Shown one piece after another: positions 1 through 42,963 of a DNA stretch of 42,963 bases. Every line of letters starts with the position of its first letter. Positions within the stretch are counted from its first letter, which is position 1. The notes beneath the pieces are model-generated. The model was not told the origin of the DNA, did no database searches, and worked only from the letters and a program-made list of their open reading frames with translations. The translations under genes were made by a program, and so were the position numbers. Source of the stretch: Gammaproteobacteria bacterium (GTDB taxonomy: Bacteria; Pseudomonadota; Gammaproteobacteria; Tenderiales; Tenderiaceae); assembly GCA_024277755.1 (NCBI GenBank), contig JAJRUN010000148.1, forward strand, positions 1 to 42,963. Reading direction: 5' to 3'.

Positions 1-10
1 AAAGCAGTGG

Positions 11-1177
11 ATGCAAATCCAAATCATGCAAAAGAGCCTGCAAGACTCTATGACCGAGTCAGAATTGCTAAGTATTCAAGGTCAGGTTCAGCGGCTCATC
101 GAACAAGCACATAAAGATCACCCGCCAGGTCAAAAGAGCATGCAATCGACTATCGACTCCCTACTTGGTGACAACCTTGGCCACGGCGAAACCAACACAG
201 CAAATACCAATATGCAGTTTGCCCATCAGCCCAGCCCCTCTGAACAGGTTCCGAACAATAAATCCGAACAACTGACCAATAGCGACGAAGGTGAAATACC
301 TGTTAATCCAAGCGCGCCCTTTTGCCATATTGATCAGACACGAGACAACATCAACGCAATTCAATCCAGCCTTGCAGAACAAATCAATAATGCCAAACAA
401 TTCAATTCTGCTCTATCAAAATTGCTGCACAATTCATTTGCAGTCATACGCAACCTGGATGAAAGCGATAATGTTAGCCAGGTTAAAAACGTATTCCTCA
501 GACGCTATGCCAAACTGATCAAGATGCAGCAGGATCTGGCAAGCAACTTTCAAAGCCTTGATGATGGTCTTAATGACATCGTTTCCAACAGCCAAAATCT
601 TAACGATGAACTGTCACGAGTTCACCGGCTCAGCCTGACCGATGAACTGACCCAGCTCCCCAACCGCCGCTCCTTCTTGCTGCGCCTGGATGATGAAATT
701 TCCAGAGCCTTGCGCTTTGATTACCCTATGGCCATGGCACTGATTGATATCGATAATTTCAAACCAATCAATGATACCTATGGTCACGCCGCAGGCGACC
801 TCATCCTCCAGCACTTCGCCCAGAACATGAACATTGTGTTTCGCTATCACGACATGGCAACACGTTATGGCGGTGAGGAATTTGCCGTATTGTTTCCCAA
901 CACCAGTATCGATGGCGCATTAAGCGCACTGAACAAACTGCAACTCAAACTCAAGGCCAACCCCAAAATTCTTTATAAGGATTTAGAAATACCGGTTCCC
1001 ACTTTCTCAGCTGGCATCACGCTCTACAATCAGGGCGAAGATACTGATGAAATCATCAGACGCTCAGACATTGCCATGTATAAAGCCAAAACAGCTGGCC
1101 GTGATCGAATCGAAGTTGACCCGCTTGGCACCAGCCAAGCACCCCAGGAAGCAAGGAAATCAGATATACCCGCATAA
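11..1177 (+). CDS. GGDEF diguanylate cyclase (start may lie upstream of window)
   Basis: Predicted diguanylate cyclase making the second messenger c-di-GMP from two GTP. The C-terminal half from about residue 206 is a full GGDEF domain: the entry motif DELTQLPNRR begins at residue 211, and the active-site loop GGEEF is at 287-291. An RxxD product-inhibition site (R278-YH-D281) lies exactly five residues before it, so feedback inhibition by c-di-GMP is expected. The first ~200 residues are polar, rich in Gln/Asn, and contain a helical, probably coiled-coil stretch but no transmembrane segment, so the protein is probably cytoplasmic. The signal sensed is unknown. No in-frame stop occurs between base 1 and the ATG at 11, so the true start may be outside the window. 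A terminator follows directly. Confidence 0.9.
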   Translation: MQIQIMQKSLQDSMTESELLSIQGQVQRLIEQAHKDHPPGQKSMQSTIDSLLGDNLGHGETNTANTNMQFAHQPSPSEQVPNNKSEQLTNSDEGEIPVNPSAPFCHIDQTRDNINAIQSSLAEQINNAKQFNSALSKLLHNSFAVIRNLDESDNVSQVKNVFLRRYAKLIKMQQDLASNFQSLDDGLNDIVSNSQNLNDELSRVHRLSLTDELTQLPNRRSFLLRLDDEISRALRFDYPMAMALIDIDNFKPINDTYGHAAGDLILQHFAQNMNIVFRYHDMATRYGGEEFAVLFPNTSIDGALSALNKLQLKLKANPKILYKDLEIPVPTFSAGITLYNQGEDTDEIIRRSDIAMYKAKTAGRDRIEVDPLGTSQAPQEARKSDIPA

Positions 1178-1179
1178 AA

Positions 1180-1203
1180 AAACCCGCATCAAGCGGGTTT
1201 TTA
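1180..1203. terminator. Intrinsic terminator, probably bidirectional
   Basis: An 8-bp stem AAACCCGC/GCGGGTTT (1180-1187 and 1193-1200) with a 5-nt loop is flanked by an A-run on the left and a T-run on the right. It lies between the convergent diguanylate cyclase gene and secF and can serve both. Confidence 0.85.
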
Positions 1204-1228
1204 TCGAGACCAAGCTTGAAAGCTAGAT

Positions 1229-2167
1229 TTAGGGAGTACCCTCCTCTAAATCTGCCCCTTCTTTCTCAACCGGCATCAAGTCAGCCTTGCTCACCCCTAA
1301 CATCAGAATTGCACTACTAGCAACATAGATCGATGAGTACGTCCCCACCACCACACCTATAATCAAAGCTAAAGCAAAGGAGTGAATGATTTCACCCCCC
1401 ACAAAAAACAGGGCAAACAATACCAACAAGGTCGTTAATGAGGTCACCAGGGTACGCGATAAGGTCTGGGTAATAGAACTGTTTATCACTTCCATTGAGG
1501 TTCCTTTACGCATCTTACGAAAATTTTCGCGGATACGATCATAGACCACAATTGTGTCGTTCAACGAGTAACCAATTACCGCCAGAACAGCCGCAAGCAC
1601 CGTCAGATCAAATTCGAACTGAAACAGCGAAAAAATCCCCATGGTAATCACAACATCGTGAACCAAAGCAACGACAGCTCCCACCGAAAAACGGATTTCA
1701 AAACGAAAGTAGACATAGATAAGAATACCAAACAACGCAGCCAACATTGCCAGGCCGCCATCTTCGGTTAGCTCATCGCCGATCTGTGGCCCGACAAATT
1801 CAACCCGGCGCATATCCACATCCTGACCATCACTTTCCAGCGCACGCAGTACGCGGCTACTAACACCCGCCGTACCTTCACCCGCCTGTGGTGATAATCG
1901 AATCAAGACATCCTTTGATGTGCCGAAATGCTGCACTACAGCACTATCAAAACCAGCAGTTGTCAACGCCGAGCGCAGCTGCGACAAATCAGCTGATTCA
2001 GTATAACCAACCTCAACCAGGGTACCGCCGGTAAAGTCAATACCTAGATTCAGGCCTCGGGTTGCCAGCGAAACAATAGACACCAAAATCATCAACACTG
2101 ATGCAATCAAGGCCAGTTTGCCCTTGCTCATAAAATCGATGCTATGACTTGTATCCAGTATCTTCAT
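1229..2167 (-). CDS. secF: Protein translocase subunit SecF
   Basis: Inner-membrane SecF, which with SecD and YajC forms the accessory complex that uses proton motive force to help SecYEG pull proteins into the periplasm. The 312-residue length is normal. It has an N-terminal transmembrane helix, then the family signature around GIDFTGGTLVEV, a periplasmic domain, and five C-terminal membrane segments, including the conserved run VIGYSLNDTIVVYDRIREN. It is the last gene of the minus-strand block queA-tgt-yajC-secD-secF, 45 bp after secD, and its stop faces a terminator. Confidence 0.97.
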   Translation of the reverse strand: MKILDTSHSIDFMSKGKLALIASVLMILVSIVSLATRGLNLGIDFTGGTLVEVGYTESADLSQLRSALTTAGFDSAVVQHFGTSKDVLIRLSPQAGEGTAGVSSRVLRALESDGQDVDMRRVEFVGPQIGDELTEDGGLAMLAALFGILIYVYFRFEIRFSVGAVVALVHDVVITMGIFSLFQFEFDLTVLAAVLAVIGYSLNDTIVVYDRIRENFRKMRKGTSMEVINSSITQTLSRTLVTSLTTLLVLFALFFVGGEIIHSFALALIIGVVVGTYSSIYVASSAILMLGVSKADLMPVEKEGADLEEGTP

Positions 2168-2212
2168 CTTTGATTTCCTAATTCTTTTACTTAACCCGCC
2201 ACCAGGCAGCCA

Positions 2213-4072
2213 CTAAATGGAAAGTTTCTTGACCCGCTTGCCGCCGTAAATCAGATTGACTATGGCACGGGTACCAACAATGGCGGTAAACATGGACGTC
2301 AGAATACCGATTGCCAAAGTCACGGCAAAGCCCTTAATCGGCCCAGTACCCAGACCAAGCAGCACAAAGGCTGCAATCAAAGTGGTGATATTGGCATCGG
2401 CAATGGTCGAAACCGCCTTCTCATAACCGGCATGAATAGCTGCCTGTGGTGAAACACCGTTACGCAGCTCCTCACGAATACGTTCGAAGATCAATACATT
2501 GGCATCCACTGCCATGCCGACAGTCAAGACGATGCCGGCAATGCCGGGCAGGGTCAGCGTGGCCTGAAACATAGATAGCACCGCCACAACCATCACCAGA
2601 TTGAAGGCCAGCGCCAGGTTGGCGACCAAACCAAACACCTTGTAATAAACAGCCATGAAAATCAGCACCAGCACAAAGCCGATGACAACAGACTTAAAGC
2701 CCATGTCGATATTGTCCTGCCCCAGGCTTGGGCCGATAGTACGTTCTTCCATGATTTCAATCGGCGCGGACAAGGCACCAGCCCGCAACAATAACGATAA
2801 TGTCCGAGATTCTTCAGTACTATTCAATCCCGTAATCTGAAAACCATTACCAAACGGCTCACGGATATTGGCAACATTGATGACCTCTTCTATCTTGGTC
2901 CGCGTTTTGACCAGTTTGCCATTCACCATTTTCGACTTGGACTTCAGCTCAATAAAGACCACCGCCATGCCTTTTCCGACATTATTTTTGGTGACCTTAA
3001 GCATTTTCTTGCCACCCTTCTGATCAAGGGAGATACGCACATTGGGACTACCATTCTGTGAGTCAATCCCGGAACGGGCATCGGTAATCGCATCACCAGT
3101 AACAATGACCTGTTTCTTCAGCAATACATGACCACCTTCACGGGTCCTGTAAAGACGTGAACCGGCGGGCACACGTCCGGCCAGGGCATCCTGAAGATTA
3201 CCTGTCTCGTCTGCCATGCGAAATTCAAGCGTTGCCGTGGCGCCCAAAATCTCTTTGGCACGGGCGGTATCCTGTACCCCCGGCAGCTGTACCACAATGC
3301 GATCTTCGCCTTGGCGCTGGATCAGTGGTTCTGCGACACCCAATTCATTGACACGATTGCGCAGGGTGGTGACGTTTTGCTGCACAGCAAACTTACGCGT
3401 TTCACGCATTTCGTCTTCAGACAGCCTGGCTAAGACGTAAAAGGCACTACCACGCTGCTCATCATCAAGCATCAGGTTGCGAAATTCCTTACGAATGACC
3501 CCCTTCGCCTTCTGCTGTGCCTCGGCGTTGCGGAATTTGATATCCACCCCACCCCCAGAAACTCGACTCACCGTCAGATAACGCACCTTGTTTTCGCGCA
3601 GCAACGCACGCAGATCACCTACGTAGCGATCTTCAGCCATCTGCACTGCGGCATCAGTGTCAACCTGCATGAGAAAGTGCACACCACCACGCAGATCCAG
3701 CCCCAGGTACATGGGCAAGGCATTAAAGGAACGCAACCAGTCCGGCGTGGCCGGAGCCAGGTTCAAGGCAATGACATAATCATCCTGCATAAACAGCCCC
3801 AGATGATCACGGGCCTTGAGCTGATCCTCGGTATTGGCAAAACGCACCACCAGGCCTTGTCGTTCAATGTCTATGGTCAGCGGCTTAATGCCCTGGCGCT
3901 GCAATTCACTGCGCACATCCCCCAAGGTAACATCCGTAATATCAGCGCCTCGGGTTGAAGAAATCTGCAAAGCAGGATCCTCACCATAGAGATTAGGCAA
4001 AGCATAGAGGGTACCAACCACCACAACGATAACGACAAGCAGGTTTTTCCACCACGGGTACTGATTAATCAT
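2213..4072 (-). CDS. secD: Protein translocase subunit SecD
   Basis: Large subunit of the SecDF-YajC accessory translocase. At 619 residues it matches gammaproteobacterial SecD. Visible elements are the N-terminal membrane helix, the LGLDLRGGVHFLMQVD signature near residue 123, the large periplasmic P1 region, and a C-terminal bundle of about five helices carrying GMAVDANVLIFERIREEL. It lies 33 bp downstream of yajC and 45 bp upstream of secF, consistent with one transcript. Confidence 0.97.
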   Translation of the reverse strand: MINQYPWWKNLLVVIVVVVGTLYALPNLYGEDPALQISSTRGADITDVTLGDVRSELQRQGIKPLTIDIERQGLVVRFANTEDQLKARDHLGLFMQDDYVIALNLAPATPDWLRSFNALPMYLGLDLRGGVHFLMQVDTDAAVQMAEDRYVGDLRALLRENKVRYLTVSRVSGGGVDIKFRNAEAQQKAKGVIRKEFRNLMLDDEQRGSAFYVLARLSEDEMRETRKFAVQQNVTTLRNRVNELGVAEPLIQRQGEDRIVVQLPGVQDTARAKEILGATATLEFRMADETGNLQDALAGRVPAGSRLYRTREGGHVLLKKQVIVTGDAITDARSGIDSQNGSPNVRISLDQKGGKKMLKVTKNNVGKGMAVVFIELKSKSKMVNGKLVKTRTKIEEVINVANIREPFGNGFQITGLNSTEESRTLSLLLRAGALSAPIEIMEERTIGPSLGQDNIDMGFKSVVIGFVLVLIFMAVYYKVFGLVANLALAFNLVMVVAVLSMFQATLTLPGIAGIVLTVGMAVDANVLIFERIREELRNGVSPQAAIHAGYEKAVSTIADANITTLIAAFVLLGLGTGPIKGFAVTLAIGILTSMFTAIVGTRAIVNLIYGGKRVKKLSI

Positions 4073-4105
4073 ATTTTTGTCCCGAACTTCCTGTCTGACA
4101 TGGTC

Positions 4106-4435
4106 TTAGAATTTAACGCTGCCTTTTGGCAACAAAGAACCAATCGCGCTTCTCTGCACTTGAACTTCAACACCTTCGGCAATCTTTACCATGACAAAGC
4201 TTTCATCAATCTTTGTGATCTTGCCGGCAATTCCACCCGTGGTGACCACCTCGTCATTTTTTGACAACTCGGCGGTCATTTTTTTGTGTTCTTTGGCGCG
4301 CTTAATCTGCGGACGTAACAACAGAAAGTAAAAAATCAAGAATAAAACAATCAGGAATACAAAGTTAGCCATACCGGGCTCGCCACCCGCCGTGGCCGCT
4401 TCCTGGGCAATAGCATCTGAAATGAAAAAGCTCAT
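4106..4435 (-). CDS. yajC: Sec translocase accessory protein YajC
   Basis: Small inner-membrane partner of SecDF. The 109-residue protein has one hydrophobic helix (about residues 20-41) followed by the family signature LLLRPQIKRAKEHKKM and a small basic/acidic cytoplasmic domain with repeated GGIAGKI-type strands. It sits between tgt and secD, the standard order in Gammaproteobacteria. Confidence 0.95.
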   Translation of the reverse strand: MSFFISDAIAQEAATAGGEPGMANFVFLIVLFLIFYFLLLRPQIKRAKEHKKMTAELSKNDEVVTTGGIAGKITKIDESFVMVKIAEGVEVQVQRSAIGSLLPKGSVKF

Positions 4436-4502
4436 TTAATTCTCCAAAACTTGCTGATAGATTTCCCCAACCCATATTAGGGCTGGCAAATAAAGTCGCA
4501 CA

Positions 4503-6661
<2,159 letters not shown>

Positions 6662-6704
6662 GGCGGCGGATGGTAGCAGTTTCTGAAAATCTAATCGACA
6701 GTTC

Positions 6705-6733
6705 TTGCCGAACCGGCAACTTGCACTTATACT
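6705..6733 (+). promoter_or_regulatory. Sigma-70 promoter of tRNA-Leu
   Basis: TTGCCG (6705-6710), 17 bp, then TATACT (6728-6733), followed by the GC-rich discriminator ACGCGC that is typical of stringently controlled stable-RNA promoters. The expected transcript start is near 6740, about 40 nt before the mature tRNA. Confidence 0.7.
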
Positions 6734-6780
6734 ACGCGCTTCCTCTGGTCAGCAAATAAACATATTGCTCCACAGGGTCT

Positions 6781-6866
6781 GCCGGAGTGGTGGAATGGTA
6801 GACACGTTGGATTCAAAATCCAATGCTGGCAACAGCGTGCCGGTTCAAGTCCGGCCTCCGGTACCA
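6781..6866 (+). tRNA. tRNA-Leu (anticodon CAA)
   Basis: The cloverleaf folds by eye. The acceptor GCCGGAG (6781-6787) pairs with CTCCGGT (6856-6862), with a G-U first pair; then discriminator A and encoded CCA (6864-6866). The anticodon stem TTGGA/TCCAA encloses TTCAAAA, giving anticodon CAA at 6814-6816, which reads UUG. The long variable arm (class II) and the T-arm GCCGG/CCGGC around TTCAAGT confirm leucine identity. Confidence 0.96.
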
Positions 6867-6880
6867 CATAAAATAAAAAA

Positions 6881-6911
6881 GCCCCGCGGTTAAATCCGCG
6901 GGGCTTTTTTA
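6881..6911. terminator. Bidirectional intrinsic terminator
   Basis: A 9-bp GC-rich stem GCCCCGCGG/CCGCGGGGC (6881-6889, 6896-6904) with a 6-nt loop, A-run before and T-run after. It ends the tRNA transcript on plus and the glgC-GH57-malQ transcript on minus. Confidence 0.92.
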
Positions 6912-6948
6912 TTGCTCAAAATATGGGCGACTCAAACAGACAAACGCC

Positions 6949-8424
6949 TTAACGCCCGTATTGACTCACCATTTTCTGTATTCGTGGTGCCAGCCCTTCA
7001 TCCAACTGCTGCCAGTCAAAACGCCAACGCCAGTTATTTTCTGTTGTGCCTGGCGTATTCATTCTGTGCTGACCATCGAGCGCCAAAAAATCCTGCATTG
7101 GAATAATGGTCAAGCAGGCTACTGATGCCAAGGCAGAACGAATCAAGGGCCAGGGCATGATTTCAGCAGGATGACCCAGATATTCAAACATGTGTTCGCG
7201 CACCTCAGTCGACAACGCCTCATACCAACCAAGGCTGGTGTCATTATCATGCGTACCAGTATAAACAACGCTGTCGAAGGTTTGATTGTGTGGCAAATAT
7301 GGATTGCTGGCGTCACCACCAAAGGCAAATTGCAGAATTTTCATACCTGGCAGATTGTGATGTTTGCGTAGGGCATCCACTTCTGCAGTAATAATCCCCA
7401 GGTCTTCCGCCACCAATGGCAAGGGATCAAACTCTTTATGCAATGATTCAAATAATGCATCACCTGGTGCCTTGACCCAGTGACCATTGATGGCCGTTTC
7501 TTCGTGGACAGGGATCTCCCAATAAGCCTCGAAACCGCGAAAATGATCGATACGCACCCACTCAAACATCTCCAGTTGAGTGGCCATCCGCGTCTTCCAC
7601 CACTTGAAGTCGTCGGCCTGCATTCTGTCCCAGCGATAATGGGGGTTCCCCCAACGCTGGCCTGTCTCGGAAAAATAGTCTGGAGGCACGCCCGCTACCA
7701 CCTCTGCCTGGCCATTATCGTCAAGACGGAAATATTCACGATGAGCCCAGACTTCAGCACTGTCATGAGCGACAAAGATAGGCATATCACCAAACAGGAT
7801 CACACCACGCTGACGAGCATAATCATGCAGAAACCCCCACTGACGAAAAAAGACAAACTGCTCAAAACGAATATAGTCAATGGCCTCGGCCAGAACCTGC
7901 TCGACCCCAGCCAATGCACTATTTTCATGCCCCCTAAGCGCTTCCGGCCAATTCAGCCAGTGACTATTGCCGTGTGCCTGACGAATCGCCTGAAACAAGG
8001 CATAGTCCTGCAGCCAGTGCTTGTTGCCAGCCACAAACTCATCATATTCGACACGCATGCTGCCATCAGCCACGAGCTTAGATTCCTGGTAGGCATTCCT
8101 GAGCATCGTTAGTCGATAGCTCACAAAGTTTTTCGGTTCAGCCTCCAGATCAACTGCCAGCAACCCCCACTCCTGCAGAAGTTCAAGATTAATCAACAGC
8201 GGGTTACCCGCATGCACAGATAACCCCTGATAGGGAGAAAAATCACCATGCGTCGGCACCAGAGGCAACATCTGCCAGACACTAACACCGGATGCAGCGA
8301 GGAAATCGATAAACTTATAAGCATCCCCGCCCAAATCACCGCAACCGACGCCACCAGGAAGCGAGGTTGGATGCAACAGCACCCCGGCACGGCGACGACT
8401 GAGAGGCGTATCTATCGTACCCAC
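6949..8424 (-). CDS. malQ: 4-alpha-glucanotransferase (GH77)
   Basis: Amylomaltase that moves alpha-1,4-glucan segments between maltodextrins. The 491-residue protein carries GH77 landmarks: RRAGVLLHPTSLPG near the N-terminus, GDMPIFVAHDSAEVW, the nucleophile region RIDHFRGFEAYW, the acid/base region LVAEDLG, and YTGTHDNDT. The GTG start directly abuts the TAA stop of the GH57 gene (TAAGTG), which indicates coupled translation. In this cluster it probably processes linear glucans released from or destined for glycogen rather than imported maltose; no maltose transporter is nearby. Confidence 0.95.
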   Translation of the reverse strand: MGTIDTPLSRRRAGVLLHPTSLPGGVGCGDLGGDAYKFIDFLAASGVSVWQMLPLVPTHGDFSPYQGLSVHAGNPLLINLELLQEWGLLAVDLEAEPKNFVSYRLTMLRNAYQESKLVADGSMRVEYDEFVAGNKHWLQDYALFQAIRQAHGNSHWLNWPEALRGHENSALAGVEQVLAEAIDYIRFEQFVFFRQWGFLHDYARQRGVILFGDMPIFVAHDSAEVWAHREYFRLDDNGQAEVVAGVPPDYFSETGQRWGNPHYRWDRMQADDFKWWKTRMATQLEMFEWVRIDHFRGFEAYWEIPVHEETAINGHWVKAPGDALFESLHKEFDPLPLVAEDLGIITAEVDALRKHHNLPGMKILQFAFGGDASNPYLPHNQTFDSVVYTGTHDNDTSLGWYEALSTEVREHMFEYLGHPAEIMPWPLIRSALASVACLTIIPMQDFLALDGQHRMNTPGTTENNWRWRFDWQQLDEGLAPRIQKMVSQYGR

Positions 8425-10134
8425 TTAGGTTTCCTGACCCTGGCGCATTACACCACCTGCATCAGGATCACCACCACCATGAGTAAAGGCATGAGAAAGA
8501 TGTTCAGGTGGTTCTTCGCCTAACATTTGGTATAACGTTGCCAATTGCATGCGGTAGAGGCGTTCAAAATCACGCACTGCCTCAGAAGGGTTGTAATCAC
8601 CAAACCACCAAAACCAGTCCGAGCCTTCACAAATACCCAGCTGTCGTTCTGCATTTTCAAGCTGCTCAGCCGTTAAGCGACCACTCGCCACAACACTATC
8701 AAAGTTTCGCTTGGCTTCAACCAGCATATCCCAGCCACGATTCTTGTCCTGATCACCAATCCAGGTAGAGAATGTTCCATAAACCCAGCTACCAGGCACA
8801 ATATGCGGCAATTCATCTGAAGCAGGGGCCTGATCCAGACACTCGGAAAAGGTTGTCAGTTGCAACCGAGGATTGGCCGATAACTGACTGTACAAGGCAC
8901 TCAGAAAATAATATGCATTTTCAGGGAAATATTCCCAAGCATTTTCACCATCCAGAATGATTGATACCACCCGCCCCGGCTTATCGGTACTGACATCAGC
9001 AATATTTTCCAGGTGGTGCATAAAGTCCGCAACTGCATCATCAGCGTGCCAGTTAGAATATTTAAAACCGATGGAGTCTGACAAACCATCATCACGAAAA
9101 AAGCAGCCAATCTTCTGGCCTTCCGGCAAATAAGGCTTGTGAATATCCTGATGTTCACGCAGATTCGAAGGTGTCTGCTCAAGATTCAAACTATTACGCA
9201 AAACACTCTCACCACTCGCTGCCCAGCGCAGACCATGCTTATCCAACAGCTTTAAGGTATCCATACACATGGAGCCTTCAGAAGGCCAGCAGCCCTGTGG
9301 ACGAAAACCAAAATAGCGCTCGAAGGTTTGCAACCCCTTTTCAATATGCCATTCCGTCCGAGCCTCACCTCCTGGATAAGCCTCTGCTAGCGGTAGCGGT
9401 GCCCCCGGCATGGCCTCATGAGTGCTCTTAATATCAAGCAACAAAGGCATGATCGGATGCGCATACGGCGTAAACGAAAGCTCTACCTGGCCATTTTCTG
9501 CCAAACGTCGATAACGACTAAGTACCCCACTCAACAACTCACTAATCACCGTCATTAATTCATGCCGGTCATGCAAGCTGAAACAACTACCTTTTTCCAT
9601 CAACGCCTTGATGCGCGGATCACGGCGACGCACGGTTTCACCCATCCAGCCAAGGTGATACCAGGTAACAATGTCAGCCATATACTGGTCGCTAACGTAG
9701 CCCCAGTCTTCCGGCGTATCCATTAAACGACCAGCCATCTCCGCTAAACGCTGAAAACAGGGGAAGCGTTTAATAATCGTACCTTCATTTGCACGAAGGC
9801 ACGCCTTAACCAGAATAATTCGCTGCTCAGGCTCTTCAGGCAAGGTTGAACTCACCAAAGACGATAACAAATGATCCTGTATCGCCTTACCTTCGCGTAA
9901 AAAAGCGGCGACTTGTTTGGCATAATCATCCAGTTGTTCAAGCAATATAGGTGCAAAATTTATCACCGCCTTGGCGGCCGGCACATCCTCAAGATGAGCC
10001 GCCATATCGACATAATCCTTTATGGCATGCAGATAAGTCCAAGGCAGAATATATTCGTCCGTGGAGGGATCAAAGTAGTTTGGTTGGTGCATGTGCCAGC
10101 ACAGCACCACCTTTAAGCGTGAATCAACGGACAT
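8425..10134 (-). CDS. Glycoside hydrolase family 57 protein
   Basis: Cytoplasmic alpha-glucan-active enzyme of family GH57. In 569 residues the conserved regions appear in order: the HQP motif in [11 protein letters not shown] near the N-terminus, the probable nucleophile in GCWPSEGS (E286), WAASGES, and the probable acid in [10 protein letters not shown] (D395). GH57 members are alpha-amylases, 4-alpha-glucanotransferases, branching enzymes or amylopullulanases, and the exact activity cannot be read from these motifs. The start overlaps the glgC end by 11 bp and malQ follows without a gap, so it is embedded in a glycogen operon. Because glgB (GH13) is already next door, a chain-hydrolysing or transferring role is more likely than branching. 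Confidence 0.88.
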
Positions 10135-11389
10135 AATGTAATTCTTGCCCCAACATTTCAGGTACTACCAGCACCACACCAGCCTCACTGACATGAAAAC
10201 GTTCAGCATCTGCAACCGGATCTTCACCAATTACCGTGCCCGCTGGAATCTTGCAACCCTTATCAACAATCGCCTTACGAATACGACAGTTCTCACCAAT
10301 ATCAACACCCGGCAAGATCACTGACTCATCAACTTCGGAATACGAATGCACACGAACATTGGAAAATAACAATGATCTACGCACCGTTGCGCCGGAGATC
10401 AAACAGCCACCAGAAACCATGGAATCAATCGCCTGACCACGTCGTCCCTCATCATCAAAGACAAATTTAGCCGGTGGCAGCTGCTCCTGATAAGTCCAGA
10501 TAGGCCATTCACGATCGTATAAGTTCAGTTCAGGCGTTACCTCAATAAGTTCCATATTGGCTGACCAGAAGGCATCGACAGTCCCCACATCACGCCAGTA
10601 ACCCTGGCCGCCCGATTGCACATCACGGAACGAATAAGAATAGATACTATAATCTTTAATAACAGCAGGAATGATGTCCTTACCGAAGTCATGACTGGAA
10701 TCCGGAGTATCAGCATCACGAATCAACTGTTCATATAGAAACTTGGTATTGAAAATATATATCCCCATGGACGCCAAAGCCACATCATCACACCCAGGAA
10801 CGGGCTCAGGGTTTTCTGGTTTTTCGTTAAAATCAACAACCCGGCCATCACCATCAACGCTCATCACACCAAAGGCCTTTGCTTGATCCAACGGCACTTC
10901 CAAACAACCAATGGTCATGTCGGCCCCGTTTTCCGCATGTTTGGCCAACATGGCACCGTAATCCATTTTATAGATATGATCACCCGCCAGAAGCAAAACA
11001 TACTCCGGATTATGGGTACGAATAATATCGATATTCTGATACACAGCATCGGCGGTACCTGAATACCAGGATTCCTGAAGACGTTGTTGTGCGGGCAACA
11101 GCTCGATGAATTCATCAAATTCGCCACGAAAATAACCCCAGCCTTGCTGGATGTGACGAATTAATGAGTGCGACTTGTATTGAGTGACAACACCAATTCG
11201 GCGAATGCCCGAGTTGATACAATTTGAAAGTGGAAAATCGATAATTCTAAATTTGCCACCAAATGGGACTGCATGCTTTACTCGCCAAGTCGTCAACTGT
11301 TTTAATCGGGTTCCTCGCCCACCAGCAAGAATCAGTGCAAGCGTATCGCGAGTTAACCGACTGACATAACGCGCATCATCCTGAGACAT
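10124..11389 (-). CDS. glgC: Glucose-1-phosphate adenylyltransferase
   Basis: ADP-glucose pyrophosphorylase, the committing step of glycogen synthesis. It has the nucleotide-binding signature [17 protein letters not shown], the [19 protein letters not shown] region, [11 protein letters not shown], and a C-terminal left-handed beta-helix. The frame is open to 11446, but the ATG at 11389 is preceded by AGGGGTGAAGAG, a strong ribosome-binding site, and gives 421 residues with the usual short leader before the GGRG motif; I therefore chose it. The gene is divergent from glgB across about 140 bp and heads the glgC-GH57-malQ transcript. Confidence 0.95.
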
Positions 11390-11530
11390 CTCTTCACCCC
11401 TTTTAATTTTATTCATTTGAGGAATACAACAATACTTCACTTCCAATCACGTCATTTAGTGTAACTACCGACGCAATGAAAACGTAAACTTATGCTATCA
11501 TCTTTTCAACAACTGTAACGGTGATATTTG

Positions 11531-13720
11531 ATGATGGCTACCAAGAAAACAGCAGCAATTTCTCCTGAACTTCAACGTATTCTCGACGCGAATCATCACG
11601 ACCCGTTTTCAGTTTTGGGCCGCCATTCCAATGGCAAAGAAGAGATTATTCGCGCGTTCATTCCGCGCGCCAAGCAAGTTCAAATTGCTGACACCAAAAT
11701 TCAACTGCAACGGATTGGCAATACCGACCTGTTCCAATGGACAGGCAGACCAGGGCAACTAAAAAAACATTATCGCATTAGCTGGACTAATGAAAACAAT
11801 CAGATCCACAGCAAATTCGATCCGTATTGTTTTGAACCCGTCTTATCCGAATTCGACCTGCACCTGTTTGGTGAAGGCAAACACTGGCATGCCTATCATT
11901 TTCTTGGCGCACGCATCATCGACGTAGAAGGCATCAGAGGAGTGTTATTTGCCACTTGGGCACCGAATGCCGAACGCATCAGCGTGGTTGGCGACTTCAA
12001 CAATTGGGATGGCCGCTGCCACCCAATGCGCAGTCGTGGTGACTCCGGTATTTGGGAGTTATTTATACCTGAGCTGACAGCTGGCAACATGTACAAATTT
12101 GAGATTCGCTCTCACATCAACAACCAGCTACTCCTCAAAACAGATCCCTACGGCCGTGCCTTTGAATTACGCCCGGGCACTGCATCTATTATCACCTCTG
12201 ACAACGAATTCCAATGGAACGATGACGCCTGGATTAATCATCGGGAAAAACGTGACTGGCTGCATGAACCCATGTCCATCTACGAGGTCCACCTTGGCTC
12301 ATGGCAAAAAGACGAACAAGGCAACTTCCTCAACTACCGTGAACTTGCAACCCGGCTAGTGAAACATGTGACACAGCTAGGTTTTACCCACATCGAACTC
12401 ATGCCTATCACCGAACACCCATTCGACGGTTCGTGGGGCTATCAAACCACTGGCTACTACGCCCCCACCAGCCGCTTTGGCTCACCAGACGACTTCCGTT
12501 TCTTTGTAGATTATTGCCACACCAATGGTATCGGTGTAATGCTGGACTGGGCACCTGGCCACTTCCCTAAAGATGCCTTCGGCCTTGCACGCTTTGATGG
12601 CAGTGCACTTTATGAACATGAAGACCCACGTCTGGGCGAACACAAAGACTGGGGCACACTGATCTTTAACTATGGCCGCAATGAGGTGCGTAATTTTCTT
12701 TTCTCCAGCGCATTGTACTGGCTGGAAGAATTTCATCTTGACGGCCTTCGTGTCGATGCGGTTGCCTCCATGCTTTATCTCGACTATTCGCGTGAAGCAG
12801 ATGAATGGGTGCCCAATAAATTTGGCGGCAGAGAAAATCTCGAGGCCATCCAGTTCATACGCCAGCTCAATGAAGTCACTCATGAAAAACACCCTGGCAG
12901 CCTGATTATGGCCGAGGAATCAACCTCATGGCCAATGGTGTCACGCCCTATTTATCTTGGCGGCCTGGGCTATAGCATGAAATGGAACATGGGCTGGATG
13001 AACGACACGCTGGACTATTTCAGCAAAGACTCAATCCACAGGCACTACCACCATGACCTTTTAACTTTCAGCCTGCTATACGCCTTTACTGAAAATTTCA
13101 TACTGCCCTTCTCCCATGACGAAGTGGTACACGGCAAAGGCTCAATGCTTTACAAAATGCCTGGTGACGAATGGCAACGTTTCGCCAATCTACGCCTGCT
13201 CTATTGCTATATGTTCACACACCCAGGCAAGAAACTACTATTCATGGGCTGTGAATTTGGACAAGGCAACGAATGGAACGAAGCCGAGCAGTTGGATTGG
13301 CATGTCCTGGATTATCCATTGCACCGTGGCGTACAGAACATTGTTGGCGACCTAAACAAACTTTATTGCAACACCCCGGCACTGCACAGGCACGACTTTG
13401 ACGGCCAGGGCTTTGAATGGATTGACTGCCACGATGCTTCCCAATCAATCTTAACCTATATGCGCCGCGATGGTGATGACACGGTCCTGGTAGTACTCAA
13501 CTTTACACCTGTACCAAGACACAACTACCGCATCGGCATCCCTTCCGAAGGTGTTTATGAGGAAATCCTGAACAGCGACTCCGAGTACTACGGTGGTAGT
13601 AACCTCGGTAACGGCCAACATATACAGAGCCAGCCACAGGAATGGATGAACCAGCCTCATTCGCTTGAATTGACACTACCACCACTGGCATCAATCATCC
13701 TCCGCAAAAAGGATAACTAA
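11531..13720 (+). CDS. glgB: 1,4-alpha-glucan branching enzyme (GH13)
   Basis: Creates alpha-1,6 branches in glycogen. An N-terminal branching-enzyme module and a CBM48 domain ([25 protein letters not shown]) precede the GH13 barrel. The nucleophile is D409 in [12 protein letters not shown] and the acid/base is E462 in MAEEST; the 53-residue spacing equals that of the E. coli enzyme. [12 protein letters not shown] follows. The start is ATG 11531 or ATG 11534; the upstream GGTGAT (11520-11525) suits either, while the TTG at 11528 is too close. Its stop is 4 bp from the end of the convergent CbiQ-like gene, with no terminator between. Confidence 0.96.
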
Positions 13721-13724
13721 TCCA

Positions 13725-14441
13725 TCAAACAGGCTTAGTCAGCAATAGCATGACAGCCAGCAACAATGATGGCCAGCACCACTGCCACCACGGTGGTTTG
13801 TCGACCACATTTATTTCAAGCACATCGCAATGACTCTGTCCGGCCTGCCGAACAACGCCAACGACCAAGTCAGCAGCGACAGCTGCATATGATTTAATAT
13901 CACCTTTATCGACATCACTCCTCTCAATCTGCGCAGCAACCTGTTGCTGCACATCGGCAACACGCTCCAGAGTCAGAGCGACCCGCACTGCAAATCGTTC
14001 ACGCTGCAGCCCCAGCACCTGCAGCGGTGTCGTCAGCCAATACAGCGCCGCAACCAGCTGTTGTCGCGACGTCACCGACAGCAACCAATGCACTGCCGCA
14101 ACAATCAAGACCAAGGCCAATAGACGTTGCCCACCCTGCCAAAGCCCTTCCACACTGGGTTGCAAAGACGAATCAAACGACTCGCCAAACAACGGCACTC
14201 CAGGAGTTAACCAGGCATATATGAAGACAATGGATAGTAAAAACCAACGCATACGCCGCAACATTTTCATAAAACCGGACAATTCACAGCTTGCCGTGGT
14301 GGCAAAAACCACAAAAACACCAAAAGAAGCAACAACCAACTGAGAAAAGTTACCCAACGCAAGAAACAAACTGAATATCACAAAGCAGATAACGCGAAAA
14401 ACCGGATGCACATGATCGTGCCATCCGGTTTTAGTATTCAT
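13725..14441 (-). CDS. CbiQ/EcfT-family membrane protein
   Basis: Probable integral membrane protein of the energy-coupling-factor T-component family. In 238 residues, hydrophobic segments lie at about 14-52, 65-80 and 103-120, followed by the family-like cytoplasmic stretch with LYWLTTPLQVLGL and a helical RERFAVRVALTLERV region, and a final helix at the C-terminus. The Ala-Arg-Gly coupling motifs of well-characterised EcfT proteins are not obvious, and no ECF ATPase or substrate-binding gene is adjacent, so transport partners, if any, are elsewhere. The start is 12 bp after the fimV stop. A terminator-like hairpin occupies codons 4-15 (separate entry). Confidence 0.6.
   Translation of the reverse strand: MNTKTGWHDHVHPVFRVICFVIFSLFLALGNFSQLVVASFGVFVVFATTASCELSGFMKMLRRMRWFLLSIVFIYAWLTPGVPLFGESFDSSLQPSVEGLWQGGQRLLALVLIVAAVHWLLSVTSRQQLVAALYWLTTPLQVLGLQRERFAVRVALTLERVADVQQQVAAQIERSDVDKGDIKSYAAVAADLVVGVVRQAGQSHCDVLEINVVDKPPWWQWCWPSLLLAVMLLLTKPV
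14397..14432 (-). terminator. Intrinsic-terminator hairpin inside the start of the CbiQ-like gene
   Basis: A perfect 11-bp inverted repeat, AAAACCGGATG (14398-14408 on plus) and CATCCGGTTTT (14422-14432), is separated by 13 nt that themselves pair 3 bp with a 6-nt loop. Read on minus it ends in CCGGTTTTT, the form of a rho-independent terminator. It lies 22-57 nt after the fimV stop and inside codons 4-15 of the next gene. Confidence 0.7.
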
Positions 14442-14453
14442 AAAAATAAAAGA

Positions 14454-17400
14454 CTAGGAAATTTGCTGTTTTAACTGCTCAGCCTCCTGACGCTGATCAT
14501 CATCACCCTCACCTGCAACCTCATCAAGAATTGAACGCGCACCGTCCTGATCACCCATATCAATATAAGCCTTGGCTAAGTCAAGCTTGGTATCGACCAT
14601 ATCACCAGAACTATCAAAGATGTCATCATTGCCATTATCTTCATCAGACATCTGGCTGAAATCCATTTCACCGAGACTTGCTATATCAGCCAAAGGATCG
14701 ACATCCGCCGCCATTGCCCTTGCCACAGTTCCCTGACTGGCAACTTCAGACTCTGACGCAGCCTGACCAGAATCCGCTTCATCGGTATTTAAAGGAGAAC
14801 CCAGCTCAATCGAGTTATCATCATCAGGAATTCTAGCACTATCTAGCAGGCCGTCAGTTTCTCCTTCCACATCTCGAGACTGAAATACCGATTGCGCAGC
14901 TTCCACATCCCACGATTCACTCTCATCACTTGAAAATGCTTCCAGATCAACCTCAGCAAGAGGATTCTCTGTATCATCCAAGTCCTGTTCGTCATCGGCC
15001 AATGACAACACTGGCGCAGCCACCGTATCAGACTCATCAACCCCCTCTGAAACCTCATCCAGCACAACACCCTCAGCGTCACTAAAACTTAAATCCGCGA
15101 TCAGGTCATCAGCTTCGCCCACCACTGGTTTATCAAGCCCAGCCATAAGACCTTCTTCAAGTGAGTCTGACAACTCAGATCCAAGATCCAGAAGCTCATC
15201 TTCTTCAATCTCGCCGCCGAGACTTTCAAGCTCATCGGCAAGAGAACTAATACTTTCTTCGGTCTGAGAGGACTTTTCAGCATCAGACAAAAACTCGTTA
15301 CTGGCATCCAGACTACTTAACTCATCAGCCCCTGAGACAGCCTCAAGCCCATCGACACCCAGATCAAGATCGTCAAGTGCTGCATCTGAGACAGCATTTT
15401 CCTCAGCCACAATGCCATCCGTGCCCGCTAAATCCAAGTCCAAGTCTAAATCGAGATCACCAAGATCAAGCTCATCCAGTGAAATATCATCAATTTCAGA
15501 GTTTAGTTCAGTGTTTTCCAGACCATCAAGTTCATTCAACTCATCAGCTGCATCGGCCAGATCAGACAACCCCAAGCTTTGAGCCAAGTCAGCATCACTG
15601 ACCTCCGCTTCGTCTGCAGCCAGAGGTTGAGGATCATCAAAACTCAGTTCTTCACCAACCCCTGAAGGCTCAAAGCCCAAATCAGCTTCGCTCAAACCGC
15701 CTCCAGCAACTGCAGAGCCATCGGCAAATAGTGGATGATCCGGCAACAGTTCACGCCCCATTTCTACAACCCGATTCCAAACCCCCTCGTCCTGCCCCGC
15801 CAACAATGCGTACAGTGACTCGGCCTGAGCTTCAAACGAATCCACATCTTTAGTGGCATGATAAATTTCCAGCAACTTAACCTTAAGCTCGTGACGATCT
15901 GCATCAGCATTAATCGCCTCCTTCAATAAGGCTTCAGCTTGCTCATAACGTCGATAGGCAAGATAGACGTCAGCCTCAGCAATTGGGTCAATCTCACTTT
16001 CTTCAGCCTGAATTGCCCCCAAACCACCACTAAAATCATCAATTGAAACATCATCACTGCTTTCATCTGATGCTTCATCAGAAGCCATTTTAGATGATTG
16101 ATCAGCCATGGAGCCCTGAGCAACATCATCAGCTGCGCTATCGGCAACCACACCAACCGGCGTCATTTCAGAAAAGTTTTCATCAGCATCAGACTGACTA
16201 CGCCGACGCATGATCAAAGCGACAAGCAGCAGCAACATTACCGCTCCACCACCTGTATACAGTGGATTTATCGCTAAAACCTCATCCAGCAGACTCATTG
16301 AAACAGGCTCGGGCTGGGCAACCGGTTTAACTGGAGGTTGTTTGGCAGCAACAGCCGCATCAACTTCAGGCTGAATAGCCTCTATCTGTTGTTTTAACTG
16401 AGCATCCGCTTGCAACACCCCCAAACTATCATCCTTAAGGGTTAATAGTTTTTGTACAGACTGCAGCTGTCTTTCAAGCTCATCAAGGCGTAAACGCAGA
16501 TCTGAATTTTCCTGGCCGCGCACCTCTGAAGACTCTAATGCAACCGCCAGTTGACGCTGCAAAGACTCAACAATATCGCTGGCCGCACCTGAACCCACAC
16601 CTGAACGCACCATAGCTTCTTCCTCAGGCGTTAACAGCTGCAAACGAGCCTGAGTCGGTGTTTCTGCTGCCTTGACTGGAACAGCTACTGGCGAACTAAC
16701 TTTTCCATCAGCCGAGGCAGGTGTTGGCGCAGCAACACGCTGATGACGACCAACAGTAGAGGACTTACCCCTTGCTGACTGCCAGTCATGATATTGACGA
16801 TTCGCCTCAGCAGCCGCCTGCTGCTTAGAGAGTTCGGTAATGACATTCATCTCAGGCGCGCGCAGAATATGGCCCGCCTTGAGATTATTAATATTATTAT
16901 TGCCAAAAGCTTCCGGATTTTCTTTTAGCAAACCAATCATCATCTGCGGCACGCTGACCGAACGATCTGGCCGCATCCCCTTGGCAACGCCCCAGAGGGT
17001 GTCACTGCGATTGGTAGGACCATAACTTCCCGCAGGGGCTACACGCGGCTGCACAGCTGCGCCAGCCGCTGATGACGACCTAACAACCTGAGTAGACTGA
17101 GTTGCAGCAACACTGATACGCCCTGTCTGTGACTCTTTTTCAAACACAGGCGGATCAAGCAACAGGGTGTATTCACGCATTAACTGGCCGCTGGACCAAT
17201 TAATACTGAGAATAAAATCGAGAAAAGGCTCTTTGATGGCCTTGCTGGAAACAACCTTAATATATGGGGCACCAGCACCGGAACTAACAAGTTCAAACTT
17301 AAGCTCACGCAATATTGACAGACGCTCAATACCCACACGTTCAAAAGCCTCACGCGGGGCCAACGATATCCCCAAGGTTTTAAGCTCGCTTTTCGTTGTT

Positions 17401-17552
17401 GAAAACAACTTGATTTTAGCAGCAAGGGGTTCATTCAAGGCAGTACTTACCTCTATTTCCCCCATACCCAAAGCGTGAACAAGACCTGATGTCACCATCA
17501 TACATGCGCTTAAAGCAACTGCTAATCGACGTTTTTTAAATCCCTTAGTCAA
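14454..17552 (-). CDS. fimV: FimV-like inner-membrane hub protein with LysM and TPR-like end
   Basis: FimV-family polar hub/peptidoglycan-binding protein, linked in Pseudomonas to type IV pili and cAMP signalling. With the TTG start at 17552 (AGGA nine bases upstream) it has 1032 residues: a signal peptide ending near VHA, the FimV N-terminal region ALGMGEIEVSTALNEPLAAKI, a LysM domain at about 181-232, a coiled coil at 327-376, one transmembrane helix at about 432-451, then a very acidic cytoplasmic region (including repeated DLDL) and the C-terminal FimV helical repeat DLAKAYIDMGDQDGARSIL at about 990. The frame is open to an ATG at 17594, which has a weaker site and would give an unusually long n-region. 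It follows the asd/usg genes as in Pseudomonas, but truA does not follow. Confidence 0.9.
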   Translation of the reverse strand: MTKGFKKRRLAVALSACMMVTSGLVHALGMGEIEVSTALNEPLAAKIKLFSTTKSELKTLGISLAPREAFERVGIERLSILRELKFELVSSGAGAPYIKVVSSKAIKEPFLDFILSINWSSGQLMREYTLLLDPPVFEKESQTGRISVAATQSTQVVRSSSAAGAAVQPRVAPAGSYGPTNRSDTLWGVAKGMRPDRSVSVPQMMIGLLKENPEAFGNNNINNLKAGHILRAPEMNVITELSKQQAAAEANRQYHDWQSARGKSSTVGRHQRVAAPTPASADGKVSSPVAVPVKAAETPTQARLQLLTPEEEAMVRSGVGSGAASDIVESLQRQLAVALESSEVRGQENSDLRLRLDELERQLQSVQKLLTLKDDSLGVLQADAQLKQQIEAIQPEVDAAVAAKQPPVKPVAQPEPVSMSLLDEVLAINPLYTGGGAVMLLLLVALIMRRRSQSDADENFSEMTPVGVVADSAADDVAQGSMADQSSKMASDEASDESSDDVSIDDFSGGLGAIQAEESEIDPIAEADVYLAYRRYEQAEALLKEAINADADRHELKVKLLEIYHATKDVDSFEAQAESLYALLAGQDEGVWNRVVEMGRELLPDHPLFADGSAVAGGGLSEADLGFEPSGVGEELSFDDPQPLAADEAEVSDADLAQSLGLSDLADAADELNELDGLENTELNSEIDDISLDELDLGDLDLDLDLDLAGTDGIVAEENAVSDAALDDLDLGVDGLEAVSGADELSSLDASNEFLSDAEKSSQTEESISSLADELESLGGEIEEDELLDLGSELSDSLEEGLMAGLDKPVVGEADDLIADLSFSDAEGVVLDEVSEGVDESDTVAAPVLSLADDEQDLDDTENPLAEVDLEAFSSDESESWDVEAAQSVFQSRDVEGETDGLLDSARIPDDDNSIELGSPLNTDEADSGQAASESEVASQGTVARAMAADVDPLADIASLGEMDFSQMSDEDNGNDDIFDSSGDMVDTKLDLAKAYIDMGDQDGARSILDEVAGEGDDDQRQEAEQLKQQIS

Positions 17553-17704
17553 TATCCCGATCCTGATTTTCGTCCTAACATAACATCCAGCCATCCTATA
17601 TAACGGCTATCGTTCGTTTTTTTTGAATATTTAGCTATTTTTTTTGAACCCGGCCACAAAGCCACCCGTTCTCCATCAAAAAGCTAGAACCTCATCCTTG
17701 CTAC

Positions 17705-18709
17705 TCAGTTCAGATAGTCTCTTATCAAAATTTCGGCAATCTGAATACTGTTAAGGGCTGCCCCCTTGCGTACGTTATCGGCGACCAACCACAAATCTAT
17801 ACCTTTTTCATGACTAGCGTCTTGACGCAACCGTGAAACCAAAACAGTATCTTCCCCCACAGCATCAACAGCTGGCGTAGGCAACCCATCCGCAACCAAG
17901 CTAACAGCAGCTGCAGCTTGGAGCAAATCACTCACCTTCTCCAGCCCTAAAGTCTCGACAGTCTCGATATGTAATACCATTGCATGACCATGAAAAACAG
18001 GCACTCGTACACATGTGGCATTCAGTGCCACATCCTGCCCCAAGATCCGACCGACCTCCCACGCCAGTTTCACCTCTTCACGACTATAGCCATCGTCAAG
18101 AATCAAGCCTATTTGTGGCAACAGGTTGAAGGCTATCTGTTTGTCGAAAACATTACTGTCAATGGTTTGCATATTAAACATGGCCGTTGACTGTTTGGCC
18201 AACTCCTCTATTCCAGCCTTATCCTTGCCTGAAACAGCCTGCAAGGTAACCGCGTTAATACGCGCAACACCTGCGACATCAAATAAAGGTTTAAGTACTG
18301 TGGTCAGCAAAATGGCATTGGTGCCTGGATTGGCAATAATATTTTGCGCCGTATAGCCAGCCAGTTTTTCCGGATTGACCTCGGCCACCACCAACGGCAC
18401 ATCGTCCTCAAGCCGGAAACAAGGGCTATCATCGACAACCACACAACCAGCTGCCGCAGCTCTTGGCGCATAGACCTCCGCCAATGCATCATCAACACAA
18501 AAGAAAGCCAACTCTGCCTGCGAAAAATCAAATGTCTCAAGCAGCTCAACTTTCAGATGACGATTTTTATATGTGACCCGGCCACCTGCATCGTCAGCAA
18601 CCGCATAAATAGAAGCAACGGGAAACTCCCGCTCCTCCAACAACGTCAAAACGGCTTCACCCACCAGACTATCGCAACCAACCACCGCAACGTTATAACT
18701 TTTACTCAT
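17705..18709 (-). CDS. usg: Aspartate-semialdehyde dehydrogenase paralogue (USG-1 type), catalytic Cys absent
   Basis: Homologue of Asd with the N-terminal NAD(P)-fold motif VAVVGCDSLVGEAVL and full length (334 residues). The region that in Asd holds the catalytic cysteine (NPNC or GGNC) reads ANPGTNAILL here, putting Thr at residue 130 where Cys is needed. This matches the USG-1 group of inactive Asd-like proteins often found beside asd and fimV. Dehydrogenase activity is therefore unlikely; its role is unknown. It starts 6 bp after the asd stop. Confidence 0.85.
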   Translation of the reverse strand: MSKSYNVAVVGCDSLVGEAVLTLLEEREFPVASIYAVADDAGGRVTYKNRHLKVELLETFDFSQAELAFFCVDDALAEVYAPRAAAAGCVVVDDSPCFRLEDDVPLVVAEVNPEKLAGYTAQNIIANPGTNAILLTTVLKPLFDVAGVARINAVTLQAVSGKDKAGIEELAKQSTAMFNMQTIDSNVFDKQIAFNLLPQIGLILDDGYSREEVKLAWEVGRILGQDVALNATCVRVPVFHGHAMVLHIETVETLGLEKVSDLLQAAAAVSLVADGLPTPAVDAVGEDTVLVSRLRQDASHEKGIDLWLVADNVRKGAALNSIQIAEILIRDYLN

Positions 18710-18715
18710 TCAGTA

Positions 18716-19828
18716 TCAATCCTCAAGCAAGATGCGCAGCATGCGACGTAAGGGCTCAGCCGCACCCCACAACAACTGGTCACCCACGGTAAAAGCCGAC
18801 AGGTAATCATTACCCATACTCAGTTTACGCATCCGCCCCACGGGCACAGTCAAAGTACCCGTCACCGCAGCCGGCGTAAGATCGCTCAGCGTTACCTGCG
18901 GTTCATTCGCCACAACCTTAACCCAATCATTGTGACTGGCAATGATGTCGCTGATCTCATCCAGAGGGACATCCCTGGTCATCTTGATGGTCAACGCCTG
19001 AGAGTGGCAACGCATGGCGCCAATACGCACACACAGACCATCTATCGGCACCGGGTTATCACTACGACCGAGAATCTTGTTGGTCTCAACCTCAGCCTTC
19101 CACTCTTCTTTGCTTTGGCCGGATTCAAGCGGCACATCAATCCACGGAATCAAAGATCCAGCCAACGGCACTGGCCATGATTTTGCTGGATAATCATCTG
19201 AACGAATAAACTCTGCGGTCTTTTTATCGATATCAAGAATGGCAGCAGCCGGATCATCCAGCAATGATTCAACATTGGCATTAATCGCACCCATCTGCTG
19301 GATCAGTTCACGCATATTGCGCGCACCAGCGCCAGAGGCCGCCTGATAAGTCATCGGCGTCACCCACTCCACCAGACCTTTTTCAAACAGACCGCCAATC
19401 GCCATCAACATCAAACTAACCGTGCAGTTACCCCCCACAAACGTCTTAACGCCATTGGCCAGACCATCCTTAATCACATTTTTATTGACTGGATCAAGCA
19501 CAATGATGGAATCATCTTTCATCCGCAACGCCGAGGCGGCATCGATCCAATAACCAGCCCAGCCAGCGGCACGCAAGGGGGCATAGACCTCCTTGGTGTA
19601 ATCACCCCCCTGACAGGAGATAATCACATCCATAGACTTCAATTCATCAATGCTTTTGGCATCCTTCAGTACTGGCACATTCTTGCCAACATTCGGCCCC
19701 GCCTGCCCCGCCTGTGAGGTGGTAAAAAATACCGGTTCAATATCGGCAAAATCATTATTGTCGCGCATGCGCTGCATCAACACTGAGCCAACCATCCCGC
19801 GCCAACCTATAAACCCAACTCGCTTCAT
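18716..19828 (-). CDS. asd: Aspartate-semialdehyde dehydrogenase
   Basis: Reduces aspartyl phosphate to aspartate semialdehyde for lysine/diaminopimelate, threonine and methionine synthesis. It has 370 residues, the NADP-binding start [18 protein letters not shown], and the catalytic cysteine C135 in [12 protein letters not shown], the same number as in E. coli Asd, followed by [16 protein letters not shown] and the active-site [10 protein letters not shown] region. It lies 20 bp after leuB in the leuCDB-asd-usg run. Confidence 0.96.
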
Positions 19829-19848
19829 TCTCGTGTCTCTCTGAATTT

Positions 19849-20922
19849 TTATACCAGCGCAGCGACGACTGCATCACCCATTTCCGAACACAACACCCTC
19901 TTGGTGCCCTCGGAGTAGATATCCACGGTGCGATAACCATCCGCCAACACCTGCTTCACCGCAGCATCAACGCGCTGGGCAGAAACCTCATCGCCGAAAG
20001 TGTAACGCAACATCATGGAGACAGACAGAATAGTCGCCAGTGGGTTTGCAATATCCTTACCGGCAATATCCGGTGCTGAACCGTGAATCGGTTCATACAT
20101 GCCCTTGTTATTTTCATCCAGCGAAGCAGACGGCAACATACCAATGGAACCGGTCAGCATAGACGCTGCATCAGACAAAATATCACCAAAGATATTGCCC
20201 GTCACAATCACATCAAACTGCTTTGGTGCCCGCACCAACTGCATGGCGGCATTATCAACATACATATGACTGAGTTCGACTTCTGGATACTCTTTACTGA
20301 CCTCGATGACAACCTCTTTCCACAACTCACTGCATTCCAGCACATTGGCCTTCTCGACCGAGCACAGCCGCTTATCACGCTTCATGGCAATCTCGAATGC
20401 CATGTGGGCAACACGGCGCACTTCAGACTCTGAATAAAGCATGGTGTTGAAACCCACCCGTTCGCCATTACGCTCTTCAATGCCACGTGGCTCACCGAAA
20501 TAGATATCCCCCGTCAGTTCACGCACAATCATAATATCCAGACCGGAAACCACTTCCGGTTTCAGCGAAGAGGCATCTGCCAGCTCTGGATACAACAAAG
20601 CTGGACGCAGATTACCGAACAGGTTCAGCGCCTTACGGATGCGTAACAGACCACGTTCAGGACGCAAAGGACGATCCAGGCTATCGTACTGCGGGCCACC
20701 CACAGCACCGAGCAAAATCGCATCCGAGTTTCGCGCCAGCTCAAGTGTCTCAGCTGGCAGTGGGTCACCCGCTGCATCGTAACCTGCACCACCAATCGTG
20801 CCGTTAGTCATCTCAATGTCCAGACCATGATTGGCCTTCAATGCCTCAAGCACCTTAACCGCTTCACGCACAATCTCCGGGCCAATACCATCACCCGGTA
20901 ACACTGCAATTTTTTTAGTCAT
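19849..20922 (-). CDS. leuB: 3-isopropylmalate dehydrogenase
   Basis: NAD-dependent oxidative decarboxylation of 3-isopropylmalate in leucine synthesis. The 357 residues show the start [22 protein letters not shown], the substrate-binding [38 protein letters not shown], and [27 protein letters not shown] with the metal-binding Asp residues. It lies between leuD (77-bp gap) and asd. Confidence 0.97.
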
Positions 20923-20999
20923 ACTTCTCTCTCAAATCATATTTATTGGATGCCTACCGGCACAGTCTGATGAACTAACCCACCCTACATCAATTTTCA

Positions 21000-21635
21000 T
21001 TAAAACAACCAGGGTGCCTCGACCTTGCGTTTTTGTTCATATATTTTAATATCATCAACACGCTGCAAGGTCAGGCCAATATCATCCAACCCGTTCAGCA
21101 AACAGTATTTCCGAAACTCATCCACCTCAAAAGCAAACGATTCACCTGCTGGTGTTGCCACTTTCTGTTCAGGCAAATCAACGTTCAGACTATAACCCTC
21201 ATTCGCTTCAGTTTCTTTAAACAACTGTTCAATTATCGCCGCACCTAGCACAATCGGCAAAATGCCATTTTTGAAACAGTTATTGTAGAAGATATCAGCA
21301 AAACCAGATGCAATCACACAGCGAAAACCATAATCCTCCAATGCCCACGGCGCATGCTCCCGCGACGAACCACAACCAAAGTTGTCACGCCCCAGCAACA
21401 CTTGCGCCCCTTGGTAACGCCCCTGATTCAAAACAAAATCAGGATTCAGTGGCCGCTTGCTGTTATCCACCCCCGGCTCACCTTGATCGAGATAACGCCA
21501 TTCATCAAACAGGTTAGGGCCAAAACCAGAACGTTTGATCGATTTCAAAAACTGTTTCGGAATGATGGCATCGGTATCGACATTGGGTCTATCCAAAGGC
21601 GCGACCAAACCATTTAACGTAATAAATTTTTTCAT
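21000..21635 (-). CDS. leuD: 3-isopropylmalate dehydratase small subunit
   Basis: Swivel-domain subunit that pairs with LeuC to isomerise 2- to 3-isopropylmalate. The 211 residues include [44 protein letters not shown] with the conserved substrate-contact loop, and [10 protein letters not shown]. It starts 14 bp after the leuC stop. Confidence 0.97.
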
Positions 21636-21649
21636 GATTGCTCCTCGTT

Positions 21650-23062
21650 TTAATCTAATTCACGCACATCAGCAAAGTGCCCGGCAATCGCCGCTGCCGC
21701 CGCCATGGCAGGCCCCACTAGATGAGTCCGCCCACCCTGGCCCTGACGACCTTCAAAGTTTCGATTCGAAGTTGAAGCGCAACGTTCACCTGGCTCCAAA
21801 CGATCAGCATTCATAGCCAGACACATGGAACAACCCGGCTCACGCCACTCAAAACCTGCCGCAACAAAGATTTTATCCAGCCCCTCGGCTTCAGCCTGCC
21901 GCTTCACCAGACCAGACCCCGGCACCACCAGCGCCAACATGACGTTATCCGCCACCTTGCGACCCTTGGCCACAGCCGCTGCGGCACGCATATCTTCGAT
22001 ACGTGAATTAGTGCATGAACCGATGAAAACCTTGTCTACAGCAATCTCATTGATTGGCGTATTCGCCTCCAGGCCCATATAGGCCAACGCCTTCTCCATG
22101 CCGATGCGTTTCACCGCATCTGTCTCAGCGTCAGGATCAGGCACCTTATCGCCAATAGCCACCACCATCTCCGGTGAAGTACCCCAGGTCACTTGCGGCT
22201 GAATCTCTGCTGCATTCAACTCGATCACCACATCAAACCGGGCATCGTCATCAGAGTGCAAATCAGCCCAGTTAGCAACCGCTGCATCCCATTGATCCGC
22301 AGATGGCGCATAAGGACGACCTTTAACATAGTCGATAGTCTTGTCATCAACCGCCACCATGCCAGCACGGGCACCCGCCTCGATGGCCATGTTGCAGACC
22401 GTCATGCGCCCCTCAACAGACAAATCGGTAATCGCCTCACCGGCAAACTCAATCGCGTACCCCGTGCCGCCAGCGGTACCGGTCTTGCCGATAATCGCCA
22501 AGACAATATCCTTGGCATCAACACCGGGGCCAACCTTACCGTTGACTCTAACCAACATATTCCTGGATTTTTTCTGGATCAGGCACTGGGTCGCCATCAC
22601 ATGTTCAACTTCAGACGTACCGATACCATGGGCCAACGCACCTAAGGCACCGTGGGTCGAGGTATGTGAATCACCACAGACCACGGTCATGCCCGGCAGT
22701 GTCGCCCCTTGCTCCGGTCCCACCACATGTACAATCCCCTGACGCGGATCATTCATTTTGAATTCGGTAATCCCAAATTCATCGCAGTTACTGTCCAGCG
22801 TTTCTACCTGCAATCTGGATACGGGATCAGTAATCCCCGCCACACCCGCCGCCTGGCCGGTGGTGGGTACATTGTGATCCGGCGTTGCCAGGTTGGCATC
22901 AACACGCCAGGGTTTACGCCCTGCCAACCGCAACCCCTCAAAGGCCTGCGGTGACGTCACCTCATGCACCAGCTGCCTGTCTATATATATAAGGCTGCTG
23001 CCATCATCGTTCTGACGCACCACATGAGCGTCCCATAATTTGTCATATAAAGTTTTAGCCAT
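21650..23062 (-). CDS. leuC: 3-isopropylmalate dehydratase large subunit
   Basis: Aconitase-family [4Fe-4S] subunit of isopropylmalate isomerase. I chose the ATG at 23062 ([15 protein letters not shown], 470 residues) because GGGAG lies 8 nt upstream and the product matches known LeuC; the frame itself is open to 23125. Key parts are [20 protein letters not shown], the cluster cysteines in [17 protein letters not shown] and in GCSMCLAMN, and the C-terminal [12 protein letters not shown]. It is first in the leuCDB-asd-usg run and divergent from a LysR regulator. Confidence 0.97.
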
Positions 23063-23084
23063 CAGCACAACTCCCTGCGAAATG

Positions 23085-23095
23085 ATTCCTGGAAT
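23085..23095. promoter_or_regulatory. ATTCC-N1-GGAAT inverted repeat near the leuC start
   Basis: ATTCC T GGAAT lies 23-33 bp upstream of the chosen leuC ATG. It shares its half-sites with the larger-spaced repeat at 23155-23169, 70 bp away, beside the LysR gene. It may be a second contact for that regulator; inferred from symmetry only. Confidence 0.35.
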
Positions 23096-23154
23096 GTTGA
23101 CCCATCTTAGGCAAGCGCCTACCATAAAACAAATTCATTGTTTTCATACCACTC

Positions 23155-23169
23155 ATTCCAAATAGGAAT
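23155..23169. promoter_or_regulatory. LysR-type box ATTCC-N5-GGAAT
   Basis: A perfect 5-bp inverted repeat with a 5-bp spacer contains the T-N11-A pattern of LysR-family sites (T 23156, A 23168). It sits 14 bp before the LysR start and about 100 bp upstream of leuC, the usual autoregulatory position. Confidence 0.5.
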
Positions 23170-23182
23170 AGGTAACACCAGA

Positions 23183-24043
23183 ATGAATATCATAGATTTA
23201 CAGGCATTCATCACAGTCGCCGAACACAAATCCTTCTCTCTTGCCGCAGACACGCTCTATCTCACCCAGCCTGCGGTGAGCAAACGCATCGCCGCGCTGG
23301 AACAAGAGCTAGGCAGTAAACTGTTTGACCGCATCGGCCGCAGCACCAGCCTCACCGAAGCCGGCCGCTCGTTACAGCAACACGCCCAGCGCATCCTTAC
23401 CGAAGTAGAAGACAGCCGTCGCGCCATTGCCAACCTGGAAAACGAAATCAAGGGCCAGCTCAAACTCGCCACCTCGCACCACATTGGCCTGCACCGGCTG
23501 CCCAACGTATTAAAAAAATTCATCCAGCAATACCCCGATGTGCAACTTGATCTCAGCTTCATGGATTCCGAACAAGGCTGTCGTGCCGTAGAGCAAGGCG
23601 AACAGGAACTGGCCCTCATCACCCTGCCACCTGCAGGCAGCACCTCATTGGAAATAATTCAAACCTGGACCGACAGACTGGTGCTCACCGTCAGCCCCAA
23701 CCACCCCCTGGCCAAAGAAAAACAAATTACAGCCGAGGTGCTGGCTCGCTACCCCGCCATTCTGCCTGCCCGTGGCACCTATACCCGCGATCTGATAGAC
23801 CAACAATTACAACTACCCAGCATCAACACCAAGCTTGAAACCCATTATCTTGAAACCATCAAAATGATGGTCACGGTCGGCATGGGCTGGAGCCTCTGGC
23901 CAGACAACATGATTGAAGACGAACTGAAACCGAAACAAGGCAGACACATCGGCATAGAACGAAAACTGGGAATTGTCAGGCATCCGCAAAGAACTCCGTC
24001 CAATGCAGCAAAAGCATTTATTAAACTGGTACAACAGAATTAA
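23183..24043 (+). CDS. LysR-family transcriptional regulator, divergent from leuCDB
   Basis: A 286-residue LysR regulator. The N-terminal helix-turn-helix reads FITVAEHKSFSLAADTLYLTQPAVSKRIAALEQELGSKLFDRIGR; the remainder is the two-lobed inducer-binding domain (LKLATSHHIGLHRLPNVLKKF onwards). The ATG at 23183 is preferred over an upstream ATG at 23138 because MNIIDLQAF is the canonical family start and AGGTAA lies upstream. The divergent layout and shared half-sites suggest control of leuC-leuD-leuB; the ligand is unknown, with alpha-isopropylmalate the obvious candidate. Confidence 0.9.
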   Translation: MNIIDLQAFITVAEHKSFSLAADTLYLTQPAVSKRIAALEQELGSKLFDRIGRSTSLTEAGRSLQQHAQRILTEVEDSRRAIANLENEIKGQLKLATSHHIGLHRLPNVLKKFIQQYPDVQLDLSFMDSEQGCRAVEQGEQELALITLPPAGSTSLEIIQTWTDRLVLTVSPNHPLAKEKQITAEVLARYPAILPARGTYTRDLIDQQLQLPSINTKLETHYLETIKMMVTVGMGWSLWPDNMIEDELKPKQGRHIGIERKLGIVRHPQRTPSNAAKAFIKLVQQN

Positions 24044-24080
24044 ACCACCACAGAAACAAACAACGAAACAACCGCACTTA

Positions 24081-24103
24081 AAGTGTCAGGTTTCTTTACA
24101 CTT
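24081..24103. promoter_or_regulatory. Candidate enhancer: AAGTGT-N11-ACACTT
   Basis: A 6-bp perfect inverted repeat with an 11-bp spacer, whose inner bases also fit GTGT-N-A-N7-T-N-ACAC. It lies about 260 bp upstream of the sigma-54 element before the PEP-CTERM gene, a workable distance for a sigma-54 activator. The rest of 24044-24417 is AT-rich with no credible gene. Confidence 0.4.
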
Positions 24104-24354
24104 CGGGAAATAATGTCACATTCTCACTAACACCCGCCTATCAAACTTCTCATACAGCAACACTAAACAGTAAAAATTTAAACAAACAGCCAGCAATTAA
24201 AAAAAACGTTAATAATCAACACACCTCTAAATATAACCACTTGATAATACAGAAGATAATCACCTACAAAAATAAACATATAAATAAAATCAATAAAGAA
24301 AATCTACCCTTCAACATCAAAATCAACCGCCAAACAAAACAAAACACTGATTCC

Positions 24355-24368
24355 GGCATGAATTATGC
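24355..24368 (+). promoter_or_regulatory. Sigma-54 (-24/-12) promoter of the PEP-CTERM gene
   Basis: CGGCATGAATTATGCC has the invariant GG (24355-24356) and GC (24367-24368) separated by exactly 10 bp, with the flanking CAT and ATGC also fitting the consensus. Transcription would start near 24380, about 38 nt before the ATG. Confidence 0.7.
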
Positions 24369-24417
24369 CTAACCTAAAAACAATCACCTTTAAACAATGA
24401 ATGATGGAGAGATTACT

Positions 24418-25131
24418 ATGAATAAAAAATTGACAGAAATACTGGCAGCCGTATCACTTTTTGGTTTAAGCGCCACAGCAGTTCAGGCTACTGTGATTGA
24501 TGACTTTGAAGATGGCAGCCTGTCTGAATACACAAGCAGCAATGGCTCCATTGCAGATACCGCCATCATCGGCAACGGTTTTGCCCGCGACGGCAACTTT
24601 GGTGTTGGCCTTGGCACTGGCAGTGATCCAAGCCTGAATAATGGCTGGATCTATCGTAATGACATTATTGTTTCCGAGGGCGACACCTTATCCTGGTGGG
24701 TAAACATGGGCAGCTCTGGGCGCGCATACTTGGGTTTTGGTGCAGATGCGAGCGGGACCCAAAGTTTCGTACTGGCCTCAAACACTGACGACATCCGTTT
24801 CCAAAACAATCTAAACTGGGGGTTTAATGCACTAGACCAATCCCCACAGATATTTACACTTGATCAATGGTATTTCGCCGAAGTCATTTGGGGAGTCGGT
24901 GGCTCGGTCATCGGTAACCTTTATGACAGCGATGGCATCACACTACTCAATTCAGTTTCATCCACAGTCGGCTACTCCTCTTCAGGCGGTATCGCTTTGC
25001 GTGGTTTTGACCAGGTGTCATTCGATACAATTGAAGTCAACAGAAACACTGTTCCTGAACCCGCCACCCTCATGCTAATGGGCCTGGGCCTTGCCGGACT
25101 TGGTTTCAAGCGCAAGAAAAAAGCCGCTTAA
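24418..25131 (+). CDS. PEP-CTERM sorted exported protein
   Basis: Secreted protein of 237 residues that should be processed by an exosortase. The N-terminal signal peptide ends near AVQA. The mature part begins TVIDDFEDGSLSEY and looks like an all-beta domain with many Gly, Ser, Asp and aromatic residues. The C-terminus has the full sorting signal: VPEPATLML, a hydrophobic helix, then the basic tail KRKKKAA. The ATG at 24418 has GGAGA 7 nt upstream, so it is preferred over the in-frame ATG at 24397. The gene stands alone between its sigma-54 promoter and a strong terminator. Family members of this kind are usually linked to exopolysaccharide or floc formation; its specific role is unknown. 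Confidence 0.92.
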   Translation: MNKKLTEILAAVSLFGLSATAVQATVIDDFEDGSLSEYTSSNGSIADTAIIGNGFARDGNFGVGLGTGSDPSLNNGWIYRNDIIVSEGDTLSWWVNMGSSGRAYLGFGADASGTQSFVLASNTDDIRFQNNLNWGFNALDQSPQIFTLDQWYFAEVIWGVGGSVIGNLYDSDGITLLNSVSSTVGYSSSGGIALRGFDQVSFDTIEVNRNTVPEPATLMLMGLGLAGLGFKRKKKAA

Positions 25132-25151
25132 TCACAGGCAATAATGAACAA

Positions 25152-25177
25152 CCCCACCCTTTTGGGTGGGGGTTTTT
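25152..25177 (+). terminator. Intrinsic terminator of the PEP-CTERM gene
   Basis: Eight-base-pair stem CCCCACCC/GGGTGGGG (25152-25159, 25164-25171) with a TTTT loop, followed by GTTTTT. Confidence 0.88.
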
Positions 25178-25262
25178 ACCCTCCCCCGCCATACCCCCTT
25201 AAACGTTTGCGGTTAAACATCTTTTACCTTACCGTTGTCGCCTTTGTGACAAAAAACACCTA

Positions 25263-26480
25263 ATGAAGTCCACCCCAGCCAAAGGCCTGACCATCATCAT
25301 CGCCATGATGTCAATGATCGGCCCATTCACCATCGACACCTACCTGCCCTCATTTCCCGCCATTGAGGCCGAGTTTGGCATTAGCCGTGCCCTGTTATCA
25401 CAAAGCCTGGCCTTTTACCTGGCCGCATTTGCCATTTCAACCCTGGTGCTTGGGCCATTGTCAGACCGGCTGGGGCGGCGACAGGTGATGCTGGGCACGC
25501 TGCTGTTTTATATCGCTGCATCTTTTGGCTGCGCAATGGCCACTGACTACAACAGTTTTTTGATGTTTCGCCTGTTGCAGGGAGCCGCAGCAGGGGGTGG
25601 CCTGGTGGCCGGACGGGCCATGATTCGTGATATTTACAGCCCTCAGAATGCACAAAAGGTCATGTCGCGGGTGATGATGCTGTTTGGCCTGGCACCGGCC
25701 ATAGCCCCCATTATTGGTGGCTGGCTGCACGATGCCTTTGGCTGGCACAGCGTGTTTTATTTTTTGGTACTCTACAGCGCCCTGGTTTTTGTGCTGGTGC
25801 TGACACAGCTGCCGGAAACCCTTGCCAGCCATCTGCGCCAGTCCTTTCACCCCGTCAACGTTGCCCGCGTTTACGGCCGCACACTGGTGCATGGCCGGTT
25901 TCAATCACTGGCATTTATGGTGGCCTGCTATTTCGGCGGCATGTTTCTTTATATTGCCGCTGCACCAACGGTAATTTTTGATTTTATGCAGCTGGAAAGT
26001 ACCGACTTCGCCATTCTGTTTATTCCCATGGTAGCCGGCATGATCGGCGGTGCCTGGCTAAGTGGCCAGCTGGCCCACCGCTGGCCACAACGACGCACCC
26101 TGACGCTGGCCTTAACACTGATGACGCTTGGCACCTTGTTAAACACCGCTCAGACATTATTGCTGCCACCCATGATTATCAGCATGATTGTGCCACTGAT
26201 GATTTACACCTGTGGCATCGGCATCGCCATGCCCGCCATGATGGTGATGTCGATGGACTGTTTTCCCAACAACCGTGGCACCGCCTCTGCGGTGATGGGC
26301 TTTGTGCAGATGCTCGGCAATGCTCTGATTGCCAGCCTGGCAGTGCCACTGCTGAGCCAGCATCCCAGTCATCTGGCGCTGGGGCAAACAGCCTTGATCG
26401 CCATTGCCCTGGTTCTATGGTGGCGCATTCCCGCTCAACAGGAAAAACCGCATTCAGAGACCACAAACACAAACGTCTAA
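25263..26480 (+). CDS. Bcr/CflA-family MFS drug-efflux transporter
   Basis: Inner-membrane proton antiporter of 405 residues with about twelve hydrophobic segments. The start GPFTIDTYLPSFPAIEAEFGIS is diagnostic of the Bcr/CflA group, and the MFS loop-2/3 signature GPLSDRLGRRQVML follows the second helix; FRLLQGAAAGGGLVAGRAMIRD carries the antiporter region. Members export bicyclomycin, chloramphenicol, sulfonamides or small metabolites such as cysteine; the substrate here cannot be read. It has no clear ribosome-binding site. Confidence 0.9.
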   Translation: MKSTPAKGLTIIIAMMSMIGPFTIDTYLPSFPAIEAEFGISRALLSQSLAFYLAAFAISTLVLGPLSDRLGRRQVMLGTLLFYIAASFGCAMATDYNSFLMFRLLQGAAAGGGLVAGRAMIRDIYSPQNAQKVMSRVMMLFGLAPAIAPIIGGWLHDAFGWHSVFYFLVLYSALVFVLVLTQLPETLASHLRQSFHPVNVARVYGRTLVHGRFQSLAFMVACYFGGMFLYIAAAPTVIFDFMQLESTDFAILFIPMVAGMIGGAWLSGQLAHRWPQRRTLTLALTLMTLGTLLNTAQTLLLPPMIISMIVPLMIYTCGIGIAMPAMMVMSMDCFPNNRGTASAVMGFVQMLGNALIASLAVPLLSQHPSHLALGQTALIAIALVLWWRIPAQQEKPHSETTNTNV

Positions 26481-26492
26481 GCACCGACAGCA

Positions 26493-26521
26493 TTCAGCCA
26501 AACGGGCATTTCTGGTATGAT
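26493..26521 (+). promoter_or_regulatory. Sigma-70 promoter of folD
   Basis: TTCAGC (26493-26498), 17 bp, then TATGAT (26516-26521) preceded by TGG, an extended -10. The expected start is near 26528, about 29 nt before the folD ATG. Confidence 0.55.
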
Positions 26522-26556
26522 TGGCCGCTTTTCCAGTACGGGATTAGGGTCACACC

Positions 26557-27420
26557 ATGACAGCCAAAATCATTGACGGCAAAGCCATCGCTGCCGAAGT
26601 TCGCCAAAACGTCAAACAACGTGTCGACTACCGCCTTGCCAATGGCCAGCGGGCACCCGGGCTGGCGGTGGTTTTGGTCGGTTCTGACGCTGCTTCGCAG
26701 GTCTACGTCAACAGCAAACGCAAGTCCTGCGCCGAGGTTGGTTTTATTTCCAAGTCTTTCGATTTGCCTGCCGATGCATCTGAACAAGAATTACTGGCAA
26801 TCATCGAACAACTCAACAATGACCCCGAGATTGATGGCATCCTGGTACAACTGCCACTGCCAAACCACATCGACACCGCGGTTGTTATCGAGCACATCCA
26901 TCCCGACAAGGATGTGGATGGTTTTCATCCCTATAACATCGGCCTGCTGGCCCAACGCATCCCCAAACTACGCCCCTGTACCCCGTTTGGCGTAATGACA
27001 TTACTGGAACACACCGGTGAGGATATTCACGGTATGGAGGCAGTCATTGTCGGTGCCTCAAACATCGTTGGCCGGCCCATGGGGCTGGAACTGCTGCTGG
27101 CGGGCTGCACCGTGACCACCTGTCACCGGTTCACCAGAAACCTGGAAGAACATGTTCGTCGCGCCGACCTGGTAGTGGTCGCCGTCGGCAAACCCAACTT
27201 CATTCTCGGCGACTGGATCAAAGCAGGGGCAATCATTATCGATGTCGGCATTAACCGTCTCGACAGCGGCAAACTGGCAGGGGATGTTGAGTTCGATAAG
27301 GCAAGCCAGAATGCGAGCTGGATCACCCCAGTGCCCGGTGGTGTCGGGCCAATGACCATCGCCACGCTGCTGCAAAACACACTCTATGTTGCCGAAAGCC
27401 TGCAACCGCAAAACAAATAA
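26557..27420 (+). CDS. folD: Methylenetetrahydrofolate dehydrogenase/cyclohydrolase
   Basis: Bifunctional one-carbon enzyme interconverting methylene-, methenyl- and 10-formyl-tetrahydrofolate. The 287 residues include the catalytic [13 protein letters not shown] segment with the conserved Tyr and Lys, [24 protein letters not shown], the dinucleotide-binding [18 protein letters not shown], and the C-terminal [18 protein letters not shown]. It has its own predicted promoter. Confidence 0.97.
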
Positions 27421-27595
27421 ACAAGCCGTTGGTCATTTAATGGGGACTGTCCCGGCCAGCCCCCGGACCGACATCCCAATCAAAACAACACCCCCCTCTT
27501 AAATATTAACTCCTAGCCCCCTCCTTCTAACCAGCACACAGTCACAGCCAAATCACATACAATAAATCACTCAAAAAAACCTTACACGGTTATGT

Positions 27596-29497
27596 ATGCC
27601 AAACAGATTAGAAAAAACAATCCAGATTGCGACCATCCCCCTTTTGGTCATGATGTCCATTCTGGCATTCTGGCCCGGCACAACCGGGGGTTTCATCCTA
27701 GACGACAGCTTTAACTTGGGTGCCATGCAAAAGTATGGCGGTGTTCATAATCTCGACACACTCAGGTTTTTTATTTTTGAGGGCATCTCCGGCCCCACTG
27801 GCAGACCAATTTCCTTGCTCAGCTTTTTGATTGACAGTCAGTCCTGGCCGGCTGATCCGTTTTCATTCAAACGCACCAACATTCTCATTCACAGCCTGAA
27901 TAGCGTCCTGATCTTTGCTGTCATTTATAAGCTTTTTCAAATAATAGGCAAAAAGGAATCCAGCACAATTATCATCGCCTTCCTCTGTGCAAGCATCTGG
28001 GCCCTGCATCCGCTTCACATTTCCACAGTGCTATATGTCATCCAGAGAATGACTGAGCTTACCGCCTTATTCACACTGGCCGGGGTTTGGTGTTATCTGC
28101 ATGGCAGACAAAAACTGCAGGCATCTCCTGGGCCAGGCTACCTGTGGATGTCAGTGGCCGTCATCATATTTGGGTTGTTAGCAATCCTAAGCAAAGAAAA
28201 TGGCGTGCTGCTGCCCCTCTACATCTTAGTGATTGAGTTCACCTTGTTACGCAACACTCCCCGCCCACAACACTGGCGCTACTGGGCCATTCCGATACTC
28301 GTGATGCCAGTCATAACACTGTTGCTATATCTTGGCTACAGCGCCAACAACCATCTCGCCCTATACGCCGTCAGAGACTTCAACCTGTTTGAACGTCTGT
28401 TATCACAGCCCAGGATTTTGTGGGACTACATAGCAAAAATAATTTTTCCTGCGCATACCCCAACATTATTTTTTGATAATTTTCAGACCTCAAAATCATT
28501 GTTTTCGCCCGCAACCACCCTGCTATCAATAACCGCCCTGATTGCAACCCTGGCTGCAAGCCTTGTCCTCAGGAAAAGACTTCCGCTGCTCAGCTTTGCC
28601 GTACTGTGGTTTCTGGCTGGCCACCTGCTGGAATCATCAGTCTTACCGCTGGAAATGTATTTTGAACATCGCAGCTATCTGCCGATGCTGGGCATTATTC
28701 TGGCCATTAGTTTTTATGCTGAAAAACTAACTTTTCGCAACAGAAAGCCATTGATTGCTGGCGGCACACTGGTCATCACATTCCTAGCGGTAACCACATG
28801 GCAACACAGCCACACCTGGGGAAATAACACCCACTTAATTGCCAGCATAGCCAAAAACCAACCCCATTCACTTCGCGCGCAGATTCTCCAGACCAAGGAA
28901 TCATTCAGACTCGGTGATGACAATGCCATGGCGCAACTGGAAAAGACCAAACAACAATTCCCCGAGTCTTTAGGCGTGGCAACTGTATATGTCGACTCAC
29001 TCTGTCAATTAGGAATTTTGACCAAAGATAAGTTTATGGCGCTTTATAAAAGCAGTGCAAACCTGCCGCCTGACTCATACTTGGGAGCCAGTCTTCCGAA
29101 CCTGGCAAAAAAGGTGATTACCGAAGATTGTCAGCAGATCACGGCAAAAGGCATGATCGCATTAATCGACAAGATACTGAAAAGCGACACACCAATATCA
29201 AACCCAGCAGTGAAAATAAAACTTTTTCTCTTAAAGTCAGAACTTTATATTAAAGATCGCAATTTGAAAGGCGCATTAAGATCGCTAGACCAGGCCATAG
29301 AAATGAACCCAACACTAACAGTGGTTCTAAGAAAAGCAGAGCTACTGGTCAATGCAAATCGGCTAAACGCAGCGGCAGGCCAGTTAAGCCTTGCTAAGGC
29401 AATAGATAAACTGAGATCGCCATTGCTACCGTCGAGACAAAAAGAAATAGATAGATTATGGTCCAAATTAAACGCCAGAAAAGCCTTTCTCTCTTAG
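27596..29497 (+). CDS. TMTC-like multispanning GT-C membrane protein with TPR C-terminus
   Basis: A 633-residue protein with about ten transmembrane helices over the first ~400 residues and a helical-repeat C-terminus. Directly after the first helix is the acidic pair D36-D37 in GGFILDDSFNL, as in GT-C glycosyltransferases. WALHPLHISTVLYVIQRMTEL and LLAILSKENGVLLP resemble the conserved HP.H and CKE.G regions of TMTC-type O-mannosyltransferases. The tail contains TPR-like units, for example KGALRSLDQAIEMNPTLTVVLRKAELLVNA. A role in glycosylating exported or envelope molecules is plausible but inferred. The 175 bp before it hold no feature I can support, and the ATG at 27596 has only a weak ribosome-binding site. 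Confidence 0.65.
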   Translation: MPNRLEKTIQIATIPLLVMMSILAFWPGTTGGFILDDSFNLGAMQKYGGVHNLDTLRFFIFEGISGPTGRPISLLSFLIDSQSWPADPFSFKRTNILIHSLNSVLIFAVIYKLFQIIGKKESSTIIIAFLCASIWALHPLHISTVLYVIQRMTELTALFTLAGVWCYLHGRQKLQASPGPGYLWMSVAVIIFGLLAILSKENGVLLPLYILVIEFTLLRNTPRPQHWRYWAIPILVMPVITLLLYLGYSANNHLALYAVRDFNLFERLLSQPRILWDYIAKIIFPAHTPTLFFDNFQTSKSLFSPATTLLSITALIATLAASLVLRKRLPLLSFAVLWFLAGHLLESSVLPLEMYFEHRSYLPMLGIILAISFYAEKLTFRNRKPLIAGGTLVITFLAVTTWQHSHTWGNNTHLIASIAKNQPHSLRAQILQTKESFRLGDDNAMAQLEKTKQQFPESLGVATVYVDSLCQLGILTKDKFMALYKSSANLPPDSYLGASLPNLAKKVITEDCQQITAKGMIALIDKILKSDTPISNPAVKIKLFLLKSELYIKDRNLKGALRSLDQAIEMNPTLTVVLRKAELLVNANRLNAAAGQLSLAKAIDKLRSPLLPSRQKEIDRLWSKLNARKAFLS

Positions 29498-29593
29498 AAA
29501 TCAACCGTCAGGCTCGAACCAAACTCCATAGAGCAACCATGAGAGACAGACAAACCGTCAAATAAGCACTTCCTCAATCCATTAATATAATGT

Positions 29594-29608
29594 AAGTTAG
29601 ATATACTT
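29594..29608. promoter_or_regulatory. Weak symmetric site AAGT-N7-ACTT upstream of nsrR-like gene
   Basis: A short inverted repeat AAGT TAGATAT ACTT lies 50 bp before the regulator gene in AT-rich DNA. It resembles part of the NsrR operator only loosely and may be an autoregulatory site. The remaining gap from 29498 to 29657 shows no gene. Confidence 0.2.
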
Positions 29609-29657
29609 TTACAATCCATAGGGATATTACTGATACCCGCTGTGGCGGAAGAGGATC

Positions 29658-30107
29658 ATGCAACTCACGAAGTTTACAGATTACGCCCTGCGCGTACTCT
29701 TGTTTCTGGCCCAGAATCAAGACAAACGCATCACCATTGATGAAATATCAAATCACTACCACGTCTCACGCAACCATCTGATGAAGATTGTCCACAGTCT
29801 GTCTGTCGCTGGCTTCATTCATTCGTCAAGAGGGCGAAATGGCGGCCTGAGCCTAGGCATGGCAGCCAGCAGCATCACCGTTGCCGATGTTATTCTGCAC
29901 ACCGAAAAAAACATGGATCTGGTTGAATGTTTTGAATCCGGCAGCACCTGCATGCTTGAATCAGACTGCGCACTGCGCCACGTTTTACATCGCGCCCAAG
30001 ACAGTTTTATTGAGGTGCTATCACTCTTTAGTCTCGCCGACATCCTTGAACGGCAAAACAGGCTGGCGGCAAAATCAACCAATATAATCAAGATTCCTCT
30101 TCAATAG
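29658..30107 (+). CDS. nsrR: Rrf2-family iron-sulfur regulator, NsrR-like
   Basis: Rrf2-type repressor of 149 residues. The start MQLTKFTDYALRVLLFLAQ and helix-turn-helix HVSRNHLMKIVHSLSVAGFI closely follow E. coli NsrR, including the SRNH.MKI recognition helix and RGRNGGLSLG wing. The three [Fe-S] cysteines are present at C91, C98 and C104; E. coli NsrR uses C91, C96 and C102. It should sense nitric oxide. No NO-detoxification gene is adjacent. The ribosome-binding region AGAGGATC precedes the ATG. Its 3' end overlaps the convergent membrane-protein gene by 20 bp. Confidence 0.85.
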   Translation: MQLTKFTDYALRVLLFLAQNQDKRITIDEISNHYHVSRNHLMKIVHSLSVAGFIHSSRGRNGGLSLGMAASSITVADVILHTEKNMDLVECFESGSTCMLESDCALRHVLHRAQDSFIEVLSLFSLADILERQNRLAAKSTNIIKIPLQ

Positions 30108-30558
30108 CCGATTTTTTAATGCCCTCCTGAGATGATCTGAACAGATAGCCGGCAATCGCACCCAGGATTCCAATCGCGGCTGTTAGCTGTTCTGATGTGT
30201 CCACTATCAACACCAGAATAATCGTGCCAAACACAATCAAAATCAATCCAGCACCATTCACCACATCTCTAGGCTGAACATCCTGTTTAAGCCTGGTCAA
30301 AAACATAAGCACAATACTGAGTGAAAACAGACACAACAAGGCAAGAATAATGACGTAATAAAACTCGTTCTCGATCTGGGTCGGGTTAACTGTCGCATTA
30401 AACAGTGATCCTGCATTATTGGAAACATCGCTAATTGCCTGATCAAAACTCAGTGACTCAAGTTCCGCCTCCTGGCTGGAAAGCGCCTCATCTTCTTCCA
30501 TAGCAAAGACATTCAGAGGCAGAATCAACACACAAATAAACGCAATAATAATATTCAC
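30088..30558 (-). CDS. Small exported/membrane protein of unknown function (GTG start)
   Basis: Not recognised. With the GTG at 30558 (AGGAG ten bases upstream and a signal peptide NIIIAFICVLILPLNVFA right behind it) it has 156 residues. After the signal peptide comes an acidic segment, then three hydrophobic helices: EFYYVIILALLCLFSLSIVLMFL, NGAGLILIVFGTIILVLIV, and a Gly/Ala-rich one (AAIGILGAIAGYLF) before a charged tail. The frame is open further upstream, to 30669, but that would put 37 extra residues before the signal peptide and overlap the preceding gene. It begins 7 bp after the previous small gene, so the two are one transcript. Confidence 0.6.
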   Translation of the reverse strand: MNIIIAFICVLILPLNVFAMEEDEALSSQEAELESLSFDQAISDVSNNAGSLFNATVNPTQIENEFYYVIILALLCLFSLSIVLMFLTRLKQDVQPRDVVNGAGLILIVFGTIILVLIVDTSEQLTAAIGILGAIAGYLFRSSQEGIKKSAIEEES

Positions 30559-30565
30559 CCCTGCA

Positions 30566-30880
30566 TCACTCCTGCTTTGTAATTCCAGCCAAAATCCCCT
30601 GGTAATAAGCGGCTTCGATGTGATTCTTTTTCTTCCGTGCCTCGTTATAACGCTGTGTATATCGTTCAATCCAGCGGTTTTTGTCTTCTTTATCCAGTGA
30701 ATTCACGATTTCAATCGCCCGGGAAATTTTTTTATTCAGGCGCTGCTTCACTTGTTCAGCCGATAGTTGGTCTTGAATCATTGGTGCCGACTGTTGCTCA
30801 TACTTGCCTAACGAACCGGCCTGAGCAATACCAATAAAAAGAAACACGAAAAAGATGATACTTATAAATACTGCCTTCAC
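30566..30880 (-). CDS. Small exported protein of unknown function (GTG start)
   Basis: Not recognised. The GTG at 30880 follows AAGGAG by 6 nt, an ideal ribosome-binding site, and opens directly with a signal peptide (KAVFISIIFFVFLFIGIAQA). The mature ~83 residues are highly charged and helical, with LSAEQVKQRLNKKISRAIEIV and RWIERYTQRYNEARKKKNHIEAAYYQGIL, suggesting a periplasmic helical protein. It is the first of a two-gene transcript with the following membrane protein. A 7-bp hairpin and a separate inverted repeat lie just upstream. Confidence 0.65.
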   Translation of the reverse strand: MKAVFISIIFFVFLFIGIAQAGSLGKYEQQSAPMIQDQLSAEQVKQRLNKKISRAIEIVNSLDKEDKNRWIERYTQRYNEARKKKNHIEAAYYQGILAGITKQE

Positions 30881-30892
30881 AGCAAACTCCTT

Positions 30893-30915
30893 TTGTGTAA
30901 TGTCCCTTAACACAA
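30893..30915. promoter_or_regulatory. Inverted repeat TTGTGT-N11-ACACAA before the small exported pair
   Basis: Six-base perfect arms with an 11-bp spacer, ending 12 bp from the GTG start. The core GTGT-N-A-N7-T-N-ACAC is the same as in the repeat upstream of the PEP-CTERM gene (24081-24103). Chance occurrence is possible. Confidence 0.3.
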
Positions 30916-30923
30916 CGCACCCC

Positions 30924-30941
30924 CTGTTATTCAAATAACAG
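30924..30941. repeat. Perfect 7-bp hairpin CTGTTAT-TCAA-ATAACAG
   Basis: The arms pair fully around a 4-nt loop. No T-run follows on either strand, so a terminator is unlikely. Just upstream on minus, GG-N10-GC (30959-30946) loosely resembles a sigma-54 element for the small exported pair, but its flanks match poorly. Confidence 0.4.
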
Positions 30942-30981
30942 CAGAGCAGAAAATACGCCCCCTACAAAACAAATATAGACA

Positions 30982-31140
30982 GAGACCTTTGCACGATACA
31001 GGCGCGAAAGAAAAATGAGCTAATATTTTTCTGATTGAGGCAGAAAATGCAGTTAATAGCGAGCTATTGACAAGTTTTCTAACGAAAAGCAGGAGAATAT
31101 TAGCCATTTTTACTCGTGACTAGTATCGTGCAAAGGTCTC
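30982..31140. mobile_element. 159-bp MITE-like element with 18-bp terminal inverted repeats and 5-bp target duplication
   Basis: The ends GAGACCTTTGCACGATAC (30982-30999) and its exact reverse complement (31123-31140) are flanked on both sides by AGACA (30977-30981 and 31141-31145), a perfect target-site duplication. Next inside, both arms carry a related AAAAATG..CTAATATT block in opposite orientation, so nearly the whole element can fold back. There is no coding capacity; it is presumably moved by a transposase elsewhere. I do not assign an IS family. Confidence 0.88.
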
Positions 31141-31156
31141 AGACACTTATTAATAC

Positions 31157-31447
31157 ATGCGCACGTTATTGCTCAGAATGCCTGTCAATATTGTTGCGCG
31201 CAGAGTTCATACTATTGATGCAAAAGAAGGAATTGTTGATTCTGGCGAAGTGACGATTTTTTAAGAACAAGGGGCAGCGGATACACAATGGACTGTTTTA
31301 CAGACATTAGAATTGCCTGCAAAAGAAAGGATACTGGGATCCCCCCGAGACAGATTTCTAAACACTAACAGCTTGTTGAAATTCGCTCAGGAAAGTTCGA
31401 AACAAGGCAGTACGTACCACCTGAATAGAATTTCAACAGCCGGCTAA
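31157..31447 (+). pseudogene. Possible degenerate ORF with one in-frame stop
   Basis: From ATG 31157 the frame reads 35 codons to TAA (31262-31264) and then stays open for 60 more codons to the TAA at 31445. The joined product contains a protein-like stretch SGEVTIF(stop)EQGAADTQWTVLQTLELPAKER. I do not recognise it. It starts just 12 bp after the MITE duplication and has no obvious ribosome-binding site, so it may be a gene remnant. Together with the MITE it accounts for most of the gene-free stretch 30881-31443. Confidence 0.35.
31374..31438. repeat. 65-bp segment bounded by an 11-bp inverted repeat
   Basis: TGTTGAAATTC (31374-31384) and GAATTTCAACA (31428-31438) are perfect inverted copies, and a shorter CTCAGG/CCTGA match lies inside. 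It sits immediately beyond the acyltransferase stop. No T-run follows on minus, so it is not a classical terminator; a small element remnant or an RNA 3' stem-loop is possible. Confidence 0.5.
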
Positions 31448-32220
31448 ACGACAGCAAACTGCTTAATTCCACCTTGCCCCTGATATGTAACAGCGCTCTC
31501 ATTAACAATATTCAGTAACTCAGTGCGTTTCTGCATCACCTTTTTCAAATCGTTGACCGGGAAAAAAGACGGCACACGGCAACCATGATATTCAACCGGC
31601 ATGCTCAAGGGTTGAAAGTTAATCCCTACCCCTCTTAGCATCCTTAGCAGAGTAGACTCCATCGCCGCATAACAATAATCAATATTGTGTTCAGTACACA
31701 TTTCATAAACCGCTGCAATCAGCCCCATGGTAATCAGCGGTAAATGACGTCGATTAAGGTTTGCAGCAATGCCTGAATTAAAACACTCGCCCTGCCGGGG
31801 AATCCCCCAAACCAGACCTTGCTCTGCAATTCGGCGTCGAAACACCTTGGAAACAGAAAAACGTGATATTTCGCCAATCAATTGTTTTGGCAGCGACGCC
31901 AGATGAGGGTGGGATTCAGCCAGATTCAGTTTACAAAACTTCTCTACCGGAAGTGGCATACCCTCGCTGGAACACTGGGGCAAAATCAGCCTGACCACAC
32001 CAATATAGGTACCACTGTCTCTGTGTCTGATCAGGCTATGCATGGAACGACTGTCATACTCATCGTATTCACGCTGATCAGGACAGCGGCCAGCATCCTC
32101 ATACCCCTTCTCTTCACAGTAAACCTGGTACCTCAGCTTATATGCTTCATCGATTAGTCCAGGGGTTACAGCCTTAACAATCTCAAAATTCTGTTGAAAC
32201 AAACTCGAATACATATTCAA
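31444..32220 (-). CDS. PEP-CTERM/exosortase-associated acyltransferase
   Basis: A 258-residue protein of the exosortase-associated acyltransferase family, related to N-acyl-homoserine-lactone synthases and GNAT enzymes. The N-terminal VTPGLIDEAYKLRYQVYCEEKGYE and the LuxI-like core GEISRFSVSK are the recognisable landmarks; YIGVVRLILP forms the expected beta strand. Its substrate is unknown; the family occurs only in bacteria with exosortase. The TTG at 32220 has AGGA 8 nt upstream; an ATG two codons later (32214) is the alternative. It stands apart from any exosortase gene here and lies behind a sigma-54 promoter and two GlrR-type palindromes, directly after glrR. Confidence 0.85.
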   Translation of the reverse strand: MNMYSSLFQQNFEIVKAVTPGLIDEAYKLRYQVYCEEKGYEDAGRCPDQREYDEYDSRSMHSLIRHRDSGTYIGVVRLILPQCSSEGMPLPVEKFCKLNLAESHPHLASLPKQLIGEISRFSVSKVFRRRIAEQGLVWGIPRQGECFNSGIAANLNRRHLPLITMGLIAAVYEMCTEHNIDYCYAAMESTLLRMLRGVGINFQPLSMPVEYHGCRVPSFFPVNDLKKVMQKRTELLNIVNESAVTYQGQGGIKQFAVV

Positions 32221-32316
32221 TGAATCAATCCTTTGTCAGTTGAACTCAGATGCATCACACACCAATAGCAACATCATGCCTACCCCCATAAACCGACTGC
32301 CCTCAAGAGTTAACAA

Positions 32317-32330
32317 GCAATTATTATGCC
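32317..32330 (-). promoter_or_regulatory. Sigma-54 promoter for the acyltransferase gene
   Basis: On minus it reads TGGCATAATAATTGCTT: GG (32330-32329) and GC (32318-32317) are 10 bp apart, with TGGCA and TTGCT matching the -24 and -12 consensus almost completely. The predicted start is near 32305, about 85 nt before the TTG start codon. Confidence 0.8.
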
Positions 32331-32405
32331 AGACAAAAACTAACTTGATTATTCAATGCGTTAGGGGGTTTACATAGATGACAAAGAAGAATACCGAACC
32401 AGAAT

Positions 32406-32423
32406 TGTCGCCATTTAACGACA
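32406..32423. promoter_or_regulatory. GlrR-type enhancer TGTC-N10-GACA (proximal)
   Basis: TGTCGCCATTTAACGACA fits TGTC-N10-GACA, the form known for GlrR binding upstream of the enterobacterial glmY promoter. Its centre is about 110 bp upstream of the predicted sigma-54 start. Confidence 0.75.
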
Positions 32424-32472
32424 GAAAAAACCCATCTAAAAGACAACTTATTGAAGGAAATAAGATTCCGAC

Positions 32473-32490
32473 TGTCGCCAGATGGCGACA
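32473..32490. promoter_or_regulatory. GlrR-type enhancer TGTC-N10-GACA (distal)
   Basis: TGTCGCCAGATGGCGACA is part of a perfect 11-bp inverted repeat with a 2-bp spacer (32470-32493) that reaches into the glrR stop codon. Its centre is about 177 bp upstream of the predicted acyltransferase start and 67 bp from the proximal site. Confidence 0.78.
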
Positions 32491-32491
32491 G

Positions 32492-33844
32492 TCATGATTT
32501 TTTAAACAATGCCGGGGCGAGGTGATATTTGTTCAATAACTTATAAAATTCTGTACGGTTACGCTGAGCCAGACGCGCCGCCTGAGCAACATTGCCATTC
32601 GTCATGCGCAACAACTTGGTCAAGTAGTTGCGTTCAAAACTCTGCCTGGCTTCAGCAAAAGGAATGATTTCCTTAGCCTTGCTACGCAACGCCCGTTGTA
32701 CCAGCTTGGCGGGAATAACATTTGATGTCACCAATACAACGGTCTGCTCAATAACATTATATAGTTGGCGCACATTGCCCGGCCAAGGGGCTTGCAGCAA
32801 CAACTCCATCGCCTCCGGCGCAATGCTCTTGATGTTTTTGTTGTTTTTGGCGCTCAGTAGCTGCAAAAAGTGATTCGCCAATAAAGATATATCCTCACGC
32901 CGCTCAGCCAGCGTGGGGATTTCCAGGGCCACCACATTGAGCCGATAATAGAGATCCTCACGAAACTCACCCTCTTGTGTTGCTTTATCCAGATCACGGT
33001 GCGTCGCAGATATCAGTCGAACATCAATAGCAATCGACTCCACCGAACCCACCGGCCGCACCAGCCGCTCTTGCAACACACGTAATAATTTAGACTGAAA
33101 TGCCGGCGGCATATCACCAATTTCATCCAAAAACAGCGTGCCACCATCAGCAGCCTGAAACAGCCCCTGATGATCATGCGAAGCACCCGTAAAGGCCCCC
33201 TTGCGATGCCCAAACAACTCCGACTCCAGTAACTGCTCCGGAATTGCGCTGCAATTAACAGCCACAAACGGCATGTCAGCCCGCGGGCTGGCGCGGTGGA
33301 TTGCACTGGCTAGCATCTCCTTACCGGTACCACTTTGGCCATGAATAAAGACACTGACATCACTATTAGCAATCATATGTGCCTGACTTAACAACTCTTC
33401 CATCACAGAACTGCGCGTAATGATGTCGCTACGCCAATCGCTTTTTTCACCCTGTTCATCAACATCAACCATACTGCCACTCAGGGCCGTAGCCTGCCCA
33501 ACCAGTTCAAGCAGCTGTTTGCTATCAAATGGTTTGGTCAAAAAACCAAACACCCCCTGACTGGTGGCCGCCACCGCATCGGGTATGGTGCCGTGGGCGG
33601 TCAACATAATCACCGGCAAACACGGGTTACGCTCATGAATGGCCGCAAACAGGTCCAGACCATTCATGCCTTCCATACACAAATCCGTAATCACCGCATG
33701 TGAGCGCAAAACCGGCAACTGCGCCAACGCCTCTTCAGCACTGGCAACACAATCGACATGATAGCCAGCAGACTCCAGCCGCATGGACAGTAAACGCCGC
33801 AGGCCCGGATCATCATCCACCACCAATATTTTGGCTGTATTCAT
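32492..33844 (-). CDS. glrR: Sigma-54-dependent response regulator GlrR (QseF)
   Basis: Response regulator of 450 residues that follows E. coli GlrR closely from end to end. The receiver domain has the acidic pocket DDD and phospho-acceptor D54 in AVITDLCMEGMNG. The AAA+ domain has Walker A GQSGTGKE, the sigma-54 contact GAFTGA, and Walker B GGTLFLDEIG. The C-terminal Fis-type helix-turn-helix ends NGNVAQAARLAQRNRTEFYKLLNKYHL, nearly the same as in GlrR. It is the last of the glrK-qseG-glrR run. Two TGTC-N10-GACA sites lie directly downstream of its stop. Confidence 0.93.
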   Translation of the reverse strand: MNTAKILVVDDDPGLRRLLSMRLESAGYHVDCVASAEEALAQLPVLRSHAVITDLCMEGMNGLDLFAAIHERNPCLPVIMLTAHGTIPDAVAATSQGVFGFLTKPFDSKQLLELVGQATALSGSMVDVDEQGEKSDWRSDIITRSSVMEELLSQAHMIANSDVSVFIHGQSGTGKEMLASAIHRASPRADMPFVAVNCSAIPEQLLESELFGHRKGAFTGASHDHQGLFQAADGGTLFLDEIGDMPPAFQSKLLRVLQERLVRPVGSVESIAIDVRLISATHRDLDKATQEGEFREDLYYRLNVVALEIPTLAERREDISLLANHFLQLLSAKNNKNIKSIAPEAMELLLQAPWPGNVRQLYNVIEQTVVLVTSNVIPAKLVQRALRSKAKEIIPFAEARQSFERNYLTKLLRMTNGNVAQAARLAQRNRTEFYKLLNKYHLAPALFKKS

Positions 33845-33866
33845 TGCATATTCCTCTCAAAGCCTG

Positions 33867-34376
33867 TTATTTGCGCAAATGCAGACTTTCCTCAATCGAG
33901 GTTAAGTCATCCAGCTTCTGTTGCAACTGTTTTACCTGCTGCTGCTGTCTCAGTAGTCCTGAGTCTTTTTCCTCAATCACGGCCTTTGACTCAAGCAATT
34001 CGATACTCAGAGCAACCAGGGCCACAACCAAGTTTTCCTGATTTGATTCAGGTGTTTTTTTAAATAATTTGAGGGCACGGTCTGAATCACACTTTTTGCA
34101 CTTGCCAAAGCCCAGTGATACCGCCAGACGCAAGCGGTTATGCACATTCGGCATTCGAGCGTAGGCCTGTTCAAGCGCAAGCAGTTCAGCCGTTATTTTT
34201 TCAGGCGACATCTTTTGTGCTGTGTGAAGCTGTTCAACAACAGACCGCAGCAAAGACAACTGTGGCGACAAAGACACTGGCGGCGGTGAAGGCACGGGGG
34301 GCAAATGCACACAACCGGCCATTATAAAAACAAGCACCGCCAGATTTAACCGAACAAACAAATACCGGACTTTCAT
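33867..34376 (-). CDS. qseG: QseG-like outer-membrane lipoprotein
   Basis: A 169-residue lipoprotein encoded between the kinase and the regulator, the position of qseG (yfhG) in enterics. The signal peptide ends in a lipobox, VFIMAGC, with the acylated cysteine at residue 22, followed by a proline-rich linker, a central helical domain, and a C-terminal coiled coil. Overall sequence is weakly conserved, so the name rests on lipobox, size and context. QseG in E. coli activates the partner kinase. Its ATG overlaps the kinase stop by 4 bp. Confidence 0.75.
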   Translation of the reverse strand: MKVRYLFVRLNLAVLVFIMAGCVHLPPVPSPPPVSLSPQLSLLRSVVEQLHTAQKMSPEKITAELLALEQAYARMPNVHNRLRLAVSLGFGKCKKCDSDRALKLFKKTPESNQENLVVALVALSIELLESKAVIEEKDSGLLRQQQQVKQLQQKLDDLTSIEESLHLRK

Positions 34377-35812
34377 CGCAATAGATTCTCCTGTGACAGC
34401 GGCAGCTGAATACGCATATGCGCACCAGGCAGGCCTTCATCAACCACTTCGATCATACCGCCATGGGCATGCAAATATTCCCACACGATAGACAGCCCTA
34501 AACCGGTGCCGTTGACGTGACTGATATAGGCATCTGTACCCTGATAAAAGGCTTCGAATATTTTTTCCTGTTGTGCCGGCGCTATTCCCGGCCCCTGATC
34601 CTGAACATCAAGTACCGCATAATCGGCTTCACTGCTGAGGCCAACCTTAATCCGCCCTTTATTGGGGGAAAACTTCACCGCGTTGGACAACAGATTATCA
34701 ATAATAACGCGCAGCTTTGCCATATCAGCCACCACTGATACCTCAGCCAGTTCCACTTCGAACCACAGACGCCGGGCCATCACGGAGAGTTTATATTCAT
34801 CAACCACATCACGGACCAGCTCATCAAATCGTAATGACTGCAGATTCAAAACGGCATCCCGTGTGGCGGTGTTGTAGGTTAACAAATCTTCAATCAGTTT
34901 TTGTAACTGCAGGCTGTTTTGCTGCAACAACTCAACCACCTCACGCTGCTGCGATGTCAACGCACCTGGGATCTCCTCGGCCAACAACTCCGACCCCTCA
35001 CGCAAGGTAGTCAACGGCGTCTTCAGTTCATGGGAGATATGCTGCAAAAAACGTTTTTTATCTGCCTCCACCTCCATCAGACGACCGCGCATCCAGTCAA
35101 GACGCTCACCCAGCTGCTCAAGGTCACGCGGTCCATCCAGCTTTAGTGCAACAGAAAAATCTCCTGCCCCCAAGCGGCGAATACCATCATCCAGACGGCG
35201 CAAGGGGCGGTTGATGACCACAACCAAAAAAGCAACCAGCAGCAACATGGCTGGCACCAGCGCCGCAATCAGCCAAAACAGATTGTGCTGCGTTTGCTCT
35301 GCCTCCGCCTGAGTATTGGCCACCTCGGTATCAATCAACTGCTGACTTTGCAATAGGATTTGCTGCGCCTGTTTATCCAGAACAGACAATGCGACTGAGA
35401 CATCCAGACTGCGCAGATCATTTTTATGCTCTTGTACCCGGGCATAAAAGTCGGTTTCGTCCCACGCAAGCTGATTCACACGTTGACGCAGAGCCTCAGG
35501 CAATGGCAATTCTGCCAGCGAAGCGAGAGTCTCGATAAATTTATCCCGGTTGGCCTCATAAACCTGTAATAAGATATCGTCAGCCAACACCTGGTACTGG
35601 CGTAAATTACGTTCCATCACCGTTATTTGTTCAAGCAGCTTCTGACCCGTCTCGCTGGCCTTGACCGCATGAGTAATCACTTGCTGGCTCTGAGCAGCCA
35701 ACCTGTCCACCGAACTGGCGGCATACAGCAACGCCGCAATCAATGGCAACACCACCAAAGCGAAGCTGACCAGAATCAGCTGAAAAATGGATTTGGGATG
35801 AAATAGTTTCAC
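34373..35812 (-). CDS. glrK: Sensor histidine kinase GlrK (QseE)
   Basis: Inner-membrane kinase with two transmembrane helices (about residues 9-32 and 178-200) around a helical periplasmic sensor, then HAMP, the H-box HISHELKTPLTTLREGSELL with phospho-accepting H261, the N-box IDNLLSNAVKFSP, and G-boxes DQGPGIAP and GTGLGLSI. I prefer the GTG at 35812, which has AAGG six nt upstream (479 residues), over the GTG at 35836, where no site is seen. Gene order kinase-lipoprotein-regulator matches the glrK-qseG-glrR operon, which answers to envelope status and amino-sugar supply in enterics. Confidence 0.92.
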   Translation of the reverse strand: MKLFHPKSIFQLILVSFALVVLPLIAALLYAASSVDRLAAQSQQVITHAVKASETGQKLLEQITVMERNLRQYQVLADDILLQVYEANRDKFIETLASLAELPLPEALRQRVNQLAWDETDFYARVQEHKNDLRSLDVSVALSVLDKQAQQILLQSQQLIDTEVANTQAEAEQTQHNLFWLIAALVPAMLLLVAFLVVVINRPLRRLDDGIRRLGAGDFSVALKLDGPRDLEQLGERLDWMRGRLMEVEADKKRFLQHISHELKTPLTTLREGSELLAEEIPGALTSQQREVVELLQQNSLQLQKLIEDLLTYNTATRDAVLNLQSLRFDELVRDVVDEYKLSVMARRLWFEVELAEVSVVADMAKLRVIIDNLLSNAVKFSPNKGRIKVGLSSEADYAVLDVQDQGPGIAPAQQEKIFEAFYQGTDAYISHVNGTGLGLSIVWEYLHAHGGMIEVVDEGLPGAHMRIQLPLSQENLLR

Positions 35813-35859
35813 GCTAACCTTAGACGCTTCTGCCACAAACCGGCGCTACCAGCATAAAT

Positions 35860-35883
35860 TAAAAAGCCACCCGAAGGCGGCTT
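35860..35883 (-). terminator. Intrinsic terminator of cysS
   Basis: Read on minus, AAGCCGCC TTCG GGTGGCTT forms an 8-bp stem with one A-C mismatch and a stable TTCG loop, followed by TTTTTAATTT. It lies between the cysS stop and glrK. Confidence 0.8.
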
Positions 35884-35910
35884 ATGATTCACCCAGTGAA
35901 AGAACCGCCC

Positions 35911-37299
35911 TCATTCACGCCGCCAGATGGTGCCGCCAGCACCATCTTCCACTACGATCCCTTGTGCCTGCAGCTCATCACGAATACGGTCGGACTCAGT
36001 CCAGTTTTTTTCCTGTTTAGCCTCATTGCGACGTAGCACCAACACATCAATTGCCGCATCATCCAAGCCACCATCTGCACTAACGCCACCCTTCATGAAG
36101 GCCTCAGCATCATCCTGCAATAGCCCAAGCACAGCACCCAAACATTTAAGCTGACCCGCTAGTTGAGCTGCCTGTTCGCTACTTTTCTCTGCCTTGGCAG
36201 TGTTCAGGGCATTTACCAGCTCAAACAACACTGCCAGGGCCCCGGCAGTATTAAAGTCATCATCCATGGCCTTGCGAAAGCGGAGCTCATATTCACCACC
36301 ATCACTGACTTCAGCCGCCTCAACGCCACGCAAGGCATTATAAAAACGCCCCATCGCCGCCTTGGCACTGTCCAGGTTTTGATCTGAATAATTCAAAGGA
36401 CTGCGGTAGTGGCTGGCAAGAATAAAGTAGCGCATCACCTCCGGCGCATACTCCTTCAACACCTCACGCAGGGTGAAAAAATTGCCCAGCGATTTGGACA
36501 TCTTTTCTTCTTTGATCTGCACAAAGCCGTTGTGAATCCAATAGTTAACGAACTTGCAGCCGGTGGCGCCTTCTGATTGGGCAATCTCATTTTCATGATG
36601 AGGAAACTGTAGATCCAGGCCGCCGCCGTGAATATCGAAATGATCACCGAGGCAATCGGTTGACATGGCCGAGCACTCGATATGCCAGCCGGGGCGACCC
36701 TGACCCCAAGGAGATTCCCAGCTTGGCTCGTCAGGCTTGGCCGCTTTCCACAGCACAAAATCCATCGGGTCATCTTTAACCTTATCAACAGCGACACGCT
36801 CGCCGGCACGCAGTTCTTCCAGCTTTTTGCCCGACAGTTTGCCGTAGCCATCAAATTTACTGACATCGTAATAGACATCGCCATTATCCGCTGGATAGGC
36901 ATACCCCTTATCGACCAGGGTCTTAATCATGTCAATAATCTGATCCATCGACGTGGTTGCCCGAGGCTCCTGATCCGGCGGCAACACACCGAGGGCGGCA
37001 GAGTCTTCATGCATCGCCTCGATAAAACGCCCCGTCAGCGCATCAATCGCCTCACCGTTTTCATTGGCACGTTTGATGATTTTGTCATCAATATCGGTGA
37101 TGTTGCGCACATAAGTCACTTGATAACCGCTATAACGCAGATAACGGGCAATCATGTCAAACACCACCAGTACCCGGGCATGACCAACATGACAATAGTC
37201 ATACACCGTCATGCCACAGACATACATCCCGGCCTTACCCGGTTCAATGGGCTTAAAGAGTTCTTTTTGTTTAGTTAAGTTATTGAAAATTCTTAGCAT
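35911..37299 (-). CDS. cysS: Cysteinyl-tRNA synthetase
   Basis: Class I aminoacyl-tRNA synthetase charging tRNA-Cys. The 462 residues show the zinc/HIGH region [18 protein letters not shown], further zinc ligands in WHIECSAMS and [10 protein letters not shown], the KMSKS loop [10 protein letters not shown], and a C-terminal anticodon-binding domain. It is divergent from the chemoreceptor gene. Confidence 0.97.
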
Positions 37300-37409
37300 A
37301 TCGATCCAATTGCCGTTCTAAGTCGGTGTTCACTTACCCATCCAGGCAGCGAAGCAATAAAGGCTGCCATTCTAACGAAACTACAACCGATTTGTCTGGT
37401 GTAAAGCCT

Positions 37410-37435
37410 TAAAAAATCAGCAGCTCTGCCGATCT
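37410..37435 (+). promoter_or_regulatory. Candidate sigma-28 (FliA) promoter of the chemoreceptor gene
   Basis: TAAA (37410-37413), 14 bp, then GCCGATCT (37428-37435) resembles the flagellar consensus TAAA-N15-GCCGATAA, with a spacer one base short and two mismatches. It lies 46 bp before the GTG start, suitable for a chemotaxis gene. Confidence 0.35.
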
Positions 37436-37481
37436 ATTTCTAAAAGGAATAACAAATAACAGGACGCAGGAGCATATCGCG

Positions 37482-39098
37482 GTGAGCAAAAAAACCAGAA
37501 GCCCAATCATTCTTAAGCTAAATGGTGCCATCAGCATTGTTTTTATTCTGACCGTCATTGCCGCCCTGAGTTATTCATTTTCAGCTGAAAACAAGCGTAC
37601 CGCCGAGATGGGGCAATATTACGCCTCTGAGGCCACCACCTTTTATTTCGATAGCCTCAACACAATGATGCTTACCGGCACCATGCCCGAACGCGACATT
37701 CTGCGCGAAAAAATGCTCAACCGCGCGGGTGTAATCGATGCCCGGGTCATTCGCGGCCAACCCGTTGCCAATCAGTTTGGCCCCGGCAATGAGCATGAAA
37801 AAATTATTGATGATCTGGACCGGCGCGCTCTCAAAGGCGAGACGATTAGTCAGTTTAGCGAACTCAACGGCGAGCGCATCGTCACCGTGATTACACCCTT
37901 CTTTGCCACCGAAAATACCCGTGGTGTAAATTGCCTGCAGTGCCACACTGTTCCTTCAGGCAGCGTCAATGGTGCGATTCGCATCAGCTATTCATTAGCG
38001 GAACTTGATAAAAAAATGGCCGCTGGCCACTGGACCACTATTGCTGTCTATGTGGTGTTATTTGCCATCGGCCAGGGAGTTTTATACCTGTTCTTTTCCA
38101 AAGCTCTTGTGAATCCTGTTCGCGCCCTGCAAAGCCGTCTACAGGAAATTGCCCGTGGCGATGGTGACCTGACTGTTTCTCTTGAACGCCACAGCAATGA
38201 TGAGCTGGGCGACGTAGCCGATGAATTTAATACCTTCACAGCAAAACTACGCACGACAATTTGCGAAATAAAACAATCAGCATCCGAGCTAAATCACAAT
38301 GCCGAACAGATTTCCAACCTGGCAACACAGACAACGGAAGGCGCCAACAAGCAGTATTCAGAGCTGGACCAGACGGCCAGCGCCATTAACCAGATGTCAG
38401 CCACCGTGCAGGAAGTGGCCAACAATGCCGCCACAGCCGCCGAGACAGCCAGACTAGCCGATGACGCAGCCAACCACGGCCAGAAAATCGTGGAACAAAC
38501 TGTTGATTCCATTAATAAACTGGCCACAGATGTGAGCAATGCCGCCGATGTGATTGATAGCCTGGGTCAGGAAACAGGTAATATTGGAAGCATTCTCGAC
38601 GTGGTCAAGGATATTGCCGATCAAACCAATTTATTGGCACTAAATGCTGCCATTGAGGCAGCCCGTGCCGGTGAACATGGCCGTGGTTTTGCGGTGGTGG
38701 CCGACGAAGTCAGAGGCCTGGCGGCGCGCACCCAGGAATCCATCAGTGAAATTCATCGCATGATTGAATCTCTCCAGGCCGGCGCCAAAGAGGCTGGTGA
38801 GGTGATGGCGGCCGGTAAGGAACAGGCCATCAGCAGTGTTGAGCAGGCCGCCAGCGCCGGCGGAGCCATTAGTTCCATCACCGCCCAAGTGGATATCATC
38901 AATGACATGAACACTCAGATCGCCAGTGCTGCCGAGGAACAGAGCGCCGTCTCGGAAGAGGTTAATCGCAACATCCAGAACATTAACCAAATGGCAGACC
39001 AGACCTCTGAAAACGCCCAACAGGCCTCAAAAGCCTGCCAACAACTCTCCCAGGCAGCCAACAAACTGGACCAATTGGTGGATCAATTCAAGGTATAA
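37482..39098 (+). CDS. Methyl-accepting chemotaxis protein with a c-type-heme sensor domain
   Basis: Transmembrane chemoreceptor of 538 residues. Helix 1 spans about residues 12-31; the periplasmic domain resembles the Tll0287-like (DUF3365) fold and carries a C-type heme site C151-LQ-C154-H155 in [25 protein letters not shown]. Helix 2 lies at about 185-208, then HAMP ([19 protein letters not shown]) and a long signalling coiled coil whose hairpin tip contains [35 protein letters not shown]. It should bind heme covalently and report redox state or a gas such as NO or O2 to the flagellar motor. The GTG start has AGGAG 9 nt upstream. No che genes are in the window. Confidence 0.92.
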
Positions 39099-39175
39099 CG
39101 AGACAAACACTTCTTTCACAACAGGTAAATCTATATCATTAGACTCTTGTTATTAACCGTTACGAGAACATACTA

Positions 39176-39748
39176 ATGAAAAAACTGACTATCGCCTTGT
39201 TGATACTGGTCACAGGCTTCATCTCTTCAGTGAGCATGGCTGCCAATCCCCAAGTAAAACTTGAAACCAATTATGGTGATATCGTTCTGTTACTTGACGC
39301 CCAGGCTGCACCCGAAACAGTCGCCAACTTTGTCCTCTATGTGGAAGACGGGCACTACAACGGAACAATTTTTCACCGTGTTATCAAAGACTTCATGATC
39401 CAGGGCGGTGGTTTCAAACAAGGCATGGTTAAAAAGACACCGCGTGGCTTCATTAAAAATGAAGCCAATAACGGCCTATCGAATGTCCGCGGCAGTATCG
39501 CTATGGCTCGCACCAATGAGCCACACACAGCCGCCGCACAGTTTTTTATCAACACCGGCAATAACAGCCGTTTAGATTACAAATCAAAATACGACTTCGG
39601 CTACGCCGTATTCGGCAAGGTTATCTCCGGCATGGAAACGGTTGATAGCATCCGTTCTGTTCGCACCACCAACTCAGGCATGTACCGTAACGTGCCTGTT
39701 AAGCCCGTCATCATCAAGAAAGCCAGCCTCATCAATACCAGCAAATAA
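39176..39748 (+). CDS. ppiA: Periplasmic cyclophilin-type peptidyl-prolyl isomerase
   Basis: Cyclophilin that catalyses proline isomerisation in exported proteins. The 190-residue protein begins with a signal peptide ending near SMA, and shows FHRVIKDFMIQGGGF and ANEPHTAAAQFFINTGNN-like core motifs with the catalytic Arg and Phe. The signal peptide indicates the periplasmic form (PpiA) rather than cytoplasmic PpiB, although the position beside cysS and lpxH is usually that of ppiB. The lpxH GTG follows its stop with no gap. Confidence 0.9.
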   Translation: MKKLTIALLILVTGFISSVSMAANPQVKLETNYGDIVLLLDAQAAPETVANFVLYVEDGHYNGTIFHRVIKDFMIQGGGFKQGMVKKTPRGFIKNEANNGLSNVRGSIAMARTNEPHTAAAQFFINTGNNSRLDYKSKYDFGYAVFGKVISGMETVDSIRSVRTTNSGMYRNVPVKPVIIKKASLINTSK

Positions 39749-40468
39749 GTGAGCAGCCTGTTTATCGCTGATATCCACCTCGGTAACGAGCACCCGGAAA
39801 TCAGTCAACGCTTCGTCAGGTTTCTGCAGCAACAGGCCGTTGCTGCAGAGGCTGTTTACATCCTCGGTGATCTGTTTGAAGTCTGGATTGGCGATGATGC
39901 TGTGCAGCCCGAACATCAGGCCGCCATTAAGGCATTGAAACAGCTCACGGATTCCGGCACCTCCGTTTATGTCATGCACGGCAACCGCGATTTTCTGCTG
40001 GGCCAGGGGTTCGAGGCATTAAGCGGTTGTCAGTTAATCAGCGATCCACTGCTGATTGAGCTACACGGCAGCCCCACCCTGCTGATGCACGGTGATAGCC
40101 TCTGCACCGATGACAGCGAATACATGCAGATGCGTCAGCAGCTGCGCAGCCCAGCCTGGCAACAGCAATTTCTCGCTGCCAGCGCTGAGCAAAGGCTTCA
40201 GATTGCACACCAATATCGCAATGAAAGCCGTCACCGCAGCCAAAACAAATCACTGCAAATCATGGATGTGAATACAGGCGCTGTAAAAACAATAATGGAA
40301 CAACACGACGTGACACAGCTGATTCACGGCCACACCCATCGCCCGGCGGTACATAATATGAACATCAAAGGCCAAACGGCGCAGCGCATCGTACTGGGGG
40401 ACTGGTCCTCACAAAACAGCAGCCTGCACTGCGATGAGCAAGGCTGCCGGCTTAGCAATCTCGAATAA
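39749..40468 (+). CDS. lpxH: UDP-2,3-diacylglucosamine diphosphatase
   Basis: Calcineurin-like phosphoesterase making lipid X in lipid A synthesis. Metal-binding motifs are all present in the 239 residues: FIADIHLG, ILGDLFEVWIGDD, MHGNRDFLLG, LMHGDSLCTDD and LIHGHTHRPAVH. The GTG start directly abuts the ppiA stop, so translation is probably coupled. Its stop is 2 bp from the end of the convergent hemH. Confidence 0.96.
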   Translation: MSSLFIADIHLGNEHPEISQRFVRFLQQQAVAAEAVYILGDLFEVWIGDDAVQPEHQAAIKALKQLTDSGTSVYVMHGNRDFLLGQGFEALSGCQLISDPLLIELHGSPTLLMHGDSLCTDDSEYMQMRQQLRSPAWQQQFLAASAEQRLQIAHQYRNESRHRSQNKSLQIMDVNTGAVKTIMEQHDVTQLIHGHTHRPAVHNMNIKGQTAQRIVLGDWSSQNSSLHCDEQGCRLSNLE

Positions 40469-40470
40469 CG

Positions 40471-41583
40471 CTAACGTTTAGCGCCCAGCGCTTTGGCTCG
40501 CGCCAAGCTTGCTTCAGCGTCTCGGCTGGCGTGTGAAACATTCCAGTCAGCATTCAACTCTGGCCAGCCCTGCATATGCCGCTTAGCCAGTTCGGCCAAG
40601 GCACCAATATGATCCACCCTGTCATTCAGCGCTGCAATATAATTAAATGTCTCACCGCCGGCAGCAAGAAAGATGTCACGATTTTCCACCGCAATCTCCT
40701 CCAGGGTTTCAAGACAATCGGCTGCAAAGGCCGGGCAGACAATAGCGATTCTTTTTACACCATCTTTGGGCAACTGCTCCAGCGTCTTATCGGTATAGGG
40801 TTTAAGCCACTCTTGTTTGCCAAAACGCGACTGAAAAGTCACCACCCACTGTTCATCACTCAAACCCAAACGTTCAGCCGCTAACCGCGCCGTCTTCTGA
40901 CACTCGCAGAAATAGGGGTCACCCTGCTGAAAATTACGTTTGGGCATGCCATGAAACGAAAAAACCAGCTTTTGTGGTTGTCCCTCAGCCTTAAAGCTTT
41001 CATCAATGCTGTTGGCCAGGGCCTGAATGAAAGCGGAGTCGTCATGATAGTGATTGACGTAGCGCATCTCCGGCAGCAAGCGCCAGTGCCTTAGCTCATT
41101 CGCCACGGCATCAAAAACGGTTGCCGTAGTGGTGGCAGAATATTGCGGATACAAAGGTAATATCAGAATACGCTGGGCATTGGCTTGTTGCAGCTTCTTC
41201 AAGCCACTGGCAATCGAAGGGTTGCCATAGCGCATTGCCATTTCCACTTTTATTGGCCCGGGGATACTCACCTCCAACGCCTTTTGCAGCGCATCGGCCT
41301 GACGCCGGGTGATTGCCGTCAGCGGTGAGCCATCATCCGTCCAGATGGTCTGATAGGCATGGGCTGATTTTTTGGGTCGAGTGCGTAAAACAATACCGTG
41401 CAAAATAAGCCACCACAGTGGCCGTGGCATTTCAATCACACGAGGGTCCCACAAAAACTCTGCCAGGTAGCGCCGCACTGCTGCAGGCGTTGGCGCATCC
41501 GGTGAACCAAGGTTGCACAACAAGACGCCAGTGCAAGGCATCTGCTTATGATCGTAATCTTTTATTCCACGAAAGCCACTCAT
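40471..41583 (-). CDS. hemH: Ferrochelatase
   Basis: Inserts ferrous iron into protoporphyrin IX, the last step of heme synthesis. Motifs include GVLLCNLGSPDAPTPAAVRRYLAEFL, the active-site His in LVFSFHGMPKRN, and VVTFQSRFGKQEWLKPYTD with the conserved Glu-containing ETLEEI later. About 370 residues; either ATG 41583 or the TTG two codons upstream (41589, with AGG at a good distance) could start it. The 41590-41764 gap upstream holds no gene I can support. Confidence 0.96.
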   Translation of the reverse strand: MSGFRGIKDYDHKQMPCTGVLLCNLGSPDAPTPAAVRRYLAEFLWDPRVIEMPRPLWWLILHGIVLRTRPKKSAHAYQTIWTDDGSPLTAITRRQADALQKALEVSIPGPIKVEMAMRYGNPSIASGLKKLQQANAQRILILPLYPQYSATTTATVFDAVANELRHWRLLPEMRYVNHYHDDSAFIQALANSIDESFKAEGQPQKLVFSFHGMPKRNFQQGDPYFCECQKTARLAAERLGLSDEQWVVTFQSRFGKQEWLKPYTDKTLEQLPKDGVKRIAIVCPAFAADCLETLEEIAVENRDIFLAAGGETFNYIAALNDRVDHIGALAELAKRHMQGWPELNADWNVSHASRDAEASLARAKALGAKR

Positions 41584-41764
41584 CGCCAACCCAATAACCT
41601 TTGTATCTATCCAGCTCAGCCCTGCTTTACGCCAGGCTGAATAGTTCTTTTAAGGTGTTTTATTACAAGGAGCGATAGTATACCGAACTCATAACAGTGA
41701 TGTAGAAACAATGAAGCCAACACCGGTTAGCGTTGGCCGTATAATTCAGCAAAAACAAGCTCAG

Positions 41765-42382
41765 CTACATAATGTGTTGATCGGTGCCACTCGTACCAGG
41801 AAGAAGCTTGGATTCACCGATCAGATCAAGCCCCATCACCTCAAGCAATACCGCTTTGTCAAACGGTTTAGCCAAACACGCCTCAGCCCCAGCATTGATA
41901 ATATTGGCTTCATTTTCAGCGGTGTAATAACCCGTCATGGCAATAATTCGAATATTTTTGGTGCTGTCATCATCTTTCAATTGTTGGCAGACAGAAAAAC
42001 CATCCATGCCCGGCATCTTCAAATCCAGCAATACGATGGCCGGATCAAATTGCAACACCTTGCGACCGGCGTCAAAACCGTCGTGAGCAGTTTCTATTTC
42101 CAGGGATTGACTGGCAAGAAGATCAGCCAGATAACGGGCAAAAGAGCGATTATCATCCACCACCAAAACGCGTGGAGGCCCATCAGGCGACAATTCCATG
42201 CCACGTTGACGAGCAAACTCTTCTACATCTTTGCGTAAAAATCGGCGATGACCGCCTGCGGTGGTAGTGGCCTTGATCCAGTTTTTCTGGGCCCACTGAC
42301 GAATAGTAACGGGAGAGACCCTGAGCAGCTCAGCCACCTCGTTGGGGGTCATGTAGGCACGAATATGACTGTTCCGATTCAA
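41765..42382 (-). CDS. Response regulator with N-terminal excisionase/MerR-type HTH and C-terminal receiver
   Basis: A 205-residue two-domain regulator in unusual order. Residues ~11-60 (MTPNEVAELLRVSPVTIRQWAQ...GGHRRFLRKDVEEFARQRG) form a BldC/MerR-like winged helix-turn-helix. Residues ~70-195 are a receiver domain with VLVVDDNRSFARYL, phospho-acceptor Asp in AIVLLDLKMPGMDG, IAMTGYY and LAKPFD. The TTG at 42382 is preferred because GGGAG lies six nt upstream; a second TTG at 42403 falls inside the predicted -10. No kinase is adjacent, so it is an orphan regulator. Two AATCGATT repeats overlap its promoter. Confidence 0.85.
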   Translation of the reverse strand: MNRNSHIRAYMTPNEVAELLRVSPVTIRQWAQKNWIKATTTAGGHRRFLRKDVEEFARQRGMELSPDGPPRVLVVDDNRSFARYLADLLASQSLEIETAHDGFDAGRKVLQFDPAIVLLDLKMPGMDGFSVCQQLKDDDSTKNIRIIAMTGYYTAENEANIINAGAEACLAKPFDKAVLLEVMGLDLIGESKLLPGTSGTDQHIM

Positions 42383-42402
42383 AGTACTCTCCCGTAGAAA
42401 CA

Positions 42403-42431
42403 ATAGTAGAGCATCTATTTAATCGATTCAA
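42403..42431 (-). promoter_or_regulatory. Sigma-70 promoter of the HTH-receiver gene
   Basis: On minus: TTGAAT (42431-42426), exactly 17 bp, then TACTAT (42408-42403). The start would be near 42396, leaving a leader of about 14 nt with the GGGAG ribosome-binding site before TTG 42382. Confidence 0.65.
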
Positions 42432-42446
42432 GCGTTTTAATCGATT
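42421..42446. repeat. Two direct copies of the palindrome AATCGATT, 18 bp apart
   Basis: AATCGATT at 42421-42428 and 42439-42446, each preceded by TTT. The first overlaps the -35 of the HTH-receiver promoter and the second lies just upstream. The 18-bp period is close to two helical turns, so a regulator could bind both on one face. Confidence 0.55.
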
Positions 42447-42519
42447 TTTATATAAATATTTAAAAAAACAATAAGCCAACAGAAAAGGGCTGAAGGGGGC
42501 TGCCACCGGGAAAATCAAA

Positions 42520-42930
42520 TTAATCTTGTCGACGAGTAAAACGAATGATCTTGCGCCGAGCACGTTTGTCCGGACGCTTGGCTGGCCCTCCGGCAGCATT
42601 TGCCAGCAAACGACGCTGCTCGCCATCGGCCTCACGCCTGGACCGACTGGCCTCGGTTTCTTCATATAGGGTTTGAGCAACGGTTGCCGGGCCTCGTCGA
42701 TCAGACAAAACCAGAACATGGATAACAAACTCAACCATCCCCTTCTGAATACGCAGTTCATCATTCACCTTGAGGCAGCGTGACGGCTTGACCCGGGCAC
42801 CATTCAGGTGAACATGGCCGCCATTAATGGCCTCGGATGCCAGACTGCGGGTCTTGAAGAAGCGGGCTGCCCACAACCATTTATCGAGGCGAACCTTGGC
42901 TGGATCAGAATCTTGTTTGGATTTAGTCAT
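42520..42930 (-). CDS. hslR: Heat-shock protein 15, S4-domain RNA-binding protein
   Basis: Hsp15 recycles stalled 50S subunits carrying a nascent chain. The 136-residue protein has the S4 RNA-binding domain VRLDKWLWAARFFKTRSLASEAINGGHVHLNGARVKPS near the N-terminus and the characteristic basic tail (RPDKRARRKIIRFTRRQD). The ATG start is at 42930. No terminator was found in the 42432-42519 stretch that follows. Confidence 0.93.
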   Translation of the reverse strand: MTKSKQDSDPAKVRLDKWLWAARFFKTRSLASEAINGGHVHLNGARVKPSRCLKVNDELRIQKGMVEFVIHVLVLSDRRGPATVAQTLYEETEASRSRREADGEQRRLLANAAGGPAKRPDKRARRKIIRFTRRQD

Positions 42931-42936
42931 TAGAAA

Positions 42937-42961
42937 AAGGGCCGGTCTTACCCCGGCCCTT
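42937..42961 (-). terminator. Intrinsic terminator of a gene beyond the right edge
   Basis: Stem AAGGGCCGG/CCGGCCCTT (42937-42945, 42953-42961) with a 7-nt loop; on minus it runs into TTTTTCTA. It would end a transcript entering from the right, just before hslR. Confidence 0.75.
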
Positions 42962-42963
42962 CA

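Follow-up and report, generated by a model that had tools for sequence, protein, structure and literature searches.

In the gammaproteobacterial stretch of 42,963 nucleotides analysed here (contig JAJRUN010000148.1; referred to as the window), a terminator-like hairpin lies within the first codons of the gene that follows fimV. This hairpin is probably a leaky intrinsic terminator belonging to fimV, into which the beginning of a gene for an EcfT/CbiQ-like membrane protein extends; it would be kept by selection and would lower the expression of the EcfT-like gene relative to that of FimV. The terminator itself would be of the ordinary kind; its overlap with coding sequence is unusual, without amounting to a new kind of system.

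On the minus strand, the TAG of fimV (14456-14454) is followed by 12 nt, the ATG of the next gene (14441-14439), the letters AATACT, and then the hairpin (14432-14398); from its first base on, the strand reads AAAACCGGATG-G-CAC GATCAT GTG-CATCCGGTTTT-T-CGCG. Its stem consists of 11 perfect pairs and 3 inner pairs across a bulged G, and it spans codons 4-15 of the 238-residue EcfT/CbiQ-like gene. The features of the junction are as follows.

14454..17594, minus strand: fimV, the longest open reading frame (1046 aa), with FimV_N and TPR_19 matches
14454..14456, minus strand: stop codon TAG of fimV, read from the sequence
13725..14441, minus strand: gene for the EcfT/CbiQ-like membrane protein (238 aa), from family and fold matches
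14439..14441, minus strand: ATG, probable start of the EcfT/CbiQ-like gene; 12 nt separate it from the fimV stop, and it lacks a Shine-Dalgarno match
14418..14432, minus strand: 5' hairpin arm within codons 4-9, including the bulged G at 14421
14412..14417, minus strand: loop of the hairpin, from the fold
14409..14411, minus strand: GTG codon 11, an alternative start, aligned with the first Met of many relatives
14398..14411, minus strand: 3' hairpin arm within codons 11-15, which encode V-H-P-V-F
14397..14401, minus strand: U-tract TTTTT, four of whose five Ts are able to pair with the 5' AAAA

The sequence-only reading had described a hairpin of 11 perfect pairs (14 with the inner three) with five Ts in codons 4-15; sequence and fold confirm this description, and the layout bears out its view that a terminator-like hairpin is packed into the first codons of coding sequence.

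The core stem has a stability of -14.6 kcal/mol and qualifies as a stable G+C-rich hairpin. The 81-nt region around it folds at -22.3 kcal/mol (z -3.29), a stability equalled by 2 of 200 shuffles. Terminator strength was scored with a function of the type of d'Aubenton-Carafa et al., with a cut-off of > 0. The score of the hairpin, 12.1, is the highest of eight positive same-strand sites within coding sequence in the 43-kb window; considering that there are eight such sites, the hairpin by itself is only moderately unusual. When the EcfT-like protein was recoded synonymously, one of 600 trials attained the score of the hairpin. A search of positions 13000-16000 with Rfam covariance models gave no matches at E up to 1, and a promoter scan of positions 8000-20000 was uninformative (14 found, 14.0 expected). 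Elsewhere in the window, at 6874-6911, a strong intergenic terminator-like hairpin on both strands (scores of about 58 and 62) lies behind the minus-strand open reading frame 6949-8424.

The label 'CbiQ-like', given to the downstream gene by the sequence-only reading, is right at the level of the fold. The protein of the window has no match in Pfam at 0.001. TIGR02454 is matched at 2.7e-6 (27.3 bits), far under its cut-off of 111.8. When 18 relatives were aligned and compared with PF02361 (CbiQ) at E up to 1, 13 gave a match, with 1.3e-5 as the best value. The AlphaFold model of the protein (pLDDT 77.7) has chains of ECF transporters as its top structural matches, such as 7nnu_D (E 6.9e-8) and the CbiMQO chain 5x3x_Q (TM 0.67).

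The case against a chance origin of the hairpin rests mainly on its conservation. In all of the seven sampled genomes of the genus (the window's own included; G000, G001, G005 and G006 are among their labels), the EcfT-like gene stands behind fimV and the hairpin falls in the same codons. All of the 98 pair cells (14 pairs in seven genomes) hold standard pairs. Four of the 14 pairs vary, and one of these (columns 31/59) is changed on both sides in G005, from A-U to G-C, which alters both Thr5 and Val14 to Ala. Covariation is not decisive, because ten of the 14 pairs never vary: the number of double changes is matched by 194 of 500 shuffles, and the paired percentage by 140 of 500. As the shuffle control was not exceeded, covariation was dropped as sole proof of the stem. 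The score is above zero at the site in all seven genomes, being 12.1 in the window but a weak 1.5-5.6 in the six congeners. The weak side of the terminator reading is the short U-tract, which is UUUUU in G000 and G001 and UUUU in the other five.

The choice of codons points in the same direction. The amino acid is conserved in 72 degenerate codon columns, and six of these columns are codon-invariant: four of the five in codons 1-16 (GGA, CAT, CCG, and CGC) versus two of the 67 elsewhere (Fisher p 7e-5). For the stem codons alone the figures are 3/4 versus 3/68 (p 0.0013), since the stem stops just short of R16, whose codon is among the four frozen ones. For each genome 600 synonymous recodings were made, of which 0-4 attain the observed score. 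From these comparisons among related sequences, the hairpin appears to be kept by selection.

Junctions outside the genus were collected by a profile search, in which 99 of the 369 genomes sampled from the class proved to carry the EcfT-like gene. Of the 101 matched places, 90 were included; the 11 left out were the junctions of eight genomes, the one in G035 (already represented by L022), and a second piece each of G156 and G360. The anchor step was applied to 100 loci and anchored 98 (L022 and L111 have no anchor), and the exclusion of 14 without a fimV end by pattern and of L114, a duplicate of L021, left 83 junctions from 39 families. The counts for the control windows still include L114. 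The EcfT/CbiQ-like protein stands directly behind fimV in 84 of the 98 anchored loci (83 genomes), and it may be an orphan T component, with some role in the vicinity of fimV; a search of open-licence papers found none that names both FimV and CbiQ. There are no relatives in viral contigs, and a scan of genome contigs with a single protein query gave one true relative, L023, which is apparently the same contig as L002.

A hairpin with a score above zero is present at 28 of the 83 junctions and in 16 of the 39 families. The corresponding counts in the control windows are 1/535 in the interior of fimV, 7/137 in the interior of the EcfT-like gene, and 7/84 on the opposite strand of the junction. 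With the window's genus removed, 21 of 76 junctions are positive versus 7 of 137 windows in the EcfT-like gene (p 6e-6). For 20 of the 28 cases, the distance from the fimV stop to the beginning of the stem is 19-35 nt; without the genus, the figure is 13 of 21. The stem is complete before the HP motif in 19 of the 28, and so lies between the two genes or at the very beginning of the second. In the remaining nine it ends beyond the motif: the seven of the window's genus, L015, and the weak case L030. There is no hairpin above the threshold at 55 of the 83 junctions. The same holds for 34 of the 43 junctions with a gap to the HP motif of less than 50 nt, so that a terminator at a tight junction is the exception. 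As a base rate, a simple long-ORF gene caller applied to 800 kb of the 3.66 Mb of the congener G006 gave 195 same-strand junctions whose gap is at most 50 nt, and three of these score above zero.

The example of L015, from another genus of the same family, comes from one sequence in one genome. Near position 515 on the minus strand, an 11-pair stem, AAGCCACCCTG-TGAT-CAGGGTGGCTT, is followed by CTTTTTT and falls in the opening codons of the EcfT-like gene (S-H-P-V-I-R-V-A). It is stronger than the hairpin of the window, an AGG codon for Arg completes its stem, and none of 600 synonymous versions equals its score. HP is encoded in the 5' arm in L015 versus the 3' arm in the window, and the two embedded hairpins are therefore probably of independent origin, as judged from how they are built. 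In another locus, L017, the tail of the fimV terminator (ATTGTTTT) runs as far as the ATG of the EcfT-like gene (1492-2163, minus strand), which leaves no space for a ribosome-binding site outside the hairpin.

Two other origins or roles of the hairpin were considered and rejected. A repeat element or mobile hairpin was rejected because the window's own genome holds only one other exact CCGGATG...CATCCGG hairpin (L115:1500-1535). That copy lies 20 nt past the stop of another gene, which resembles a DAHP synthase gene, and is followed by ATTTTTG; its place and tail also favour the terminator reading. The other role was that of a bidirectional terminator also serving glgB. In the window, glgB (plus strand) and the EcfT-like gene (minus strand) converge with 4 nt between them (13721-13724), so that any terminator of either gene would fall in the coding sequence of the other. 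The plus-strand score of the hairpin is 8.1 in the window, but it is above zero in only one of the seven congeners; therefore, service to glgB is not a conserved role.

How the hairpin is to be read depends on where the EcfT-like gene begins, and the true start is likely the one at 14441, to judge from the alignment. Position 1 is ATG or GTG in all seven congeners, and an ATG stands at the same place in the sister genus represented by L008. The distance from this start to codon 11 is fixed in the genus, while the gap from the fimV stop to the start varies between 12 and 19 nt. The alternative, that the gene starts at the GTG of codon 11 (14411), would turn the hairpin mostly into a leader that hides the start and the SD-like GGATGG, and thus into an ordinary terminator abutting the gene. 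Many relatives do begin at a matching Met before HP, and the SD-like match upstream of codon 11 amounts to -5.7 to -7.0 kcal/mol; codon 11 is, however, GTG in five of the seven congeners and GTA in the other two, and with the conserved start codon and fixed spacing this makes such a start unlikely. A start downstream of the hairpin, which by the sequence-only reading would count against its proposal, is likewise argued against by the start codon at the ATG position in 7/7 congeners. That proposal was an attenuator: transcripts would mostly stop at the hairpin unless ribosomes starting at 14441 cover it and let the polymerase through, so that the gene would be made only if its start is used promptly. 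The terminator-like hairpin in the first codons stands, but neither the mostly-stop nor the self-initiation part of the proposal finds support. The scores in the six congeners and the UUUU tracts of five genomes do not fit a stop of most transcripts. Control by the gene's own initiation is highly improbable, even though all seven congeners have the start codon 7 nt ahead of the hairpin, which is wholly within the reading frame. In E. coli, according to PMC4824070, a terminator placed 30 bp after the AUG lost only about 10% of its efficiency when that AUG was translated, as the ribosome cannot load in time. The start of the 14441 type has no Shine-Dalgarno match in any of the seven congeners, which makes prompt loading still less likely, and no leader peptide or pause site was identified at the junction, whose structure was folded singly and as a consensus. 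The missing match is not specific to the embedded cases, and was rejected as a mark of them: a match of -4 kcal/mol or lower, with the best start used, is found in only 22 of 73 other loci.

The remaining alternatives concern whether the hairpin has a function, and at which stage. As a by-product of protein and codon conservation, it would result from the HP conserved in the family and from G-W codons that chance to pair with those of HP. HP is indeed nearly invariant in the family, positive scores within genes occur by chance, and the seven genomes are of one ancestry. On the other hand, GGA is used in 7/7 at this site though it is a minority codon for glycine (21/104 in the seven EcfT-like genes and 23/254 in the fimV parts), and the excess of invariant codons, the rarity of recodings that attain the score, and the pair changed on both sides together with two amino acids all speak for the stem; a by-product is thus very unlikely. 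The hairpin could also act on the finished RNA without stopping the polymerase, either as a brake on initiation of EcfT-like translation or as a barrier that protects the end of the fimV mRNA. Pairing begins at +10 of the coding sequence, inside the area where the ribosome lands, the conservation of the stem codons fits any RNA function, and the U-tracts are short. Such a role is nevertheless rather improbable, in that the hairpins of other families, at the same distance from fimV, have classic U-tracts and precede the gene, and L015 has six Us after a stem in the same embedded place.

The reading of the hairpin as a leaky terminator of fimV may be put together as follows. The terminator would sit at the usual distance past the fimV stop, its stem core 25 nt after it. 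Because in this genus the next gene starts only 12-19 nt past that stop, the terminator lies inside its first 15 codons and must encode protein as well. By inference from the sequence features, RNA polymerase would terminate at the hairpin in a fraction of the transcripts leaving fimV, and would read through in the rest. The terminated fraction is taken to be partial, the EcfT-like gene would live mainly on read-through and so be expressed at a lower level than fimV, and the selective purpose may be the ratio of the two products. Between the fimV stop and the first paired base there are 21 nt (21-28 nt across the genus), so that the ribosome finishing fimV, by analogy with E. coli, would be a likelier modulator of the hairpin than a ribosome at the EcfT-like start.

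In the frd/ampC attenuator of E. coli, the terminator that closes the upstream operon also restrains the gene after it; unlike the hairpin of the window, it lies in the ampC leader and not in the codons of ampC. A close likeness to the proposed arrangement is found in the ABC importers of Ruminiclostridium, in which, according to PMC9045158, internal intrinsic terminators with few Us and paired tails set the ratios of neighbouring genes, as measured. The hairpin directly behind the first gene, the few-U tail partly paired upstream, and partial read-through (proposed here) are shared. In contrast, the Ruminiclostridium stem-loops are intergenic and their effects were measured, whereas the hairpin of the window lies in the coding sequence of the next gene and its effect is a predicted one. 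PMC4824070 deals with terminators that fall in the first 100 bp of coding sequence, namely tR2 constructs in E. coli and the pyrBI leader-peptide gene, in which the hairpin likewise comes shortly past the start codon; termination is expected there, since the leading ribosome is still behind RNA polymerase. Those cases are engineered or in a leader peptide, whereas the present one is in the gene of a 238-residue protein and is maintained across a genus. In a study of premature 3' ends within E. coli 5' UTRs and ORFs (PMC7815308), 20% of the 3' ends agree with intrinsic termination, and most of those inside ORFs are attributed to processing. The E. coli gene ispU, from the same source, resembles the present case in premature termination near the gene start, which is intrinsic in ispU, and differs in that its terminator is in the 5' UTR and not in codons. 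An attenuator in the promoter region of ampC is mentioned in PMC11796351. Within the open-licence papers on terminators in or near first codons, no description of the fimV/EcfT-like junction was seen.

A further reading goes beyond the leaky terminator, and the chances are somewhat against it: selection on the fimV terminator may have dictated the codons, and even the amino acids, of the EcfT-like N-terminus, a dual-coding arrangement that would have arisen at least twice in the family once the gap had become too short for an intergenic terminator. If this is true, each terminated fimV mRNA would carry the start of the next gene without a stop codon; a weak start there would then keep ribosomes from stalling, and the ribosome that leaves fimV could influence termination. 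Terminators in coding sequence are easily discounted as chance, but the conservation, the frozen codons, and a second, differently built example argue for a function here. The junction may thus offer a natural test case for the action of terminators in first codons, for control by the ribosome of the upstream gene, and for the handling of mRNA ends that lack a stop codon.
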